DNA of 64,000 bases from Phycisphaeraceae bacterium D3-23 (GTDB taxonomy: Bacteria; Planctomycetota; Phycisphaerae; Phycisphaerales; Phycisphaeraceae): positions 3,410,001 to 3,474,000 of the forward strand of contig CP114179.1 of the NCBI GenBank assembly GCA_039555135.1, read 5' to 3'. The position numbers and the translations under genes were made by a program. The notes beneath the pieces are model-generated. The model searched no databases. It was given only the letters and a program-made list of their open reading frames with translations, and was not told the origin of the DNA. Position 1 is the first letter of the stretch. Every line of letters begins with the position of its first letter. Positions 1 to 64,000 of this stretch are shown here, piece after piece.

Positions 1-1956
<1,956 letters not shown>

Positions 1957-2077
1957 GGTGGACTCGCTGCGGGGGATACGTTGGTGGGTGTAGCCCCGCA
2001 TTATCGCGGATTCGAGCCCTGCGACAACCGGGCGCTTCGCGGTGGATGCCGAGTGGTAGGATCCTGTCCGGCGCAAG

Positions 2078-2105
2078 AAAAGCCCTCCCGGTGGGGAGGG
2101 CTTTT
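2078..2105 (-). terminator. Intrinsic terminator after the prepilin-like gene
   Basis: A perfect 12-bp stem (2078-2089 with 2094-2105) and a four-base loop lies 25 bases beyond the stop of the minus-strand prepilin-like gene. The stem ends in AAAA on the plus strand, which gives a U run on the minus-strand transcript. It separates that gene from icd. The fold is symmetric, so it could also act on plus-strand transcripts. Confidence 0.85.
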
Positions 2106-2129
2106 GGGTTGGATGATTGGGGTATTTGT

Positions 2130-3026
2130 TTAGCCGCCGCCGCCACCGCCGTAGTACCAGTCGGGGTCGAAGCTTCGGGAGTCGAAGAAGCCGAAGAGGG
2201 TGCGTTCGGCGCGGTGGAAGTAGGGGATCGCGCCGGCGAGGTCTTGGTAGGCGGAGCCGGTGAAGGCGAGGAAGAGTGCGCTGCCGTCGCCGTAGAGCGC
2301 CGCCGAGCCGCGGTCGTCGTGGGGCATGTCGACGGTCTGGTAGGAGACGTTGCAGAACTGCATCGCGATCTGCGAGGTCTGGTTGTCGATATCGCGTTCG
2401 GTGTACTGCGGGTAGAGCGCGCGGTCGGATTCACTGCCGCCGCCTTTGGCGCGGTCCCAGAAGAGGTGGCGCCAGTAGTAGCTGCCCCAGCCGGATTCGG
2501 TGCCGGGCTGGAGGAAGTGTTCACCGCCGGCGTCGGGGTCGTTGTAGTGGGGGACGCGGTCATCGCCGCCGCCGGGCATGGACCAGCCGCGGATCACGGC
2601 GTTCTCGGGGCACCACGAGCCTTCGGCGGTGGCCAGGTACTCGCCGACCACCAGCCGGCCGCCGTTGCCGGCCTGCGTACCGATCGAGAGCATCTCGCCG
2701 CCCAATGCCGAGAAGTCGTTGTTGGGGACGGTCGTGACCATGCGTGCACCCGCAGAGCCCCAGCCCCCCCCGACGCTCACGGTGCCGACAGGCACAGAGT
2801 TTTTCCAGTCGTAGGCGTATGCCGAGCGTGCGATGCCGTTTTGGCGCATGTTGGCCATGCACTGGGCCTCACGTGCGGTCCGCCGGGCCCCGGACAGGGC
2901 CGGCAGCAGGATCGAGACCAATAGAGCAATGATGGAGATCACAACGAGCAACTCGATGAGCGTGAACGCTTGCCGTGAAGGCGTGGTCGATCTTCGTCCG
3001 TGGCGATAAGCGGTGAATAGTTCCAA
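2130..3026 (-). CDS. Prepilin-type N-terminal cleavage/methylation protein (pseudopilin-like)
   Basis: The N-terminus carries a type IV prepilin signal: a basic leader, then [16 protein letters not shown] with the Glu at mature position 5, followed by one long hydrophobic helix. The rest (about 250 residues) is a secreted domain rich in Trp, Tyr and Gly that ends in a run of glycines; planctomycetes carry many such proteins, of unknown individual role. I chose TTG at 3026 because a GGAG lies nine bases upstream (complement of 3036-3039). An ATG at 3107 in the same frame would add 27 residues ahead of the leader with no clear ribosome site. A strong terminator follows. Substrate and assembly partner cannot be told from the sequence. 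Confidence 0.82.
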
Positions 3027-3197
3027 GCCTAGGTTCTCCAGAGAGTTATGAAGAGAAAAATGAGAATTTCGAAGACATGAAGGCGGCAATATGCGGATAA
3101 TACTCAAGAGGTCACATATTTAAGTTACGTATCTAACCGTAAGTCTACCCCGGGAATGGGGGATGCACAAGGGGTTTCCCTAGGAATCATATGGATC

Positions 3198-3225
3198 GCC
3201 CGGTCCGGGACAATCCGGACCGGGC
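3198..3225 (-). terminator. Hairpin downstream of kbl, possible terminator
   Basis: A perfect 11-bp GC-rich stem (3198-3208 with 3215-3225) and six-base loop lies 32 bases past the kbl stop codon. No strong U run follows on the minus strand, so it could be a weak terminator or a 3'-end protecting hairpin. Confidence 0.5.
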
Positions 3226-3257
3226 TTAGGGCCATTGTAGATTGAGGAAAAATCGGG

Positions 3258-4448
3258 TTAGCCCAGTTCTGCGTGGACGGCCGCGAACTGTTCGAGGGCG
3301 AAATCGAGGTCGTCAGTCTGATGGGCAGCGCTGATTTGTGTGCGGATGCGGGCCTTGCCCTGGGGGACGACGGGGAAGCTGAACGCGATCGCGTAGATGC
3401 CCCGCTGAAGCAGCTTGTCGGCAAACGTCGCGGCCTTGACCGCATCGCCGAACATGATCGGCACGATCGGGTGTTCGCCGGGCAGGGTGTCGAGCCCGAT
3501 CTTCGTGAGCCCTTCGCGCCAGTAGCGCGTGTTGGCTTCGAGCTTGTCGCGCAGGTTGGTCGAGCTGGAGAGCATGTCGAGGCACTTAATGGAAGCACTG
3601 ACGATGCTCGGGGCGACGGTGTTGCTGAAGAGGTAAGGGCGCGAGCGCTGGCGGAGCAGCTCGACGATTTCTTTCTTGGCCGAGGTGTACCCGCCCGACG
3701 CGCCGCCGAGCGCTTTGCCCAGCGTGCCGGTGATGATGTCGACACGGTCCATGACGCCGCAGTGCTCGGGTGTGCCCCGGCCGGTCTGGCCGACGAAGCC
3801 CACGGCGTGGGAATCGTCCACCATCACCAGCGCGCCGTACTTGTCGGCCAGGTCGCAGACGCCCTCGAGGTTGGCGATGTAGCCGTCCATCGAGAACACG
3901 CCGTCGGTCGCGATGAGTTTGTGCCGTGCGCCAGCCGCGACCGCCTCTTTGAGTTTGGTTTCGAGGTCGGCCATGTCGTTGTTCTTGTAGCGGTACCGCA
4001 TCGCCTTGCACAGCCGGACGCCGTCGATGATCGAGGCGTGGTTGAGCTCATCGCTGATGATGGCGTCCTCTTTGGTGAGCAGTGTTTCGAAGAGCCCGCC
4101 GTTGGCATCGAAGCAGGAGGTGTAGAGGATCGTGTCCTCCATCTTGAGGAACGCGCTGATTTTCTGTTCAAGGTCCTTGTGGATCAGCTGCGTACCGCAG
4201 ATGAATCGTACGGACGCGAGCCCGTAGCCCCAGTCATCGAAGCTGCCCTTCGCGGCGGCGATGATGTCGGGGTGGTCGGCCAGCCCGAGGTAATTATTCG
4301 CGCACATGTTGAGGACGGGCGTGTCGCTGCTCGTCACGCCGACGCGCGCGTCCTGGGGCGAGGTGATCACCCGCTCGTGCTTGTAGAGCCCGGCGTCCTT
4401 GATGTCGGAGAGGGTGGATTGGAGGTGCTGCTGGAAGTCGCCGTACAT
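3258..4448 (-). CDS. kbl: Glycine C-acetyltransferase (2-amino-3-ketobutyrate CoA ligase)
   Basis: This PLP enzyme cleaves 2-amino-3-oxobutyrate with CoA to glycine and acetyl-CoA, the second step of threonine breakdown after Tdh. Starting at ATG 4448 (MYGDFQQHL) it is 396 residues, close to the 398 of E. coli Kbl. Visible landmarks are the [10 protein letters not shown] entry, [10 protein letters not shown] and the PLP-lysine segment [16 protein letters not shown]. An in-frame ATG at 4502 lies inside the inverted repeat of the neighbouring cassette and is unlikely to be the start. The gene lies downstream of tdh on the same strand, but a GxxExxY cassette sits between the two, so co-transcription now has to read through it. 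Confidence 0.96.
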
Positions 4449-4461
4449 TTCTGGGGGGTCC

Positions 4462-4504
4462 TTTTTAACGCCAAGGTGCCAAGGGTAGGGAGAGGTAGCC
4501 AAGG
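4462..4504. repeat. Left inverted repeat of the GxxExxY cassette
   Basis: It starts with TTTTTAACGCCAAGG and continues as GCCAAGG-type words at 9-10-base spacing. It pairs with 4914-4956. The same word family recurs elsewhere in the window without the gene. Confidence 0.85.
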
Positions 4505-4510
4505 GGGAGT

Positions 4511-4906
4511 TTAGAAAGTGGGGTTGATGATGCGCTTGATGCCGTTTTTTAGGAGTAGGACGTTGAAGTTGATGAGTAGGCCGAGGTGGAGGTCCAGGCC
4601 TTTGAGGTACGCGAGGACTTGAGCAGAGTGGATCGGGGCGAAATGTTCGATGGCTTTGAGTTCAACGATCAGTGTGTTTTCAACGAGGAGATCGACACGT
4701 GACTCGCCGACGTCGATGCCTTCATAGTTCACTTGGAACCTGTGTTGCGCAACATAGGTAATCCCTTGTCGGGTCAGTTCCACACACATCGCCTTCTCGT
4801 ACACCGATTCCAGGTGCCCCGGGCCTAGGGTTCGATGTACCTCGATCGCTGCGCCGATTACGCGATGAGCCAATGCATCCACTTCTTCGCTCGGTTCCCG
4901 ACTCAT
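4511..4906 (-). CDS. GxxExxY family protein (PDDEXK_3 nuclease-like)
   Basis: This 131-residue protein carries the family signature [10 protein letters not shown] and a later D..ExK core ([16 protein letters not shown]), matching the PD-(D/E)XK nuclease-like fold assigned to GxxExxY proteins; no member activity can be inferred with certainty. Start ATG 4906 ([10 protein letters not shown]) is preceded by AAGGA that belongs to the right inverted repeat, so the repeat supplies the ribosome site. An ATG at 4933 would place nine extra residues inside the repeat. The length fits the family (about 125-130). The gene lies between tdh and kbl, with which it has no metabolic link, and it forms the whole cargo of the inverted-repeat cassette. 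Confidence 0.88.
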
Positions 4907-4913
4907 ACTTCTT

Positions 4914-4956
4914 CCTTGGCGACCTCTCCCCACCCTTGGCTCCTTGGCGTTAAAAA
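4914..4956. repeat. Right inverted repeat of the GxxExxY cassette
   Basis: This is the partner of 4462-4504 and ends five bases before the tdh stop codon. A 20-base piece of it (4933-4952) recurs identically at 14466-14485. Confidence 0.85.
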
Positions 4957-4961
4957 CCGAT

Positions 4962-5996
4962 TCACCAAGACAAAATCACCTTCCCGCACTGCCCCGACAG
5001 CATCGCGTCGAAGCCTTGCTGGTAGTCGTCGACGCCGAAGCGATGAGTGATGACGGGGGTGAGGTCGAGGCCGGACTGCACCATCGATGCCATCTTGTAC
5101 CAGGTCTCGTACATCTCTCGGCCGTAGATGCCCTTGATCGTGAGCATGTTGAAGACGACGGTGTTCCAGTCGATGGCCATGCCGGCTTCGGGGATGCCGA
5201 GGATGGAGATCTTCCCGCCGTGGGCCATGTTGGCGATCATGTCGGCAAACGCACGCGGGTTGCCGGACATCTCTAAACCGACGTCGAAGCCCTCGCGCAT
5301 GCCGAGTGTTTTCTGTGTCTGCGCGATCGAGGTCTGTGCGACGTTGACGATATGCGTCGCTCCCATCGTCGCGGCGAGGTCGAGGCGGTAGTCGTTGACA
5401 TCGGTGACGACGACATGCCTCGCGCCCGCGTGTTTGCAGATCGCCGCGGCCATGATGCCGATCGGGCCCGCGCCGGTGATGAGGACGTCCTCGCCCAGCA
5501 GGTCCCACTGCAGCGCGGTGTGCGTCGCGTTACCGAAGGGGTCGAAGATCGATGCGACGTCGCGGTCGATATCGCTGGGGTGCTCCCAGACGTTGGAGTA
5601 GGGGATCGCGATGTACTCGGCGAACGCACCCGTGCGGTTCACGCCGACGCCCTGGGTGTCCCGGCACAGGTGCCGCCGGCCGGCGAGGCAGTTGCGGCAG
5701 CGGCCGCAGATCACGTGACCCTCGCCGGACACGACCATGCCGGGCTTGAAGACGCTGACGTTGCTGCCGACTTCGACGATCTCGCCGACGAACTCGTGGC
5801 CGACGACCATCGGCACGGGGATCGTCTTGCTCGCCCAGGCGTCCCATTTGTAGATGTGCAGGTCGGTCCCGCAGATGCCGGTGCGGTCGACCTTGATGAG
5901 CACCTCGTTGATGCCGATCGTCGGCACGGGGACGTCCTGCATCCAGATGCCTTCTTCGGGCTTGGCTTTGACCAGGGCTTTCATCGTTTCAGGCAT
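4962..5996 (-). CDS. tdh: L-threonine 3-dehydrogenase
   Basis: This zinc-dependent medium-chain dehydrogenase oxidises threonine to 2-amino-3-oxobutyrate with NAD, feeding Kbl. From ATG 5996 ([10 protein letters not shown]) it has 344 residues against 341 in E. coli. The catalytic zinc site is shown by [13 protein letters not shown] and [12 protein letters not shown], the structural zinc loop by [15 protein letters not shown], and the nucleotide fold by [18 protein letters not shown]. The order tdh-kbl is the classical threonine-to-glycine operon, interrupted here by the GxxExxY cassette that begins five bases after the stop. An in-frame ATG at 6068 is too far upstream for the family. Confidence 0.97.
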
Positions 5997-6078
5997 GGCG
6001 GGGGCTCGGCGGGCGGTGGGGCGGATCGCGGAGTATAGCGGTGAGGCGTGGCCATTGTGGGCACACACCGATGAAACC

Positions 6079-6169
6079 TAACGCCAAGTCGCCAAGCCGC
6101 AAAGACGCCAAGGGGCACATAGATTTCCACCTCTTCTTGGCGTCTTGGCGTCTCTGCGTCTTGGCGTTT
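6079..6169. repeat. Gene-less inverted repeat of the CGCCAAG family
   Basis: About 33 bases at each end form an imperfect inverted repeat (roughly five mismatches) made of CGCCAAG and CGCAAAG words at 9-base spacing, around about 20 unrelated bases. Its words match the ends of the GxxExxY cassette at 4462-4956, but no gene lies inside. It sits upstream of tdh and of the leucine leader promoter. Confidence 0.7.
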
Positions 6170-6211
6170 TCTCCGGAGGACGGAGCGCGGCGAGCAGGGG
6201 GCAACTCAGCA

Positions 6212-6240
6212 TTGACACCGTACGCAGGCAGCGTTATCGT
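6212..6240 (+). promoter_or_regulatory. Sigma70-type promoter of the leucine leader
   Basis: A perfect -35 TTGACA (6212-6217), a 17-base spacer and a -10 TATCGT (6235-6240, four of six consensus) lie immediately before the leader peptide ATG at 6247. With the usual 6-7 bases from -10 to start, transcription would begin at or next to that ATG. Confidence 0.72.
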
Positions 6241-6246
6241 GCCCCC

Positions 6247-6330
6247 ATGCACCGCGACCTGCTCCTGACCGGCGACCTTGCAAGCGGCCTCCTCGGCCTG
6301 CTGCTTATCCATCCCGCCGGCCAGGGCTAA
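6247..6330 (+). CDS. leuL: Putative leucine leader peptide (27 aa, nine Leu)
   Basis: The short frame encodes MHRDLLLTGDLASGLLGLLL followed by IHPAGQG and TAA. Nine of its 27 residues are leucine, in runs LLL, LL and LLL. It lies between a good promoter and an intrinsic terminator, with leuA next, which is the classical layout of ribosome-mediated attenuation: stalling on Leu codons when charged leucyl-tRNA is scarce would prevent terminator folding. The ATG is only six bases after the -10 box, so the message would be leaderless or nearly so, and no Shine-Dalgarno is present. No database match is implied; the assignment rests on composition and layout. Confidence 0.75.
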   Translation: MHRDLLLTGDLASGLLGLLLIHPAGQG

Positions 6331-6358
6331 CGCGATCCAACCCCTCAACGATCGACCC

Positions 6359-6392
6359 AACCCCGCCGGCCACTCGGCGGGGTTATTGTATT
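6359..6392 (+). terminator. Attenuator terminator before leuA
   Basis: A nine-bp GC-rich stem (6359-6367 with 6376-6384) is followed by TTATTGTATT. It lies 28 bases after the leader stop and about 100 bases before leuA. Ten bases of the 5' arm region (6362-6371) also occur at the end of the leader (6313-6322), so the 3' arm has a competing upstream partner, as expected of an antiterminator. The exact alternative fold was not computed. Confidence 0.78.
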
Positions 6393-6487
6393 CGCCTCGA
6401 TGTATCGAACACCCACGTACTTAATCCAAACCACTCGCTCGAATGCCCCGACCCAGGCCCTAGGCCCTAACCCCTAGCGACTACACC

Positions 6488-8056
6488 ATGCCCACTCCCA
6501 TCCGCATTTTCGACACCACCCTCCGCGACGGCGAGCAATCGCCCGGCGCGTCGCTGAACCACGACGAGAAGGTCCAGATCGCCCGGCAGCTCGAAGCCAT
6601 GGGTGTCGACATCATCGAGGCCGGCTTCCCCATCACCAGCCAAGGCGACTTCGAGGCCGTCAAAGCCATCGGCAAAGACCTCGCGCAGACGACGGTGTGT
6701 GGGCTCGCCCGCTGTATCAACGCCGATATCGAGCGCGCGGCCGAGGCGCTCAAGAATGCGCACAAGCCCCGCATCCACGTCTTCTGCGCGACCTCGAACA
6801 TCCACCTCGAACACAAGTTCGGCAAGCCCTTCGAGGCGATCCTCGAGATGTCCGTCAAGGGCGTCGAGAAAGCGAAGCAGTATGTCGACGACATCGAGTT
6901 CAGCCCCGAGGACGGCAGCCGGACCGGCATCGACGAGCTCGAACAGATCACCCGAGCAGCGATTGAGGCCGGTGCGACCACGATCAACATCCCCGACACG
7001 GTCGGCTACTCGATGCCGGCCGAGTACGGCGCGATCTTCTCGCAGCTCCGCGAGCGCATCCCCGAGATCGATAAAGACGGCGTCATCTTGTCCGCTCATT
7101 GCCATAACGACCTGGGCGTCGCCGTCGCCAACTCGCTCGCCGCGGTTGAGGGCGGGGCGCGGCAGGTCGAGTGCACGATCAACGGCATCGGCGAACGCGC
7201 GGGCAACGCGGCGCTCGAAGAGATCGTCATGGCCCTGCGCACCCGCGCGGACTTCTATGGCAAGTACACGACGGCGATCGACGCCGCGAAGATCTACCAC
7301 GCCAGCCGGATGGTCTCGACGCTGACGGGGCTGACCGTGCAGCGCAACAAGGCCGTGGTCGGGCAGAACGCCTTCGCCCACGAGGCGGGCATCCACCAGG
7401 ACGGGATGCTGAAAAACCGCAACACGTACGAGATTATGGACCCGCGCGACATCGGCGTGCCCGAGAGCAAACTGGTTTTGGGCAAGCACTCGGGCCGGCA
7501 CGCGCTGGCCGACCGGATCAAGGAGCTGGGCTACGCCGTGGACGAGCCCACGCTTGAGCGGGTGTACCACGAATTCAAGTCCCTCGCGGACAAGAAGAAG
7601 GATGTCTACGACGAAGATATTGAGGCGCTGCTGGACCAGGGGCTGAGCGATAGCAAGGCGCATTACGAGCTGGTGCGTTTCCACGTCACTGCGGGGACCG
7701 AGCAGACGTCGATGGCCTACGTCATGCTCAAGACGCCGGACGGCGAGATGAAGGACGACACCGCGCACGGGTTTGGCCCGATCGAGGCGGTGCTGTCGGC
7801 GGTGCAGCGCATCGCCGGGGTCGAGGCGACGCTCGAAGAGTACGCCTCGCGCGCGTTGACCGGGGGGCAGGAGGCGATGGGCGAGGCGAACGTCCGCATC
7901 AGCAGCGGCGGTCGCATGGCGCGGGGGCGCGGCGTCTCGACCGACATCATCGAGGCGGTGGTGATCGCGTTTGTCACGGCCATCAACCGCATCGCCGCGA
8001 TGGGGCCGGCCCCCGAGAAGCCCGAGGGCGATACCGCCGGGTTCGCGTCGCCATGA
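6488..8056 (+). CDS. leuA: 2-isopropylmalate synthase
   Basis: The enzyme condenses acetyl-CoA with 2-oxoisovalerate in the first committed step of leucine synthesis. The 522-residue protein opens with the family motif [16 protein letters not shown], carries the metal-binding [15 protein letters not shown], and the second signature [18 protein letters not shown]. The C-terminal third fits the LeuA regulatory domain that binds leucine. The gene lies downstream of a putative leucine leader and attenuator, so both feedback and attenuation control are plausible. Its stop overlaps the next start by four bases, linking it to the methyltransferase. Confidence 0.97.
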
Positions 8057-8760
8057 GCCGCAGCGAGTTCGGCGACATCGCGTTGGAGTACTACAAACGG
8101 CGTGACTACGTCGGCCTGTTCGAGGCGCTCTACGCACAGGTGGACGGCGACCCGGGCCGGGTGCCTTGGGCGGACCTCATGCCTAATCCGATCCTGTCGC
8201 GCTGGCTGGACGAGCAGAAGGTGGGACGGCCGTCTCGGCCGTCTGAGGAACCAACGGGCGGTACGCCTGTTCCACTTGTGCCACGCGCGGCGGTCGTCGG
8301 CTGCGGGTTGGGCGATGATGCCCACTTGCTGGCCCAGCGGGGCTATGACGTACTCGGCTTCGATGTCGCCCCGACCGCGGTCGAATGGGCGCGTCGGCGG
8401 TTCACGCGCGATCGCCTGCGATTCGAGACGGCCGACCTGTTCGACCTGCCCGCTGATTGGCGTGGTGCATTTGACCTTGTCGTTGAAATCTACACCTTCC
8501 AGTCGCTGCCCCTTGCGGTGCGGCCGGCGGCCTTTGACAATGCCGCGTCGCTGGTCGCGCCGGGCGGCCGGCTGTTGATCGTGTGTCGTGGCCGGGACGA
8601 AGACGAGCCCGCGACGAAGCTGCCGTTCCCGTTGATCAGGTCGGAGCTGGATCGTTTCGTCAAAGCGGGTTTGGCAGAGTCGCGCTTCGAGGATTTTGTG
8701 GACGACGAAGACCCGCCCGTTCGGCGATTTTTGGCGGAGTTTGTGCAGCCCGACAGATAG
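8053..8760 (+). CDS. Class I SAM-dependent methyltransferase (TPMT-like), with in-frame repeat insertion
   Basis: The 235-residue protein has an N-terminal segment like thiopurine methyltransferase relatives (W-x-x-LMPNPILSRW), the SAM loop VVGCGLGDDAHLLAQRGYDV at about residues 81-100, and DLFDLPADW further on. The substrate is unknown. Residues 57-76 (GRPSRPSEEPTGGTPVP and flanks) are encoded by a REP-like palindromic repeat at 8221-8277 inserted exactly where family members go straight from the N-terminal part to the SAM loop. The frame stays open through it. The start overlaps the leuA stop by four bases (ATGA), so the two are translationally coupled although no metabolic link is known. 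Confidence 0.82.
   Translation: MSRSEFGDIALEYYKRRDYVGLFEALYAQVDGDPGRVPWADLMPNPILSRWLDEQKVGRPSRPSEEPTGGTPVPLVPRAAVVGCGLGDDAHLLAQRGYDVLGFDVAPTAVEWARRRFTRDRLRFETADLFDLPADWRGAFDLVVEIYTFQSLPLAVRPAAFDNAASLVAPGGRLLIVCRGRDEDEPATKLPFPLIRSELDRFVKAGLAESRFEDFVDDEDPPVRRFLAEFVQPDR
8221..8277. repeat. REP-like palindromic repeat inside a coding region
   Basis: The element starts GTGGGACGGCCGTCTCGGCC and ends near CGGGCGGTACGCCTGTTCCA; both ends are short imperfect palindromes of the same build as the intergenic repeats at 8779-8870 and 25206-25300. It adds about 20 codons without breaking the frame. Confidence 0.65.
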
Positions 8761-8778
8761 ATGCCGGGCAAGCGAACC

Positions 8779-8870
8779 GTGGGGCAGACATTCCTGTCTG
8801 CCATCCGGCGCAGCCGGAACGATACACCCTTTGGCCTTCGGCCAATGGCAGACAGGAATGTCTGCCCCAC
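8779..8870. repeat. Nested palindromic REP-like element
   Basis: Two perfect 25-base arms (8779-8803 and 8846-8870) beginning GTGGGGCAGACATTCC face each other. Each is followed inwards by its own small hairpin (8804-8818 and 8830-8844). The element fills the space between the methyltransferase and the acetyltransferase; a single-stranded copy would fold strongly. Confidence 0.88.
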
Positions 8871-8901
8871 GAGTGGGCAAAGCAATGGGAAGGAGTCATA
8901 C

Positions 8902-9465
8902 ATGAGCGGATTCATACTACCTGTCGCCGACGGCATCGCGCTGCGCCTTGTCGAGCCCCGCCACGCCGAGGAGATGTTCGCGGTGGTCGATGCGAACCGC
9001 GCCCACATCGCGCGGTGGATGCCTTGGCCCGACCACACGCAGTCGCCCGACGATTCACGGCAGTACGCCGAGCGGTCGCTGCGCGAGTTCGCGGAGCACA
9101 CGGCCATCGGCCTGAGCATCCTCGTCGACGGCAAGATCGTCGGCGGCAGCGGGTGGACCGACTGGAACGACAAGGTCGATGCGCTGGGCGTGCGCCACGC
9201 CAGCGCCGACATCGGCTACTGGATCGCCGAGGGCTTCTCGGGCAAGGGGATCGTTACGCGCTGCGTCGATGCACTCACGCAGTACGCCTTTGACGTGTAC
9301 GACCTGCATCGGCTGACGATCCGCGCCGAGCCGGAGAACCCCAAGAGCTGGAAGGTCGCCGAGCGCTGCGGTTATGAGCGCGAGGGCACGATGCGCGGCG
9401 TCTGCCTGTTCCGCGACCGCTGGATCGACCACCACCTCTACGCGAAGGTCAACCCCAGCCATTGA
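8902..9465 (+). CDS. GNAT family N-acetyltransferase (RimJ/RimL type)
   Basis: The 187-residue protein resembles ribosomal-protein serine/alanine acetyltransferases: an early RLVEPRHAEEMFAVVDANR, the IGYWIAEGFSGKGIVTRC acetyl-CoA loop (Q/R-x-x-G-x-G/A variant GFSGKG), and the late NPKSWKVAERCGYEREG. ATG 8902 is preceded by GGGAAGGAG at 8888-8895, which makes the start secure; reading further upstream would translate the REP element. The substrate could be a ribosomal protein N-terminus or a small amine. It stands alone after the repeat. Confidence 0.9.
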   Translation: MSGFILPVADGIALRLVEPRHAEEMFAVVDANRAHIARWMPWPDHTQSPDDSRQYAERSLREFAEHTAIGLSILVDGKIVGGSGWTDWNDKVDALGVRHASADIGYWIAEGFSGKGIVTRCVDALTQYAFDVYDLHRLTIRAEPENPKSWKVAERCGYEREGTMRGVCLFRDRWIDHHLYAKVNPSH

Positions 9466-9689
9466 GCCGAGCCGTGAATCGCTGCGCCGTGCGCGTGGGG
9501 GTTTTCTGCGATACCGTTGTGCGATTCAAGGATTTACACGCCCGGGGTGCCGGGACTGGCAGACCCCACCCCCGTTAGCCGATAGTTAGAAAGGGGCAAC
9601 AAAGCCCGTGCCGGCGTGGCCCCGATGGGCTACAGTACCGGCGAAGCCGAAACGGATGTCGGTGGCCCGGAGACCCTGGAGAAATCAGG

Positions 9690-11138
9690 ATGGCTAACAG
9701 CGCAGTCGAGTCCCAGACCACGCCCGGCAAACCCCACAAGACCCAAGGCGATTCGCAGGTCAAGCATTTTGTGCTCGACACGAATGTCCTGCTGCACAAC
9801 CCCAAGTCGCTCTACATGTTCGACGACAACCACGTCGTCATCCCCTTCACCGTCCTCGGCGAGCTGGACAAGTTCAAGAAGAACAACGACGACACCGGCC
9901 GATCCGCCCGCGAGGTGATCCGCCAGCTCGATGGGCTGCGCGCCAAGGGCACGCTCTCCGACGGCGTCGAGTGGAACGGCCACGGCGGGACGGTGCGCGT
10001 CGAGTTCGCCGACCTGTCGACCTGCGAGAAGCGCCCCGACTGGTTCGCCGAGGACACGCCCGACAACCGGATCATCGGCGTCGCGTGGACGCTGATGCAG
10101 AACGGCGAGCACACGGTCGTTATCACCAAAGACATTAACGTCCGGCTCAAGTCCGATGCATTGGGGATCCCGACCGAAGACTTCGAGGCCGAGAAGATCG
10201 ACATCGATCATCTTTACGCCGGCTACCGCACGCTCGCGGTGCCCAGCGAGGTCATCGACCAGCTCTACGAAGAAAAACAGATCGAGCTCGACACGATTAG
10301 GCCGTACTTGGTCGAGGAAGAATCGGACGGCAGCAAGGTCGAGGTCCCGCTCTACGCGAACCAGTTCGTGCAGCTGCGCGACCAGTTCGACGAGTCGCAC
10401 ACGGGGCTCGCGCGTCTGCTTGCGGATACGGACCACCTGATCCCGATCCAGGGCCCGCGTCGGCCGGTGTCGGGCATCATTGCGCGCAACGTGCAGCAGA
10501 CGATGGCGATGGACCTGCTGCTCGACGACGAGGTCAAGCTTGTGACGCTGCTGGGGATGGCGGGGTCGGGCAAGACGCTGCTCGCACTGGCGGCGGGGCT
10601 GATGAAGGTGTTCCAGGAGCCGCGATACGACAAGCTGCTGGTGGCCCGGCCGATCATGCCGATGGGCAGGGATATCGGTTTTTTGCCGGGGGATAAGGAC
10701 GAGAAGCTGCACGCGTGGATGCAGCCGATCTTCGACAACCTGGCGTACCTGATGTCGACGCGCGGCGCCGATGCTCAGCACGCGGACTCCAAGCCCGTCG
10801 AGTCGCGGGTCAACGAGCTGATGGCGTCGGGGCAGCTCGTGCTTGAGCCGTTGACGTACATCCGTGGCCGATCGATCCCTCACCAGTTCCTGATCGTCGA
10901 CGAGGCGCAGAACCTGACGCCCCACGAGGTCAAGACGATCGTGTCGCGCGTCGGCGAGGGGACGAAGATCGTTCTGACAGGCGACGTCGCGCAGATCGAC
11001 AACCCCTATCTCGACGCATCGAGCAACGGGCTGTCGTACATGGTCGAGCGGTTCAAGGGCCAGGCGCTGTCGGGCCACATCACGCTGGCCCGCAGCGAGC
11101 GCAGCGGCCTGGCGTCGCTCGCGGCCGACCTGCTTTAG
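9690..11138 (+). CDS. PIN-PhoH fusion ATPase (PhoH2-like)
   Basis: Residues about 25-170 form a PIN RNase domain with the acidic start FVLDTNVLLHNP and a later TKDINVRLKSDALG. Residues about 250-482 form the PhoH ATPase with Walker A GMAGSGKT (289-296), Walker B FLIVDEAQN (Asp 404) and VLTGDVAQID. PhoH2 proteins of this build act as ATP-driven RNA helicase/RNases in some bacteria; here that is inferred from family only. The start ATG follows GGAG at 9678-9681. It is monocistronic as far as can be seen, with 224 gene-free bases before it. Confidence 0.93.
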   Translation: MANSAVESQTTPGKPHKTQGDSQVKHFVLDTNVLLHNPKSLYMFDDNHVVIPFTVLGELDKFKKNNDDTGRSAREVIRQLDGLRAKGTLSDGVEWNGHGGTVRVEFADLSTCEKRPDWFAEDTPDNRIIGVAWTLMQNGEHTVVITKDINVRLKSDALGIPTEDFEAEKIDIDHLYAGYRTLAVPSEVIDQLYEEKQIELDTIRPYLVEEESDGSKVEVPLYANQFVQLRDQFDESHTGLARLLADTDHLIPIQGPRRPVSGIIARNVQQTMAMDLLLDDEVKLVTLLGMAGSGKTLLALAAGLMKVFQEPRYDKLLVARPIMPMGRDIGFLPGDKDEKLHAWMQPIFDNLAYLMSTRGADAQHADSKPVESRVNELMASGQLVLEPLTYIRGRSIPHQFLIVDEAQNLTPHEVKTIVSRVGEGTKIVLTGDVAQIDNPYLDASSNGLSYMVERFKGQALSGHITLARSERSGLASLAADLL

Positions 11139-11260
11139 TGTTTGCTTGATGCCGGTGCTTGGCGGTAGGGCGTGGCTATGATGACCCAGCCGCTGGGGCC
11201 GACCGCTCCCCCGTTGAAAGAACCCTCCACGCCCCGGCGTCTTTAGTGTGAGCGCTGCGC

Positions 11261-14200
11261 ATGGCTGAGCCAACCCCGACAACCCAGCCCGAAACCGATA
11301 CCGTCCGGCCCGACCACCACGGCCCATCCGTCGGGCACCCCGACGCGAAGCCGCCGCGCCGCTGGCGTCGCCGGCTGTTGCGGTTGGTGATCCTGCTGGT
11401 CCTGCTGGTCCTCGTGCTTGTGGTGACAGGCCCGATGCTTCTAAGCACGGGCCCGGGCTCGCGCGTGCTGCTTTGGGCAGTCAACAAGCAGGTCGACGGT
11501 ACAGTCTCGGCGCAGAAAGTTAGGGTCGCCTGGTTCTCGGGGCTGAGCGTGGACGGCGCGGCGTACACCTCTGCCGACGGGATGCACAACGTCACGGTCG
11601 GCAAAATCAGCGCACCCGACGCGACGCTCTGGGGCCTGCTCACCGGCGACCGACAGTTCGGCGTCGTCAACGTCCGCGACCTGCACGGCATCACGACCGA
11701 GCCCGAGCCCGGCTCGATGTGGCGTAAGGACGAGCTCGAGGGCCCGCGCACATCGGCCGGAGATCGGCCGGAGCAAGACCGCGAGTCGTGGGCTGCGGGG
11801 CTGTCGCTGGAGCTCAAGGTCGAGGGGTTGAGCTGGCGTTACCAGGCGGCGGACCTCGTCCCGGTCGATGTGGTGTCGTCCGGGTTGAAGCTCAACGTGC
11901 CCGGTGACGGCGAGGTTCGGCTGCGCTCCGACGGCGCGGTGACGCAAGGCGATGAGTCCGGCAAGTTCGTTGTCGATATCACCGCGCACGATTTACTTGA
12001 CACCTACGGCCAGTTGCAGGCACTCCAGGCACAGTACGAGTTTGATGTCTCGCTCCAGCAGGTCCCGGTCGATGCGCTGTCGCGCTTTGTCGCGGGGCGG
12101 CGGTACCGCAATGCGGCGCTGGCGCACCTGCTGAGTACACCCGACCGCGTGTCGTCGCTCTTGGGCGGGCGTTGGCTCGCAGTGGATTTTGACGCGGCGG
12201 GCCAGCTCAACCAGATCGACGCGACGCTGCGCATCTACAGCGACCGGCTCAACGCCGACCTGGTGATGGCGCGCGACGAGCACGGGCTCTTCGCATCGCC
12301 CGAGTCGAAGCTGAGCTTGGAGATGACGCGCGAGGCCTTGGCCGCGCATTTCCCCAATACCACGCTGACGATGGACGAGTCCGTGACGTTTGTGGTCGAA
12401 AAGCCCGAGCTGGTGATGCCGCGTTCGGGCCCGGGGTTTGATCTGGACAGCGTGGCGTTCAAGGCGATCCTCCGCGCGGACGACTGGTCGCTGACCGATA
12501 CCGACGGCCGGGTGATCGCGCTGCGTGATTTGCGGCTTGGCATTGGGACCGAGGCGCTGGGGGCGCAGGTCGCGGCGGTCCTGGAGTCGCTCGTCACCGA
12601 GACGTCGGCGGACGGGACACGCAGCGTCGAGCAGGCGCTGGACGTGTCGGCCAAGTGGACCGACGCGCTGAGCGCGGAGCCATCGTGGCTGGTGCAGTGC
12701 CACGATGTCCCAATCGGTTTTTCGGATGCGCTGCTCGGGTATGACGGCGTGATGGTGCTGTGGCTGGGTGATGTGCTGGACATGGACGCGACGGTGGCGA
12801 TGGAGCAGACGACGATGGGGCTCGGCCCGTCGCGGCGGGTCTTCCGCTACGGGCTCACATCCTCGTCGGATCGGCTCGGCGGGCGGGTCGAGGGGATGCT
12901 GGACAGCGGGGTGCTTTCGCTCAAGACGGATGCCAACGAGGCGATCTCGGCGGAGCTGTCGGCCGAGGCATTCAACTGGCTGATGGGGATGGTCTCGGGC
13001 TCTCAGGAGCATCCGGCACTGACAATCGACGAAGCGATGCCGGTCTTCGTGACGGTGAATCGTGGGTCGTACCCGTCTGCGGCGATGCGTCCCGGCGAGA
13101 CGATCGCGTATTGGCCCGCCGAGCATTTCTTCATAGATGCCGAGATCGAGTTGTCGCCGGCGACGGTGTACGACCCGAGCCGCGGCTACCTCTATGAGAT
13201 GCAGTCGGGGACGGTGACGGTCCGGCCCGGGGCCGAGCCGGGGCAGTTTGATTTCAGTTTTGATCTGGAGTTGTGGGTGCCGCCCGACGCGGGGGCCGAG
13301 GGTGTGATGGCGTTGATGCGGATGGAGGTCAACGGATTCGACGTGGCGGACACGCAGGGCGGGATCCCGCGAGACCTGGCGCGGCTGCGTGAGGTCTACG
13401 GCGCGGACGGCGTGCTGTCGCTGCAGAACGCGCCGTCGGCGCTGCTCGATACACTGATCGGTGGGGAGGGGGGCCTGGCCGCGGCCCTGGGCCCGATCGT
13501 CGAGGACATGGACTTCCGGCTCAACCTGCGTGACGGCCAGCCGCGTGGCGGGACGATGCGGCTGAACTGGGACGAAGAAACGGGTGCCCCGGTCGAGGGT
13601 GCGCACGCGTCGATGGCGCCGGTCGACATCGCGATCGATGACGCGGGCATGATGCGGATCGCGGATGGGCAGGATGTCGAGATCGAGATGCGCGTGACCG
13701 AGGACCTGGGCGACCACTGGCTTGGCCAGCTGCACCCGGTGCTGTTCGATGCGAAGTCGGCGGATCGGCCGGTGCGGATCGTGGTTGATGGGGCGTCGTT
13801 CCGTTACCCGCTTTGGGGGCCGGACATGCGGGGTGCGAACATCGACGCGATGATCGACCTGGGCTCCGTGCAGTTCGGCGCGGACAGCTTGTTGAGCCAT
13901 ATCGTCGACTGGACGGGCCACAACGGCGAGCAGGCTGTCTTCGACCCCGCCCGCGTCACCGTCCGTGATGGCGAGGTCCGCTACACCGAGCTCGCGCTGA
14001 GCGTGGGTAATGTCCGGCTGCAGTTCGACGGCGCGATCGACCTGGTCGAGCAACGCGTCAGTGAGATGGCGATCCGCGTCCCGGCCGAGTCGCTGGTGAA
14101 GGTGTTCCAGGAACTCGAAGGCGTGATCGAACTCGACGACGAATTGGTGATCCCGATGACCGGCCCGATCCGCCGGCCGGTCGTGGAGACGCAGGAGTTC

Positions 14201-14371
14201 CGCGCAGAGGTCGTGCGTCTGCTCGCGCGTCGCCCGCGCGAACGCCTCCAGCGCGAGGCGGACCGGCTGATCGAACGCGTGGTCGGACAGGTCTCCGAGG
14301 AGACGGGCGAGGAGGGGGCGCAAGTCGTCGAGAACGCGCTGCGCATGCTGTTGGGCGGGCGGGACGACTAG
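11261..14371 (+). CDS. AsmA-like large envelope protein with one N-terminal membrane helix
   Basis: The 1036-residue protein has a proline-rich cytoplasmic tail, a basic stretch (PPRRWRRRLLR), one hydrophobic helix at about 40-59, and then a very long beta-rich region without cysteines. The C-terminus has the AsmA/TamB-like pattern of a lipid-groove protein: VRLQFDGAIDLVEQRVSEM and a final MTGPIRRPVVETQEF, ending in a charged helix. AsmA-like proteins are thought to move lipids or assist outer-membrane assembly; the assignment rests on architecture and is moderate. Downstream mlaF-mlaD at 18-20 kb would fit an envelope-lipid theme, but there is no direct link. Confidence 0.6.
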   Translation: MAEPTPTTQPETDTVRPDHHGPSVGHPDAKPPRRWRRRLLRLVILLVLLVLVLVVTGPMLLSTGPGSRVLLWAVNKQVDGTVSAQKVRVAWFSGLSVDGAAYTSADGMHNVTVGKISAPDATLWGLLTGDRQFGVVNVRDLHGITTEPEPGSMWRKDELEGPRTSAGDRPEQDRESWAAGLSLELKVEGLSWRYQAADLVPVDVVSSGLKLNVPGDGEVRLRSDGAVTQGDESGKFVVDITAHDLLDTYGQLQALQAQYEFDVSLQQVPVDALSRFVAGRRYRNAALAHLLSTPDRVSSLLGGRWLAVDFDAAGQLNQIDATLRIYSDRLNADLVMARDEHGLFASPESKLSLEMTREALAAHFPNTTLTMDESVTFVVEKPELVMPRSGPGFDLDSVAFKAILRADDWSLTDTDGRVIALRDLRLGIGTEALGAQVAAVLESLVTETSADGTRSVEQALDVSAKWTDALSAEPSWLVQCHDVPIGFSDALLGYDGVMVLWLGDVLDMDATVAMEQTTMGLGPSRRVFRYGLTSSSDRLGGRVEGMLDSGVLSLKTDANEAISAELSAEAFNWLMGMVSGSQEHPALTIDEAMPVFVTVNRGSYPSAAMRPGETIAYWPAEHFFIDAEIELSPATVYDPSRGYLYEMQSGTVTVRPGAEPGQFDFSFDLELWVPPDAGAEGVMALMRMEVNGFDVADTQGGIPRDLARLREVYGADGVLSLQNAPSALLDTLIGGEGGLAAALGPIVEDMDFRLNLRDGQPRGGTMRLNWDEETGAPVEGAHASMAPVDIAIDDAGMMRIADGQDVEIEMRVTEDLGDHWLGQLHPVLFDAKSADRPVRIVVDGASFRYPLWGPDMRGANIDAMIDLGSVQFGADSLLSHIVDWTGHNGEQAVFDPARVTVRDGEVRYTELALSVGNVRLQFDGAIDLVEQRVSEMAIRVPAESLVKVFQELEGVIELDDELVIPMTGPIRRPVVETQEFRAEVVRLLARRPRERLQREADRLIERVVGQVSEETGEEGAQVVENALRMLLGGRDD

Positions 14372-14452
14372 CCGTCCATCCGATGAACCTGTGGCAAACA
14401 AAGATGAGCGCCATGACGCGATGGGTGGCCAAGCCCGCGGGGCGGTGTCTTT

Positions 14453-14485
14453 GCTATCTTGGCATCCCTTGGCTCCTTGGCGTTA
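14453..14485. repeat. Solo end of the CCAAGG repeat family
   Basis: Bases 14466-14485 are identical to 4933-4952 in the right end of the GxxExxY cassette, and more CTTGGC words precede them. No partner end and no gene are present. It lies directly before the aldo/keto reductase start. Confidence 0.7.
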
Positions 14486-14497
14486 GAAAGACTCACC

Positions 14498-15712
14498 ATG
14501 CAGTACCGCCGATTCGGACGGACCGATCTCCAGATGCCTGTGCTCTCGACGGGTGGGATGCGCTATCAGGACGGCTGGAAGGATAAGCCACTGGCCGACG
14601 TCGATGCCGCGGGGCAGTCGAACCTCGAGGCGACGATCGCCCGGTCGATCGAGCTAGGGATCAACCACATCGAGACCGCGCGCGGCTACGGCGTGAGCGA
14701 GCGCCAGCTCGGCGTCGTCCTGCCGACGTACGACCGAGGCAAGCTGATCGTGCAGACGAAGATCGGGCCCGAGGAAGATGCGGACAAGTTTGTGGCGCAC
14801 TTCGAGGAGTCGCTCGAGCGTTTGCAGCTCGACCACGTCGACCTGCTGGGTATCCACGGCATCAACAACGCCGAGCTGCTCGACCAGACGGTGCGCCCCG
14901 GCGGGTGCCTCGCCGCAGCGCGCGGGCTGCAGCGGCGGGGCAAGTGCAAGTGGGTCGGCTTCTCCACGCACGCGCCGCTGCACATCATCCTGGGCGCGAT
15001 CAACACCGACGCGACCTATCAAGGCCACACGGGCTTCGACTACGTCAACCTGCACTGGTACACGATTTTTCAGCGCAACTGGCCTGCGATCGAGGCGGCG
15101 ACGCAGCGCGACATGGGCGTCTTCATCATCAGCCCGTCCGACAAGGGCGGCATGCTCTACCAGCCCAGCGACGACCTCGTCGCGTTGTGCGAGCCGATGC
15201 ACCCGATCGTGTTCAACGACCTGTGGACGCTGCGCCGGCCCGAGGTCCACACGATCAGCGTCGGGTCGGCCAGGCCCAGCGACTACGACCTGCACATCGA
15301 GGCGGTGGGGCGGCTGGATGAAGCCGACGCGCTCTCGGCTCCGGTGTATCAACTGATGCGCGAGCGCATGCAGGAGCGCTGCGGGGTCGCGCACCCCGAG
15401 GCGATGTCGCCGGGGCTGCCCGAGCCGAGCGATACGCCGGGCGGTGTGAACCTGGAGGTGATGCTGTGGCTTCGCCACCTCGCGGTGGGCTGGGGGATGA
15501 CGGACTACGCGAAGATGCGGTTCAACCTGTTCGGCGAGGGCGGGCACTGGTTCCCGGGCGCGCCGCCGGTGGAGGCGCTGTCGGCGGTGACGGCTGAACA
15601 GCTCCGCGCGGCGGTGGCAGGCCATCCGCATGCGGATGCGATCCCGGGGCTGGTGCGTGACGCGGTGGATCGGTTGGCGGGCGCGCCGGTGAAGCGGCTG
15701 AGTGAGGGGTAG
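14498..15712 (+). CDS. Aldo/keto reductase family protein
   Basis: The 404-residue protein follows the aldo/keto reductase barrel: MQYRRFGRTDLQMPVLSTGG at the start, INHIETARGYGVSERQLG, then QTKIGPEE with the catalytic Lys region, and WVGFSTHAP. About 100 extra C-terminal residues lie beyond the barrel (usual length about 300), as in a subgroup that ends in an iron-sulfur-like or helical tail, but no Cys cluster is seen here. The tetrad Tyr of the family falls in ARGYGVSE. The start at ATG 14498 is chosen because a further in-frame ATG at 14459 lies in repeat sequence. Substrate unknown. Confidence 0.85.
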   Translation: MQYRRFGRTDLQMPVLSTGGMRYQDGWKDKPLADVDAAGQSNLEATIARSIELGINHIETARGYGVSERQLGVVLPTYDRGKLIVQTKIGPEEDADKFVAHFEESLERLQLDHVDLLGIHGINNAELLDQTVRPGGCLAAARGLQRRGKCKWVGFSTHAPLHIILGAINTDATYQGHTGFDYVNLHWYTIFQRNWPAIEAATQRDMGVFIISPSDKGGMLYQPSDDLVALCEPMHPIVFNDLWTLRRPEVHTISVGSARPSDYDLHIEAVGRLDEADALSAPVYQLMRERMQERCGVAHPEAMSPGLPEPSDTPGGVNLEVMLWLRHLAVGWGMTDYAKMRFNLFGEGGHWFPGAPPVEALSAVTAEQLRAAVAGHPHADAIPGLVRDAVDRLAGAPVKRLSEG

Positions 15713-15801
15713 GGACTGCGAGGCGGAGAAGTACCAGACGCTTCGCGGACTCAGCGTGGCGTGAGGGCGCCGGCAGATTCGTGTGTTGGCGCGATCGGCG
15801 G

Positions 15802-16773
15802 CTAGTCGTCCTGCTCGGCGATGCGGTAGGTCAGCGCGTTGTGGAGGTCGAGCAGCAGCATGATGTAGACGACCACGGCATAGATATAGGTGATGAGTAC
15901 GAGAATCCCACCGATGCAGCCGACGAACGGGGCGCACACCGAGAAGATCAGCAGGATCACGTAGGCCCCGACCAGCTTCTCGGAGCGCTCGGTGATTTCG
16001 GGGAACTCCAAGAACCGTGCGAGCTGTACAAAAAAGAGCAGGAAGCAGATGGTGCCGGCGATGCTGAGCAGCGAGACGGTGATTTCCTGCAAGGTGCCGA
16101 TACTCATCGCGAAGTCGACAACGATCGAGCCGACGTTCAGGATGATTGAGGCGACCAGGAACGGTCGGCCGCCGCTCTCTTTCGGGGCGGCGAGGCACAG
16201 GACCGAGCCGGTCAGTGCGCTGATGCCTGCGCCGTACAGCAGGACGTTCAGCAGGACCTGGAACGCCTTGTCCCCGAGTGTAAACAGCACGATCGGCGAC
16301 GCGACCATCGCGATGATGAGCAGCACCGCGAGCAGCTGCAGCCACATCCCGATGCGCACCTTCTTCATTTTGTTGAGCGGGACCCGGCCTTCCTTCCGCT
16401 CGGCGACGGTCAGTTCGCTGACCGTCGGTTTGAGCACCGTGCCCTCGCGCAGGTTCAGCCCGCAGTTCAGGCAGATCACCGCCGACTCCGAGATCGGGCT
16501 GTTGCAGCTGGGGCACTTGCCGTCGTTGGCGGGTGTCGCGAGCGGTTCGGGTTCGTCCGGGTGCTCTGCGCCGGCTTCAAGATCGAGCTGGTACGTGCCG
16601 TCGTCGGCGGGGGGCGCGTCGAGCAGGTCGCCCACCGAGCCGGGCTGGCCGGGCACGGCAAAGTTCACGCCGCATTTGCGGCAGTTGACCGCCTGGCCCA
16701 CGAGGCCGAGGTCCCAGCGGTAGCCCTTGCCACAGCCCGGGCAGTTGACGCGTTGTGTTGCCGAATCGCTCAT
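15802..16773 (-). CDS. Double zinc-ribbon multi-pass membrane protein
   Basis: Cys pairs at residues 11/14 and 31/34 form a first zinc ribbon (CPGCGKGY, CRKCGVNF) and pairs at 87/90 and 101/104 a second (CPSCNSP, CLNCGLN). After a basic linker, about six hydrophobic helices fill residues 140-310. Such ribbon-plus-membrane proteins are common in planctomycetes and have no known role; it may be a sensor or membrane organiser. The start ATG 16773 fits the first ribbon. It is transcribed opposite to both neighbours and so is probably monocistronic. Confidence 0.75.
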   Translation of the reverse strand: MSDSATQRVNCPGCGKGYRWDLGLVGQAVNCRKCGVNFAVPGQPGSVGDLLDAPPADDGTYQLDLEAGAEHPDEPEPLATPANDGKCPSCNSPISESAVICLNCGLNLREGTVLKPTVSELTVAERKEGRVPLNKMKKVRIGMWLQLLAVLLIIAMVASPIVLFTLGDKAFQVLLNVLLYGAGISALTGSVLCLAAPKESGGRPFLVASIILNVGSIVVDFAMSIGTLQEITVSLLSIAGTICFLLFFVQLARFLEFPEITERSEKLVGAYVILLIFSVCAPFVGCIGGILVLITYIYAVVVYIMLLLDLHNALTYRIAEQDD

Positions 16774-16905
16774 GGTGGACCCCGTGTTCGGTGGTCAGAC
16801 TCGGCCAAGTTAGCATCTGTGTCAACCCGCAGACGCGACGCGGGTGGCCGAGAATCCCACGCCCGGCTATCTTGCCCTGTCCCACCCCAGAAGAGCCCGC
16901 GTGAC

Positions 16906-18018
16906 ATGGCCGTCCCACTCTACGGATTAGTCGAAAACAACCGCCCGCGCATGGCCGAGTTCCAGAGCGCCTTCGCCGAGGTCGCCGGCTCGGGCCAGTT
17001 CATCCTCGGCCCCGCCGTCGCGGAGTTTGAGCAACAACTCGCACAGTACGTCGGCGTCAAGCACTGCATCGGCGTGGGCTCGGGCACGGACGCGCTCATC
17101 ATCGCGCTTATGGCCTTGGGCGTCGGGCCCGGCGACGAGGTCATCACCTCGCCGCTGTCGTACGTCCACACCGCCGGCAGCATCATGCGCCTGGGCGCGA
17201 CGCCCGTCTTCTGCGACATCAACCCGCGCACCTACAACCTCGCGATCCAGTCACTCGAGGGCTGCATCACGGAACGCACCAAGGCGATCGTCCCGGTCCA
17301 CCTGTACGGCCAGATGTGCAAGATGCAGGCGATCATGGACCTCGCCGAGACGCGCGGGATCAAGGTCCTCGAAGACGGCGACCAGGCGATCGGCGCGAAG
17401 TGCGACGGCAAGATGGCGGGGAGCATCGGCGATGCGGGCATCTTCAGCTTCTTCCCGACCAAGAACCTCGCGGCGATGGGCGATGCGGGCGCGGTTGTGA
17501 CCGACGACGACGCGCTGGCCGACAAGGTGCGCAAGCTGCGGGTCCACGGCATCGAGCCGGGCTACACCGTCAACACGCTGGGCGGCAACTTCCGGATCGA
17601 CGCGATCCAGGCGCGGGTGCTCTCGCTCAAGCTGCAAGACCTCGACGTACAGACCGAGCGTCGGCGGGAGATCGCGGACCGCTACGCCCGGCACCTGGAC
17701 GACCTGCAGGTCTCGACCCCGATCGAGGCCGACGACCGGGAACACACCTACAACCACTACACGATCCGCGTGCGCTCCGGCGGACGCGATGCGCTCGCCG
17801 GGCACCTCGACGCCTGCGACATCGGCAACCGCGTGTATTACCCCCGGCCGCTGCACCTGCTGCCCTGCTTCGCGTCGTTGGGTTACGAAGAGGGCGCGAT
17901 GCCCGTGGCCGAACTCGCGACGCGGGAGGTGTTGAGCCTGCCGATCTTCCCCGAGATGACACGCGACCAGCAGGACGAAGTCGTCGAGGCGATCCGGGAC
18001 TACTTCCGTGCGGAGTGA
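16906..18018 (+). CDS. DegT/DnrJ/EryC1/StrS family sugar aminotransferase
   Basis: This fold-type I PLP enzyme would transaminate a nucleotide keto-sugar. Over 370 residues it shows GSGTDALIIALMALGVGPGD, the HLYGQ segment, and the PLP lysine in SFFPTKNLAAMGDAG. The cofactor Asp is in VLEDGDQAIGA, which reads GDQ where many members have AAQ. Start ATG 16906 gives the usual MAVPLYGLVENN opening; longer frames upstream cross the divergent neighbour. Sugar specificity cannot be told. Products may supply the polysaccharide locus at 50-62 kb. The next gene follows within 20 bases. Confidence 0.92.
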   Translation: MAVPLYGLVENNRPRMAEFQSAFAEVAGSGQFILGPAVAEFEQQLAQYVGVKHCIGVGSGTDALIIALMALGVGPGDEVITSPLSYVHTAGSIMRLGATPVFCDINPRTYNLAIQSLEGCITERTKAIVPVHLYGQMCKMQAIMDLAETRGIKVLEDGDQAIGAKCDGKMAGSIGDAGIFSFFPTKNLAAMGDAGAVVTDDDALADKVRKLRVHGIEPGYTVNTLGGNFRIDAIQARVLSLKLQDLDVQTERRREIADRYARHLDDLQVSTPIEADDREHTYNHYTIRVRSGGRDALAGHLDACDIGNRVYYPRPLHLLPCFASLGYEEGAMPVAELATREVLSLPIFPEMTRDQQDEVVEAIRDYFRAE

Positions 18019-18037
18019 CCGCGCCGCTGGAACTGCC

Positions 18038-18997
18038 ATGACCGAGCCCAACCCCAGCGCCGAGCCCGCGGCCGTGTCACGTGACACGGCTGTAGAGCAG
18101 CACACACGACACGAGTCGGACGATCGACCCGACCCAGCGATCTCCGGCCAGCCGCTCTCCTGCGACTGGCCCGGGCCGATCGTCCGGCTCCATGCGCTGC
18201 ACAAGGCCTTTGGCCCATCGCCCGTCCTCGCCGGTGTCGACCTCGACTTCCAACGCGGCGAGATCACCGTCATCCTCGGCCCCTCGGGCACGGGCAAGAG
18301 CGTCCTGCTCAAGCACATCGTCGGACTCATCAAGCCCGACCACGGCGAGGTCTACTTCGACCACCGACGCGTCGATACGATGCGCGAGCCCGATCTCGTC
18401 AAGATCCGAAAACGCATCGGTTATATGTTTCAGCTCGGCGCGCTGTTCGACTCGATGACCGTCGGCGAGAACATCGCCTTCCCCCTGGTCGAGCACACCG
18501 AGCTCGACGAAGACCAGCGCCGCGCGTCAGTCCGTCGCGTGCTGGAGCTGGTCGGGCTGGGCATGATGCAGGACAAGCTGCCGACCGAGCTGTCGGGGGG
18601 GCAGCGTCGCCGGGTCGCGCTCGCGCGGGCGGTCGTCCTCGAGCCGACTCTGGTACTGTACGACGAGCCGACGACCGGGCTGGACCCGGTGCGGGCGGAT
18701 GTGATTAATGAACTGATCCTGGCGCTGGCGAAGAGTATGGGCATCAGCAGCATCGTCGTGACGCACGACATGGCCTCGGCCAACAAGATCGCCGACCGCA
18801 TGGTCCTGCTCCACGAGGGTCAGGTGATCTGCGACGGCCGGCCCGAGCAGTTCCGCGCATCGGGCAACGCCATCGTCCAGCGCTTCATCCACGGCGAGGC
18901 CGACAAAGCCGACCTCGAAGCGATCCGCAAGGCCTTCGCAAGCAGCAGCGGTGACGCGGACGCCGTGTCCCGATCCGTTTCGCCGGGGGGTGCGTGA
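18038..18997 (+). CDS. mlaF: ABC transporter ATP-binding protein, MlaF-like
   Basis: The 319-residue ATPase has Walker A GPSGTGKS (81-88), the signature LSGGQRRRVALARA and Walker B LVLYDEPTTGLDP. The Q-loop region (IGYMFQLGALFDSMTVGENI) is characteristic of MlaF/MCE-associated ATPases that power phospholipid transport across the envelope. A GTG at 18008 inside the preceding gene would add ten residues. Its TGA overlaps the mlaD ATG by one base, so the two are coupled. No mlaE permease gene lies beside it. Confidence 0.9.
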   Translation: MTEPNPSAEPAAVSRDTAVEQHTRHESDDRPDPAISGQPLSCDWPGPIVRLHALHKAFGPSPVLAGVDLDFQRGEITVILGPSGTGKSVLLKHIVGLIKPDHGEVYFDHRRVDTMREPDLVKIRKRIGYMFQLGALFDSMTVGENIAFPLVEHTELDEDQRRASVRRVLELVGLGMMQDKLPTELSGGQRRRVALARAVVLEPTLVLYDEPTTGLDPVRADVINELILALAKSMGISSIVVTHDMASANKIADRMVLLHEGQVICDGRPEQFRASGNAIVQRFIHGEADKADLEAIRKAFASSSGDADAVSRSVSPGGA

Positions 18998-20076
18998 TGA
19001 CCGAGCGCCGCAAGCTCTACCGTGAGCGCCGCCGCAACATCGCGGTGGGTGTGACGATGGTTCTGGCCTTGGCCGGGCTGGGGTTTTTGCTGTTCACGTT
19101 CGGCTACCTGCCGGGCTTTTTGCAGCGTGGCTACACGGTCACGCTGGTGCTGGATAACGCGGCGGGGCTGCACGATTCGAGCCGGGTCACACTCGCGGGG
19201 CTCGATGTCGGGACGGTCGAGGCGGTGGAACTGGTGGCCGAGCCCGGCGAGCCGACGCGCTCGCGGGTGAAGCTGCGGATCCACGAAGAAATCGATGTGC
19301 CTGAGAACGTTGTGGTGCGGATCGAGACGCCACTGTTCGGTGGCGGGCCGGTCATTGCGCTGATGCCGAGCGGGCCCACCACGCAGCTGCTGACGAAGGA
19401 CGGATCGGCCGAGCTTGCCAATGCCGAGGTGGTGTACGCCATGGTGCAGCTTGAGATCTACAACCGCGATTTGGCCGAGTTCAACGCGGCGTGGTCGGGT
19501 GTCGGTGTACAGCTGAGCGCGATGCTGGGCGACAACCCCGACCCCGATGCACCCAACTTGCCGCGCGTCGTCACGTCGCTCGAGCAGCGGCTGGCGCAGC
19601 TCGAACGCGTGCTCGACGGCGCCGAGCAGTGGACCGGCAACGCGGAGCTGCTCGATGATGTCACCCAGGCCGCGGCGAACCTCCGGACGCTTTCCGATAC
19701 GCTCGACGGCCGAGTCGCAACACTCGAAGACCGTTACCTCGCGTTGGCGGACGAGGTCTCGGCCGTCATCGACCAGGCCGGCGGGACGATCGAGCACGCC
19801 GACGCGGCGCTGTCGCGGGCGGAGCAATCGGTCGAGACACTCGAAGCCCGCCTGGTCGCGCTGGCCGACGACGCGTCGCAGACGATGTCGACAATCGATG
19901 CGCTGGTTCAGCAGGCCACCGCCGAAGACAGCACCCTCGGCCTCCTGCTCAACGACCCGTCGCTGTACGAAAACCTCGACGACTCGGCCGAGCGCATGCA
20001 GCTCTTGATCGAAGACGCCCGGCTGCTGATCGCGAAGTGGAAGGCCGAGGGCTTGCCGCTGAATGTGTTTGACTAA
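18997..20076 (+). CDS. mlaD: MCE/MlaD family substrate-binding protein
   Basis: The 359-residue protein has an N-terminal basic stretch, one membrane helix (about 15-35), and an MCE domain (about 45-120) with the family pattern LDNAAGLHDSSRVTLAGLDVG and IETPLFGGGPVI. The rest (about 150-345) is helical with heptad-like repeats, as in MlaD/PqiB-type proteins that form rings or needles carrying lipids through the periplasm. A GTG at 18994 lies one codon upstream. It ends in a short LNVFD and is followed by a REP-like palindrome. Confidence 0.9.
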   Translation: MTERRKLYRERRRNIAVGVTMVLALAGLGFLLFTFGYLPGFLQRGYTVTLVLDNAAGLHDSSRVTLAGLDVGTVEAVELVAEPGEPTRSRVKLRIHEEIDVPENVVVRIETPLFGGGPVIALMPSGPTTQLLTKDGSAELANAEVVYAMVQLEIYNRDLAEFNAAWSGVGVQLSAMLGDNPDPDAPNLPRVVTSLEQRLAQLERVLDGAEQWTGNAELLDDVTQAAANLRTLSDTLDGRVATLEDRYLALADEVSAVIDQAGGTIEHADAALSRAEQSVETLEARLVALADDASQTMSTIDALVQQATAEDSTLGLLLNDPSLYENLDDSAERMQLLIEDARLLIAKWKAEGLPLNVFD

Positions 20077-20099
20077 GGGCGTTGACGAGCAGTTTGAGT

Positions 20100-20165
20100 A
20101 GCCGGCGGCTTACGGACGCCGGACTCGGGCCGTACGATTGTTCCGGCGTCTGTAGGCCGCCGGCT
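20100..20165. repeat. REP-like palindrome after mlaD
   Basis: Two 24-base arms (about 20100-20123 and 20142-20165) beginning AGCCGGCGGC form an inverted repeat with two mismatches around an 18-base loop. It separates mlaD from the mutase homologue and may end the mla transcript. Confidence 0.8.
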
Positions 20166-20190
20166 GTTCAAGCGTCCTTTTGCGTGGGCG

Positions 20191-21465
20191 ATGCCGAACA
20201 TGAAGTATGCGATTGTCATCCTCGGCGGGGCGGCCGACGAGCCCCAGCCGGCGCTCGACGGCGCAACGCCGCTCGTGCGTGCGCACACCCCCGCGCTCGA
20301 CCGCTTAGCGGAGTCCGCGCGATTGGGGCAGGCGCGGTTCCTACCCGCGCAAGCGACCCCGCTCGTCCCGCCGGGCCCGGACGCGGCGCTGCTCTCGCTG
20401 CTGGGGTACAACCCTGCGCGTCGATACCCGGGCCATGGGCCGCTCAACGCGTTGGGGCAGGGCCTCACACCCGACCAAGACGACTGGGTGTTCAACCTGT
20501 CGCTGCTGTCGGTCATCGACGGCGTCGCGCAGCCGACTGCGGGCGTGGCGGTGCCCGCCGGCGAAGCGGAGGCGCTGGTGCGTGGCCTGCTCGAACACCT
20601 GGACCTTCAAGGCGCGGCCGTGCATGCCGCACGCACCTCGCAGGACAGCGCACCGGTGCATCTCTTGATCGACCCAGCCACACTCCCGAACGGCGCGACT
20701 CCGCGCGACTGGTCCGAGGTCGTGACGCAAAGGCCTGACGACCTCGCGGGCCAGCCGCTACGCAAGGCGATGCCAGTCGGCGGTGTTGCGGGCGAACAGC
20801 TGCAGCACATGATCGAGCAGGCCGCGGCCTACCTCGCGCAGCACGAGCTAAACCAGGCCCGTGCAGAGATGGGCGAGCCCGCCGTCACACACCTCTGGCC
20901 TTGGGGCCAGGGCAGATTGCTGCCACCGGGCGGTCGTCCGCTCAAGCCGTGGCGCGACAAGTTCAAGGTCTCGGCGGCGGTCGTCTCGCACGACCCCGCG
21001 ATGCGCGGGGTGGCGAAGCTGGCCGGGCTTGATGCGGTGGCGCCGGCGTTGGGTGAGAGTGATGAAGTAACACTCGACCTTCTGTACGAAGCGTGGCACG
21101 ACGCGTTGGAAACACACGACCTGGTCATCGTGCATACCGATGCGCCACAGCGCGCCGCAATGCGCGGGGGGCCGCGTGACAAGACTGACGCGATCCAGCG
21201 GGCCGACACCCATCTGGTTGCGCCGATCCATGCGTCGTTAGGATCGAGCGGCCAGCCGTACCGCCTGCTCGTGACCCCGCTGCACGCGACGCACGCCCAG
21301 GCCCAGCGCGAGCGTCATGATGCCGTGCCGTTTCTGCTGGCGGGTGAGAAGATTTCCAGCGTCGTCGCCCGGCCGATGACGGAGTCGGCCGCGATGGAGG
21401 CGGACCTCCAGGTGCCGTTCGGCCACGAAATGATGGAATTCTTCCAGCGGGGCGGGATACGGTGA
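20191..21465 (+). CDS. ApgM-like phosphoglycerate mutase homologue lacking active-site residues
   Basis: The 424-residue protein has the overall ApgM build: start KYAIVILGGAADEP, LLSLLGYNPARRYPGHGPLN, and the closing VPFLLAG. The alkaline-phosphatase-superfamily metal and phosphate ligands appear lost: the family DG of the first motif reads GG, the Ser of PGSD is Pro 63 (PPGPDAALLS), the EAPDEAGH box reads TDAPQRAAM, and TPDH reads TPLH. It may be a pseudoenzyme or bind another ligand. ATG 20191 or 20200 are both possible starts, and neither has a clear ribosome site. It follows the REP element after mlaD. Confidence 0.8.
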   Translation: MPNMKYAIVILGGAADEPQPALDGATPLVRAHTPALDRLAESARLGQARFLPAQATPLVPPGPDAALLSLLGYNPARRYPGHGPLNALGQGLTPDQDDWVFNLSLLSVIDGVAQPTAGVAVPAGEAEALVRGLLEHLDLQGAAVHAARTSQDSAPVHLLIDPATLPNGATPRDWSEVVTQRPDDLAGQPLRKAMPVGGVAGEQLQHMIEQAAAYLAQHELNQARAEMGEPAVTHLWPWGQGRLLPPGGRPLKPWRDKFKVSAAVVSHDPAMRGVAKLAGLDAVAPALGESDEVTLDLLYEAWHDALETHDLVIVHTDAPQRAAMRGGPRDKTDAIQRADTHLVAPIHASLGSSGQPYRLLVTPLHATHAQAQRERHDAVPFLLAGEKISSVVARPMTESAAMEADLQVPFGHEMMEFFQRGGIR

Positions 21466-21576
21466 ATCGGCCGGGAAAGAAGGGGTAGGGATGTAACTTC
21501 CGCGTTTTGCGTGGGTCCATCCATACACCGGTATCATCGCACTCACTTGCCATCGACCCCAGCCAGGAGACCCGCC

Positions 21577-22968
21577 ATGACCACGAAGAAATCGACCAAC
21601 GCAGCACGCACCGGCATCACCCGCCGCGAAGCCCTCGCCACCGGCTCCCTCGCCGCACTCGCGATGATCGCGCCCACCTCCTACGCCTGGGCCCAGGGCG
21701 GCAGCGATAAGCTCAACCTCGGCCTCATCGGCGTCGGCGGCCGAGGCGGCGCAAACATGGGCGGCGTCCGCAGCGAAAACATCATCGCACTGTGCGACAC
21801 CAACCCCGAGCCGCTCAACGCCGCGCTCTCCCGCTTCCCGGATGCCGACGCCTATTCCGACTGGCGCGAGCTCTTAGAGAACGACGCCCTCGACGGCGTC
21901 GTCGTCTCCACCGCCGACCACCACCACGCCCTCGCCGCCGTCGCCGCGATGCGCAAGGGGCTCCACGTCTACTGCGAAAAGCCACTGGGCCACACGCCCT
22001 ACGAGGCCCGCGTGATGCAGGACGTCTACAACGCCCGCCGCGATCAGATCGCGACACAGATGGGCACCCAGATCCACGCCACCGGCAACTACCGCCGCGC
22101 CGTCGAGCTCGTCCAGCATGGCGCCGTCGGCAATGTCAAAGAAGCACACGTCTGGTGCAGCCGATCCATCCGCGAGGTCAACCCCGTCGTCCTCCCAGAA
22201 CAACAAATCCCCGACGGCTTCGACTGGAACGCCTGGCTCGGCCCCGCGCCCGACCGCGCCTACCACAACGACTACTGGCACGGCGGCAACCTCAACTGGA
22301 ACCGCCGATGGGACTTCGGCAACGGCGTCCTCGGCGACATGGGCTCCCACCTCATCGACCTCGCCTACTGGGCACTCGAACTCGACCGCCCAACCTCCGT
22401 CGAATCCGTCGGCCCCGACCCCGACGAACACGCCTGCCCACCCTGGCAACAAGTCACCTGGGAACACCCCTCGCGCGGCGACGCTCCGCACCAGTCCGCC
22501 TGCAAGGTCGTCTGGTACCACGGCGGCGAAGGCATGCAGCGACGCGCCGAGTACCTTCAACCCATGGTCGGCGACGACACCAACATCAACGGCTGGGGCA
22601 TCGGCGTCGCCTTCGTCGGCGACTCCGGCAAGGTCCTCACCGCCGACTACGGCAAGATCGTCCTCAGCCCTTCCGCCGACTTCGAAGACTACGCCCGCCC
22701 CGAACAGACCATCCCCGACTCGGCCGGCCACTACAACGAGTGGCTCAATGCCTGCAAGGGCGGCGACAACTCCTTGTGCAACTTCGACTACTCGGGCAAA
22801 CTCATCGAGCACAACCTCCTGGGCAACGCCGCCCACCGCGCCAACGCCGGCAAACTCGACTGGGACGCCGAGCGTTTCACTTTCACCAACGCCCCGGCCG
22901 CCAATCAATTCCTCACCAAGACCTACCGCGACGGCTGGGAACTCCAGACCGACGCCGCGCAGAACTAA
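21577..22968 (+). CDS. Tat-exported Gfo/Idh/MocA family oxidoreductase
   Basis: The 463-residue protein starts with a twin-arginine signal (TGITRREALATGSLAAL, Ala-rich, cleavage near YAWAQ) and then an NAD(P)-binding fold, LGLIGVGGRGGAN. EKPLGHTPYEARVM carries the family EKP motif, and the C-terminal domain has WNRRWDFGNGVLGDMGSHLID. Planctomycetes have dozens of such exported dehydrogenases, usually linked to sugar or polyol oxidation. ATG 21577 is preceded by AGGAGA six bases upstream, so longer frames are unlikely. The DUF1080 gene 223 bases downstream is a frequent partner. Confidence 0.94.
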   Translation: MTTKKSTNAARTGITRREALATGSLAALAMIAPTSYAWAQGGSDKLNLGLIGVGGRGGANMGGVRSENIIALCDTNPEPLNAALSRFPDADAYSDWRELLENDALDGVVVSTADHHHALAAVAAMRKGLHVYCEKPLGHTPYEARVMQDVYNARRDQIATQMGTQIHATGNYRRAVELVQHGAVGNVKEAHVWCSRSIREVNPVVLPEQQIPDGFDWNAWLGPAPDRAYHNDYWHGGNLNWNRRWDFGNGVLGDMGSHLIDLAYWALELDRPTSVESVGPDPDEHACPPWQQVTWEHPSRGDAPHQSACKVVWYHGGEGMQRRAEYLQPMVGDDTNINGWGIGVAFVGDSGKVLTADYGKIVLSPSADFEDYARPEQTIPDSAGHYNEWLNACKGGDNSLCNFDYSGKLIEHNLLGNAAHRANAGKLDWDAERFTFTNAPAANQFLTKTYRDGWELQTDAAQN

Positions 22969-22990
22969 CCCCTCCCGGACGCACCCACCT

Positions 22991-23129
22991 CCTCCGCCCG
23001 GCGGAGGTCGCTTCAGCGGCCGTCTCCCCCTCCCCCAATAGCCGCACCGCTACGCGGTGCCGGAACCTGACGATGACATCACGCCCACCTGTATAGACAA
23101 CCTGCCCCCCCAGCGTCGCGTAGCGACGC
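22991..23129. other. Intergenic run of three hairpins
   Basis: Three perfect short hairpins lie between the oxidoreductase and DUF1080 genes: CCTCCGCCCGGCGGAGG at 22991-23007, GCACCGCTACGCGGTGC at 23044-23060, and GCGTCGCGTAGCGACGC at 23113-23129. No U run follows, so they are more likely mRNA-stabilising or REP-like than terminators. Confidence 0.55.
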
Positions 23130-23190
23130 GGCTATTCCCCCTCGCTAGTACCACGCAACAGCAGCCCACCCATTGAGAAAGAACAACACC

Positions 23191-24000
23191 ATGCCCAACG
23201 ACCCAACCAACCCCCTCACCCGCCGCACCCTCCTCTCCACCGCAACCCTCTCCACCCTCGCCCTCGCCGGCGCCGCCATCCCCAGCCCCCGAGCCCTCGC
23301 GCAAGACGGCCACGACCACGATCACGACCACGGCGATCACGACCACGGCCCCGCCGGCCCCGAAGGCCCACACGCATTCGTCGACGGCACCGGCCACGGC
23401 TGGCGCGCCCTCACCGAAGAAGACTTCACCAACGTCAATTGCGCGGACGACACCTGGGCCTGGCGCGACGGCATCCTCTACTGCACCGGCCGACCCACCG
23501 GCGTCCTCCGCTCAACGCAGACCTACACCAACTTCGAGATCGTCCTCGAATGGAACCACCGCCGCGAGGGCGGCAACAGTGGGCTGTTCGTCTGGACCCC
23601 CGAAGACGTCATCGAACGCATGACCGCCGACCCCAAGCCCGGCCTCCCCACCGGCATCGAGGTCCAGATCCTCGACCCCGGCTACAACCCCGCCCAACAA
23701 GGCACCTGGTTCACCTCCCACGGCGACGTCTTCCCCGTCGGCCAACGCATGACCCCCTTCCCGCCCCTCTCCAACAACGGCCAGGGCCCACGCTCGTTCC
23801 CCTCCGAAGACCGCGTCAAAGACCACGGCCACTGGAACCACTACTACGTCCGAGCCATCAACGGCGAAATCCGCCTCTGGGTCAACGGCAAAGAAGTCTC
23901 CGGCGGCAACGAATGCTCCACCACCTCCGGCTACATCTGCCTCGAATCCGAAGGAGCCCCCATCGAGTTCCGAAACCTCCGACTCCGTGAGTTGGCTTAG
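23191..24000 (+). CDS. Tat-exported DUF1080 (3-keto-disaccharide hydrolase) domain protein
   Basis: The 269-residue protein opens with a Tat signal (RRTLLSTATLSTLALAG), then a His/Asp-rich stretch (HDHDHDHGDHDHG) that could bind metal, and a DUF1080 beta-sandwich. Family marks are NFEIVLEWNHRREGGNSGLF, TGIEVQILD and HWNHYYVRAINGEIRLWVNG. The domain has been tied to 3-keto-glycoside hydrolysis, which would pair with the Gfo/Idh/MocA oxidoreductase upstream as an oxidise-then-cleave system; that link is inference. An in-frame TTG at 23173 could add six residues. A copy of its last 85 bases recurs at 25079-25163. Confidence 0.9.
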   Translation: MPNDPTNPLTRRTLLSTATLSTLALAGAAIPSPRALAQDGHDHDHDHGDHDHGPAGPEGPHAFVDGTGHGWRALTEEDFTNVNCADDTWAWRDGILYCTGRPTGVLRSTQTYTNFEIVLEWNHRREGGNSGLFVWTPEDVIERMTADPKPGLPTGIEVQILDPGYNPAQQGTWFTSHGDVFPVGQRMTPFPPLSNNGQGPRSFPSEDRVKDHGHWNHYYVRAINGEIRLWVNGKEVSGGNECSTTSGYICLESEGAPIEFRNLRLRELA

Positions 24001-24114
24001 ACGTGCGGCTAGTGGCCAGGTGGAGCGAAACCACGAGTGCCCTCGCGGATCGAGCCCGCAGTGTCTTGATATGCGCTTGGACAGCGACATGCCCAAAGTC
24101 GTCCCGTTCCGGGG

Positions 24115-24270
24115 CGCTCGCGGACTCGACCCCCCGGTGCGCCGGCGAGATCAAGGTCGGCTACCGGAGATAAACGCTCGGAGCGAAACGGCCGCGCCCA
24201 GCGGGGCGTTCAAGCTCGCGCTGAGGTATCGGCGGTGCCTGGTCCCAGTGAGCGGGTTCTACGATACGTC
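24115..24270 (+). pseudogene. Remnant of an SRAP (YedK/HMCES-like) peptidase gene
   Basis: One frame reads EINARSETAAPSGAFKLALR then YRRCLVPVSGFYD, the central INAR-ET and RCLVP-GFYE motifs of SOS response-associated peptidases, which form crosslinks with abasic DNA. The essential N-terminal Met-Cys-Gly and the rest of the domain are absent on both sides, and the 3' side runs straight into the convergent lipoprotein gene. It is a truncated fossil. Confidence 0.65.
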
Positions 24271-24696
24271 TCAAAAGCCAAGCATCAACTCTTCATCAAC
24301 CACTTCCTCCGGCGTTTTAGTCGTCAACACCAATCGTCTCGACGAAGGATCAAAGCTGATCACCTCAAAGTCGAAATGCATCCGCTCGGCCTTAGGGCGT
24401 TCATCAAACAAAAAATATGCCAGGCTCGTGATCTTGTTCGTCGTGACTGAGTAACCGGCGATCATTACCCCTTCATCAACCGGCCATTGTTTCAGACGGA
24501 TATCCCGATTGCGCGATCCCATTGCTAACAGCGGTCCGCCATCGCTATACCCCCTCATGCGCTCAAGCGCGATATCAATATCAGTTCCGACACTGATCGC
24601 AGATGCATGCTGTGCTTCGAGTTCATCACCTTGACTCGAAGCACAGCCTGTCGCGAACAACACACAACCTACAATCATCAGCCCTGTCATCTTCAT
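24271..24696 (-). CDS. Small putative lipoprotein
   Basis: The 141-residue product has a lipoprotein signal (MKMTGLMIVGCVLFATGCAS, with Cys 18 as the lipid anchor) and a mature domain of about 120 residues with no motif I recognise. Its base composition is less GC-rich than its neighbours, which with the fragmented surroundings suggests an acquired or decaying gene. From 24697 to 24972 I see no gene, only a short GC-rich palindromic scrap near 24890. Confidence 0.55.
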   Translation of the reverse strand: MKMTGLMIVGCVLFATGCASSQGDELEAQHASAISVGTDIDIALERMRGYSDGGPLLAMGSRNRDIRLKQWPVDEGVMIAGYSVTTNKITSLAYFLFDERPKAERMHFDFEVISFDPSSRRLVLTTKTPEEVVDEELMLGF

Positions 24697-24972
24697 CTGT
24701 AATCACCGATCTGACATTTCCATTTGGTACACCCGGCGAAGCGCCTGGGATGAGTTCGGACTAAGTTTACCACGCAATCCTGTCGAACCGAACCCTCGCT
24801 TTGCCAAATCGCTGTGATTGCGGGGCGATGAGCGTGTCTGATGGCTATTTTTTAAAGCGAATGAGGCTGGTTGACTGCAATGCGTCGGCTGCTAACCGGG
24901 GTGAAGCGAGTCCGCGAGTGACCCGCCGGAAACAACCGTTAGATGAATCAAAATCTGCGTTGATCTGCGTCC

Positions 24973-25087
24973 ATCTGCGGCTAAAAACACTCCCTCCCTC
25001 CGCGCCCTCCGCGCCTCTGCGGTGCAACCCCTCCCCCTACGCCGCATCCAACCGCCGGGCCTCGCCTTCCCTCGCCGGCTCCACCAC
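24973..25087. repeat. Direct repeat copy A of the 25895-25999 segment
   Basis: This segment matches 25895-25999 closely apart from small gaps. It begins with CTGCG words at 10-base spacing, continues with CCGCG words, and ends with the last 14 or so codons (minus strand) of the small gene at 25948-26205. It stops at CTCCACCAC, where the duplicated DUF1080 tail begins. Confidence 0.75.
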
Positions 25088-25163
25088 CTCCGGCTACATC
25101 TGCCTCGAATCCGAAGGCGCCCCCATCGAGTTCCGAAACATCCGACTCCGCGAACTTCCCTAA
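25079..25163 (+). pseudogene. Duplicated 3' tail of the DUF1080 gene
   Basis: These 85 bases repeat 23916-24000 with scattered substitutions, reading TTSGYICLESEGAPIEFRN and ending RELP plus stop. There is no start or upstream domain. The join to copy A falls on CTCCACCAC, which is present in both parents. Confidence 0.85.
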
Positions 25164-25205
25164 CCCAATAGACAGTGGGGCGGACCCCTCGCCGGCTTTC
25201 ACTCA

Positions 25206-25300
25206 GTGGGGCAGACATTCTTGTCTGCCATTCGGCGCAGCCGAACCTCCCCCCTGGTGGGATAGGCGTCCCGCCTGTCATTCGGCGAAGCCGAACCCCC
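25206..25300. repeat. Two tandem REP-like units
   Basis: Each unit is an imperfect palindrome of about 25 bases (first GTGGGGCAGACATTCTTGTC, second GGTGGGATAGGCGTCCCGCC) followed by a TTCGGC-NNA-GCCGAA hairpin. The units are in direct order, unlike the face-to-face pair at 8779-8870. Confidence 0.8.
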
Positions 25301-25313
25301 GGAAGAAAACCTC

Positions 25314-25338
25314 ACGCAAAGGCGCAAAGACGCAGAGC
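25314..25338. repeat. Solo CGCAAAG repeat end
   Basis: Three CGCAAAG/CGCAGAG words at 9-base spacing match the word family of the GxxExxY cassette ends. No partner lies nearby. Confidence 0.55.
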
Positions 25339-25381
25339 GACACTAAGATGAGTCGATCGACGACACCGTTCTTACTCCCTC

Positions 25382-25879
25382 ATGCAGATTGACCAGTCCT
25401 ATTCACGCGAGTCGCCATCCATGAAATCTAGACGGGGCAAGGTGCTGATCAAGCGCAGTCGATGGGATGCCTTTGCGCTGGTATCGCTCGCAGCATGGGG
25501 CGGACTAAGCATCTACCTCAGGCACATCGGCCAGTTCAAGGCCCCCTTGTTACTTGCCCCGCTATACGTCATCGTGCCCTGGCTTCTGTTCCGCCTGACC
25601 ACACCGCGGGAAGGCATGTACGTAAGGACGATCCGCGGAACGCCGGGCGCGGTCGTCATGTTGTGGTCTGCCGCCGTGTCGTTGGGATCGATGATAGCCC
25701 TGCTCGTGTTCGATGTCGTCGTGCTTCGTCATCCATTGAAGGCACCGCTCGAAGCGTACCACGTCCTGGTGTTTGCTCCGCCGTCCATGATCCTCTTGGC
25801 GGGCGCTGTCTGGGCTGGCAGAATCCAGAATGCAGCAGACGCGTGCGATCCGGCGGACAAAGACGAGCAAGACGCATGA
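25382..25879 (+). CDS. Hypothetical four-helix membrane protein
   Basis: The 165-residue product has about four hydrophobic helices (near residues 30-48, 54-72, 88-110 and 126-147), a basic N-terminal end and an acidic C-terminal tail (DPADKDEQDA). I recognise no family. The start could be ATG 25382 or 25421 (MKSRRGKVL); the latter puts a basic stretch directly before the first helix. It lies alone between repeat-rich segments and is less GC-biased than its neighbours. Confidence 0.5.
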   Translation: MQIDQSYSRESPSMKSRRGKVLIKRSRWDAFALVSLAAWGGLSIYLRHIGQFKAPLLLAPLYVIVPWLLFRLTTPREGMYVRTIRGTPGAVVMLWSAAVSLGSMIALLVFDVVVLRHPLKAPLEAYHVLVFAPPSMILLAGAVWAGRIQNAADACDPADKDEQDA

Positions 25880-25894
25880 GAGCCGCAGATCAAA

Positions 25895-25999
25895 TCTGCG
25901 GCTAAATGCTCCCTCCCTCCGCGCCCTCCGCGGTGCAACCCCTCCCCTTACGCCGCGTCCAACCGCCGGGCCTCGCCTTCCCTCGGCGGCTCCACCACA
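25895..25999. repeat. Direct repeat copy B (partner of 24973-25087)
   Basis: It contains the 3' end of the small gene at 25948-26205 and is therefore the likely parent copy. Confidence 0.75.
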
Positions 26000-26205
26000 C
26001 GCTCCATCGGCTTCGTCGCCTCTATTTGCCTGCGCACCGCGTACTTCTCCCTTCCGGGGGCGAGGAGCTGGGGCTGGGCCAGCACCTGCTCCAGCCAGCG
26101 GTCCTTCAGCTCCCGCGCAAACGCCTCCTGCCTCGGGTCAAACTTCTGCGCCGCACGCTTCACCGCCTTCTTCGCGGCTGGCGTAAACTCACACCCGCCG
26201 CTCAA
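25948..26205 (-). CDS. Small basic protein next to a 21-bp repeat array
   Basis: From TTG 26205 the product has 85 residues: a Lys/Arg-rich start (TPAAKKAVKRAAQKFDPRQE) followed by AFARELKDRWLEQVLAQPQ and a tail ending GEARRLDAA. The helical, strongly basic character would suit nucleic-acid binding, but I recognise no family with certainty. GGAGGA (complement of 26215-26220) supports TTG 26205 or GTG 26211. The frame stays open upstream to ATG 26394 through the 21-bp array, which would add seven-residue LPVDxxV repeats. The array thus lies directly at its 5' end and could be its control region. Confidence 0.55.
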   Translation of the reverse strand: MSGGCEFTPAAKKAVKRAAQKFDPRQEAFARELKDRWLEQVLAQPQLLAPGREKYAVRRQIEATKPMERVVEPPREGEARRLDAA

Positions 26206-26221
26206 ACCCACGAATCCTCCG

Positions 26222-26470
26222 TTAGAACGAGGTAGAACGCGGCAATAACAAGGTAGAACGCCGCAAACTACCGGTAGAACAAGACAAACTACCGGTAGAA
26301 CGTGGCAATCTACCGGTAGATCACGGCAATCTACCGGTAGAACGAGGTAATCTACCGGTAGAACACGCCGATCTACCGGTAGTTCGCGCCTCATACTGGG
26401 TAGATCGCGGCTTCAATCAATCAGATCGTGACAGAAACGAGGTGAATCACCGCCAAGACAAGGTAGGACT
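26222..26470. repeat. 21-bp periodic dyad array 1 (CTACCGGTAG)
   Basis: Six perfect CTACCGGTAG palindromes start at 26268, 26289, 26310, 26331, 26352 and 26373, exactly 21 bp apart. The right half-site GGTAG continues in the same phase at 26231, 26252, 26399 and 26462 (GGTGA at 26441), giving 12 positions with one lost. The 11-base gaps vary but often read AAC-NNGGCAAT. Two helical turns separate the sites, so they face the same side of the DNA. No gene is seen from 26471 to 26566. Confidence 0.92.
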
Positions 26471-26566
26471 CCACGAAAAGCGTGTTTACTACCTCATACG
26501 CCTGGAAGAACCCCGAACAGACGGGATCGACTAAGACAAACCAGCAAGTAGCCACCCGCCGGGCAC

Positions 26567-29011
26567 CTATTCGATCGGATTCTCCTCAAGGCAGGCCAGG
26601 CACTTCCGGGTGTCGGGGCGCATGATGAGCCAGTCCTGTGTCATCGGCTTGTCGCATTCTTCGCAGGTCCCGTAGGTGCCGGTGGCCAGGCGTCGGAGGG
26701 CGTCGATCGCCTCGCGCGCCCGCTTGGCGTCCTGGTCGACCGACTTGCCCGCAATGAAGAGCAGGCGTTCGTTGATCTCGTGGAGGGCCTCGGGGGTCAG
26801 GTCGGCGGCGGCGCCTACGCCTTGGCGGATGGCGATGCCTTGCGCCTCGCGGCCGGCGGCGTGGTCGGCGTCGGGCCCGTGGGGCTCGACGGTGTCGTAG
26901 AACTCGCGGAGCAGCGCGATGTCCTCGGGCTGGCCGATGACCGTGAGGCGATCACCCGCCTGCAGGCGGGTCCGGCTGGAGGGGATGATGCTCTGGTTTC
27001 CGCGCTGGATGACGGCGATCAGGCAGCCGGGCGGCAGCTCCAGGTTGCGCACCAGCTGGTCGCAGAGCGATGGGCCCGAGCCAGATGCGTCGCTTGTGAC
27101 GATGATCGTCGCGAACCGGTCGTCGCGGAGGATGACCTGGCGCAGGTCGTCTTCGCTGGCGGCGGCCGCCCAGGCCTCGGCGAAACTCGCTTCGTCCACG
27201 CGGCCGGCGATCTGCGCGAGGATGCGCAGGTGCTGGGCGGCGTCGTCCTCCGGGCTGATCAGGAAGAAGATCGCGTGGACCTGCTGCTGGGGCTCGACCT
27301 CGACGGTGAGCGGGTCATCCACCGTGATCGCCACGAGTTGCTGGCAGCGGACGAGGACGAGCTCCGCAGATTCGATCGACACCGTGCGGAAGTGCGGCAG
27401 GGCCACCCCCTTGGCGACGGGCGTCTCGCCCATCGCGGTGCCCCGCAGGAATCGCTCCTTGATCTCTGCCGCCGAGCTTGGGATCCGCTCGGCGAGGTGC
27501 TCCGCGGCGCGTTGCACCACGTCGTCGTACGACGCGGATTCGTCGAGGTCGATCACAAAGCTGCGCGCGACGATCTGCTCGAACGGGTCGCTGTCGCGCA
27601 GGCCGCGCTCTTTCATGATGCCGCGGAACTCGCGGTCGAGGCCTTCGTCCTGGTGTACACCCAGCCGGTTGAACCAGTGGAAGATCGCGCCGTCGCGCTC
27701 GACGCGTTTCGCGGCGTAGAAGTGATACCAGAAGATGCAGACCACCACGATGCCGACGGTGAACGCGATGGCTTCCCAGCCCATGTAGGCGATCAGCAGC
27801 AGACTGGTCACGATGCCGAAGACCTGCATCCACGGGTAGAGCGGCGAGCGGTAGCCGGGGTCGTAGGAGGAGATGCGGCTCTCGCGCATCACGATCACGG
27901 CGAAGTTGACGAGCATGAAGATGAAGAGCTGGAACGCGCTGGCCAGCTTGGCGATGCCTTCGGCGTCGAGCACGACGATGAAGAACACCATGAGCGTGCC
28001 GGTGGTCAGGATGGCGAAGGATGGGGTGCGGAAGCGGCCCAGCGTGGCGAAGCGGTCGGGCAGCAGCCGGTCGCGGGCCATGGCGAGCGGGTAGCGCGAT
28101 GCGGCGAGCAGGCCCGCGTTCCCCGTCGAGGCGAACGCCGCGAGCGCGGCGATGACAATCAGCAGCAGGCCGACTTTGGGCGGCATCCAGCGGAACATCG
28201 TCTCCGCAGCGGTCGCGACGGGGGTGAGGTCGCTGCTCAGCGCGACCGGGTCCAAGACGGACACAATCAGAAACACGCCGCACCCGTAGACCAGTGTGGT
28301 GACGCCCAGGGACAGCATCATGCCCAGCGGGATGTTGCGGTCGGCGTTTTTGACTTCCTCCGCCACACTCGCGACTTTCGTGAGCCCGGCATAGGAAACA
28401 AAGACAAACCCGATCGTCGAGAGCAGCCCGGCCGTGCCCATCGTCATGAACGGCGTGAACCGCTCGGTGGTGGTTGCCAGCGGCTGGCCGAAGATGCGGA
28501 CGAATCCGCCGACCATAAACAGGGCCATCACCGCGAGCAGGATCAGCACGAGCCAGCGCTGCAGCGTGGTGGTTTCCTTCGCGCCGAAGATGTTGATGAT
28601 GACGAAGACGACCGTGAGCCCTACCGCGACGGGTTTGATCGGCAGCTCGATAAAGAACGCGGCATAGGCCCCGATGCCGATGAGCGCGAAGGCGGTCTTC
28701 AAGCTCAATGCGAAGTAGGTGCCCAGCCCGCCGATGGTGCCCGCCAGGGGGCCGAGACTGCGGTCCAGGAAGTAGTACGTCCCGCCCGCTCGCGGCAGGG
28801 CCGTGCTCAGCTCCGCCTTGCTGAACATCGCGGGGAGGATCAGCACACCCGCAAAAAGATACGCCAGCACCACGGCCGGCCCGGCCTTTGCAAACGCCAG
28901 GCCCGGCAACAGGAAGAAGCCCGAACTGAACATCGCCCCGGTGCTCACCGCGAACACATCAAAAAGGCCGAGCTCCTTCTTCAGGCGTTCATTGCTATCG
29001 AGCGTTCGCAT
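26567..29011 (-). CDS. APC-type permease fused to PTS EIIA-like, RCK_C and C4 zinc-finger domains
   Basis: The 814-residue protein begins with about 12 membrane helices of the amino acid/polyamine permease family (FDVFAVSTGAMFSSGFFLLP near residue 17). A PTS EIIA type-2-like domain follows (about 465-625, with His in GVALPHFRTV), then an RCK_C/TrkA-C-like domain (about 630-705, LELPPGCLIAVIQRGNQSII). The C-terminus is a DksA/TraR-like C4 finger (GTCEECDKPM and KCLACLEE). Transport is probably gated by phosphorylation and ligand binding; the substrate is unknown. ATG 29011 has GGAG eight bases upstream; an in-frame ATG at 29077 does not. Confidence 0.88.
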   Translation of the reverse strand: MRTLDSNERLKKELGLFDVFAVSTGAMFSSGFFLLPGLAFAKAGPAVVLAYLFAGVLILPAMFSKAELSTALPRAGGTYYFLDRSLGPLAGTIGGLGTYFALSLKTAFALIGIGAYAAFFIELPIKPVAVGLTVVFVIINIFGAKETTTLQRWLVLILLAVMALFMVGGFVRIFGQPLATTTERFTPFMTMGTAGLLSTIGFVFVSYAGLTKVASVAEEVKNADRNIPLGMMLSLGVTTLVYGCGVFLIVSVLDPVALSSDLTPVATAAETMFRWMPPKVGLLLIVIAALAAFASTGNAGLLAASRYPLAMARDRLLPDRFATLGRFRTPSFAILTTGTLMVFFIVVLDAEGIAKLASAFQLFIFMLVNFAVIVMRESRISSYDPGYRSPLYPWMQVFGIVTSLLLIAYMGWEAIAFTVGIVVVCIFWYHFYAAKRVERDGAIFHWFNRLGVHQDEGLDREFRGIMKERGLRDSDPFEQIVARSFVIDLDESASYDDVVQRAAEHLAERIPSSAAEIKERFLRGTAMGETPVAKGVALPHFRTVSIESAELVLVRCQQLVAITVDDPLTVEVEPQQQVHAIFFLISPEDDAAQHLRILAQIAGRVDEASFAEAWAAAASEDDLRQVILRDDRFATIIVTSDASGSGPSLCDQLVRNLELPPGCLIAVIQRGNQSIIPSSRTRLQAGDRLTVIGQPEDIALLREFYDTVEPHGPDADHAAGREAQGIAIRQGVGAAADLTPEALHEINERLLFIAGKSVDQDAKRAREAIDALRRLATGTYGTCEECDKPMTQDWLIMRPDTRKCLACLEENPIE

Positions 29012-29181
29012 CGGAACTTCTCCGTGATCGCGCGTGACGGGGAACGATCTGGCGTGACGGGCGAGAGTATAGATCAAAGCCAGGCACTAGAACTTGTCGT
29101 GCTGCCCAGCCATCGCCGCGCTTCGTGATTGATGTATGAGGCGTTTGAAGAAGGTCCAGGCCGTGACACCCTTGCCGGGGG

Positions 29182-30186
29182 TCACGCCAGGTCGTCCTCG
29201 CTCAGCAGCGTGTCTGCCGCAACACTGCGTGCGGCCTTGCGCCCGACGATGGACCCGATCTCCCGTGCCGGGATGCCGGTGCCCGGCTTGCGCACATCCA
29301 GCATCTCACGCGTGATCGTCGTGCCGATCAGGATCTGTTTTTGGGTGACGACCGATTTTTCGAACACCGACTTCATCTCGCCGTAGGGTGCGAGGTCATC
29401 TTTATCGACTTCGCTGGCGACCATGGTCTCGATCGCGCGGATACCGCGGACCAGGTCCCTAAACTCGTCGGGCTCCAGCGAGTGCTTCGCGACGCTGCCG
29501 CTCATCGCCCGGCTGAAGGTGAGGTGCTTCTCGATGACCGTCGCGCCCAGCGATACCGCGGCGAAGCCGCTGTAGTTGTCCAGCGTGTGGTCGCTGAGAC
29601 CGACCGGCGTGCCGTACCGCTCGGCCATCTGACGCATCACGTTCAGCCCGACACGCTCCGGCGGGCAGGGGTACGCCGAGCTGCACTGCATCACCGTCAG
29701 CCCCCCGGCGTAGTCGCGCCCGAACACCTCGACCGCCGCATCCAGCTCCGCCCAGTTGCTCATCCCGCTGCTGAGCAAGACGGGCTTGCCCGTGGCTTTG
29801 ATGCGCTCCAGCAGGGGCAGGTTCGTGACCTCGCCGGAGGTGACTTTGTAGACCGGCATCCCGATCGATTCGAGCAGTTCGACCGCGCGCTCGCTGAAAG
29901 GGGAGGAGAGGAAGACGATGCCGTGCTTGTCGGCGTGCTGGCTGAGGTGCCCCCACTGGTCGGTGCTGAAGCCCGTCCGGTGGTAGTAGTCGTAGCGCGC
30001 TTCGCTGGTGTGGTGGCCGGGCAACGGCGCGTCGCGGAGGATCTCGTGCTCGGGCAGGTGCGTCTGGAACTTCACGGAGTCCGCGCCGACCGACGCCGCC
30101 AGTTCAATCAACTTCAGCGCGTTGTCGAAGCTGCCGTCGTGGACCGACCCGACCTCTGCGATGATATGGACTGGAGGGTGTTGCAT
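29182..30186 (-). CDS. neuB: N-acetylneuraminate/pseudaminate synthase family protein
   Basis: The 334-residue enzyme would condense phosphoenolpyruvate with a hexosamine to a nonulosonic acid. The TIM barrel shows IIAEVGSVHDGSFDNALKLI, GADSVKFQTH, and VGLSDHTLDNYSGFAAVSLG, and the C-terminal 60 residues form the SAF antifreeze-like domain (ITREMLDVRKPGTGIPA). Typical length is about 340-350. Whether the product is sialic, legionaminic or pseudaminic acid cannot be told. No other nonulosonate genes are adjacent. It may serve the polysaccharide locus at 50-62 kb. Confidence 0.9.
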   Translation of the reverse strand: MQHPPVHIIAEVGSVHDGSFDNALKLIELAASVGADSVKFQTHLPEHEILRDAPLPGHHTSEARYDYYHRTGFSTDQWGHLSQHADKHGIVFLSSPFSERAVELLESIGMPVYKVTSGEVTNLPLLERIKATGKPVLLSSGMSNWAELDAAVEVFGRDYAGGLTVMQCSSAYPCPPERVGLNVMRQMAERYGTPVGLSDHTLDNYSGFAAVSLGATVIEKHLTFSRAMSGSVAKHSLEPDEFRDLVRGIRAIETMVASEVDKDDLAPYGEMKSVFEKSVVTQKQILIGTTITREMLDVRKPGTGIPAREIGSIVGRKAARSVAADTLLSEDDLA

Positions 30187-30782
30187 GGTTTTATGATATG
30201 ACGCACGGGGCGTTGGCGTCTAGGCCGACGAACAGGTTTCAGGTGGCCGCCGCCGCCGTGATGACGCGGCCGAGCCCATCATGGGCGGCAAGATCGGTGC
30301 CGACACATCACGCCCTTTGCGCTTCGTTGGCTTGGCCATCTGAGCCGGTGTTGCGGCCCAAGGGCCTGGCGGGATGCAGCGGGATCGTCAAGCGTTGGCT
30401 CGGCCGTCGGTCGCAGGATGGGCGGCGGGCACCGGTGCGCTCAAGGGCTCAGACCCGCAACGGTCCATCGAGTGATTTGTTCTGGGTTCATTGGCCGCGT
30501 CGCGTCCGGGGGATGCGCAGAACGCCCGATGGGGGAGCGGGTCTTGTGTGTCCCCGTTGCCTTCCCCGCCTCGCGTTCGGGCGGGAAGGCCGCTGCAATG
30601 ATCCGGCTCGCCGCAATGCCTCGGTGTGGCCGACAGGACCCACACCCGCGCCGCCCAGAACCCGGTTCGGCCACGCCGCAGTGCGACTTAAGGCCTGCGC
30701 AAGAAACAACACAGATAACGCCCCTTCGGACCCCCAGATACACACAAACCGCCGGATAACCACCCATTTCATGGTATATTCG
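30187..30782. other. GC-rich gap without recognised gene
   Basis: I find no convincing protein: frames here have composition-driven, low-complexity translations and no motifs. I also saw no tRNA and no RNase P or tmRNA core. It may hold the neuB promoter or a non-coding RNA, but nothing shows one. Confidence 0.4.
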
Positions 30783-31076
30783 ATCAGTTACGCCGCGTAT
30801 CTAATCAGTTACGCCGCGTAACTCATCAGTTCTACCGCGTAAACGATCAGTTCCGCTGCGTAAACAATCTATTACGCCCCGGAACAGATCAGTTTCGGAG
30901 CGAAACTGATCTGTTCCGGGGCATCATCAATCTGTTACGCAGCGTAATCGATCGGTACCAGCGCATAAACAATCGTTTCCGCAGTGAAAACAATCAGTTA
31001 CAGCGCGTAAGCAATCGGTTCCGGGACGTAACCGATCTGTTACGCGGCGCATTCGATCTGTTACGCCATGGATGAA
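30783..31076. repeat. 21-bp periodic dyad array 2 (GTTNCG-CGNAAC)
   Basis: Fourteen units of exactly 21 bp start at 30783, 30804, 30825 and so on to 31056. All 14 begin ATC. Each carries a dyad centred on unit position 12, with arms at positions 5-10 and 14-19 of the form GTTNCG and CGNAAC. The arms differ between units (TTACG, TTTCG, TTCCG) but often stay complementary within a unit. No gene lies in it. Confidence 0.92.
30876..30922. repeat. 47-bp perfect palindrome inside array 2
   Basis: Arms of 22 bases (30876-30897 and 30901-30922) pair perfectly around GAG, covering repeat units 5 to 7. It starts GCCCCGGAACAGATCAG. It could extrude as a cruciform. Confidence 0.92.
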
Positions 31077-31429
31077 AACAGTTTCGCAGCCGACCGGCAC
31101 CGCTCCGCTGAGTCATGTCACTTAGACCCCAGGTGCCGAAACCGCTCCCGCCTGTTCACGATCGGACGACTTCCCGGGGCATCCCCGAGCCTCTGCCCCT
31201 ACCGCCCGCCGCCTTCGACCCCGGAAGTAAATCCGACACGTCTTCCGTGGTTCCGGGGTTTCCGGGGGCGGGGGCAAACCGGGTCAGATAAGGTTCATCG
31301 CACCCTTTTTCTTATCCGCCGAGAAAGATCACACCGCAAGTGTCGTTCCAGGGTGAGTAGAAACTATGCTTGATTATCGCAGTTCTTGGTTATATTGAGT
31401 AGCCAAGCAATCTACTAGCGGAGAATCCC
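31077..31429. other. Upstream region of the PEP-CTERM gene
   Basis: No gene is recognised. Near its end, TTGATT (31370-31375) and TATATT (31391-31396) could be promoter boxes, but their 15-base spacing is short. GGAG at 31420-31423 serves the next start. Confidence 0.35.
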
Positions 31430-34354
31430 ATGTGTAACACCCTCCATCGCCACACTTACCCCACCGCCACGATCCTCGCCGCCGCCTTGGCGCTCTCCGC
31501 GGCACTGCCGACGAACGCCGCGGACCAAACCGCGACGTGGGACGGCTCGGATGGCAACTGGTCCGACGCGGCCCGCTGGTCCACCGACCCGCTCTTCCCC
31601 GACAACGGCAACGGCGGCAACACGTTTGACGCCATTATCAACAGCGGGGATGTCACGCTGGACCAGGACATCACCCTTGAAGGGCTGTCGCTTGGTGGTG
31701 GCGATATCGATGGCAGCTTCGACCTCACGATCACCGGCACGCTGGACTGGTTGTTAGGCCAGATGCTGGGGGCGGGGACGACCACGCTGGCGGCGGGCGG
31801 GACGCTGACCACGGGCGGCAGCACCCAGACCCTGCGTCGCGACTTCGACAACGCCGGCACCGTGCAGTACCACAACGGCAACTTCCGCCTCGCCGACGAC
31901 GCCGTGTTCACCAACCTCGCCGGCGCCGTCTTCAACGCCTCGGACCCCAGCGGCATCCCCACCGGCGGCGGCGGCGGGGGCACCTTCAACAACAACGGCA
32001 CGTTCAACAAGACCACCGCCTCGAGCTTCAGAATCACCGCCGGCGAGTTCAACAACGCCGGCAGCGTCAACATCGACGAAGGGGAGCTGCGCATCAGCAG
32101 TGGCGGCGCCAACACCGGCACCTTCGAGGTCGATGCCGGGGCCACCCTCCGCTTTGAGGGCAGCTACACCTACAGCCCCGGCTCATCGATCACCGGCGTG
32201 GGCACCGTCACCTTCGACAACGGCACCCACGTCCTGCCCGCCGGGACCTTCACCCCCACCGGTACCGTCAACTTCGAGGACGGCAGCATCACCGTCAACG
32301 ACGTCCTCACCCCCGCCGCGCTGGGCGCGATCGGCGCGGACGTGACGTTCAACCAGTTCCTCGACTTCGGCGGGCCGCTGACCGTCAACAGCAGCGGCTC
32401 GGCCGCGTTCAGCGCCGCCCAGAGCTTTACGCAGATCACGCTCGACAACGGCGACTTGGGCGGCACGGGCGACCTCACGATCACCGGCACGCTGGACTGG
32501 TTGTTAGGCCAGATGCTGGGGGCGGGGACGACCACGCTGGCGGCGGGCGGGACGCTGACCACGGGCGGCAGCACCCAGACCCTGCGTCGCGACTTCGACA
32601 ACGCCGGCACCGTGCAGTACCACAACGGCAACTTCCGCCTCGCCGACGACGCCGTGTTCACCAACCTCGCCGGCGCCGTCTTCAACGCCTCGGACCCCAG
32701 CGGCATCCCCACCGGCGGCGGCGGCGGGGGCACCTTCCACAACAACGGCACGTTCAACAAGACCACCGCCTCGAGCTTCAGAATCACCGCCGGCGAGTTC
32801 AACAACGCCGGCAGCGTCAACATCGACGAAGGGGAGCTGCGCATCAGCAGTGGCGGCGCCAACACCGGCACCTTCGAGGTCGATGCCGGGGCCACCCTCC
32901 GCTTTGAGGGCAGCTACACCTACAGCCCCGGCTCATCGATCACCGGCGTGGGCACCGTCACCTTCGACAACGGCACCCACGTCCTGCCCGCCGGGACCTT
33001 CACCCCCACCGGTACCGTCAACTTCGAGGACGGCAGCATCACCGTCAACGACGTCCTCACCCCCGCCGCGCTGGGCGCGATCGGCGCGGACGTGACGTTC
33101 AACCAGTTCCTCGACTTCGGCGGGCCGCTGACCGTCAACAGCAGCGGCTCGGCCGCGTTCAGCGCCGCCCAGAGCTTTACGCAGATCACGCTCGACAACG
33201 GCGACTTGGGCGGCACGGGCGACCTCACGATCACCGGCACGCTGGACTGGTTGTTAGGCCAGATGCTGGGGGCGGGGACGACCACGCTGGCGGCGGGCGG
33301 GACGCTGACCACGGGCGGCAGCACCCAGACCCTGCGTCGCGACTTCGACAACGCCGGCACCGTGCAGTACCACAACGGCAACTTCCGCCTCGCCGACGAC
33401 GCCGTGTTCACCAACCTCGCCGGCGCCGTCTTCAACGCCTCGGACCCCAGCGGCATCCCCACCGGCGGCGGCGGCGGGGGCACCTTCAACAACAACGGCA
33501 CGTTCAACAAGACCACCGCCTCGAGCTTCAGAATCACCGCCGGCGAGTTCAACAACGCCGGCAGCGTCAACATCGACGAAGGGGAGCTTGATTTTTCACA
33601 GGCATACACCCAGACCGCTGGCAAGCTCACGGTCGATGCGGGGGCGGAAGCTCGGTTCACGACGACGGCGAACTTCACGGGAGGCCAGATCACCGGGGGA
33701 GGCACGATCATCGGCGATATCAACAACCAGGGTGCGGTTGTCGCCCCGGGCACCTCGCCGGGCACACTCACGCTCGATGGCGACTATACCCACGGCACGG
33801 GCGCGAGCCTCCAGATCCAGTTCGGCGGGACGCAATCGGGCGCGTTCGATGTGTTCGACGTGACGGGGGATGCCGAACTGGAGGGGGGGATGCTGGAAGT
33901 CGTGTTACTCAACGCAGACTATTCGATTGCCCAAGGCGCGACGTTTGATGTGATGCTGGCGGGCGCGATTGCGGGCCAGTTCGATACCGTGATCCTGCCG
34001 ACCGACATGGTGGGCGGCACCCTCTTCTCATCGCAGGTTGATCCGCTCGGGCGGGTCACGCTGACGGCGCTGTCCGACTTCGAGATGGTCTTGGGCGATA
34101 TCACGGGTGACCTGTTTGTGGGGGTCGAGGACCTGGATGTCCTGTTGGCGAACTGGGGCGACACGGTCGGGTTCGGCAACAACTCCATCGCGGCCGGGGA
34201 CCTGTCGGGTGATGGCGTCGTCGGGCAGGCGGACCTCCAGATCGTCATCGACAACTGGGGCGGGGGTACCTCGCCGGACACGAACATCCCCGAACCGGGG
34301 TCGTTGGCTTTGCTCGGGTTGGGTGGTTTGGCGCTACTCCGCCGACGGCGCTAG
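31430..34354 (+). CDS. PEP-CTERM surface protein with giant internal repeats and dockerin-like EF motifs
   Basis: The 974-residue secreted protein has a signal peptide (ending near LPTNAADQ) and beta-helix-like autotransporter-type repeats (GGTLTTGGSTQTLRRDFDNA and similar). Two dockerin-like calcium loops follow (GDITGDLFVGVEDLDVLLAN; GDLSGDGVVGQADLQIVIDN), then a PEP-CTERM sorting signal (IPEPGSLALLGLGGLALLRR). PEP-CTERM proteins are cleaved and anchored or released by exosortase, often with exopolysaccharide. Residues about 98-720 are two full and one partial copy of a 250-residue unit, nearly identical in DNA. The start follows GGAG. No exosortase lies in the window. Confidence 0.9.
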   Translation: MCNTLHRHTYPTATILAAALALSAALPTNAADQTATWDGSDGNWSDAARWSTDPLFPDNGNGGNTFDAIINSGDVTLDQDITLEGLSLGGGDIDGSFDLTITGTLDWLLGQMLGAGTTTLAAGGTLTTGGSTQTLRRDFDNAGTVQYHNGNFRLADDAVFTNLAGAVFNASDPSGIPTGGGGGGTFNNNGTFNKTTASSFRITAGEFNNAGSVNIDEGELRISSGGANTGTFEVDAGATLRFEGSYTYSPGSSITGVGTVTFDNGTHVLPAGTFTPTGTVNFEDGSITVNDVLTPAALGAIGADVTFNQFLDFGGPLTVNSSGSAAFSAAQSFTQITLDNGDLGGTGDLTITGTLDWLLGQMLGAGTTTLAAGGTLTTGGSTQTLRRDFDNAGTVQYHNGNFRLADDAVFTNLAGAVFNASDPSGIPTGGGGGGTFHNNGTFNKTTASSFRITAGEFNNAGSVNIDEGELRISSGGANTGTFEVDAGATLRFEGSYTYSPGSSITGVGTVTFDNGTHVLPAGTFTPTGTVNFEDGSITVNDVLTPAALGAIGADVTFNQFLDFGGPLTVNSSGSAAFSAAQSFTQITLDNGDLGGTGDLTITGTLDWLLGQMLGAGTTTLAAGGTLTTGGSTQTLRRDFDNAGTVQYHNGNFRLADDAVFTNLAGAVFNASDPSGIPTGGGGGGTFNNNGTFNKTTASSFRITAGEFNNAGSVNIDEGELDFSQAYTQTAGKLTVDAGAEARFTTTANFTGGQITGGGTIIGDINNQGAVVAPGTSPGTLTLDGDYTHGTGASLQIQFGGTQSGAFDVFDVTGDAELEGGMLEVVLLNADYSIAQGATFDVMLAGAIAGQFDTVILPTDMVGGTLFSSQVDPLGRVTLTALSDFEMVLGDITGDLFVGVEDLDVLLANWGDTVGFGNNSIAAGDLSGDGVVGQADLQIVIDNWGGGTSPDTNIPEPGSLALLGLGGLALLRRRR
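31721..32470 (+). repeat. 750-bp coding repeat, copy 1
   Basis: It encodes a 250-residue unit starting DLTITGTLDWLLGQ. I see one difference from copy 2: A at 31988 against C at 32738 (Asn to His). Confidence 0.93.
32471..33220 (+). repeat. 750-bp coding repeat, copy 2
   Basis: It follows copy 1 in direct tandem and frame. Confidence 0.93.
33221..33588 (+). repeat. 750-bp coding repeat, partial copy 3
   Basis: It matches the first 368 bases of the unit and then turns into unique sequence at GGGGAGCT|TGATTT. Confidence 0.93.
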
Positions 34355-34410
34355 CGTCGTTCGCTACGGCTTTGTGGATTGACAGGCAAGAATGCGTGTC
34401 TTACTGGGCA

Positions 34411-34630
34411 TCCCCGTTCTCTTCCCCCGCTTCGCTGACCAGCACGTTGGTGCTGAGTTGGTCGTGGGTGCGTTGGTGGAGGGAGTCGTCTTTCATTTTG
34501 TCGCGGGCGCGTTCGATTTTTTGGAGCGAGCCCTTCTTGACGTAGGCGAGGCCCCCGAAGGCGGTGGCAGACCGGGCCGCCGGATGTGCCGGAGGGGAGG
34601 GTGGTCATGCCCAGGACGACGCCGTCGCGG
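34411..34630 (-). pseudogene. Duplicated, frameshifted 3' end of the AstE/AspA-family gene
   Basis: These 220 bases repeat 36209-36415, the 3' end of the hydrolase gene at 36199-37308, with substitutions and a small insertion around 34550-34600 that breaks the frame. The copy ends exactly where the sulfatase stop codon begins (34631), so the sulfatase gene is bracketed by parent and copy. Confidence 0.85.
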
Positions 34631-36130
34631 CTAGCGGCGCTGTCGCTCGGCGGCTTGGGCTTCGGTGGCGAGGCCTTCGTCGCCTTGGCTGTGCATCCAT
34701 GCCTGGAGTTGTGTGTGCATGTCGCGGAGGCGTTGGGCGTGGTCGGGGGTATCGGCCAGGTTTTTGAGGAGTGCGGGGTCGGCTTGGGTGTCGTAGAGCT
34801 CGAACTCGGGTCGGTTCTTGTAGATGTCGATGCGGGCGGCGAGGGCGGGGTCATCCTCGGCGGCGACGAGCCAGTCGTCCCAGACCACTGTGTCGCGGGA
34901 GTGGAAGATGTTCTGGAAGGGCTCGTTGCCGGCGTTGAGGTTCCAGACCATGAGCCAGCGTTCGTCGCGGACGGAGCGGATCGGGTAACTCTCCGAGCCG
35001 TTGATGATGCCGCGGGTGGTTTGGATGCCGTAGGCGAGGTCGCGGTGGGTGTTTCGTTCGCCGTAGAGGATGTCGGCGAAGCTTCGGCCGTCAAAGCCAT
35101 TGCCGCCGTCGGGGGCACCACCGACGCCGCACTCGGTGGCGCGGGGGTCGCCGCCTGCGATTTCGATGAGGGTGGGCGTGATGTCGACGTACTGCACGAT
35201 GGCGTCGGTGCGTTGGCCAGCGGGGATGCGGCCGGGGAGCCGCGCGACCATGGCGGTCCGGAGGCCTTGATCCCAGCAGGTCCACTTGCCGCCGAAGGGT
35301 ACGTGGGCGGCGCCTTGTTCGGATGTGAAGATCACCAGTGTTTTTTCGGCCAGCGCGAGGGTGTCGAGGACATCCATCAGCATGCCGACCTCGGCGTCGA
35401 GCATCTCGACCTCGGCGTAGTAGAGACTTAGTTGGCTGCGTGTGTCGGGCGAGTCGATCAGGTGTGCGGGGACTTCCAGCGAGTCGGGGGGGAAGTGTGT
35501 CGGGTCTCCGACGCTGAAGGGGCGGTGCGGCTGGTTGGAGGCGTAGTAGAGGCACCACGGCTGGTCGCCCGCATCTTCGATGAACGCGGACACGCGCTCT
35601 GCCAGGCGGGGGAGTCGTTCGGGCAGCCCCTCCTGATGGGGCAGCCTGCCTAGATGCTCGAAGGGGTAGCTTGATGCTGGGTTGTAGTGTCGTTTGCCGA
35701 TCTGTGCGGTGCGGTAGCCCAACGCGCCCAAGTGGGTAGGCAGACTGTGAACACCGTCGTACACCCGGCTGTGATTAGGCCAGGCCCCGCTGCGTACTGG
35801 CCAAAGCCCGGTCAACATCTGCTGGCGTGTCGGCGAGCACATCGCGGTGCTGGTGAAAGCGGCGTCGAAGCAGAGGCCTTCTTCCGCGAGGCGGTCGATG
35901 TTGGGTGTGCGGACCTGGGCATTGCCCATGCAGCCCAGGTCACCCCAGTAAAGGTCGTCCGCCAGGATAATCACGATGTTCGGCGGCGTGGTGGTGGATT
36001 CCAGCACGTCGGCGGACTGCGCGTCAGCGCCATGCGTTTGGGCTGGCAACGATCGTGATCCGCATGCGAGTATCGAGAGCACGAAGGTCAGAACGACCCC
36101 AAAGCTACAGATGCGTAAGTGGACTGTCAT
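34631..36130 (-). CDS. Sulfatase, probable lipoprotein
   Basis: This type I sulfatase (499 residues from ATG 36130) would remove sulfate esters, probably from algal or marine polysaccharides. The formylglycine motif is CSPTR in STAMCSPTRQQMLTG. Metal ligands appear in NIVIILADDLYWGDLG and in the GKRH segment. The signal reads LTFVLSILACG, with a lipobox Cys, so it is likely anchored outside the cell. An ATG at 36157 would put nine residues before the signal. It is flanked by duplicated DNA (34411-34630 and 36209-36415), which suggests insertion. It needs a formylglycine-generating enzyme, not found in the window. Confidence 0.93.
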   Translation of the reverse strand: MTVHLRICSFGVVLTFVLSILACGSRSLPAQTHGADAQSADVLESTTTPPNIVIILADDLYWGDLGCMGNAQVRTPNIDRLAEEGLCFDAAFTSTAMCSPTRQQMLTGLWPVRSGAWPNHSRVYDGVHSLPTHLGALGYRTAQIGKRHYNPASSYPFEHLGRLPHQEGLPERLPRLAERVSAFIEDAGDQPWCLYYASNQPHRPFSVGDPTHFPPDSLEVPAHLIDSPDTRSQLSLYYAEVEMLDAEVGMLMDVLDTLALAEKTLVIFTSEQGAAHVPFGGKWTCWDQGLRTAMVARLPGRIPAGQRTDAIVQYVDITPTLIEIAGGDPRATECGVGGAPDGGNGFDGRSFADILYGERNTHRDLAYGIQTTRGIINGSESYPIRSVRDERWLMVWNLNAGNEPFQNIFHSRDTVVWDDWLVAAEDDPALAARIDIYKNRPEFELYDTQADPALLKNLADTPDHAQRLRDMHTQLQAWMHSQGDEGLATEAQAAERQRR

Positions 36131-36198
36131 ACTGCTTATCTTAATCGTGCAACACAACTAAACAAAGTTAGAGATTCAGGATTGCGTTCGCGGTGCGC

Positions 36199-37308
36199 CT
36201 ATCGGTCGTCCCCGTTCTCTTCCCCCGCTTCGCTGACGAGGACGTTGGTGCTGAGTTGGTCGTGGGTGCGTTGGTGGAGGGAGTCGTCTTTCATCTTGTC
36301 GCGGGCGCGTTCGATTTTTTTGAGCGAGCCCTTCTTGACGTAGGCGAGGTGGCAGACCGGGTCGCCGGGGGCGACGGAGGGGAGGGTGGTCATGCCCAGG
36401 ACGACGCCGTCGCGGGGGGCGGTGATGGTGTTGTGCTCGTGGCCGAGGAGGGAGGTGTTGGTGGCGATGGGGTCGTCTTTTTTGATGATGTCGCCGGGGC
36501 CGACGTGGAAGGCGAGGAACCCGCCGTGCTGGGCGCGGACCCACTGGGTTTTGTCGGCCTCGAGCACGTAGGTGGGTTCGGTGGGTTGGCCGTCGGCCAT
36601 GCCGAGGTGGATGAGGCAGTTGTGGACGCCGCGGAGGGTGTATTCGACGACGGTGGGCTCGACCTTCCAGACCTCGCCGGCTTCGAGGATTAGGGTGGGG
36701 CAGCCGGCTTCGCAGGCGGCGCGGCGGAGCGAGCCCTTGGGGGCTTTGCTGGAGAGGATGAGTTCGGTGCCGAAGGCGCGGGCGAAGGGGGCGAGTTTGG
36801 GGTCACGCAAGTTGGCGCGGACGTTGGGGAAGTTGGTGCGACGGACGGCGGCGGTGTGGAGGTCGATGCCGAAGTCGCAGCGCTGGACGACCTGGGTGAA
36901 GAGGGCGTGTGCGAGTCGGCTGGCGAGGGAGCCGGTGGGGGAGCCGGGGAAGGAGCGGTTGAGGTCGCGGCGGTCGGGGAGGTAGCGGGAGTGTCTTTCG
37001 AAGCCCAAGAGGTTGACGACGGGGACGAGGACGAGGGTGCCGCGGGTGAGGGCGAAGGCGGGTTCGGCGATGAGTTGTCGGATAGCGCCGGTGCCGTTGA
37101 TCTCGTCGCCGTGGACGGCGGCGGAGACGAAGACGGCGGGGCCTGGTTTTTTGGCGCGTCGGATGTGGAGGGGGATGTCGATGTCCATCCCGGCGTAGGA
37201 CTCGGAGACGGTGATGGCGACGTCGGCGGAGTCGCCGGGGGGGATGTGGCGATCGGCCCATTGGCCGATGTCGGTGGGGGTGTTGTTGGGTTTGTCTGGG
37301 TTTGACAT
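36199..37308 (-). CDS. Succinylglutamate desuccinylase/aspartoacylase family zinc hydrolase
   Basis: The 369-residue protein has the M14-like AstE/AspA zinc site: VSAAVHGDEINGTGAIRQL with the His and Glu ligands, LDLNRSFPG-type RRDLNRSFPGSP, and the third ligand in FGIDLHTAAV. The C-terminal domain is beta-rich (VRAQHGGFLAFHVGPGDIIK). In other bacteria similar genes lie beside rimK-type ligases, as here with rimK 230 bases upstream, which suggests an amide-forming and amide-cleaving set; the substrate is unknown. A degenerate copy of its 3' end lies at 34411-34630. Confidence 0.9.
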   Translation of the reverse strand: MSNPDKPNNTPTDIGQWADRHIPPGDSADVAITVSESYAGMDIDIPLHIRRAKKPGPAVFVSAAVHGDEINGTGAIRQLIAEPAFALTRGTLVLVPVVNLLGFERHSRYLPDRRDLNRSFPGSPTGSLASRLAHALFTQVVQRCDFGIDLHTAAVRRTNFPNVRANLRDPKLAPFARAFGTELILSSKAPKGSLRRAACEAGCPTLILEAGEVWKVEPTVVEYTLRGVHNCLIHLGMADGQPTEPTYVLEADKTQWVRAQHGGFLAFHVGPGDIIKKDDPIATNTSLLGHEHNTITAPRDGVVLGMTTLPSVAPGDPVCHLAYVKKGSLKKIERARDKMKDDSLHQRTHDQLSTNVLVSEAGEENGDDR

Positions 37309-37347
37309 GTGGTGGGTTCAGGGAGTGCTCGGGAACTCGGAGGAGTT

Positions 37348-37523
37348 TAACCACGAAGGCACGAAGGGCACGAAGGGAGGCAGGGATCAGATTGGCCACG
37401 AAATGGCACATAACGCACAAGGAATGTGCCGTTCGATCCTGTTCTCAAGTTTGTGTTCTTTGTGCTTTTTCGTGGCTAGTTTCCGGCTTGTCTTCCTTCG
37501 TGTCCTTCGTGCCTTCGTGGTTA
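37348..37523. repeat. MITE-like 176-bp element, CACGAAGG family
   Basis: The ends (37348-37380 and about 37491-37523) form a near-perfect inverted repeat starting TAACCACGAAGGCACGAAGG. A second inner pair, GGCCACGAAA with its complement, lies further in. There is no gene inside. It lies between rimK and the AstE/AspA-family gene. Confidence 0.82.
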
Positions 37524-37538
37524 CAACTGTGCGCCGTA

Positions 37539-38747
37539 TTACGGCGTGTCTTGGAGGGAGTCGACGAGGCCCTGGTCGAGTTTTTGGACTTTGGGTTTGC
37601 GTTTGCGTTGGCGTTTTTCGGGGACGAGGCCGCGCATGGAGTCGAGCTTGCCGTAGCAGAGCAGGCGGTCGCCCGCTTCGAGCTCGCGTGAGCCCTTGGG
37701 GTTGGAGATGACAGACTTGTCGCGGTTGAGGGTGAGGACGGAGATGTCTTTGTCGCGGAGGCCGGAGGCGTCGATGGTTTTGCCGATCATGTCCGAGCCC
37801 TCGGGGACGCTGATCTCGGCGACGCCGTAGCTGGCGGAGACGGTGAGTCGTTGTCGGACGTCGATGTCGGGGAAGTCGACGCGTGCGGCCATGTAGTCGA
37901 CGATGACGCCGGCGATGTCGAGGCCGGTCGCGCCCTCGATGCCTTCGAGGCCTGGCGAGGAGTTGACCTCCATGACCTGCGGGCCGGAGTTGCTTTCGAG
38001 GAGGTCGACGCCGGCGACGCGGAGGCCGAGGATCTGCGCGGCGCGGACGGCGGTTTCTTCGTACTCGGGGGAGAGGGTGATGGCTTCGGTCTTGCCGCCG
38101 CGGTGGACGTTGCTGCGGAACTCGGTGCCTTGGGCGACGCGGCGCATGGCGGCGACGACGCGGTCGCCGACGACGAAGGCGCGGACGTCTTTGCCCTTGC
38201 TCTCGGCGACGAACTGCTGGATGAGGACGTTTTGTTTTGCGCCGTGGAGGGTTTCGACGATGGCCTCGGCGACCTTTTCGGTCTCGGCGAGGATGACGCC
38301 GATGCCTTGGGTGCCTTCGAGGACTTTGATGACGACGGGCGCGCCGCCGACGCGTTCGATGGCGGGCAGGGCGTCTTTGCGGTCGCGGACGAAGGCGGTG
38401 AGCGGGATGCCGATGTCGTGCTTGCTGAGGATCTGGAGCGAGCGGAGCTTGTCGCGGGAGTTGGAGATGCCGTTGGCGGAGTTGGGGGTGTAGACGTCCA
38501 TCTGCTCGAACTGCCGGACGACGGCGGTGCCGAAGTAGGTGAGCGAGGCGCCGATGCGGGGCATGATGGCGTCGTACTGGGTGAGCTGCTTGCCGCGGAA
38601 GTAGAGGTCGGGGTCGGCGTGTGCGAGCTCGATGGCGAAGCGGAGGGTGCTGAGGACCTTGACCTTGTGGCCGCGCTGCTCGGCGGCTTGGCGGAGGCGC
38701 ATCGTGCTGTAGCACTTGGGGGCGGTGGAGAGGATGCCGAGTTTCAT
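37539..38747 (-). CDS. rimK: RimK-family ATP-grasp ligase with C-terminal RCK_C-like domain
   Basis: Residues 1-300 match RimK, which adds glutamate to ribosomal protein S6 in E. coli: MKLGILSTAPKCYSTMRLRQ, the ATP-grasp core VVIKVLEGTQGIGVILAET and MEVNSSPGLEGIEGATG. E. coli RimK ends at 300; here residues about 305-375 add a TrkA-C/RCK_C-like domain (GVAEISVPEGSDMIGKTI), followed by a basic tail. That domain usually binds a small ligand and may regulate the ligase. The Zn-protease gene just upstream on the same strand (38890-39363) is the usual partner. Confidence 0.93.
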   Translation of the reverse strand: MKLGILSTAPKCYSTMRLRQAAEQRGHKVKVLSTLRFAIELAHADPDLYFRGKQLTQYDAIMPRIGASLTYFGTAVVRQFEQMDVYTPNSANGISNSRDKLRSLQILSKHDIGIPLTAFVRDRKDALPAIERVGGAPVVIKVLEGTQGIGVILAETEKVAEAIVETLHGAKQNVLIQQFVAESKGKDVRAFVVGDRVVAAMRRVAQGTEFRSNVHRGGKTEAITLSPEYEETAVRAAQILGLRVAGVDLLESNSGPQVMEVNSSPGLEGIEGATGLDIAGVIVDYMAARVDFPDIDVRQRLTVSASYGVAEISVPEGSDMIGKTIDASGLRDKDISVLTLNRDKSVISNPKGSRELEAGDRLLCYGKLDSMRGLVPEKRQRKRKPKVQKLDQGLVDSLQDTP

Positions 38748-38785
38748 GGGGGGGTGCTTCTTTCGTGGGGGGTGGCGATACGAAC

Positions 38786-38881
38786 GGTGGGGCGGGCATC
38801 TTGCCCGCCGTCAGGCCGGAGGCCTGAGTTGTGAGCGGTCACGGCTTCGCCGCGATGGCGGGCTGGAATCCCGCCCCACCT
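38786..38881. repeat. REP-like palindrome between Zn-protease gene and rimK
   Basis: The ends, GGTGGGGCGGGCATC and its partner near 38858-38881, face each other and enclose two further small palindromes. It is the same design as 8779-8870 with different words. It starts nine bases after the upstream stop codon. Confidence 0.78.
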
Positions 38882-38889
38882 TTTCGGGT

Positions 38890-39363
38890 TTAGGCGGTGT
38901 CGGGCTTGCGCTTCTTTTTCTTCTTCCGCCGCTTCTCGCTGGCGAGGTAGGCGCTCGACACATCGACGACGAAGTCGCGTTTGAGCGCCGTCCGCCCGAG
39001 CAGCATCCGGCAGAGCATGCCCTTGCGGCAGACGAGTGTGATCTCGATCTCCTTCTCGACCCCGCCCAGCCGCATGGTGGTCTTCACGACCGGCCGGCGC
39101 TGGCGTTTGCCCGAGGACGGCTTGACGACCGCCTCGCGCACGAGCGGGGCCTCGACAAAGACCGTGCGCATCTTCGGCCGCTCGCGGATGACGACCTCGA
39201 AGCGCGCGGTCCCGTCGTCGAGCTCTTCGTACTCGGCCACATGGATCGCGCTGGTCCGCGCCCCGGTATCGACCTTGACGCGGACCCGGTCGATCCCCCA
39301 GTCCGGCAGCGCGATGTACTCGCGCCAGCCAACGGGGATCGGGGTGGGGGGAGTTTCAGGCAT
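38890..39363 (-). CDS. RimK-associated retropepsin-like 'ATP-dependent Zn protease' family protein
   Basis: The 157-residue protein has the DUF785/Zn_protease pattern: VDTGARTSAIHV with the aspartate loop and a late MLLGRTALKRDF, both typical of retropepsin-like folds. In Pseudomonas a relative (RimB) removes glutamates added by RimK; the adjacency to rimK supports such a pair. The tail is extremely basic (KRRKKKKKRK). ATG 39363 is preferred over the GTG at 39372. Confidence 0.88.
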   Translation of the reverse strand: MPETPPTPIPVGWREYIALPDWGIDRVRVKVDTGARTSAIHVAEYEELDDGTARFEVVIRERPKMRTVFVEAPLVREAVVKPSSGKRQRRPVVKTTMRLGGVEKEIEITLVCRKGMLCRMLLGRTALKRDFVVDVSSAYLASEKRRKKKKKRKPDTA

Positions 39364-39507
39364 GGATAACACAATCGTAGTCCTACTAGATGACTAGCTA
39401 GTATATGCTTTTTGTGACCTGTTGATAGGTAATGTAGTTTTCTCGGCCTAGAAGAATGTTAGACTGGATTTGTCACTGGTGCTCATAACTTCGGACGGGA
39501 AAGCCAC

Positions 39508-40383
39508 ATGCCACGCACTTTCAGTCATGTCGATCAGAAGCTCGCCGAATCGGAGTTTTTTCTTGAAAGAGTGCGTGACAGCGACTGCGACTCTTTCGGT
39601 ATCAGATGCTATGTGAGTGCGTTTGCCAGCAGCGCTAGGAGCGTTACATTTGCACTCCAGTCGAGTATGACTGGCGTTAAGGGCTTCGGTAGTTGGTACA
39701 AGAGGAAGCAGGAAAATCTGAGGGGTGACAAGTTAGCCAGGTTTTTTCATGAGTTTCGTAGAATCAATCAACATGTCGGCGACAACTTAGTGAAGGGGTT
39801 TAGTAGCTCCCCTGGAAATGCTCCACGGTACTCGTTTCACCCTACGCAGGATGTACCGTGGGTGCCTCAAGAAGATGTCGCTACTGCTTGCCAATCCTAT
39901 TTTGTTGTTGTTTTGTCGACGGTATTCGATTGCTACATCGATTTTGGCCCAGAGATAGACGCGCAGCAGAGATACACTCATGACTACTTTGTGTCTCAAG
40001 GGAAAACTATAGAAGATGCGGAAGAGGAACTAGGGTATCCTCGGGGCTGGACGGATATTGGCAAACCCGACTTAGAGCCATACCGATGGGAGTTGTTGCG
40101 GCGTCAAGCTCCAGGCTGTGAAATCAACCATTTGTTCGATCACTACTTGGATAAGGTCACTCCGTGTATCGAAAAGTTGCCGCCGCTGAAACTGACTGTT
40201 GAAGACGGTTGGTATGACTCTCCACTTGGTGGGAAAGTGTATATTCCTGAGGAGTTTCGCATCGGCAATGATGCGAAAGCAAGCTACGCAGCGTATACCA
40301 AATCACTGCAGGAAACAGACAGAAATCGTAGAGCCTCGATTTCGGGTGATGACGGATCTGTAGACCTGTTTTTTGATGAGTAG
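39508..40383 (+). CDS. Low-G+C orphan protein of unknown function
   Basis: The 291-residue protein starts MPRTFSHVDQKLAESEFFLE. An internal stretch, YVSAFASSARSVTFALQSSM, resembles a helical segment seen in HEPN-like proteins, but I cannot confirm the family. No catalytic motif is evident, and the end is acidic (GSVDLFFDE). Third positions are visibly AT-richer than in all its neighbours, and so is the 140-base upstream gap, which points to recent transfer. It ends four bases before the convergent hflX stop. Confidence 0.75.
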   Translation: MPRTFSHVDQKLAESEFFLERVRDSDCDSFGIRCYVSAFASSARSVTFALQSSMTGVKGFGSWYKRKQENLRGDKLARFFHEFRRINQHVGDNLVKGFSSSPGNAPRYSFHPTQDVPWVPQEDVATACQSYFVVVLSTVFDCYIDFGPEIDAQQRYTHDYFVSQGKTIEDAEEELGYPRGWTDIGKPDLEPYRWELLRRQAPGCEINHLFDHYLDKVTPCIEKLPPLKLTVEDGWYDSPLGGKVYIPEEFRIGNDAKASYAAYTKSLQETDRNRRASISGDDGSVDLFFDE

Positions 40384-40387
40384 ACTT

Positions 40388-41725
40388 TCAGGAGCCCCAC
40401 CCGTTCCCGCTTGGGTCGTGCTTGCCGTCCCACTGCGCCTGGGTGCCTTGGGACTTGAGCATGGCGAGTTGGCGGTCGCCGATGCGGGCCTTGAGGGTGA
40501 CGTGGTCGGGGCCGTAGTCGCGGTTCAAGATGACGGCTCGGTTCTCGAGGAAGTTGAGGGTCTTGCCGTCGGCGTGGGGGATGGTGAAGTCGAGGGTCTT
40601 GGTCTGGCCACGCGAGGCGGTGCGGACGCGCTCGACGAGCCGGTCGATGCCGACGCCGGTCTTGGCGCTGATGGCGAGTGCGCCGGGGTGTTCGCGGGTG
40701 AGCAACAACAGCTCGGCGTTGTCGTCGAGCTTGTCGGCCTTGTTCAGGACAAGCAGGCGTTCGTTGTCTTTCGCGCCGATGTCGTCGAGGACTTCGTAGA
40801 CCGTTTCGAGCATGCGCTTGGCGTTGGGGTCGGCGGCGTCGAGGACGATCAAGAGCAGGTCGGCGTGGACGGCTTCTTCGAGGGTGGCTTTGAAGGAGGC
40901 GACGAGGTGGTGGGGGAGGTTTCGCACGAAGCCGACGGTGTCGGAGAGCATGACCTCGTCGCCATCCCCGAGTTTCCAGACGCGGGTGCGGGTGGAGAGG
41001 GTCGCGAAGAGTTTGTCGTCGGCGTAGGCGCCGCCCTGGGTGACGGTGTTGAAGAGTGTGGACTTGCCGGCGTTGGTGTAGCCGACGACGCCGACGGTGT
41101 AGTGGTCGAGGTTGCGTGCGGCGACCTCGCGGGTCTTGCGGGACTGGACCTCGGCGATCTCGCGTTGGAGCTGGGCCTTTTTGCGTTGGACGATGCGGCG
41201 GTCGATCTCGAGCTGTTGTTCGCCCGGGCCGCGGGTGCCGATGCCGGTCGGCGCGCCGCCGGTGATGGTGTCGAGGTGGGTCCACATCGCGCGGAGGCGG
41301 GGATAGGTGTATTGGAGCTGGGCGAGTTCCACTTGCAAGCGGGCCTCGGCGGTGCGGGCTCGGGCGGCGAAGATGTCGAGGATCAGCTCGCTGCGGTCGA
41401 GGACTTTGCACTCGACCTGTTCTTCAACCTTCGCGATCTGCGAGGGCGACAGGTCGTTTTCAAACAGCACGACCTCGGCCTCGTGGAACTTGACCATCTC
41501 GGCGAGCTCGGCGACCTTGCCCTTGCCGATGAACGTCGCGGCGTCGGGCTTGGTGCGCTTCTGCATCAGCTCGTCCATGACGACCGCGCCCGCCGTATCG
41601 GCGAGGGAGCGCAGCTCGCCCAACGGGTCGTGCGGGTCCAGCCCGTCATTGGGGAGTAGCGCCGCGACGAGCACAGCACGTTCGGTCGCGACGGCGACGT
41701 TGTTCTCGCGTTGTCCTTGTTCCAA
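40388..41725 (-). CDS. hflX: Ribosome-associated GTPase HflX
   Basis: The 445-residue protein has the HflX N-terminal domain (KPDAATFIGKGKVAELAEMV), the glycine-rich linker (GGAPTGIGTRGPGEQQLEID), and the G domain with G1 GYTNAGKST, G3 DTVGF and G4 NKAD. HflX splits stalled 70S ribosomes under stress in other bacteria. The length fits the family (about 425). It is transcribed alone and converges on the low-G+C orphan gene. Confidence 0.96.
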   Translation of the reverse strand: MEQGQRENNVAVATERAVLVAALLPNDGLDPHDPLGELRSLADTAGAVVMDELMQKRTKPDAATFIGKGKVAELAEMVKFHEAEVVLFENDLSPSQIAKVEEQVECKVLDRSELILDIFAARARTAEARLQVELAQLQYTYPRLRAMWTHLDTITGGAPTGIGTRGPGEQQLEIDRRIVQRKKAQLQREIAEVQSRKTREVAARNLDHYTVGVVGYTNAGKSTLFNTVTQGGAYADDKLFATLSTRTRVWKLGDGDEVMLSDTVGFVRNLPHHLVASFKATLEEAVHADLLLIVLDAADPNAKRMLETVYEVLDDIGAKDNERLLVLNKADKLDDNAELLLLTREHPGALAISAKTGVGIDRLVERVRTASRGQTKTLDFTIPHADGKTLNFLENRAVILNRDYGPDHVTLKARIGDRQLAMLKSQGTQAQWDGKHDPSGNGWGS

Positions 41726-41814
41726 GGGGGTTCCTGGTCGGGGGTCTCAATGGCGGGATCGGCGCGTCACGGTTTCCCGCCGGTGCGGGCTAGGCAGGGC
41801 GTAGCATGTCTTGC

Positions 41815-41958
41815 ATGGTGACAGGCAACATACCCCGTGGCATGGCTCCCGACGGCGTCGGCTGCTTCGGGCTGCTGCTGATGATCATAGTCGCCCTGTC
41901 GTGCGGCGGGGTCTTGTTCTGGCTGATGTGGGCCAGCTTGGCCGAGTTTCAGGTATGA
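41815..41958 (+). CDS. Putative 47-residue membrane peptide
   Basis: The frame reads MVTGNIPRGMAPDGVGCFGL followed by one strongly hydrophobic helix (LLMIIVALSCGGVLFWLMW) and a short tail. Coding bias agrees with the frame, but no ribosome site is obvious. It stands between the hflX and HNH genes, both on the other strand. It may be a small membrane protein or chance. Confidence 0.4.
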   Translation: MVTGNIPRGMAPDGVGCFGLLLMIIVALSCGGVLFWLMWASLAEFQV

Positions 41959-42011
41959 ACGGCATTGGACGGGATCGCGCTTCGGCCCGCAACTCTCCAA
42001 AAACTACGGCC

Positions 42012-42344
42012 TCATCGTGCGCGTGGCCGGTGGACGCCGATGCGGCGGCCGGGCTTTTGCTTACTGGCCCAGGCGACGAAGCGGGCGATGTCGGGGTGGG
42101 CGGCGATATCGTCGAGGGTGTTGTAGTGCTGTTCGAGTTGTTTCTCGGTGAGCGTGGCGTGGACGGTGTTGTGGCAGGGTCGGCACAGCATGGCGATGCG
42201 CCCGGTGCGCTCTTCCAGGGTGAAGCGTTTTTTGCAGGAGGGTTGGCGGTGGCGTTTGCGCGGGATGAGGTGGTGCCGGGTGAGTTCGAGGCCGGCGCGT
42301 TGGCACAGGGCGCAGCGGGGCGGGTTGGTGTCGGGGGTGGTCAT
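42012..42344 (-). CDS. HNH endonuclease domain protein
   Basis: The 110-residue protein is a lone HNH fold: CALCQR (Cys pair 1), TRHHLIPRK (His-His core), and AMLCRPCHNTVHATL with the second Cys pair and final His. The rest is a basic tail. Single-domain HNH proteins occur in many bacteria; whether this is a restriction, repair or other nuclease cannot be told, as no methylase or intron lies near it. Confidence 0.85.
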   Translation of the reverse strand: MTTPDTNPPRCALCQRAGLELTRHHLIPRKRHRQPSCKKRFTLEERTGRIAMLCRPCHNTVHATLTEKQLEQHYNTLDDIAAHPDIARFVAWASKQKPGRRIGVHRPRAR

Positions 42345-42371
42345 GGGGCTGCACTGGATTGGGCGTAAGCA

Positions 42372-42392
42372 CCCACGGATAAAATCCGTGGG
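42372..42392. repeat. Short perfect hairpin between kinase and HNH genes
   Basis: A nine-bp stem (CCCACGGAT, loop AAA) lies between the kinase stop and the HNH start, 46 bases past the kinase. There is no U run on the minus strand; it could be a weak terminator or REP scrap. Confidence 0.5.
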
Positions 42393-42438
42393 CTTCGGTT
42401 TAGTTTACAAATCGTTCGCGGCGCGATGCGGCTAAAAC

Positions 42439-43473
42439 CTACCGCTTTTTGTTCACCGCGTCCGACAGCGCTTGCAGCGGGTCGACCTCGGGCTCGGCGG
42501 CGGGGGTGGCCTGGTCGCGTTGCAGGAGCGCGACAGCCTGACGCATCGTGCGGATGAGCTGGGGGTAGTCGGCGGGGCGCTGCTCGGGGTCGAGCGCCAT
42601 CATGTGCGTGACGAGTTGTCCCGTTTCTTGATGCACGGCCGGGTTCGCTTCGCACGGGTCGGGCGGCGCGACCTTGAACCGGCGGAGCACGACGTCGCGC
42701 GGGCTGTCGCCCTTTCGTTTGAAGGCGGGCACGCCGACGAGCATGTGGTACAGCGATGCGCCCAGCGAGTAGATGTCGGCGCGGTGGTCGGAGGTCTTGC
42801 CTTTCGCGATCTCCGGGGGCATGTAGTACGGGCTGCCCAGCACCTTGCCCTCGACCTGCTTGCTGGTGCGCTCGGCCAGGCCGAAGTCGACGATCTTCGC
42901 CTGCCCCTCGCGGTCGAGCAGCAGGTTGCCGGGCTTGATGTCGCGGTGCATGAGCCCGATCTTCTGCGCGGCGTAGAGCCCTAACGCGGTATCGATGCCG
43001 ATCTGCAGTGCCCGGGTTTCTTCGATGGCCCCGCCCGTGCGGATGAGGTCGAGCACGGTGCCTCCGTCGATCAGTTCCATGATGATGTAGGGCTGGCCCA
43101 TGTCTTCGGACATGGCGTAGACCTGGGCGACGTTGGGGTGGTTGATGGTGGCCTGGACCCGGGCCTCGCGGAGCGCGCCCTGGTAGAGGTCGTCGTCTTT
43201 GGACGGCGGGGCGGAGACGATCTTGAGCGCGACCTGCCGGGCGAGCACCTCGTCGTAGGCGGTGTAGACCGAGCCCATCGCCCCGGCCGCGATGCGCTTG
43301 AAGAGGACGTACTGCCCGATCTGCCCGGGCACCTGGAACGAGGCGGAGCACTCGGGGCAGTGCTCCTTCGCCAACGGTTTGTACCCGGTGATGTCGATCA
43401 CGTGCTTGCACGCGGTGCAGGTGATCTCCTTGATCCGGTTGACCTGGATTTCGCGCGGGTCGGGCATGGGCAT
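42439..43473 (-). CDS. Ser/Thr protein kinase with N-terminal zinc ribbon
   Basis: From ATG 43473 the protein has 344 residues. A zinc ribbon (CTACKH with CPEC, about 19-42) precedes a Hanks-type kinase domain: glycine loop AAGAMGSVY, VALKIV, the catalytic HRDIKPGN, and DFGLAE. No membrane helix follows the kinase, so it is cytosolic, unlike many bacterial STPKs. The ribbon might bind nucleic acid or a partner. Longer frames to 43611 lack a plausible start context. Confidence 0.92.
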   Translation of the reverse strand: MPMPDPREIQVNRIKEITCTACKHVIDITGYKPLAKEHCPECSASFQVPGQIGQYVLFKRIAAGAMGSVYTAYDEVLARQVALKIVSAPPSKDDDLYQGALREARVQATINHPNVAQVYAMSEDMGQPYIIMELIDGGTVLDLIRTGGAIEETRALQIGIDTALGLYAAQKIGLMHRDIKPGNLLLDREGQAKIVDFGLAERTSKQVEGKVLGSPYYMPPEIAKGKTSDHRADIYSLGASLYHMLVGVPAFKRKGDSPRDVVLRRFKVAPPDPCEANPAVHQETGQLVTHMMALDPEQRPADYPQLIRTMRQAVALLQRDQATPAAEPEVDPLQALSDAVNKKR

Positions 43474-43536
43474 GGTGTGTTGGCGTGCTGCCGTTGCGTC
43501 TATCGTACTAACAATATGGCGTGGGTTCTGTAGAGT

Positions 43537-43906
43537 ATGCCCAGCATGGTCATTTTCAAGTTTTTTGTTTTTGCTGTGGCTCGTCTTGTTTTGGTTGGGG
43601 CTGCTGCTCACCGGGCACTACGTTTCGGCGGCGGGCCTGTTGGTTTTGTTCTTCTGCCTGCGGAAGTTCATGACGCAGCCCCGGATCGCCAATGCCGAGC
43701 CATGCTGCGCCAGGTGCGGCCACACCCTGCATGCTGCGCTGAGCTACGAGTGCCCGGGGTGCGGGGTCGATATCCGGGAAGGCGGTATGTCAGACGTCGC
43801 CACCAGCGCTCGGCATGGTGGTCGGCAGTATCTCATCGTTGGGTTATTGTTCGGATTTGTGTCTCTGGCCCTACTCACGGTCAAGGGGGTGCTGGAGTGG
43901 ACCTGA
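43537..43906 (+). pseudogene. Two-helix zinc-ribbon membrane protein, apparently frameshifted
   Basis: From ATG 43537 the frame reads MPSMVIFKFFVFAV, but the well-preserved rest, WLGLLLTGHYVSAAGLLVLF, CARCGHTLHAALSYECPGCG and a last helix (LIVGLLFGFVSLALL), is in the next frame. The break falls on the T6-G-T5 run at about 43561-43572, so one extra base (real or a sequencing error) would explain it. Alternatively the protein starts at TTG 43565 or 43571. The build, helix-ribbon-helix, is like the other planctomycete ribbon proteins in the window. Confidence 0.5.
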
Positions 43907-44001
43907 CCACCCCTTGCCAGTCCCTTCACATCTAGCTACACTACCCGGCTCGCTCGGCCGTGAACCGGGCTCAATCTGCGCCTACCAACCAGGGACTTGC
44001 T

Positions 44002-44283
44002 ATGCCCCGCGTCTGCGAATTTACCGGAAAACGGACCACCACCGGCCACACCTACACCACCCGCGGTAAGGCCAAGTACCTCGGCGGGGTCGGCACCAAG
44101 GTCACCGGCAAGACCAAGCGGAAGTTCCGCCCCAACATCCAGAAGGTCAACGCCCTGATGGAAGACGGCTCGGTCCGCAAGGTCAAGGCCTCGACCCGCG
44201 CGATCCGCAACGGGCTGGTGGTCAAGCCCCTCAAGCGCCGCTTCGCCTACAAACCCGACGCAGAAGCCGCCAAGGCCGACTAA
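44002..44283 (+). CDS. rpmB: 50S ribosomal protein L28
   Basis: The 93-residue protein opens MPRVCEFTGKRTTTGHTYTT, like L28 (C-x-x-TGK), and keeps the basic RKFRPNIQKVNALMEDG section. It has only one N-terminal Cys and is longer than the 78 residues of E. coli, with an Ala/Lys tail. ATG 44002 follows AGGGA by six bases. It stands alone upstream of the dnaG operon. Confidence 0.95.
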   Translation: MPRVCEFTGKRTTTGHTYTTRGKAKYLGGVGTKVTGKTKRKFRPNIQKVNALMEDGSVRKVKASTRAIRNGLVVKPLKRRFAYKPDAEAAKAD

Positions 44284-44373
44284 ACCTATCTCTGGGGGCC
44301 AAACCCCGGCTAAGCCCTTGTTTTATCGGGGCTTGCGAGGACCGAGAAACTTCAGATTGCCGCTGTTTGGGCA

Positions 44374-44401
44374 TTGACTTTGTCCAACGGTGTGCTTTAA
44401 T
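44374..44401 (+). promoter_or_regulatory. Promoter of the dnaG-rpoD operon
   Basis: TTGACT (44374-44379) and TTTAAT (44396-44401, five of six consensus) are separated by 16 bases, in an AT-rich pocket about 215 bases before dnaG. The stretch from 44402 to 44615 is a long 5' leader without an evident gene. Confidence 0.6.
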
Positions 44402-44615
44402 TGAATAGACGCCAATCCACCCGCTGGAGGCACCCGCCGGCGAAGCCCAACGTCCATGGGCTCGGCAGACCCCACGCTCCAGCAGCCACGACCGCGGGAC
44501 CCCACAACCCCACGCTATGCCGACAGCAAACCGAAGGAGGATCGCGACGCCCCAGTGCCGTCGCGTCCATGCTGTTGTATCGCCTCGACGGATCGACCCT
44601 GCGACGAGCCCGCCC

Positions 44616-46607
44616 ATGAGCTTCCACGGAAACGACGATAAAGAACGCGTCCAAGGCGCGACGGATATCGTCCGGCTCATCGGCGAACAGGTACAGCTGC
44701 GCCCCAAGGGCCGCGAGTTTGCCGGGCTCTGCCCGTTCCACGACGACAAGAGCCCGTCGATGTTCGTGTCGCCGGCCAAACAGATCTACAAGTGCTTCTC
44801 CTGCGGCGCGGGGGGCGACTGCTTCACGTTCGCGATGGAGTACCACAAGATGGACTTCGTCGAGGCGCTCAAGTACCTCGCCGACCTCGCCGGCATCGAG
44901 CTCACCCCCTGGAAGCCCGACGGGCAAGGCGACAGCGCACCCGCGATGGGCGGCGACGAAACGCATCAGGGCGAAAGCCCGCGCAAGCGGCTGCTCGCGG
45001 CGAACGACCAGGCGATGGTGTTCTACAAGAAGATGCTCGCCGACCCCGTACTGGGCAAGCTCGCGCGGGACTACATCGAACAGCGCGGCATCAGCGCCGA
45101 CATGGTCGAGCAGTTCCAGGTCGGCTACGCGCCCGATAGCTGGGACGCGCTGGCGCAGTGTGTCGCCGCGGAGGGCTGGGACACGCCGGCGTTCGGCAAG
45201 GCAGGTCTCATCGCGCAGCGCGGCGCGGACGCCGACACGATCGTGACCGACGCCTCGACCGCCTACGACAAGCTGCGTCACCGTTTGATCTTCCCGATCT
45301 GCGACGACCTGGGACGGGCCATCGCGTTTGGCGGGCGCGTCATGCCCGGCGGGACGCTCGACGACCCGACCACCGACGCGAAGTACCTCAACAGCCCCGA
45401 GTCGACGCTGTTCAACAAGTCGCAGACGCTCTACGGCCTGCACCTGGCCAAGAAGCCGATCATCGACAGCAAGCGGGCCGTCATCGTCGAGGGCTACACG
45501 GACGTCATCGCCTGCCACCAGCACGGTCTGTGCAACGTCGTTGCCGCGCTGGGCACCGCGTTTACGCATCAACACGCCGCGAAGCTCCGCCGGTTCTGCG
45601 AGACCGTCGTGCTCGTGTTCGACGGCGACGCTGCGGGGTTCAAGGCCGCGGACCGCGCGGTCGAGGTGCTGATGACCGGCGAGATCGACGTCGCCATCGC
45701 CATCCTCCCCGAGGGCCAAGACCCCGACACCCTGCTCGCCGAGGACGGCGGGATGGAACGCTGGCACGGACTGATCGACAACGCGCCCGATGCGATGTCG
45801 TTCCTGCTCGCCCGGCTGAGCGACGACCTCAACGCGACCGGCACGATCACCGGGCGTCAAGCCGTCAGCACCGAGTTCCTCACCCGGCTGGCGCGGCACG
45901 GCCTCGTGTCGATGTCGCCGATCCGTCGGGCGCTGATCCTCGGCCAGGTTGCGGCACTGCTGCACATGCAGGAATCGGTCGTGCTCGAAGAAGTCAAACG
46001 CCTTGCGCCGCGTGTTTATCAAGGCCCATCGCCGGACGAATACGCCGACGCAGGTGATGAAAATAGTGTGCCGCCCGAGGTGGCCGACGAAGCTTCACGG
46101 GCTACACTTAGGGCGACCCAGTTGGCCGAGCGTCAGTTGATCGGCTGCCTGCTTCGACAAAACGATTTGTTCGACACCACCCTCCCCGACGGGACCGACT
46201 TCTGCGAAGCGGTGCTGGCGGGTGAGCTGTCGCCCCCGTATCGGCTGGTGTACCAAATGCTGCACGACCGGCTGGCCGAGGGCAAGGGCGTGTCGCTCGC
46301 GGGCCTGCTCGGCGACCTCGCCGAGGCCCGGCTCGACGCGGAACGCGCAATCGTACTCCGCTCGGACGCGGAGCTCGACGCGGTCCTGCGGGACCGGGAA
46401 GAACAGCTCCAGGCGGTTTTTGAAACCGCCGCAATAGCCATCTATCGGACGAGACACGAGCGCGAGTACGCCACCAGCCGGCAGGCCGCCGTCGCCACAA
46501 ACGACGCGAGCGCCGGAGCACTCAGCAAAGCAGCCCTCGCTCAGCAGCTCGTCGAACAAAGAAGGGCGCACAGCTCGCCCGGACGCATCGCAAGGACGCG
46601 GTCGTAA
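44616..46607 (+). CDS. dnaG: DNA primase
   Basis: The 663-residue primase makes RNA primers for replication. The CHC2 zinc finger uses Cys39, His42, Cys60 and Cys63 ([19 protein letters not shown]). The TOPRIM domain shows [14 protein letters not shown] and [10 protein letters not shown], and the last 150 residues form the helicase-binding region. ATG 44616 fits the family; the frame continues 33 codons upstream without homology. rpoD follows after 70 bases, the classical macromolecular-synthesis order without rpsU. Confidence 0.96.
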
Positions 46608-46677
46608 CAACCACGGAAGACGACAGGATTCGCAAAAAGACCCCACCACGGGAACCCTCCCGAAGCCCGGAGACACG

Positions 46678-48456
46678 ATGCTCAAACTTGACTACCTCAA
46701 CCCCGCTGTCCGCGAACTGATCGACCACGGCACGTCCGTCGGCATGATCACCTTCGACCAGCTCATCGCCTCGGTGCCCGACCGCTACGTCTCGCCCGAC
46801 ATGGCCAGCGAGCTCCTGGTCTACATGAGCTCGCTCGAAGTCGAGATGGTCAGCGCGATGGCGCTGCCCAAGACCCGTCGGCCCTACGACAAGGAACAGC
46901 TCGGGCTCCGCGTCGAGGCCCTCGCCGCCGAACGCGCTGCCGCCGGCGAAGATGACGACGAAGAAGATGCAGGCACCGACGACCAGGGCGAAAAACTCCT
47001 CACCCCCGAGCAGGCCCGCGCCGAGCTCGCCGCCGCGCTCAACGAGCCCAGCAACAAACGCATCGACGACCCCGTCCGCATGTACCTCACGCAGATGGGC
47101 GAGATCTCCCTGCTCACCCGCGACGAAGAGATCCGCCTGGCCAAGAAGATCGAGCTGTGCCGCTACATCTTCCGCCGCAAGGTGCTCGAAAACGACTACG
47201 CCATCGCGCAGAGCGTCGAGGTCCTCGAGCTCGTCCACGCGGGCGACCTGCCCTTCGACCGGACGATGAAGATCTCGACCGCCGAGGAAAACGCGAAGGA
47301 AAAAATCGCGACCCGTATCCCCAACAACCTCAAGACCGTCAAGCGTCTGCTCGAGATCAACCGCGGTTTGTGGGACAAGCTCGAGAGCGAAGCGCTCGAC
47401 GAGGAGCACGCCGCGGATTGCCACAGCCGTATCCGCATCAACCGGCGGAAGATGGCGGCGCTGATCGAAGAGCTCTCGCTGCGTACCAGCAAGGTTCAGC
47501 CGCTCCTGAAAAAGCTCGCGTCGATCTCCAAGAAGATGCACGACCTCGGGCTCGACCTCGCCAAGGCCGAGCAGGCCCCCGAGCGCTTCGACCCCGAAGA
47601 CGTGATGGTGATGACCGAGGAGCTCGCCGGGCTGCGCTCGCTCGTGATCGAGGAGCCCGAAGAGCTCGCCGCGCGGGTCAAGGACATCTACACCGTGTTC
47701 GACGAGTACGAGGCCGCGAAGCGTGACCTCTCGGGCGGCAACCTCCGCCTGGTCGTCTCGATCGCCAAGAAGTACCGAAACCGCGGGCTCTCGTTCCTCG
47801 ACATCATCCAGGAAGGCAACACCGGGCTGATGCGCGCGGTCGATAAGTACGAGTACAAACGCGGCTACAAGTTCTCGACCTACGCCACGTGGTGGATCCG
47901 GCAGGCCATCACCCGCGCGATCGCCGACCACGCCCGCACGATCCGCATCCCGGTTCACATGATCGAGACGATGAGCAAGCTGCGCAACATCCAGAAGAAC
48001 CTCCTGCAGGAGCTGATGCGCGAGCCCACGATCGAAGAGATCGCCGAGCGCGCCGACATGCCCGTGGTCGAGGCCCGCCGTGTGATGAAGATCAGCCGGC
48101 ACCCGATCTCGCTTGACCGGCCCGTCGGCGAATCCGAGGACAGCTACTTCGGGGACTTCATCGAAGACGAGTCCGCCGCGAACCCGACCGACTCCGCGAC
48201 GAGCGAGATGCTCAAGCAGCGCATCGAGCAGGTGCTCAAGACCCTCACCTACCGCGAACGCGAGATCATCAAGCTCCGCTACGGCATCGGCGACGGCTAC
48301 ACCTACACCCTCGAAGAGGTCGGCCGCATCTTCAAAGTCACCCGCGAGCGCGTCCGCCAGGTCGAAGCCAAAGCGATCCGCAAGCTGCAGCACCCCGTCC
48401 GCAGCCGAAAACTCGCCGGCTTCATCGACGGTGAAGAGGACGATATCCTCGAGTAG
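46678..48456 (+). CDS. rpoD: RNA polymerase primary sigma factor (sigma 70)
   Basis: The 592-residue sigma factor has region 1.2 ([20 protein letters not shown]), a non-conserved insert of about 170 residues, regions 2.1-2.4 ([40 protein letters not shown]), region 3, and region 4.2 ([17 protein letters not shown]). The -10-recognising residues in [10 protein letters not shown] are intact, which agrees with the TTGACA/TATAAT-like promoters seen in the window. It ends in an acidic EEDDILE and is followed by a terminator. Confidence 0.97.
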
Positions 48457-48501
48457 AATCATTACCCCGCTAACGCGGGATAGACATCCAGCGAAGGAGG
48501 A

Positions 48502-48540
48502 CAAGCCCACGCGAGCAGTTCAGCGTGGGCTTGTTGTTTT
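48502..48540 (+). terminator. Intrinsic terminator after rpoD
   Basis: An 11-bp stem (48502-48512 with 48523-48533) is followed by TTGTTTT. A smaller hairpin (48466-48479) precedes it. Confidence 0.85.
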
Positions 48541-48563
48541 ATCACACTCAAGCCGTTTATGGC

Positions 48564-49289
48564 TTAGCGCCGCCCCTGCTCAAACATCCATTCCCACATC
48601 GCTTCGTCCGCATACGCCTGCTTCCAGCTATCGTGCCCGACGCCGGGATAGGTCGTGAGCTGCGCGTGCTCGCCGTTCCGACTGTTCGCGATCCGCACCA
48701 TGCGCTGCGACTCTTCGAGCGGCACGACGCGGTCGTCCTCGCCGTGGAACACCCACATCGGCGTCGCCGAGACACGCATCGCATCGAAATACAGCCCGCC
48801 GCCGCAGATCGGCACGAGCGCCGCGTAGCGCTCCGGGTTCCGCGCCCCCAGCGCGAACGTCCCGTACCCGCCCATCGACAGCCCGGTGACATAGATCCGA
48901 TCCGCGTCGACGTTGTACGTCGCCTCGATGTGGTCGAGCAGCGCCTCGAGCGTCCGCAGGTGGTCGGTCCACCACGACCCGGCCGGGCACTGCGGTGACA
49001 CGACGATCGCGCCAAAGTCATGACCCGACTCGACCATGCGCGGCGGGCCCCACGCCTTCACCCGATCCAGGTCATCCCCACGCTCGCCCGCGCCGTGCAG
49101 AAACAAAATCACCGGCACCGGCTCCCCGTCCGCATCATGCACCGCGGGGATCGACAACAAGTAGTCCAGTGCCCGCTCCTCCGTGATCTCAATCCGCTCA
49201 TTCGACTGCACGGGCTCATCCTCCTGTGCTGCTGCCGGGGTCAAGGGAGTGAGGGCCAGCCCGAGCGATAGGGAAAGTAGTTTCAGCAT
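48564..49289 (-). CDS. Secreted alpha/beta-hydrolase (carboxylesterase/phospholipase-like)
   Basis: The 241-residue protein has a signal peptide (ending near PAAAQED) and an alpha/beta-hydrolase core: ILFLHGAGERGDD (oxyanion loop), nucleophile Ser in VTGLSMGGYG, Asp in FHGEDDRVVP, and His in YPGVGHDSW. It matches the poorly characterised esterase group often annotated as prolyl-oligopeptidase-like or feruloyl-esterase-like. It converges on the rpoD terminator. Substrate unknown. Confidence 0.9.
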   Translation of the reverse strand: MLKLLSLSLGLALTPLTPAAAQEDEPVQSNERIEITEERALDYLLSIPAVHDADGEPVPVILFLHGAGERGDDLDRVKAWGPPRMVESGHDFGAIVVSPQCPAGSWWTDHLRTLEALLDHIEATYNVDADRIYVTGLSMGGYGTFALGARNPERYAALVPICGGGLYFDAMRVSATPMWVFHGEDDRVVPLEESQRMVRIANSRNGEHAQLTTYPGVGHDSWKQAYADEAMWEWMFEQGRR

Positions 49290-49378
49290 GACACCATACT
49301 AGCGACCCATCGACCCGCCCGTGCACGGCATCTACCGTGTCGCACGCAGCCATTATCGATAGGCCGCCGTTCTTGACC

Positions 49379-49969
49379 CTACGGCTTTGGCGCGATCATC
49401 ACAGCGCTCGGGCCATAGCCGAGGTCCTGAAACTCCGCCTGGCTCGAGACGATCAAGAGCAGTTCGCCGCTTGTTTCGTCGTAGGCCCAGCCGTCGTCGG
49501 GGGTAGCACGATTGATGTCGGCGATACGGATGCTGCCGCTGAAGACCGCCGCGATGGGCCGACGCAGGTAGGGGCCGTGCGTATCACCCGCAGGGCAGGT
49601 GTGTTTGCGGGTCAGCACGCCGGACTGCAAATCGACAAGGGTCGGGTAGGTCCCGGCGTGGTCGTCGGCATAGGTTTGGATTGCATTCCGCATCACGGCG
49701 ATGTCGCCGATGACGTGCCCATGGCCGACCCCGGCTCCGCCAGCTTTGGGTGCACGGGCGCGGACGTAGTGCGGGTGAAACTGCAGGATGCCGAGCAGCG
49801 TGGCGGTGAGTAGAACCGCAAGGACGTACTTCATCCAGACACGGCTCCGGCGCGTGTGGGTCGCATAGGTCGCCACGTCATCCGAATCAAACTCGCGCCC
49901 ACACTCCGGGCACGCGCTCGAGACGCAGTGGCTCAGGTCATACCGACATTTCTTGCAGTACATCCCCAA
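49379..49969 (-). CDS. Zinc-ribbon membrane protein with pseudopilin-like external domain
   Basis: The 196-residue protein has an N-terminal ribbon (CKKCRYDL with CPECGREF), one membrane helix (about 45-63), and an external part like the C-terminal half of type II secretion pseudopilins (AIQTYADDHAGTYPTLVDLQ and GPYLRRPI). No prepilin cleavage site is present, so the pilin-like domain hangs on a non-pilin anchor. The role is unknown. Confidence 0.7.
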   Translation of the reverse strand: MGMYCKKCRYDLSHCVSSACPECGREFDSDDVATYATHTRRSRVWMKYVLAVLLTATLLGILQFHPHYVRARAPKAGGAGVGHGHVIGDIAVMRNAIQTYADDHAGTYPTLVDLQSGVLTRKHTCPAGDTHGPYLRRPIAAVFSGSIRIADINRATPDDGWAYDETSGELLLIVSSQAEFQDLGYGPSAVMIAPKP

Positions 49970-50008
49970 AACGGCTCCCCTGCAACACCTGGGCCGACTT
50001 CATGCCCA

Positions 50009-50038
50009 CTCTGCGCTCTACGCGTCCTCTGCGGTAAA
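50009..50038. repeat. Solo CTGCG repeat end
   Basis: CTGCG/CGCG words at 9-base spacing (CTCTGCGCTCTACGCGTCC) match the ends seen at 24973 and 25895. It lies just beyond the 3' end of the polysaccharide locus. Confidence 0.5.
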
Positions 50039-50048
50039 TGCTTTCCGA

Positions 50049-51014
50049 CTACGCCGCGTCGCGCATCGTGTCCGGGAAGTGGTTGACACCGTTGAGCAGC
50101 GTCGCGCGGTAGTGCGAGCTGCCCAGCCACCACGGCCGGCGCAGGAGCTGCTGCCAGAGGAAGACGCGCGGGCCGGCGTGGTTGTGCTCGCGGGTTTCGG
50201 CCTCGGCCAGGGCGTAGATCTGCCGACGCTCGTCGCAGTTCTTCCACAGCTTGTAGCGCTGCGAAAGCTCCAGGTGGTTCGCGTAGTCCTCGGCCGCCTG
50301 GATGTACTCGCGCCCCTGTACGAGGGTCGCGGTGACGCTGCGCGGCGTGCCGGTCTCGCGCACGGCGGAAAAGACCTGCGCGCTCAGCGTCGGGAAGACC
50401 TCGGCGCAGAGCAGACGGGCCTGCAACTCGTAGGCCCAGGCAAACGACAGGTCCGTGCGGAACCCGCCGTAGTCGGCGAAGAGCTCTTTTCGCAAGAAGG
50501 TGGCGGACAGGGGGAGCAGGCCCGAGTCGTGCATGAGGAATGAGGCCAGAGACTCGGGCGCGGTCGCGGTGAGTTCGCCCAGAGACTGGTGCGACGCGCC
50601 GATACGGTGCGCGTGGCCGACGAGCCAGTCGGGTTTGTCGCCGGTGGTCATCGCCTTGACGGCGTCGGCGATCGCGTTGGGCAGGAGGATGTCGTCGGCG
50701 GGGAGGATACAGACGATCTGCCCCGTCGCGCGGGCGAGCGCGGCGTTGATCGCCTCGGCCGGGCCCGAGTCCCACTCGCTCTGCCAATGCGCGAGCTCGT
50801 CGTCGTAGCACTGGAGGATATCGACGCTGTCGTCGTCCGACCCGCCGTCCATCACGATGATCTCGGTATTGTCGTAGCCCTGGTCGAGCGCAGAGCACAC
50901 GGCCTGTTCGAGGAACTGCCCCTGGTTCATCGAGGGGATGATGATCGTGACGCGGGGCTGCACGAGGCCGTCGTTTTCGGTGCGCGGCGCGGGGGCGAAT
51001 TCGGGGGCGGGCAT
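50049..51014 (-). CDS. Glycosyltransferase family 2
   Basis: The 321-residue enzyme has a GT-A fold: VTIIIPSMNQGQFLEQAVCS, IIVMDGGSDD and the metal-binding ILPADDILLP. The first residues are a proline-rich lead; ATG 51014 is the likely start. It is the last gene of the polysaccharide locus on this strand, 166 bases after the sulfotransferase. Donor and acceptor are unknown. Confidence 0.9.
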   Translation of the reverse strand: MPAPEFAPAPRTENDGLVQPRVTIIIPSMNQGQFLEQAVCSALDQGYDNTEIIVMDGGSDDDSVDILQCYDDELAHWQSEWDSGPAEAINAALARATGQIVCILPADDILLPNAIADAVKAMTTGDKPDWLVGHAHRIGASHQSLGELTATAPESLASFLMHDSGLLPLSATFLRKELFADYGGFRTDLSFAWAYELQARLLCAEVFPTLSAQVFSAVRETGTPRSVTATLVQGREYIQAAEDYANHLELSQRYKLWKNCDERRQIYALAEAETREHNHAGPRVFLWQQLLRRPWWLGSSHYRATLLNGVNHFPDTMRDAA

Positions 51015-51180
51015 GGCGGCGATCCGTTGCGGGGTGAGCGTGGCGGGGCACGGGTGGGGACATCCCAACGTGTCTGCTGCTCATGTCGGCCGGATCGCAG
51101 GCCGGATTAACCGCGCAGGCGGAATAATCAGAATCTTTTAACATCGCGGTTTTCTATTCAAAACGCAGGCGATTCATGGA

Positions 51181-52128
51181 TCATCCCGCGTTCCGCAGCG
51201 CCCCGATAAGATCGTCGGCCGCGCATCTGGGGCGCGGGTCTTCGGCGTTGTAGAGCGCATCAAGCCCGAACGCGCGGAGCAGGTCGCCCGCCCGTCGACG
51301 CTGCGCCGGCGTCACGTGCCGCTGCCAACCCGCGACGGGGTCGGCCCCGGTGACGACCGCGCTGCCGGTGCGGTGTGTTGCGGAACGCAGGGTGAGTGCG
51401 TGTTCCATCACGTTTCGTCGGTACGGCCGACCGAGGCAGGCGAACACACCGTCAAGCGTAGTCCAAGGCGTGTCACAGAGGTCTTCGTAACTCACCGGTA
51501 GCGTCTCGCCGGGTTGCAGCGTCCGCAAAGGGATCAGTGTCTCGACGCACCACATCAGGACATGCCGGTCCCACGGCTCGGCAGCGCTCGAGAGCAGCGC
51601 CCGGTACGGCGAGAGGTGGTCACGCATCAGCCGGTGGTCTTCGAGGAACAGGTCCAGGTGCGTGTTCCACCCGAGCTTGAGCTTCGAGTACGCCACGGCA
51701 CAGGGATGCCGCAGGAGCCAGACGATCGGCATGCGCGGGTAGCGCTGCGCGATCCAGGGCAGCGCAAGATTCAGGCGGATGTCTTTGACCAGGCGGTGCC
51801 GCGCGATTAGACGGGAGTTGTGCGCATCGACCCAAGTGTTGCGTAGCCGGCCGGAGAACACGCGGTCGAGCGGCTGTCCCCACGTGTCATCTGTTTCATC
51901 GCGCGGCAGATATGGCCGACGCGACAACGGTTCAAACATCGGTACATGGTCGGGCATCACCGGCTCGAACATCAGCCGGTAGTGGTGGTCGTGGTTGATG
52001 AGTTGCGACAGCCAGGTCGTCCCGCCACGCCCGGTGCCCGCGACCAGCACAGACGAATCGGGCGCGTGCGTGTCAAGGTAGACACGGCGGGCCAGCGAGC
52101 GGTGGAGGGCGGTGAAGGCGGCTGTCAT
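51181..52128 (-). CDS. Sulfotransferase family protein
   Basis: The 315-residue enzyme would move sulfate from PAPS to a sugar or other acceptor. The 5'-phosphosulfate loop is VAGTGRGGTTWLSQLI, and the 3'-phosphate segment is VWLLRHPCAVAYSKLKLGW. Its place among glycosyltransferases suggests sulfation of the surface glycan. It follows the GT4 gene with no gap. Confidence 0.9.
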   Translation of the reverse strand: MTAAFTALHRSLARRVYLDTHAPDSSVLVAGTGRGGTTWLSQLINHDHHYRLMFEPVMPDHVPMFEPLSRRPYLPRDETDDTWGQPLDRVFSGRLRNTWVDAHNSRLIARHRLVKDIRLNLALPWIAQRYPRMPIVWLLRHPCAVAYSKLKLGWNTHLDLFLEDHRLMRDHLSPYRALLSSAAEPWDRHVLMWCVETLIPLRTLQPGETLPVSYEDLCDTPWTTLDGVFACLGRPYRRNVMEHALTLRSATHRTGSAVVTGADPVAGWQRHVTPAQRRRAGDLLRAFGLDALYNAEDPRPRCAADDLIGALRNAG

Positions 52129-52129
52129 C

Positions 52130-53338
52130 TCAGGCGGCTTGGCGTTGTGGCGTGATGCGTTGTCCGGGGGGATGGCCGAGTACTTTGAGGTAAGTGCGGG
52201 CGGTTTCGTGCCAGGTGTTTTTCTTCTGTCGGTTCGCCGCGTTTGCGCCCATCACACGGGCTTGGTCCGGATTCGCGATGAGGGTTTGCAAGGCGCGGGC
52301 GAGGTCGGCCGGGTTGTGCGGGTCGACAGTTTTGCCGGTTTTCCCGTGGTTAATGAGTTCTTCGCTGGCGGTGTAGATCGGGGCGGGCGCGTTTGCGTCG
52401 CGTCGTCTGGCAAGCGTCGGGACGCCGTACGACTGCGCTTCGAGCAGGACGTTGCCGAAGGTCTCGAAACGTGAAGGCAGCACCATGACATCCATGGCGC
52501 GATATGCGGCGGCGGGGTCGGGCAATGCGCCGGTCCAGACGGTGCGCGATTCGAGCCCCGCGTCGCGCACACCTCGCCGCGCGTCTTCCAACCCATCGCC
52601 TCCGCCGACGATGAGCAACCTGGCATGCTTTGGTAGAGTGCCTTGCTGCATTGCTCGGAGCAGAAACAGAAGGTCCTTGCACGGATCGCCGGGCCGGCCC
52701 ACGAAACCGATGACAAAATCATCGACGTCTAGCCCGTACGTTTCGCGTGGGGAGGGCAGGGCGCGCGGGGGGGCGACACCGTTGCGGACAATATGCAGAC
52801 ACTTGCGTTCGCCGTAGTGTTGAAGGTGCTGGTCGCGCAGGTTGTCCGACTCGTCGATGACCTGGTCCGCCCGGTGGTAGGCATAACGGTCGAGCCATCG
52901 CGCGATGCGGGTACGCCGGAGCCCTTGCATCTCGGGGTGCGTCTGCGCGACATGATGAAGCGCGTCGTAGCAGAAGATCGGGCGATAAAGCAGGTCCTTC
53001 GCCCGGCCCGCACGGATCGCCGCGACGGCTGCGGTGGGCTCGTTCGCCCAGAGCCAGCCGGTGGGCGGCGCGTCGCGCAGCGCCTTCATCCACCAGCGCA
53101 CCTGCACAAGTTCGCCGACGCGCCACAGCCGGCCGAATTCGACCGGGGCATAGCGCTGGATGCGCAGCCCGGGCCGAGCCTTCTGCTCATCCGGCGCACC
53201 ATCGACACGCTCGGCCAGTACCGTCAGGTCAGTGCCGAGATCGACAAGTGCGTTGCTAAGCTGCCAAAGCACATGCTCAAGCCCACCGAATCGGCGGGGC
53301 CAGAACAGGCGCGACATGATCGTGATCTTGGGTTTCAA
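52130..53338 (-). CDS. Glycosyltransferase family 4
   Basis: The 402-residue retaining GT-B enzyme shows the N-terminal GGLEHVLWQLSNALVDLG loop and, in the donor domain, GFVGRPGDPCKDL and PSRFETFGNVLLEAQSYGVP with the two conserved Glu residues. Its start overlaps the upstream GT2 stop by four bases, so the two are translated together. Confidence 0.93.
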   Translation of the reverse strand: MKPKITIMSRLFWPRRFGGLEHVLWQLSNALVDLGTDLTVLAERVDGAPDEQKARPGLRIQRYAPVEFGRLWRVGELVQVRWWMKALRDAPPTGWLWANEPTAAVAAIRAGRAKDLLYRPIFCYDALHHVAQTHPEMQGLRRTRIARWLDRYAYHRADQVIDESDNLRDQHLQHYGERKCLHIVRNGVAPPRALPSPRETYGLDVDDFVIGFVGRPGDPCKDLLFLLRAMQQGTLPKHARLLIVGGGDGLEDARRGVRDAGLESRTVWTGALPDPAAAYRAMDVMVLPSRFETFGNVLLEAQSYGVPTLARRRDANAPAPIYTASEELINHGKTGKTVDPHNPADLARALQTLIANPDQARVMGANAANRQKKNTWHETARTYLKVLGHPPGQRITPQRQAA

Positions 53339-54345
53339 GCTGCGCGTTCCGTGGTGCTTCCAGTCCGCGTACGTTTCCTATTGGGCAGCTTCCCCGCAAG
53401 CAACTTCGCCGACCGAAGCAGCGGCAGGCAAACGCGGACGACGGGCTTGTTTTTCAGGTAGCGGGTCCGTAGGTTCGCCTCCTGCTCACGGAAACACTCG
53501 GTATTGAGGAAGTATGAGGGCTGGTATCGGCAGGCCTGCGCCGCAAGCATCGCCGCCATGCGGAACCGTCGCAGGTCGTCCTCGGCCACGTGCAGGTCGT
53601 CGGGGTGACGGATCAGGTTTAGCAGTCGCGTTGCGGCCTCGGGCTCGGTGCCGGGCAGAAGGCGATCGACAAGCGCATCGCGCATCGCATAGAACGCCTC
53701 ACCGCCATCGCTACGATTCGCGGCGCTGACCGCGTCTTCATGTACCCGGTATTGCACAAGCGCGTCGGGCATGTTCGCAAAACGGCAGGTCAGGGCCATG
53801 CGCACCCATAGGTCGTAATCTTGACCGGGCTGCATGTCGCGGTAGTTGCCGACTTCGAGCACGGCCGATCGCCGAAGCATCACGGTCGGGTGGCTGACCG
53901 GGTTCTCGAAGCGCAGCGCCCAGCGGATGTCTGCATCAGCGGTGGGGTGGTGTGTCATCACGTCGCCGGTGGCGAGGTTGCGCATCTGCGTGCCGAGCAC
54001 ACCGACCTTGCGGTGTTCCAGGAGGTACGCGACTTGTCGGCTAAGTCGATCCGGCGAGTTGATGTCGTCGGCGTCGGCCCGCGCGATCAGCTCGGTGCGC
54101 GACCGCCCGACGAGCCGGGCCAGTGACCGGCCGATCCCGACCTGATCCTTACCGATCACCGCGCCGGGCGTTTCCTTGCCGACAAAGCGTTTGAGGATGT
54201 CGGCCGAGCCATCGGTCGAGCCGTCGTCCCAAACAAGTAATTCATGCCGCGCGTAATCCTGCGATGCGATAGACGCGAGCGCGGCATCAAGCGTGCGCTC
54301 GGCGTTACGGACAGGCATGATCCAGGTTACAGGTGGGGTCGGCAT
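53335..54345 (-). CDS. Glycosyltransferase family 2
   Basis: The 336-residue enzyme has WIMPVRNAERTLDAALASI, VWDDGSTDGS and the DxD region ARADADDINSPDRL. The C-terminal 100 residues are helical. It lies 15 bases after the CgeB-like gene. Confidence 0.92.
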   Translation of the reverse strand: MPTPPVTWIMPVRNAERTLDAALASIASQDYARHELLVWDDGSTDGSADILKRFVGKETPGAVIGKDQVGIGRSLARLVGRSRTELIARADADDINSPDRLSRQVAYLLEHRKVGVLGTQMRNLATGDVMTHHPTADADIRWALRFENPVSHPTVMLRRSAVLEVGNYRDMQPGQDYDLWVRMALTCRFANMPDALVQYRVHEDAVSAANRSDGGEAFYAMRDALVDRLLPGTEPEAATRLLNLIRHPDDLHVAEDDLRRFRMAAMLAAQACRYQPSYFLNTECFREQEANLRTRYLKNKPVVRVCLPLLRSAKLLAGKLPNRKRTRTGSTTERAA

Positions 54346-54360
54346 CGTAGTCTCTCGGTA

Positions 54361-55485
54361 TCAGGCGGCGTCGCGTTTCGCAGCAGGAGTGTGGCTAGGC
54401 CGAGCGGTCAGCCCGATCCTTGCAAAGATGTCGCGGAATCGGTGCGCCCAGGTGTGGTTGGCCAGGGTATGTTTGTAGCCGGCGTGAGCGATACGTTCAC
54501 GGTGGTCGGGGTCGCGCAGCGCTGCGCGGACCTGCTCGATGAGCGTCTCAGTGTCGTGGAAAACGCCGATGTTTTCGCCGGGTGTGTAGTAGCGGTCGAG
54601 CTGTTTGGCGGGTTCGGTCAGCAGATAGCCGCCACACGCGGGGACCTCGAAATTGCGTCCCTTGATCTGCCGGGGCATCGTGCCCAAGTCGAGCGCTTGC
54701 TGGCGTTTGTACTCGACAACGCGTTCATGGCAGTGGTCCCAGACCCGCCACAGCGCAGGCATGTTTTTGGTTGCCTGCACCCAGCGCCCGCGGAATACCG
54801 CCTCGATGCGAGACTGGCTCGGGCTTGATGCTTCACTGAAGTTGAGGTTGACCCGGCTCTGGTTGAACACCCGGATCATGTCGTCCTGACTGATCTTACC
54901 GGCCGGCCAGCCTTTGCCCCACGTGTGCACACCGATGCCTGCGTGCTCAAGCGCCTCGATCATGCTGCGCCGTCGCCCGTAGGGCTGGCCGACGAATGAG
55001 ACGTCGTGCTGCTTGTCCAGATCGATCGGGCGATAGAGGGCGGGGTTGCAGCCCCACTGGCTCTGGATCGCCTGTACGCCGGGCAAGGCGTGGTACTTGT
55101 CGAAGGCGCTGTGCGACGTTGTCACAGACCAATTGAAGCAGGGGGCCCACCGCCGGGCGTGGGTCTCGAACTGCCAGTGGTCGTCGCAGAACCAGTTGAC
55201 GGTCGTCGTGTCGGTGTCTTGTGAGATTCGCCGCATCACGCCCGCGTCGATCAGGTCACGCCGGACGATGCCGAACAGCAGCGTGGGCCGATCCGAATGA
55301 ACGACTTCCCACAGCCGGCGGTTCATCGCGCGGTGGCCGAGCTTGTGATGGAGCGTCGGGTAGTCGAAGTAGGCAACGTCGAGCCCCATCGCGCAGAGCG
55401 ACTGGTAGAAGTTGTAGTGCTCGAAGCCGTGCCCGGCTTCGGGCTGGCCATAGTCGTATTGTTGGGCGACGTAGAGGACTTGCAT
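54361..55485 (-). CDS. CgeB-like glycosyltransferase
   Basis: The 374-residue protein fits the CgeB/DUF3880-type GT-B group: an N-terminal half reading a Rossmann-like fold (VLYVAQQYDYGQPEAGHGFE), and a C-terminal half with RNFEVPACGGYLLTEP and the late YTPGENIGVFHD. Such proteins occur in polysaccharide and spore-coat loci. It abuts the methyltransferase gene. Confidence 0.88.
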   Translation of the reverse strand: MQVLYVAQQYDYGQPEAGHGFEHYNFYQSLCAMGLDVAYFDYPTLHHKLGHRAMNRRLWEVVHSDRPTLLFGIVRRDLIDAGVMRRISQDTDTTTVNWFCDDHWQFETHARRWAPCFNWSVTTSHSAFDKYHALPGVQAIQSQWGCNPALYRPIDLDKQHDVSFVGQPYGRRRSMIEALEHAGIGVHTWGKGWPAGKISQDDMIRVFNQSRVNLNFSEASSPSQSRIEAVFRGRWVQATKNMPALWRVWDHCHERVVEYKRQQALDLGTMPRQIKGRNFEVPACGGYLLTEPAKQLDRYYTPGENIGVFHDTETLIEQVRAALRDPDHRERIAHAGYKHTLANHTWAHRFRDIFARIGLTARPSHTPAAKRDAA

Positions 55486-55488
55486 GGG

Positions 55489-56235
55489 CTAAGCGGCACG
55501 CGATTGGGGGGTGGTGTCAAGACGGGCTGCGTTCACGGGTTTACGCGCGACGACCTGCAGCCCGAACGAGAGGTACTCGTGCGAGCCATGGTCGTGGCGG
55601 GCGAGGCGTTCGATCCCATGCAGCGTGAGCGCGGTCGCGGCACGAAGCAGCAGGCCTGGCTTGCGATTGCAGTAGCGGTCGGCCACCCAGGGCACACGCC
55701 GAAGCTCTTGCGCCAGCACGGCGAAGAACGAGCCGTTCGCGTCGATTGTTGCAACGGTGAGTCCTGCCTCGGCGAGGTGTTTCTCGTAGAAATATCGGCT
55801 GAAGCCCGTGCAGAAGTGGTAGGGCGAGTAGTGCGTGTTGCTCACAAACGGCGCGGTGAGGATGAGCGTCCCGCCGGGGCAGAGCAGGCGAGAGAGTTCG
55901 CGCAAAGCGCCGATCGGGTCCGGGACGTGTTCGAAGACCTCGGTGCAGAGTACGGCATCAAACGACGCGTCGGGTTCGGGGATCGCGGTGATATCGCTGA
56001 CGATATCGAGCCCGTCGTGTTTCCAGCCCGCGACCTGCCCACCCTTACCGTCACCTTGCCCGTCGTACTGCGCGAAGTCTTGCGCAACGTAGTCGAGGTG
56101 ATTGCAATCGTTGCGGTAGCGCTGCATCCCTGCGCCGGCATCGAGCAGTCTGCCGCCGGCGGGCAGCGCGGCGAGCTGGTCGTGGACCCAGCGGTGGCGT
56201 GCGGATTCGTTGGTGGTGCCGATGGGCTGTGGCAT
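55489..56235 (-). CDS. Class I SAM-dependent methyltransferase
   Basis: From ATG 56235 the protein has 248 residues with motif I RLLDAGAGMQRYRND, a Methyltransf_11-like VLCTEVFEHVPDP and LCPGGTLILTAPF. A sugar or glycan-end target is likely from context. The frame runs on upstream through the acyltransferase gene without homology, so the shorter start is chosen. Confidence 0.9.
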   Translation of the reverse strand: MPQPIGTTNESARHRWVHDQLAALPAGGRLLDAGAGMQRYRNDCNHLDYVAQDFAQYDGQGDGKGGQVAGWKHDGLDIVSDITAIPEPDASFDAVLCTEVFEHVPDPIGALRELSRLLCPGGTLILTAPFVSNTHYSPYHFCTGFSRYFYEKHLAEAGLTVATIDANGSFFAVLAQELRRVPWVADRYCNRKPGLLLRAATALTLHGIERLARHDHGSHEYLSFGLQVVARKPVNAARLDTTPQSRAA

Positions 56236-56243
56236 GGCGTCTT

Positions 56244-56804
56244 TCAGGCAGCGCTGCGACTGCGGGTGGTTTGCCGTTCGGGCGACACGGTTGTTTCGTT
56301 GATGTCTTGCCGGCTGCCAATGACCTTCGCTGGCACCCCGGCCACGATCGCGTAGGCCGGGACATCTTTCGTAACGACACTGTTGGCGCCGACGACCGCG
56401 CCTTGGCCGATGGTCACGCCGTCGGTGATCGTGCAATGAGCCCCGAGCCACACATCGTCCTCGATCACGATCGGGCCCCGGCTGATGCTCGGCGCGGTGC
56501 GCATCGGCTGGCCGAGCTGGCGGTGGTCGTGGTTGCCGGCGGCGAGGACACAGTGGGGCGCGACCATGACGTCCGCGCCGATCGAGACCCCGCTGCCGCC
56601 ATAGATCACGGTATAGGGGTTGATTTGTGACCGCCTGCCGATGCTGACCCGGGCGCGGTGGGCGTGGATGATGACGCCTTGCTTGAGTTCGCATCGTGGC
56701 GCGAGGTCGATCATGCCGCGCCGCCACAGTTTCACGCCGCGCGCGATGCGCGGCCGATCAACGCGGCGGAGGTCGGGCAGCAGGGTGAGCAGGGCGTGCA
56801 GCAT
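56244..56804 (-). CDS. Left-handed beta-helix acyltransferase
   Basis: The 186-residue protein is built of hexapeptide turns ([20 protein letters not shown] onwards), with the WbbJ/Maa-like GNHDHRQ loop and the closing [20 protein letters not shown]. It would O- or N-acetylate a sugar. It ends eight bases before the methyltransferase start. Confidence 0.92.
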
Positions 56805-56830
56805 GGCGTGTGGTCAGTGCGTGATGACAG

Positions 56831-58318
56831 TCAGGCCGCGCGGTGGGTGAGCCGGCGCAGGCGGTTTTTGAGCTTGGTGATGATGACGCTGTTTTCACGT
56901 GTGTTTGCGTCTGTTTTGAGGCGGATCGGGCGCTCGTTGAGCTGGGCGAACCAGACGCGAGCTCCCTTTTCGGATTGCAGGTAGCGGACGTCGCGCGGAT
57001 CAAGTTGGTCGAAGAAGGGGCGAAGCACATCGAGCGCGGCCGCATCGATCGTGCCGGCGCGGTCGTGGCGGACCCAGTAGGAGTCGTGGCTGTGGCGGTG
57101 TAGGTAATGCGAGCCGGGCAGGACGGTCATCGTCGATCCCGTCGCGGCCTGTCGGAGGCCAAAGCCCCATGCGTCGAGTGCCCCGGCCTGCTCGGGGTAG
57201 CCGCCTGCGCGTTGCCAGCTCTGTTTGGTGAACAGATAGTTTCCGCTTGCGCCGGGGACGAGCTTGGTTGCGAGGTATCGCGCGAAGTCGGTGATGACGT
57301 CCTCGTAGGCAAGTGTATGCGTGATTTCGCCGGGCCCGCCTTGGTCAGTGAAGTAGCGGAGCTCTTGAAAGCCGACCGCGTCGACGCCGGTGCGCAGCAG
57401 GTGGTCACGCAGCGGCGCAACGCTGCCGGGTGCGACCAGATTGTCTGAATCGAGGCAGAAGCACAGCGCGTGCTGGGCCGCATCGACGGCGGAGTTACGA
57501 GCCGCGCTGCCGCCACGGTTCTTGGCATGGTGGATCGCGCGGACGGCGGGGTGTTTGTCGGCGAGTTGTTCTACGAGCTGCGGCGTGGCGTCGGTCGAGC
57601 CGTCGTTGACGAGGATAAGTTCGTCACCCTCAGCGAGGTTGGCGTCGAGGATCGACGCGGCCGACTGTACGAGCCACGTTTCGCAGTTGTAGCACGGGAT
57701 GAAGTAGCTGATGGGGAGGGCGGTGCGCTGCGCCCACCAGACGCCTTCGCCCTCCTCGTGTACCGTCCAGCCGAAGCGGCCGACGAAGCGGTCGATCGCG
57801 CGTTTGACGCCGGGAAAGTCGCGGTGCCCGTAGTCGTGGCCCGCAAGGATGCCGCCGGTCTTCGCCTTGGGTGCCCAGGCGCAGAGGTCTCGCCATACGC
57901 CGTCTTCGCTGTGGTCGGCGTCGAGGTAGATAAAGTCGAAGCGTTCGTCCGTGAAGAGACCCGCCGCGTCCACGGATTCACGGCGCACAAGTTCGAATCT
58001 GTCAGTGAACGGTGCGAGCCGGTGTGCGGTGCGTTCATGCAGCGCGTCAAACTGCTGTTGGGGCAGGTTCATGGGGTCGTCGTAGCCGACCCGGTGCCGA
58101 TACGAATCGACGCCGACGAGTTGTATGACGCCGGTGTGTTTGAGGATCGCTTCGCTGTGGCCGCCAAACGCGACGCCGACCTCGACGCCGTGTGTCAGAC
58201 CCAGTCGGTTGATCACGCCGGGGAAGCGGTCGTAGCCGCGCCGCCAAGCGCCCTCATGGCGCAGCGCGAGTGCGTCGATGGCGAGCCGGTCGTCTTGAGT
58301 CGGCACTGTGTTCGTCAT
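56831..58318 (-). CDS. Methyltransferase-GT2 fusion protein
   Basis: The 495-residue protein joins a class I methyltransferase (about 30-195: GVEVGVAFGGHSEAIL, FDFIYLDADHSEDGV, GHDYGHRDFPGVKRAI) to a family 2 glycosyltransferase (about 200-440: ISYFIPCYNCETWLVQSAAS, ILVNDGSTDATPQL, CFCLDSDN). The single chain would methylate and extend the same glycan, or cap it. Its start overlaps the ABC ATPase stop by four bases. Confidence 0.92.
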   Translation of the reverse strand: MTNTVPTQDDRLAIDALALRHEGAWRRGYDRFPGVINRLGLTHGVEVGVAFGGHSEAILKHTGVIQLVGVDSYRHRVGYDDPMNLPQQQFDALHERTAHRLAPFTDRFELVRRESVDAAGLFTDERFDFIYLDADHSEDGVWRDLCAWAPKAKTGGILAGHDYGHRDFPGVKRAIDRFVGRFGWTVHEEGEGVWWAQRTALPISYFIPCYNCETWLVQSAASILDANLAEGDELILVNDGSTDATPQLVEQLADKHPAVRAIHHAKNRGGSAARNSAVDAAQHALCFCLDSDNLVAPGSVAPLRDHLLRTGVDAVGFQELRYFTDQGGPGEITHTLAYEDVITDFARYLATKLVPGASGNYLFTKQSWQRAGGYPEQAGALDAWGFGLRQAATGSTMTVLPGSHYLHRHSHDSYWVRHDRAGTIDAAALDVLRPFFDQLDPRDVRYLQSEKGARVWFAQLNERPIRLKTDANTRENSVIITKLKNRLRRLTHRAA

Positions 58319-59574
58319 GCGGCCCTGCCTGGTCGTTTTGTGTGGCTTGTTTCGGTGTCGCGTGTGCCATGTCCCGGGACGTTGATGAGGCCGAGGTTAA
58401 TCGGGTCGTAGTCGGCGGACCATTGCTGCGTGATGGTGAAGCGCGCAAGGTCCGCGCCCCAGAGGTATTCGTTCATCCCGTCGCGGTAGCCGCCGATGGC
58501 AACCGTGTAGTTGCCCGGGCGCAGGAGCAGGCGTGGGATCGTGACGCAGCTTCGGAATTCGCCGGCGGGAAGGTCTTCGGGCTCGGCGGTGTCGTGCTGC
58601 GTGAGCACACGCACGCCGTCTTGATAGATCGAAAACGTGGTGCGGAACGCGGGGACCGCCTCGCTTGCGTGGCCGGTGACGCGGAGCGTCAACGTGTCGT
58701 CGGGGTTGATGATCTGCGGCTGGTCTTCGGGCAGGTCGTTGATTGTGAGCCCGGTGAACGAAAGCGCATCGGTCAGCGGCCCGCTAAATACACCGGCCGG
58801 GTCGCTGCGCCAGTCGGCGGCGAGTTGGAGGTATTGATGGATCGCGGGGCCGGGCTCGGTGATCGATTGCACCTGGCCCTGGTCGAGCAGCATGACGCGG
58901 TCGCAGAGCTTGGCGACGGCCCCCATGTCGTGGCTCACGAAGAGCACGGTCCGCCCGCTCCCTGCGATATCGCTCATTTTCCCCAGACATTTACGCTGAA
59001 AACCCGCGTCGCCCACGGCGAGGACTTCGTCGATCAGCAGCACCTCGGGCTCGAGGTGCGCCGCGACCGCGAACGCGAGGCGGACGTACATCCCGCTGGA
59101 GTAGCGCTTGACGGGCGTGTCGAGGAAGCGTTCGATCTCGGCGAAGTCGACGATCGCGTCGAACTGCCGCGTGATCTCCCGGCGTTTCATCCCAAGGATC
59201 GCGCCGTTGAGGTAGATGTTCTCGCGGCCGCTGAGCTCGGGGTGGAACCCGGTGCCGACTTCGAGGAGCGAACCGACGCGGCCGTGGAGTGTCGCGCTGC
59301 CTGATGTCGGCTCGGTGATACGTGCGAGGAGTTTGAGGAGGGTGGACTTGCCTGCGCCGTTGCGGCCGATGACGCCGAGGACTTCGCCGGGGCGTACGTC
59401 GAAGCTGACGCCGCGCAGCGCCTCGAACCACTCGGGCTTCGGTGCGCTGGCGCGTCGCAGCCGGCGCCGGAGGCCGTGGCTGATGCGCTCTGCCAAGGTC
59501 TGTTCGGCCGCAACGCCCGCGCCTAGGCGGTAGCGCTTCGTCAGTCGGTCGGCCTGGATCGCGGGCTGGGTCAT
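58315..59574 (-). CDS. Polysaccharide ABC transporter ATP-binding protein (Wzt-like)
   Basis: The 419-residue ATPase has Walker A GRNGAGKS, YSSGMYVRLAFAVAA in place of the usual LSGGQ, and Walker B LLIDEVLAVGD, all as in Wzt/TagH exporters. About 170 C-terminal residues form a beta-sandwich carbohydrate-binding domain (about 265-400), which in Wzt reads the modified glycan end. It pairs with the ABC-2 permease upstream. ATG 59574 is used, as the usual family start (MTQPAIQADRLTKRY). Confidence 0.95.
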   Translation of the reverse strand: MTQPAIQADRLTKRYRLGAGVAAEQTLAERISHGLRRRLRRASAPKPEWFEALRGVSFDVRPGEVLGVIGRNGAGKSTLLKLLARITEPTSGSATLHGRVGSLLEVGTGFHPELSGRENIYLNGAILGMKRREITRQFDAIVDFAEIERFLDTPVKRYSSGMYVRLAFAVAAHLEPEVLLIDEVLAVGDAGFQRKCLGKMSDIAGSGRTVLFVSHDMGAVAKLCDRVMLLDQGQVQSITEPGPAIHQYLQLAADWRSDPAGVFSGPLTDALSFTGLTINDLPEDQPQIINPDDTLTLRVTGHASEAVPAFRTTFSIYQDGVRVLTQHDTAEPEDLPAGEFRSCVTIPRLLLRPGNYTVAIGGYRDGMNEYLWGADLARFTITQQWSADYDPINLGLINVPGHGTRDTETSHTKRPGRAA

Positions 59575-59597
59575 GGCGTGGACAAAGGTGGGTGCGA

Positions 59598-60335
59598 TTA
59601 CACGATGTCGGCGAAGCGGCGCTGCGCACGTTGGAAGTAGGCCAGACCGACGCCCAGGCACACGCAGCCGATGAGAGTTGAAAGCCCCCAAGCGGTGGTG
59701 TCGATCGGTTCGCCCAGGGCGGCCGCACGGAAAGCGCTGATGGTGCCACCCACCGGGTTGAGCGCGAGCACCCAGCGGAAACGCTCGGGCATCACGGCGA
59801 CGGGGTAGATGACGGGCGTCATGAAAAACAGCAGGCGCAGCAGGAACGGGACGATGTGCCGAAAGTCGCGGTAGGCGACGGTCAAGGCGCTAAGAAGGAT
59901 GCCGACACCCATCACGGCGATGAGTGTCGATAGGACGAGCAGCGGGAGCAGCGCGAGCTGCCATGAGAACGCGACACCCATCACGAGCATCGCCAGGACC
60001 AGGACGCCGAGGCCAAGCACATAGTCGACGAGCGGCGCACCCGCGGCGGCGAGGGGGATGATGAGGCGGGGGAAGTAGACTTTGCGGACGATGCCGGCGT
60101 TGGCGACGACGCTGTTGCTCGACGCGGTGACGGCGCTCTCGAAGAGGGTCCACGGTAAGACGCCGGCGAGAACAAAGACGAGGTAGGGGGTGGGCGCGAC
60201 CTTCTCGTCCATGCCCAGGAGGATGCCGAAGAACAGCCAGAGTATGCCCGCCATCGCGAGGGGCTGGAGGATGGCCCACGCGACGCCGAGCACGGCCTGT
60301 TTATATCGGACCTTGATATCCCGCAGCGCGAGCAT
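59598..60335 (-). CDS. Polysaccharide ABC-2 type permease (Wzm-like)
   Basis: The 245 residues from ATG 60335 hold six membrane helices and the family entry RDIKVRYKQAVLGVAWAILQ. Homologues have about 40 more N-terminal residues, and the in-frame upstream codons read just such a stretch (VTVIRPTRGLERL, then FAHRDLLL), so the true start is probably further up, perhaps CTG 60452, for which no ATG, GTG or TTG substitute exists. Together with the Wzt-like ATPase it would export the glycan to the periplasm. Confidence 0.9.
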   Translation of the reverse strand: MLALRDIKVRYKQAVLGVAWAILQPLAMAGILWLFFGILLGMDEKVAPTPYLVFVLAGVLPWTLFESAVTASSNSVVANAGIVRKVYFPRLIIPLAAAGAPLVDYVLGLGVLVLAMLVMGVAFSWQLALLPLLVLSTLIAVMGVGILLSALTVAYRDFRHIVPFLLRLLFFMTPVIYPVAVMPERFRWVLALNPVGGTISAFRAAALGEPIDTTAWGLSTLIGCVCLGVGLAYFQRAQRRFADIV

Positions 60336-60618
60336 GAGTAGCAGGTCGCGGTGCGCGAACAGCGCGCCCAGCCCGAGCCGTTCGAGCCCGCGGGTGGGGC
60401 GGATGACGGTGACCGGCGCGGGCGTTACCGGGTTGGTGGGTGCGGCGGACAGGGCGCGTTCCAGAGGGAGACGACAGTACGGCCCGCGCGCGAAAGACGC
60501 GCCGGCGTATGCGTTATCGACGTGTGCCGGTAACGGGCCCCAGTGTGCGTGGTCGGGCGAGTTGTGCGGGGAGTTAGCGGACCTATCTCGGAGGCAGGCC
60601 CGATAACGGTGCGGCGGA

Positions 60619-62091
60619 TCAGATGGGGCGTGACATCGCCGGCTCGGTGTCTGCGGTGCCGGCGAGCGCGTGGCTCGCGTCTGGGCTCAGCTCTGCGTCG
60701 GCTCCTGGTTTGGTTTTCAACTTCTTCGCCGCTTTGCGCTTCTTGGGTTTGTCGAAGGCGTAGAGGCCGTACTTTTTTTCTCGGTGTTGCTGCTTGGCTT
60801 CTAGTTTTTGTTGGCGGTTGAGCTCTTTTTCTTGTAGCAAGGCCTCGCGTTCTTCGGCGGTGAGGTGTGCGGCGGCATGTGTACACAGCCCGCCGAAGGC
60901 GAGGATCGCGAGGGGGCCGAAGAGCGCCATGCGGTGGGGCTCACCCAGGGGCAGGCCCGTGGCGAGTAGGACCAGGAGCGGGATCGAGAGCATCGCGGCG
61001 GCGGCGAAACGCCTTCGCACAAGCAGCAGGGCGAGCGAGACCGCCGCGGCAACGAGGATCGCGGCGTTGAGCGCGACCCATCCATCGCCGATCGCGTCGG
61101 CGACGGGGTCGCGCTCAATGGGCACGGTGGTTCGCCCTTCGGCGATCCGGGTGAGGATGCCGTTTGGCTGCATCTCGAAACGAAGCTGGTTGCCCAACTC
61201 GTTCAGAGACTGGTCGGTGAGCGCGGCGAGATGGGGGAGTGCAGTTGAGGTCTGCGCGGTAGCGAGGGGTTGCGTGAGGCCTTGACCGTACAGGGCCGAC
61301 CAGGCCGCGATGGGTCCGACGCTCAGCGTGAGGACGATTGCGGCGGAGATGATTCGTTTTTTTGCATCGCCCTGCGCGACGCAGCCGCATGCGGCGCCGA
61401 GGCCGATCAGCCACGCCGCGGGGGCCGTGAGGGCTGCGATCGCGAACAGCACACCCGCCGGCCAGGCATTGGTCTCCCCGTTTTTCTCGGTTTTTAGAAG
61501 CAGATAGAGACCGATCACGACGAGTGCACAGCCGAGTCCGCCCGGGGCGGCGGCGGTGGTCCACGCCAGCACACCTGGGTGCAGTGCCATCAACGCAGCG
61601 GCACCCACCCCGGCGAGGTCCCGGCCTGTCAGCTTCTTCGCGACGGCGTATGCCGCTGGAATCGCGAGCACGCCGAGCAGTGCTTGGACGATCGACATCA
61701 CACCGAGCGGGATGCCGACGGCGCTGAGCCCGGCCATGACCAGTGGGTAGATCGGGAGCTGCCCGTCGAGCGCTGCCGGCCCGTGCTGAGTGAGCTCACT
61801 GCCCTGCGTTGCCCATGCTGCGGCGGCGTCGCTATCGATGCCCAACAGGCCGAAGTAGAGGAGAAGCCCGCGCAGGAGCAAACCGCTCAGCGTGAGCATC
61901 ACGACCCAGGTCTTGGAGCCGAGTTCTTCGTCGACCTCCGTCGCAGGCCGGCTTGTATCTTCCTGCCCGGCGCAGTCGGGGCGGCGTACGAGCGGGTCCG
62001 CACCCGGCACGCCAGTCGGCGCGGGAGCGGATTCATCGACGACTGGGCGGTAGCCTGTCGTCGGTTCCGGGATGTTATGGATCGATGACAT
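60619..62091 (-). CDS. Polytopic membrane protein, GT-C/ArnT-like
   Basis: The 490-residue protein has a proline-rich cytosolic start, about ten membrane helices (65-425), and a long basic tail. The first loop, GIDSDAAAAWATQGSELTQH with an acidic residue, is like GT-C transferases that use polyprenyl-phosphate sugars. Identity is from topology and that loop only. It heads the polysaccharide locus. Confidence 0.6.
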   Translation of the reverse strand: MSSIHNIPEPTTGYRPVVDESAPAPTGVPGADPLVRRPDCAGQEDTSRPATEVDEELGSKTWVVMLTLSGLLLRGLLLYFGLLGIDSDAAAAWATQGSELTQHGPAALDGQLPIYPLVMAGLSAVGIPLGVMSIVQALLGVLAIPAAYAVAKKLTGRDLAGVGAAALMALHPGVLAWTTAAAPGGLGCALVVIGLYLLLKTEKNGETNAWPAGVLFAIAALTAPAAWLIGLGAACGCVAQGDAKKRIISAAIVLTLSVGPIAAWSALYGQGLTQPLATAQTSTALPHLAALTDQSLNELGNQLRFEMQPNGILTRIAEGRTTVPIERDPVADAIGDGWVALNAAILVAAAVSLALLLVRRRFAAAAMLSIPLLVLLATGLPLGEPHRMALFGPLAILAFGGLCTHAAAHLTAEEREALLQEKELNRQQKLEAKQQHREKKYGLYAFDKPKKRKAAKKLKTKPGADAELSPDASHALAGTADTEPAMSRPI

Positions 62092-62221
62092 CGGGCCTCT
62101 GGTGATAACTCCAGTACCTCTCGATATCGGCTGGTTCGCGGGCGAAAAACAGTGTTGGCCGCCCCGGCCGGGCGGCGACTGCCGGGCATTTCACGCGGTC
62201 GTAACGCTTGTGCCGGTTGTG

Positions 62222-63304
62222 TTAGCCACGCCGCCGTGGTGCGTACCGGCGCATGGTTTGGCAGCTCATGACGTAGCTCAGCACCGATTCTGCGCCCTGG
62301 TTCTGGTTGACCGCAGTTGGCGTGAGCCCGTCTTGGCACCCGCCGGTCTCGGGGTGGATGAGTGGAATCGCCAAGTCGTTCTGGCCGTGGAACCAGCCAA
62401 GGCAGCGTTCGGCGTGGGCGAGCCAAGCACGGTCTTGCGTGGCGTCGTAGGCCGCGGCACAGGCGTCGATGAGCGCGGCGGCTTCGAGCGGCTGCTGGTC
62501 GAATCGCGCAGGCGGGGTCGGCGCTGCGCCGGTGGATCTGCTGTACCACCCGTCGTTGCCGATGATCCGTAGGTGGCCGGTGTCGGGGTGGGTCTGGATG
62601 TGCATCAGCCAAGTGAGCGACGCCAGCCCGATCGCGGTGTACTCGTCGCGTCGGAGGAGCTGGCCGGCGCGAAGCATCGCGAGCGGGAGGCGGGCGTTGT
62701 CGTAGGTCACGGTCGGCTCCCACCAGGGCCAGTCCGGCACCTGATACGCCTGATAAGCACGTGTCAGTTGGTCGACATGATGCGCGAGCCGCTGCTGCGT
62801 TACAGTGTCGTCCTGCCCCATCGGTGTCCGTGTCCACGCGTCTAGCGCAAGCGTTAAAAACGCCCAGGTACGCAGCGAATCGAGCGCGTGTGTTGTCGGC
62901 AGCGCCTCGAGAAACGCCTTGCCCGCCAGCGCACGCTGATGCGCTAGTGGCGCTTCAGAGGCCGTGACCGCGAGGGACCACAGCGCCCGCCCCTGCGCAT
63001 CGTTGCTCCCCACCGGTTCGAGCCAGCGCCGCTCGTAGCCCATGAAGTTGCGCACCCGATGCGTCTCGGGGTCGATCGCATATGCGACGAACGTGAGATA
63101 GCGGTTGATGAGGGCTTCGACGCCAGGCGTACCCGCGGGGTGCTCGTCGGGCCGTAGGCGGACCGCGATGATCAATGCACGTGCATTATCATCGACGCAG
63201 TAGCCGTGGTTGGGATCGGGCAGCGCGAGCCGAGCATGCTGGAAGATCCCGGTGTCGTCGGTCAGCGTGAGCATCTGCCGGATGTCGATGGCGGGGTTGG
63301 TCAT
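62222..63304 (-). CDS. Glycosidase-like (alpha/alpha)6 protein linked to GT1/GH130 families
   Basis: The 360-residue protein begins MTNPAIDIRQMLTLTDDTGI and has HGYCVDDNARALIIAV, RVRNFMGYERRW and DAQGRALWSLA. This segment is known to me as the part often fused to or beside glycosyltransferase-4 and GH130 mannoside phosphorylase genes; its activity is unclear. ATG 63304 is chosen over ATG 63352. It lies upstream of the GT-C-like gene, probably in the same unit. Confidence 0.7.
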   Translation of the reverse strand: MTNPAIDIRQMLTLTDDTGIFQHARLALPDPNHGYCVDDNARALIIAVRLRPDEHPAGTPGVEALINRYLTFVAYAIDPETHRVRNFMGYERRWLEPVGSNDAQGRALWSLAVTASEAPLAHQRALAGKAFLEALPTTHALDSLRTWAFLTLALDAWTRTPMGQDDTVTQQRLAHHVDQLTRAYQAYQVPDWPWWEPTVTYDNARLPLAMLRAGQLLRRDEYTAIGLASLTWLMHIQTHPDTGHLRIIGNDGWYSRSTGAAPTPPARFDQQPLEAAALIDACAAAYDATQDRAWLAHAERCLGWFHGQNDLAIPLIHPETGGCQDGLTPTAVNQNQGAESVLSYVMSCQTMRRYAPRRRG

Positions 63305-63586
63305 CGTTGTTTCACCGCGTGCTGCGCCGGGCTGGACCTGCGTGGTGGGCATCGGTGTTCCAAGCCAAGATCGGTCCGTGTGTCATAGCGAGGAGAAAAT
63401 CGTGGCCGATAACTTTTTCCCGGCATAACCGCACACCCTAGGGCAATCCTTAGTTTTTTGTGACTGGCGACTAGAGTTGCTCCCCGATCTTTTCGATCAG
63501 GTGTTTACCGGGGGGGGACATCGCGAGCGAAGCCTGTCCTCAATCTGTGCTGAACCATAGCGTGGCATGAGCCGCAGGAGTTTGTG

Positions 63587-64000
63587 ATGTCGATGACCTC
63601 GTTGGGTGGGGACCTTAAAGGTAGCGTTAGGAATCTGACACAGGAACGCGTGCTCGCTTGCGAGTCCCTGCCGACGCTGCCGACGGTGGCGATGGAACTG
63701 CTGCAGAAGACCAGCAACCCGGACGTCGCGATCAACGAGATCGCAGAGCTCATCCAGAGCGACCCCGGGCTTGCGGGCAAAGTGCTCAAGACCGTGAACT
63801 CGAGTTTCTACGGCCTGCCCAAGCCCTGCCCGTCGATCGATCGGGCGATCGGGATGCTCGGGCTGAGGGCGGTCAAGTCGCTGGTGCTGGGTTTCAGCAT
63901 GGTCAACCTGTCGCAGGACGTGAGCGATGGGTTCGACATGGCGATGTTCTGGCGCAGGACCATCATCGCGGCCGCGGGCGCACGGCAGGTGGCGACGCTG
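63587..64000 (+). CDS. HDOD domain protein, 3' end outside window
   Basis: The visible 138 codons (MSMTSLGGDLKGSVRNLTQE) enter an HDOD domain: LPTLPTVAMELLQKTSNPDV, SDPGLAGKVLKTVNSSFYGL and MLGLRAVKSLVLG. HDOD proteins act in signalling, often next to receiver or GGDEF domains; what follows here is not visible. AGGAG at 63576-63580 lies six bases before the ATG. Confidence 0.9.
   Translation, partial: MSMTSLGGDLKGSVRNLTQERVLACESLPTLPTVAMELLQKTSNPDVAINEIAELIQSDPGLAGKVLKTVNSSFYGLPKPCPSIDRAIGMLGLRAVKSLVLGFSMVNLSQDVSDGFDMAMFWRRTIIAAAGARQVATL

Follow-up and report, generated by a model that had tools for sequence, protein, structure and literature searches.

A GxxExxY nuclease gene between iteron-built inverted repeats in the tdh-kbl spacer of a planctomycete: a candidate homing-like mobile element

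The 495-bp unit that holds a GxxExxY gene between tdh and kbl in Phycisphaeraceae bacterium D3-23 is probably a homing-like mobile element with a Cas4-like PD-(D/E)XK nuclease that would recognise its own ends; its binding, cleavage and transfer are steps that we infer from sequence comparisons. Among 265 distinct GxxExxY genes whose flanking DNA could be read, which come from many phyla, 205 have inverted end pairs around them. The absence of such repeats around other family members, which a first-pass annotation of this DNA had named as speaking against its proposal, is thus not what is found. Our results suggest that the unit belongs to a widespread, undescribed element type.

Results

The unit between tdh and kbl

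The window, that is, the whole stretch of 64,000 nucleotides that was analysed, comprises bases 3,410,001-3,474,000 of a 4.62-Mb single-contig genome. The unit and its neighbours are as follows.

4462..4956, no strand: whole element, 495 bp between tdh and kbl, with inverted arms at either end
4462..4504, plus strand: left terminal inverted repeat, TTTTTAAC, then GCCAAG-type iterons reading inward
4914..4956, minus strand: right terminal inverted repeat, equal to the reversed left arm at 40/43 positions, upstream of the gene
4511..4906, minus strand: GxxExxY gene, 131 aa, PD-(D/E)XK fold, TIGR04256 and PF13366 above cut-off
4962..5996, minus strand: tdh (threonine dehydrogenase-like), intact upstream neighbour with zinc-dehydrogenase domains
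3258..4449, minus strand: kbl (glycine C-acetyltransferase-like), intact downstream neighbour with an aminotransferase I/II domain

The two arms form an inverted pair of 43 nt (93% identity) with 409 nt between them. Their alignment score is 71, and no inverted pair with a score of at least 34 was present in three Markov-resampled windows. A single open reading frame of at least 80 aa, the GxxExxY gene, lies wholly between the arms; it starts most plausibly at the minus-strand ATG at 4906, and its product scores 141.5 bits against TIGR04256 GxxExxY (cut-off 35) and 140 bits against PF13366 PDDEXK_3 (cut-off 22). The unit lies 5 nt past the tdh stop and 12 nt short of the kbl ATG, and since its edges are outside both reading frames, tdh and kbl are both intact. 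AAGGA from the inner end of the 4914-4956 arm precedes the GxxExxY ATG, and the outer end of the 4462-4504 arm (TTAAAAAGGA) provides a similar ribosome-type site before kbl. Three claims of the first-pass annotation are borne out here, namely a 495-bp unit with a nuclease-like gene and 43-bp ends that match at 40 positions, the splitting of the tdh-kbl pair without damage to either gene, and the supply of a ribosome site by the right end.

Each arm consists of CGCCAAG-type words at arm offsets 7, 15 and 35, the third 20 nt past the second. TTAAC precedes these iterons and fits a motif, TTMAC, that is often met at the ends in a set of 226 paired elements and lies outside the first word. The arms in this genome are iteron arrays and not simple repeats, because they are runs of one short word with a spacing of mostly 8-10 nt. 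Given the 409 nt between the arms and the blank Rfam result in 4200-6300, we rejected a reading of the arms as transcription terminators or a known RNA; a group I intron or other catalogued RNA host likewise had zero Rfam matches at gathering score in this region. Elsewhere in the window there are inverted repeats of a non-iteron kind, one of them perfect (27 nt, CGTGGGGCAGACATTCCTGTCTGCCAT, 8778-8871, 94 bp overall) and others with arms of 30-54 nt (20094-20171, 26287-26384 and 30844-30954).

End pairs across the GxxExxY family

The 205 end pairs belong to two subsets, with 134 of 166 and 71 of 99 distinct proteins with flanks, and callable iteron words (at least three in the arms) were obtained for 175 elements, 120 and 55 in the two sets. 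Repeated proteins and fragments of less than about 95 profile positions are left out of these counts (from 189 loci, 170 proteins remained, and 166 of them had both flanks). No end pair above the threshold was found for 60 of the 265 genes, and 30 more are paired and have no callable words; L083 and L096 are examples of inverted pairs without iterons. Within the same taxonomic family, end-pair scores of at least 30 were reached at 30 of 33 loci (one of the 33, L040, has no upstream flank), compared with 0 of 124 nearby windows of equal geometry. In a scan of named genomes, based on the best 80 of 573 loci, the same score was reached at 57 of the 79 loci with both flanks and in 8 of 392 control windows. 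Together with the Markov-resampled windows, these controls rule out a chance origin of the end pairs. Paired loci span the alphaproteobacteria, acidobacteria, bacteroidetes, chloroflexi, cyanobacteria, verrucomicrobia, planctomycetes and others; among archaeal-labelled records, L145 (Methanosarcinales) has clear arms and L105 (Methanothrix) has none. When the 120 elements with long open reading frames on either side were compared for orientation, 75 were co-directional with both neighbours and 12 opposed to both, and the GxxExxY element is therefore probably transcribed by read-through from its neighbours.

Iteron ends are present in four of six plasmid records, those of Fusobacteria (L066) and Persicobacter (L068) being without them. 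The plasmid-borne gene occupies the fabD-fabG gap in Sphingomonas and lies behind radA in Bacteroides, and its neighbours in Bernardetia are ade and a mannose-1-phosphate guanylyltransferase gene; the fourth iteron-ended record is an unannotated one from Gemmatirosa (L067), in which the gene is found between two complete solo repeats (1312-1396 and 1899-1982), an arrangement like that of a composite transposon. The Fusobacteria plasmid has a direct, not inverted, repeat (CAGATTTAATCCGTGTACCTAT) around the gene, near 1435 and 1892. An explanation as phage or plasmid cargo was rejected, with zero matches in phage records, zero in PHROG and only 6 in plasmid records. One alga virus is reported to have a GxxExxY gene (PMC12085832).

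The iteron word

Read inward, the word is a 7-mer with the consensus C-R-C-N-R-A-K and a period of mostly 8-10 (149 callable elements, one of them a duplicate). Bases 1, 3 and 6 are nearly constant, and bases 2, 4, 5 and 7 differ between elements. Agreement within an element amounts to 94% at base 2, 87% at base 4, 96% at base 5 and 99% at base 7 (87-100% over all bases); the word is largely uniform inside an element and different between elements, even between paralogues of one genome. Both arms are alike and change together, the downstream arm included. Words of another form, e.g. CAGGAT (L010), TCGGAT (L031) and that of L041, are not callable. As word calling favours C-R-C-N-R-A-K, 15 of 164 training elements and 16 of 71 hold-out elements with ends are missing from the coupling figures given below.

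A target-site duplication was looked for in 226 pairs at symmetric offsets of 0-25, where direct repeats of 3, 4, 5, 6, 8 or 9 nt were not enriched. A signal for 2-nt direct repeats at offset 0 (17 vs 4) probably stems from palindromic dinucleotides at the ends.

Fold and active site of the protein

The AlphaFold2 model of the window protein has a mean pLDDT of 95.7, and residues 10 and 13 lie in its first helix (residues 5-27). The residues of interest, numbered on the window protein (M1 at 4906), are encoded as follows.

4877..4879, minus strand: Asp10 codon, together with Ala13 coupled to iteron bases 4-5
4868..4870, minus strand: Ala13 codon, coupled to iteron base 5
4808..4810, minus strand: Glu33, the E of GxxExxY; no variation among the aligned sequences
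4691..4693, minus strand: Asp72, putative catalytic Asp, likewise without variation among the aligned sequences
4655..4663, minus strand: Glu82-Leu-Lys84, the ExK of PD-(D/E)XK, E and K invariant in the alignments made
4610..4612, minus strand: Ala99 codon; Asn at this position pairs with T at base 7 of the iteron, and other residues pair mostly with G

Glu33, Asp72, Glu82 and Lys84 are unchanged across 24 and 54 aligned sequences (rows with stop codons omitted). With its E...D...ExK site and its modelled fold, the window protein is assigned to the PD-(D/E)XK superfamily, and nuclease activity is predicted for it. In a comparison with PDB structures, the closest fold listed was that of SSO0001 (Z 9.6 over 101 residues, rmsd 3.6), a Cas4; Hjc and others were also among the fold matches, and those to the fdxN excision factor and the Vsr homing fold were within the common range. 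Foldseek gave a TM of 0.57 at E 0.009 and zero matches at E<=0.001, Cas4 profiles matched weakly (best E 8e-4), and a PDB sequence search matched no chain. A four-Cys iron-sulphur site is typical of Cas4. The window protein resembles Cas4 and RecB-like PD-(D/E)XK nucleases in this closest fold; unlike Cas4, it has just 131 aa and stands alone in spacers, and it is without the four-Cys site because it has a single Cys.

Enzymes of other mobile elements were looked for as well. Profile searches with the window protein gave no match to a Y1 (HUH) transposase. A DDE transposase is absent from the unit, where the only Pfam match of the gene is PDDEXK_3 and there is no other open reading frame of at least 80 aa. 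A Tn7-like (TnsA) reading finds no TnsB partner, a second frame of this length wholly inside 4462-4956 being absent.

Covariation between residues and iteron bases

The coupling between protein and word was analysed in 203 distinct elements, after removal of L167 (the same locus as L259). Thr at residue 13 goes with G at base 5 in 114 of 114 elements, Ala with A in 26 of 27 and Asn with A in 6 of 6, and Ser is mixed (29 A, 22 G). Residues 10 and 13 together go with bases 4-5, Asp10 and Ala13 with CA (14/14), Glu10 and Ala13 with GA (8/10), and Lys10 and Asn13 with AA (5/5). Asn at residue 99 goes with T at base 7 in 64 of 65 elements and other residues with G in 133 of 138; this coupling at base 7 tracks the protein clade. 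Coupling is weaker at bases 2 (best p 2e-3) and 4 (best p 5e-5, at residue 10). The window protein, with Asp10, Ala13 and Ala99, agrees with its word CGCCAAG.

In a contrast test made with the extended proteins and with alignment gaps excluded, residue 13 was changed in 87% of 52 disjoint pairs that differ at base 5 and in 23% of 91 background pairs (Fisher p=6e-14); the mean identities were 0.63 and 0.64, and the contrasting pairs were at least 50% identical. No other column went with base 5 as closely as residue 13 (p=3.4e-14, the next column 2.9e-4, one duplicate included). Residue 13 also stood out for base 5 among 116 proteins of less than 80% identity, where residue 99 was top for base 7. 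A rule written beforehand was applied to 55 callable hold-out elements, all less than 80% identical to the training set. It was correct at base 5 in 35 of 36 elements, where always predicting G scores 33 of 36, and at base 7 in 51 of 55, a number that the nearest training protein also reaches (51/55).

An artefact of arms that overlap the codons was ruled out. The codon of residue 13 overlaps the arm in no element, the closest distance being 3 nt, and setting aside the 29 of 204 elements with residue 10 near the arm left the coupling unchanged. Where residue 10 is clear of the arm, the pairings hold in 12 of 12 elements with Asp10 and Ala13 and in 7 of 8 with Glu10 and Ala13 (in a set including one duplicate). 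Direct recognition of the iterons by the protein would be the simplest reading of the coupling, and this covariation of residues and word argues that the GxxExxY protein very probably binds its own ends. The idea that the PDDEXK protein may act on its own repeats, put forward in the first-pass annotation, gains independent support from these amino acid/base pairings.

Paralogues and gene-free arrays in the same genome

The genome of the window has four GxxExxY genes, all between inverted ends (scores 71, 51, 48 and 66). Their end words are CGCCAAG (the window gene and L012), CACGAAG (L011) and CAGGAT (L010). A near-identical second copy of the window element is absent from this genome; of the three other genes, two match it, with identities of 72% over 99 bases and 77% over about 63 bases. 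Two gene-free elements lie in the window.

6080..6168, no strand: solo inverted-repeat element without a gene, 89 bp, iteron CGCCAAG, the type of the window GxxExxY element
37348..37523, no strand: gene-free inverted-repeat element, 176 bp, iteron CACGAAG, as carried by L011

CACAGAT arrays are also found in this genome, which has no resident gene with a CACAGAT word. Among the matches listed for it, GAT-type arrays lie at most about 90 nt from AG-type arrays at six places, one of them mixed (183012, 625792, 1451298, 1836141, 2000489 and 2502595), as if one element type preferred the inside of the other, perhaps a palindrome loop. The sequence CGCTGAGTCCGCGAAG occurs five times among the matches listed (525888, 804269, 1262283, 1310186 and 2153290), with a one-base variant at 709343, and is probably another dispersed repeat. 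At L012 (1408-1860) the longest GxxExxY reading starts upstream and would run through its own arm, with a repeat-coded N-terminal extension as the result.

Patchy distribution in relatives

The gene was found in 32 of 51 relatives and is thus patchy. A comparison of tdh-kbl spacers, proposed in the first-pass annotation, showed that not all relatives carry it at this place. The spacer of G019 is 124 nt long with no inverted repeat seen, and those of G016, G018 and G017 hold gene-free inverted repeats of the CACAGAG, CACGGAT and CGCCAAG types. A CACGAAG-type pair is present in G033 and a nested pair in G045; at 11 other loci the spacers are 12-87 nt long, and three loci have no kbl nearby.

Arrays were measured as whole-genome matches to three-word patterns, because random 20-kb samples are too sparse for solos; the genes' own arms are part of these counts, and an array with overlapping matches contributes to them repeatedly. 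The median was 53.5 in the 32 gene-positive and 1 in the 19 gene-negative genomes (p=8e-7), and 72.5 (n=22) vs 1 (n=11) in genomes that are at least 90% complete. More than four matches per gene were obtained in 29 of the 32 gene-positive genomes. A reversed-pattern control was nonzero at period 8 in some genomes (e.g. G047, G048, G033, G022 and G035) and gave 0-3 matches per strand at period 9. Gene-negative genomes with matches include five that are less than 90% complete (G005 with 19, G006 with 6, G030 with 34, G049 with 29 and G038 with 25), besides G008 (9), G036 (9) and G021 (3). Samples of 100 kb each from G000, G050 and G002 contained no iteron pair. G045 has 354 matches for 5 genes; a 257-kb sample of it contains 35 paired arrays and three concentric pairs of two word types. 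In samples of G042 (L231 15204-15340; L232 6597-7744 and 15272-15396), several inverted pairs are built of AAGCGAAG-type words, and the one GxxExxY gene fetched from this genome (L036) uses CACAGAG.

Turnover at a Flavobacterium site

We searched 199 Flavobacterium genomes with a locus between genes of the Sua5/YciO type and of the polyA polymerase/tRNA nucleotidyltransferase type. The whole unit matched in at least 47 genomes, and 30 filled loci were read, together with 20 other loci of the site picked by flank matches. L289 is a clean empty site, in which the flanking stop and start codons abut, and L300 holds a deletion derivative of the GxxExxY gene with intact ends. In 18 of the 20 other loci the spacers are 26-132 nt long, with no room for the gene, and many have other inverted repeats. 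Many of the spacers without GxxExxY in L290-L308 show inverted repeats of short reiterated words (AGTTTTC / AAACTTT, ATTTGAAA, GTCATTC...), which may be additional families of this kind.

On the flank tree, loci in the filled and in other states are intermixed. The identities of the left and right flanks correlate across the 30 site loci (r=0.65), and the element-flank Mantel r values are 0.087 (p 0.11) and 0.023 (p 0.35). At this one site, the similarity of the elements is uncoupled from that of their flanks, and the element comes and goes across species. Individual pairs illustrate this in both directions, L272 and L278 having proteins 98% and flanks 86% identical, and L263 and L286 having flanks 92% and proteins 75% identical with different iterons. 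With regard to co-conversion of the flanks, an identity of 93-100% runs into the left gene in the former pair, which it does not in three other compared pairs; in L262/L274 the similarity drops near the arms. A remnant arm of a different word adjoins the present element in L269 and L270, as if one element had succeeded another. In a tree of 68 rows, 30 of which come from this site, with L167 as a duplicate of L259 besides, the site elements group as a clade of their own. A rule of one site per protein lineage holds here and was rejected as a general one, as it fails in the family of the window, where one site can house several protein clades.

Discussion

The first-pass annotation had suggested a mobile or homing-like element, and the patchy presence, the empty sites and the uncoupling of element and flanks support this suggestion; that homing would be the route, and not another form of recombination, is something we infer. 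Empty alleles with intact flanks, as looked for in a homing element, were found at L289 and in tdh-kbl spacers, and spread uncoupled from host phylogeny at one Flavobacterium site (30 loci). In the mechanism that we propose, the GxxExxY protein would bind the 7-bp iterons of both of its ends, and the nuclease would cut or nick DNA at these ends or at a matching site in another allele. Host recombination would then install the element in a spacer. Gene-free copies may arise by internal deletion and may be kept or moved in trans. Several results speak against this mechanism, among them the negative result for a target-site duplication, the absence of a near-identical second copy in the genome, the 60 genes with no end pair above the threshold, the CACAGAT arrays with no resident gene of their word, and the pattern matches in some gene-negative genomes.

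The turnover at the Flavobacterium site could, at least partly, come from ordinary homologous recombination across the flanks. In a rival reading, such recombination between strains accounts for the same-site turnover, and GxxExxY and its iterons would be a resident host nuclease with old repeats, which serves the host (e.g. in regulation or DNA repair) or merely persists. Shared sites would fit, with 74 same-site pairs among 73 elements across genomes of the window's taxonomic family, and so would the missing recent copies inside the own genome and the 75 of 120 elements co-directional with both neighbours. We nevertheless consider this unlikely in view of the patchy presence (32/51 relatives), the clean empty site, the decay products, the paralogues with different iterons in one genome, and an element similarity that is uncoupled from the flanks and falls off near the arms in L262/L274.

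It has a lower probability still, and a small one, that another recombinase mobilises the iteron repeats and that GxxExxY is a passenger between two of them. Each arm of the Gemmatirosa plasmid element is itself a complete solo inverted repeat, and pattern matches far exceed genes in some genomes (354 vs 5 in G045), both of which would suit cargo. However, cargo would not be expected to have residues that covary with the repeat word or to occur together with the arrays, and the unit wholly contains no other open reading frame of at least 80 aa. An autoregulatory or toxin-like module, whose protein binds the upstream arm mainly to control its own expression, is highly improbable: that arm does lie just before the start codon and holds the ribosome site, but both arms are alike and change together, and gene-free inverted pairs and invariant catalytic residues would be left unexplained.

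The preferred reading of a self-recognising mobile nuclease invites comparison with known systems. I-Ssp6803I is an example of the PD-(D/E)xK homing class. Free-standing homing endonuclease genes include this class (PMC3943268). The GxxExxY element resembles them as a single small nuclease gene in an intergenic spacer that is patchy across alleles of a site, in its inheritance uncoupled from the flanks, and in its decay and loss. Unlike them, it has terminal inverted repeats that are built of iterons and seemingly read by its own protein, as well as gene-free copies with the same ends; no intron or intein was found with it. DDE insertion sequences with their MITEs have terminal inverted repeats and autonomous and non-autonomous copies. 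GxxExxY elements share both features and differ in having no DDE transposase and no detected target-site duplication (226 pairs, symmetric offsets). RAYT/REP systems consist of one nuclease gene (Y1, HUH transposase) between inverted cognate repeats, dispersed gene-free copies and the REP hairpin. A gene between inverted copies of its cognate repeat and dispersed gene-free copies are found here too, whereas GxxExxY is a PD-(D/E)XK nuclease, not Y1 (HUH), and its ends are direct iteron runs, not a REP hairpin. The papers found mention the GxxExxY family just in passing, and nothing that links it to repeats was found in a search with preprints and most subscription journals outside its range; matches to the repeat words look, among those listed, like primer coincidences.

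Whether the finding extends to the whole family is, in our judgement, evenly balanced. GxxExxY genes would then represent the autonomous members of a widespread and so far undescribed class of prokaryotic mobile elements, with a lone Cas4-like nuclease, no known recombinase and, in the first helix, a readable amino acid/base code for the 7-bp word that each end holds in several copies. Word and protein would diversify together, with orthogonal families living side by side in one genome and taking each other's place at the same intergenic sites, and the gene-free copies that they shed would account for a notable part of the dispersed intergenic repeats in planctomycetes, bacteroidetes and other phyla. 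This would give a nuclease family spread over many phyla a function and a testable mechanism, and common intergenic repeats of CCACAGAGG-, CCACGAAGG- and CGCCAAG-type words a possible origin. Such a nuclease, some 130 residues long and with a short amino acid/base code, would also be a new entry point to the evolution of sequence specificity, and if the code holds true in the test tube, specificity would be predictable from sequence.
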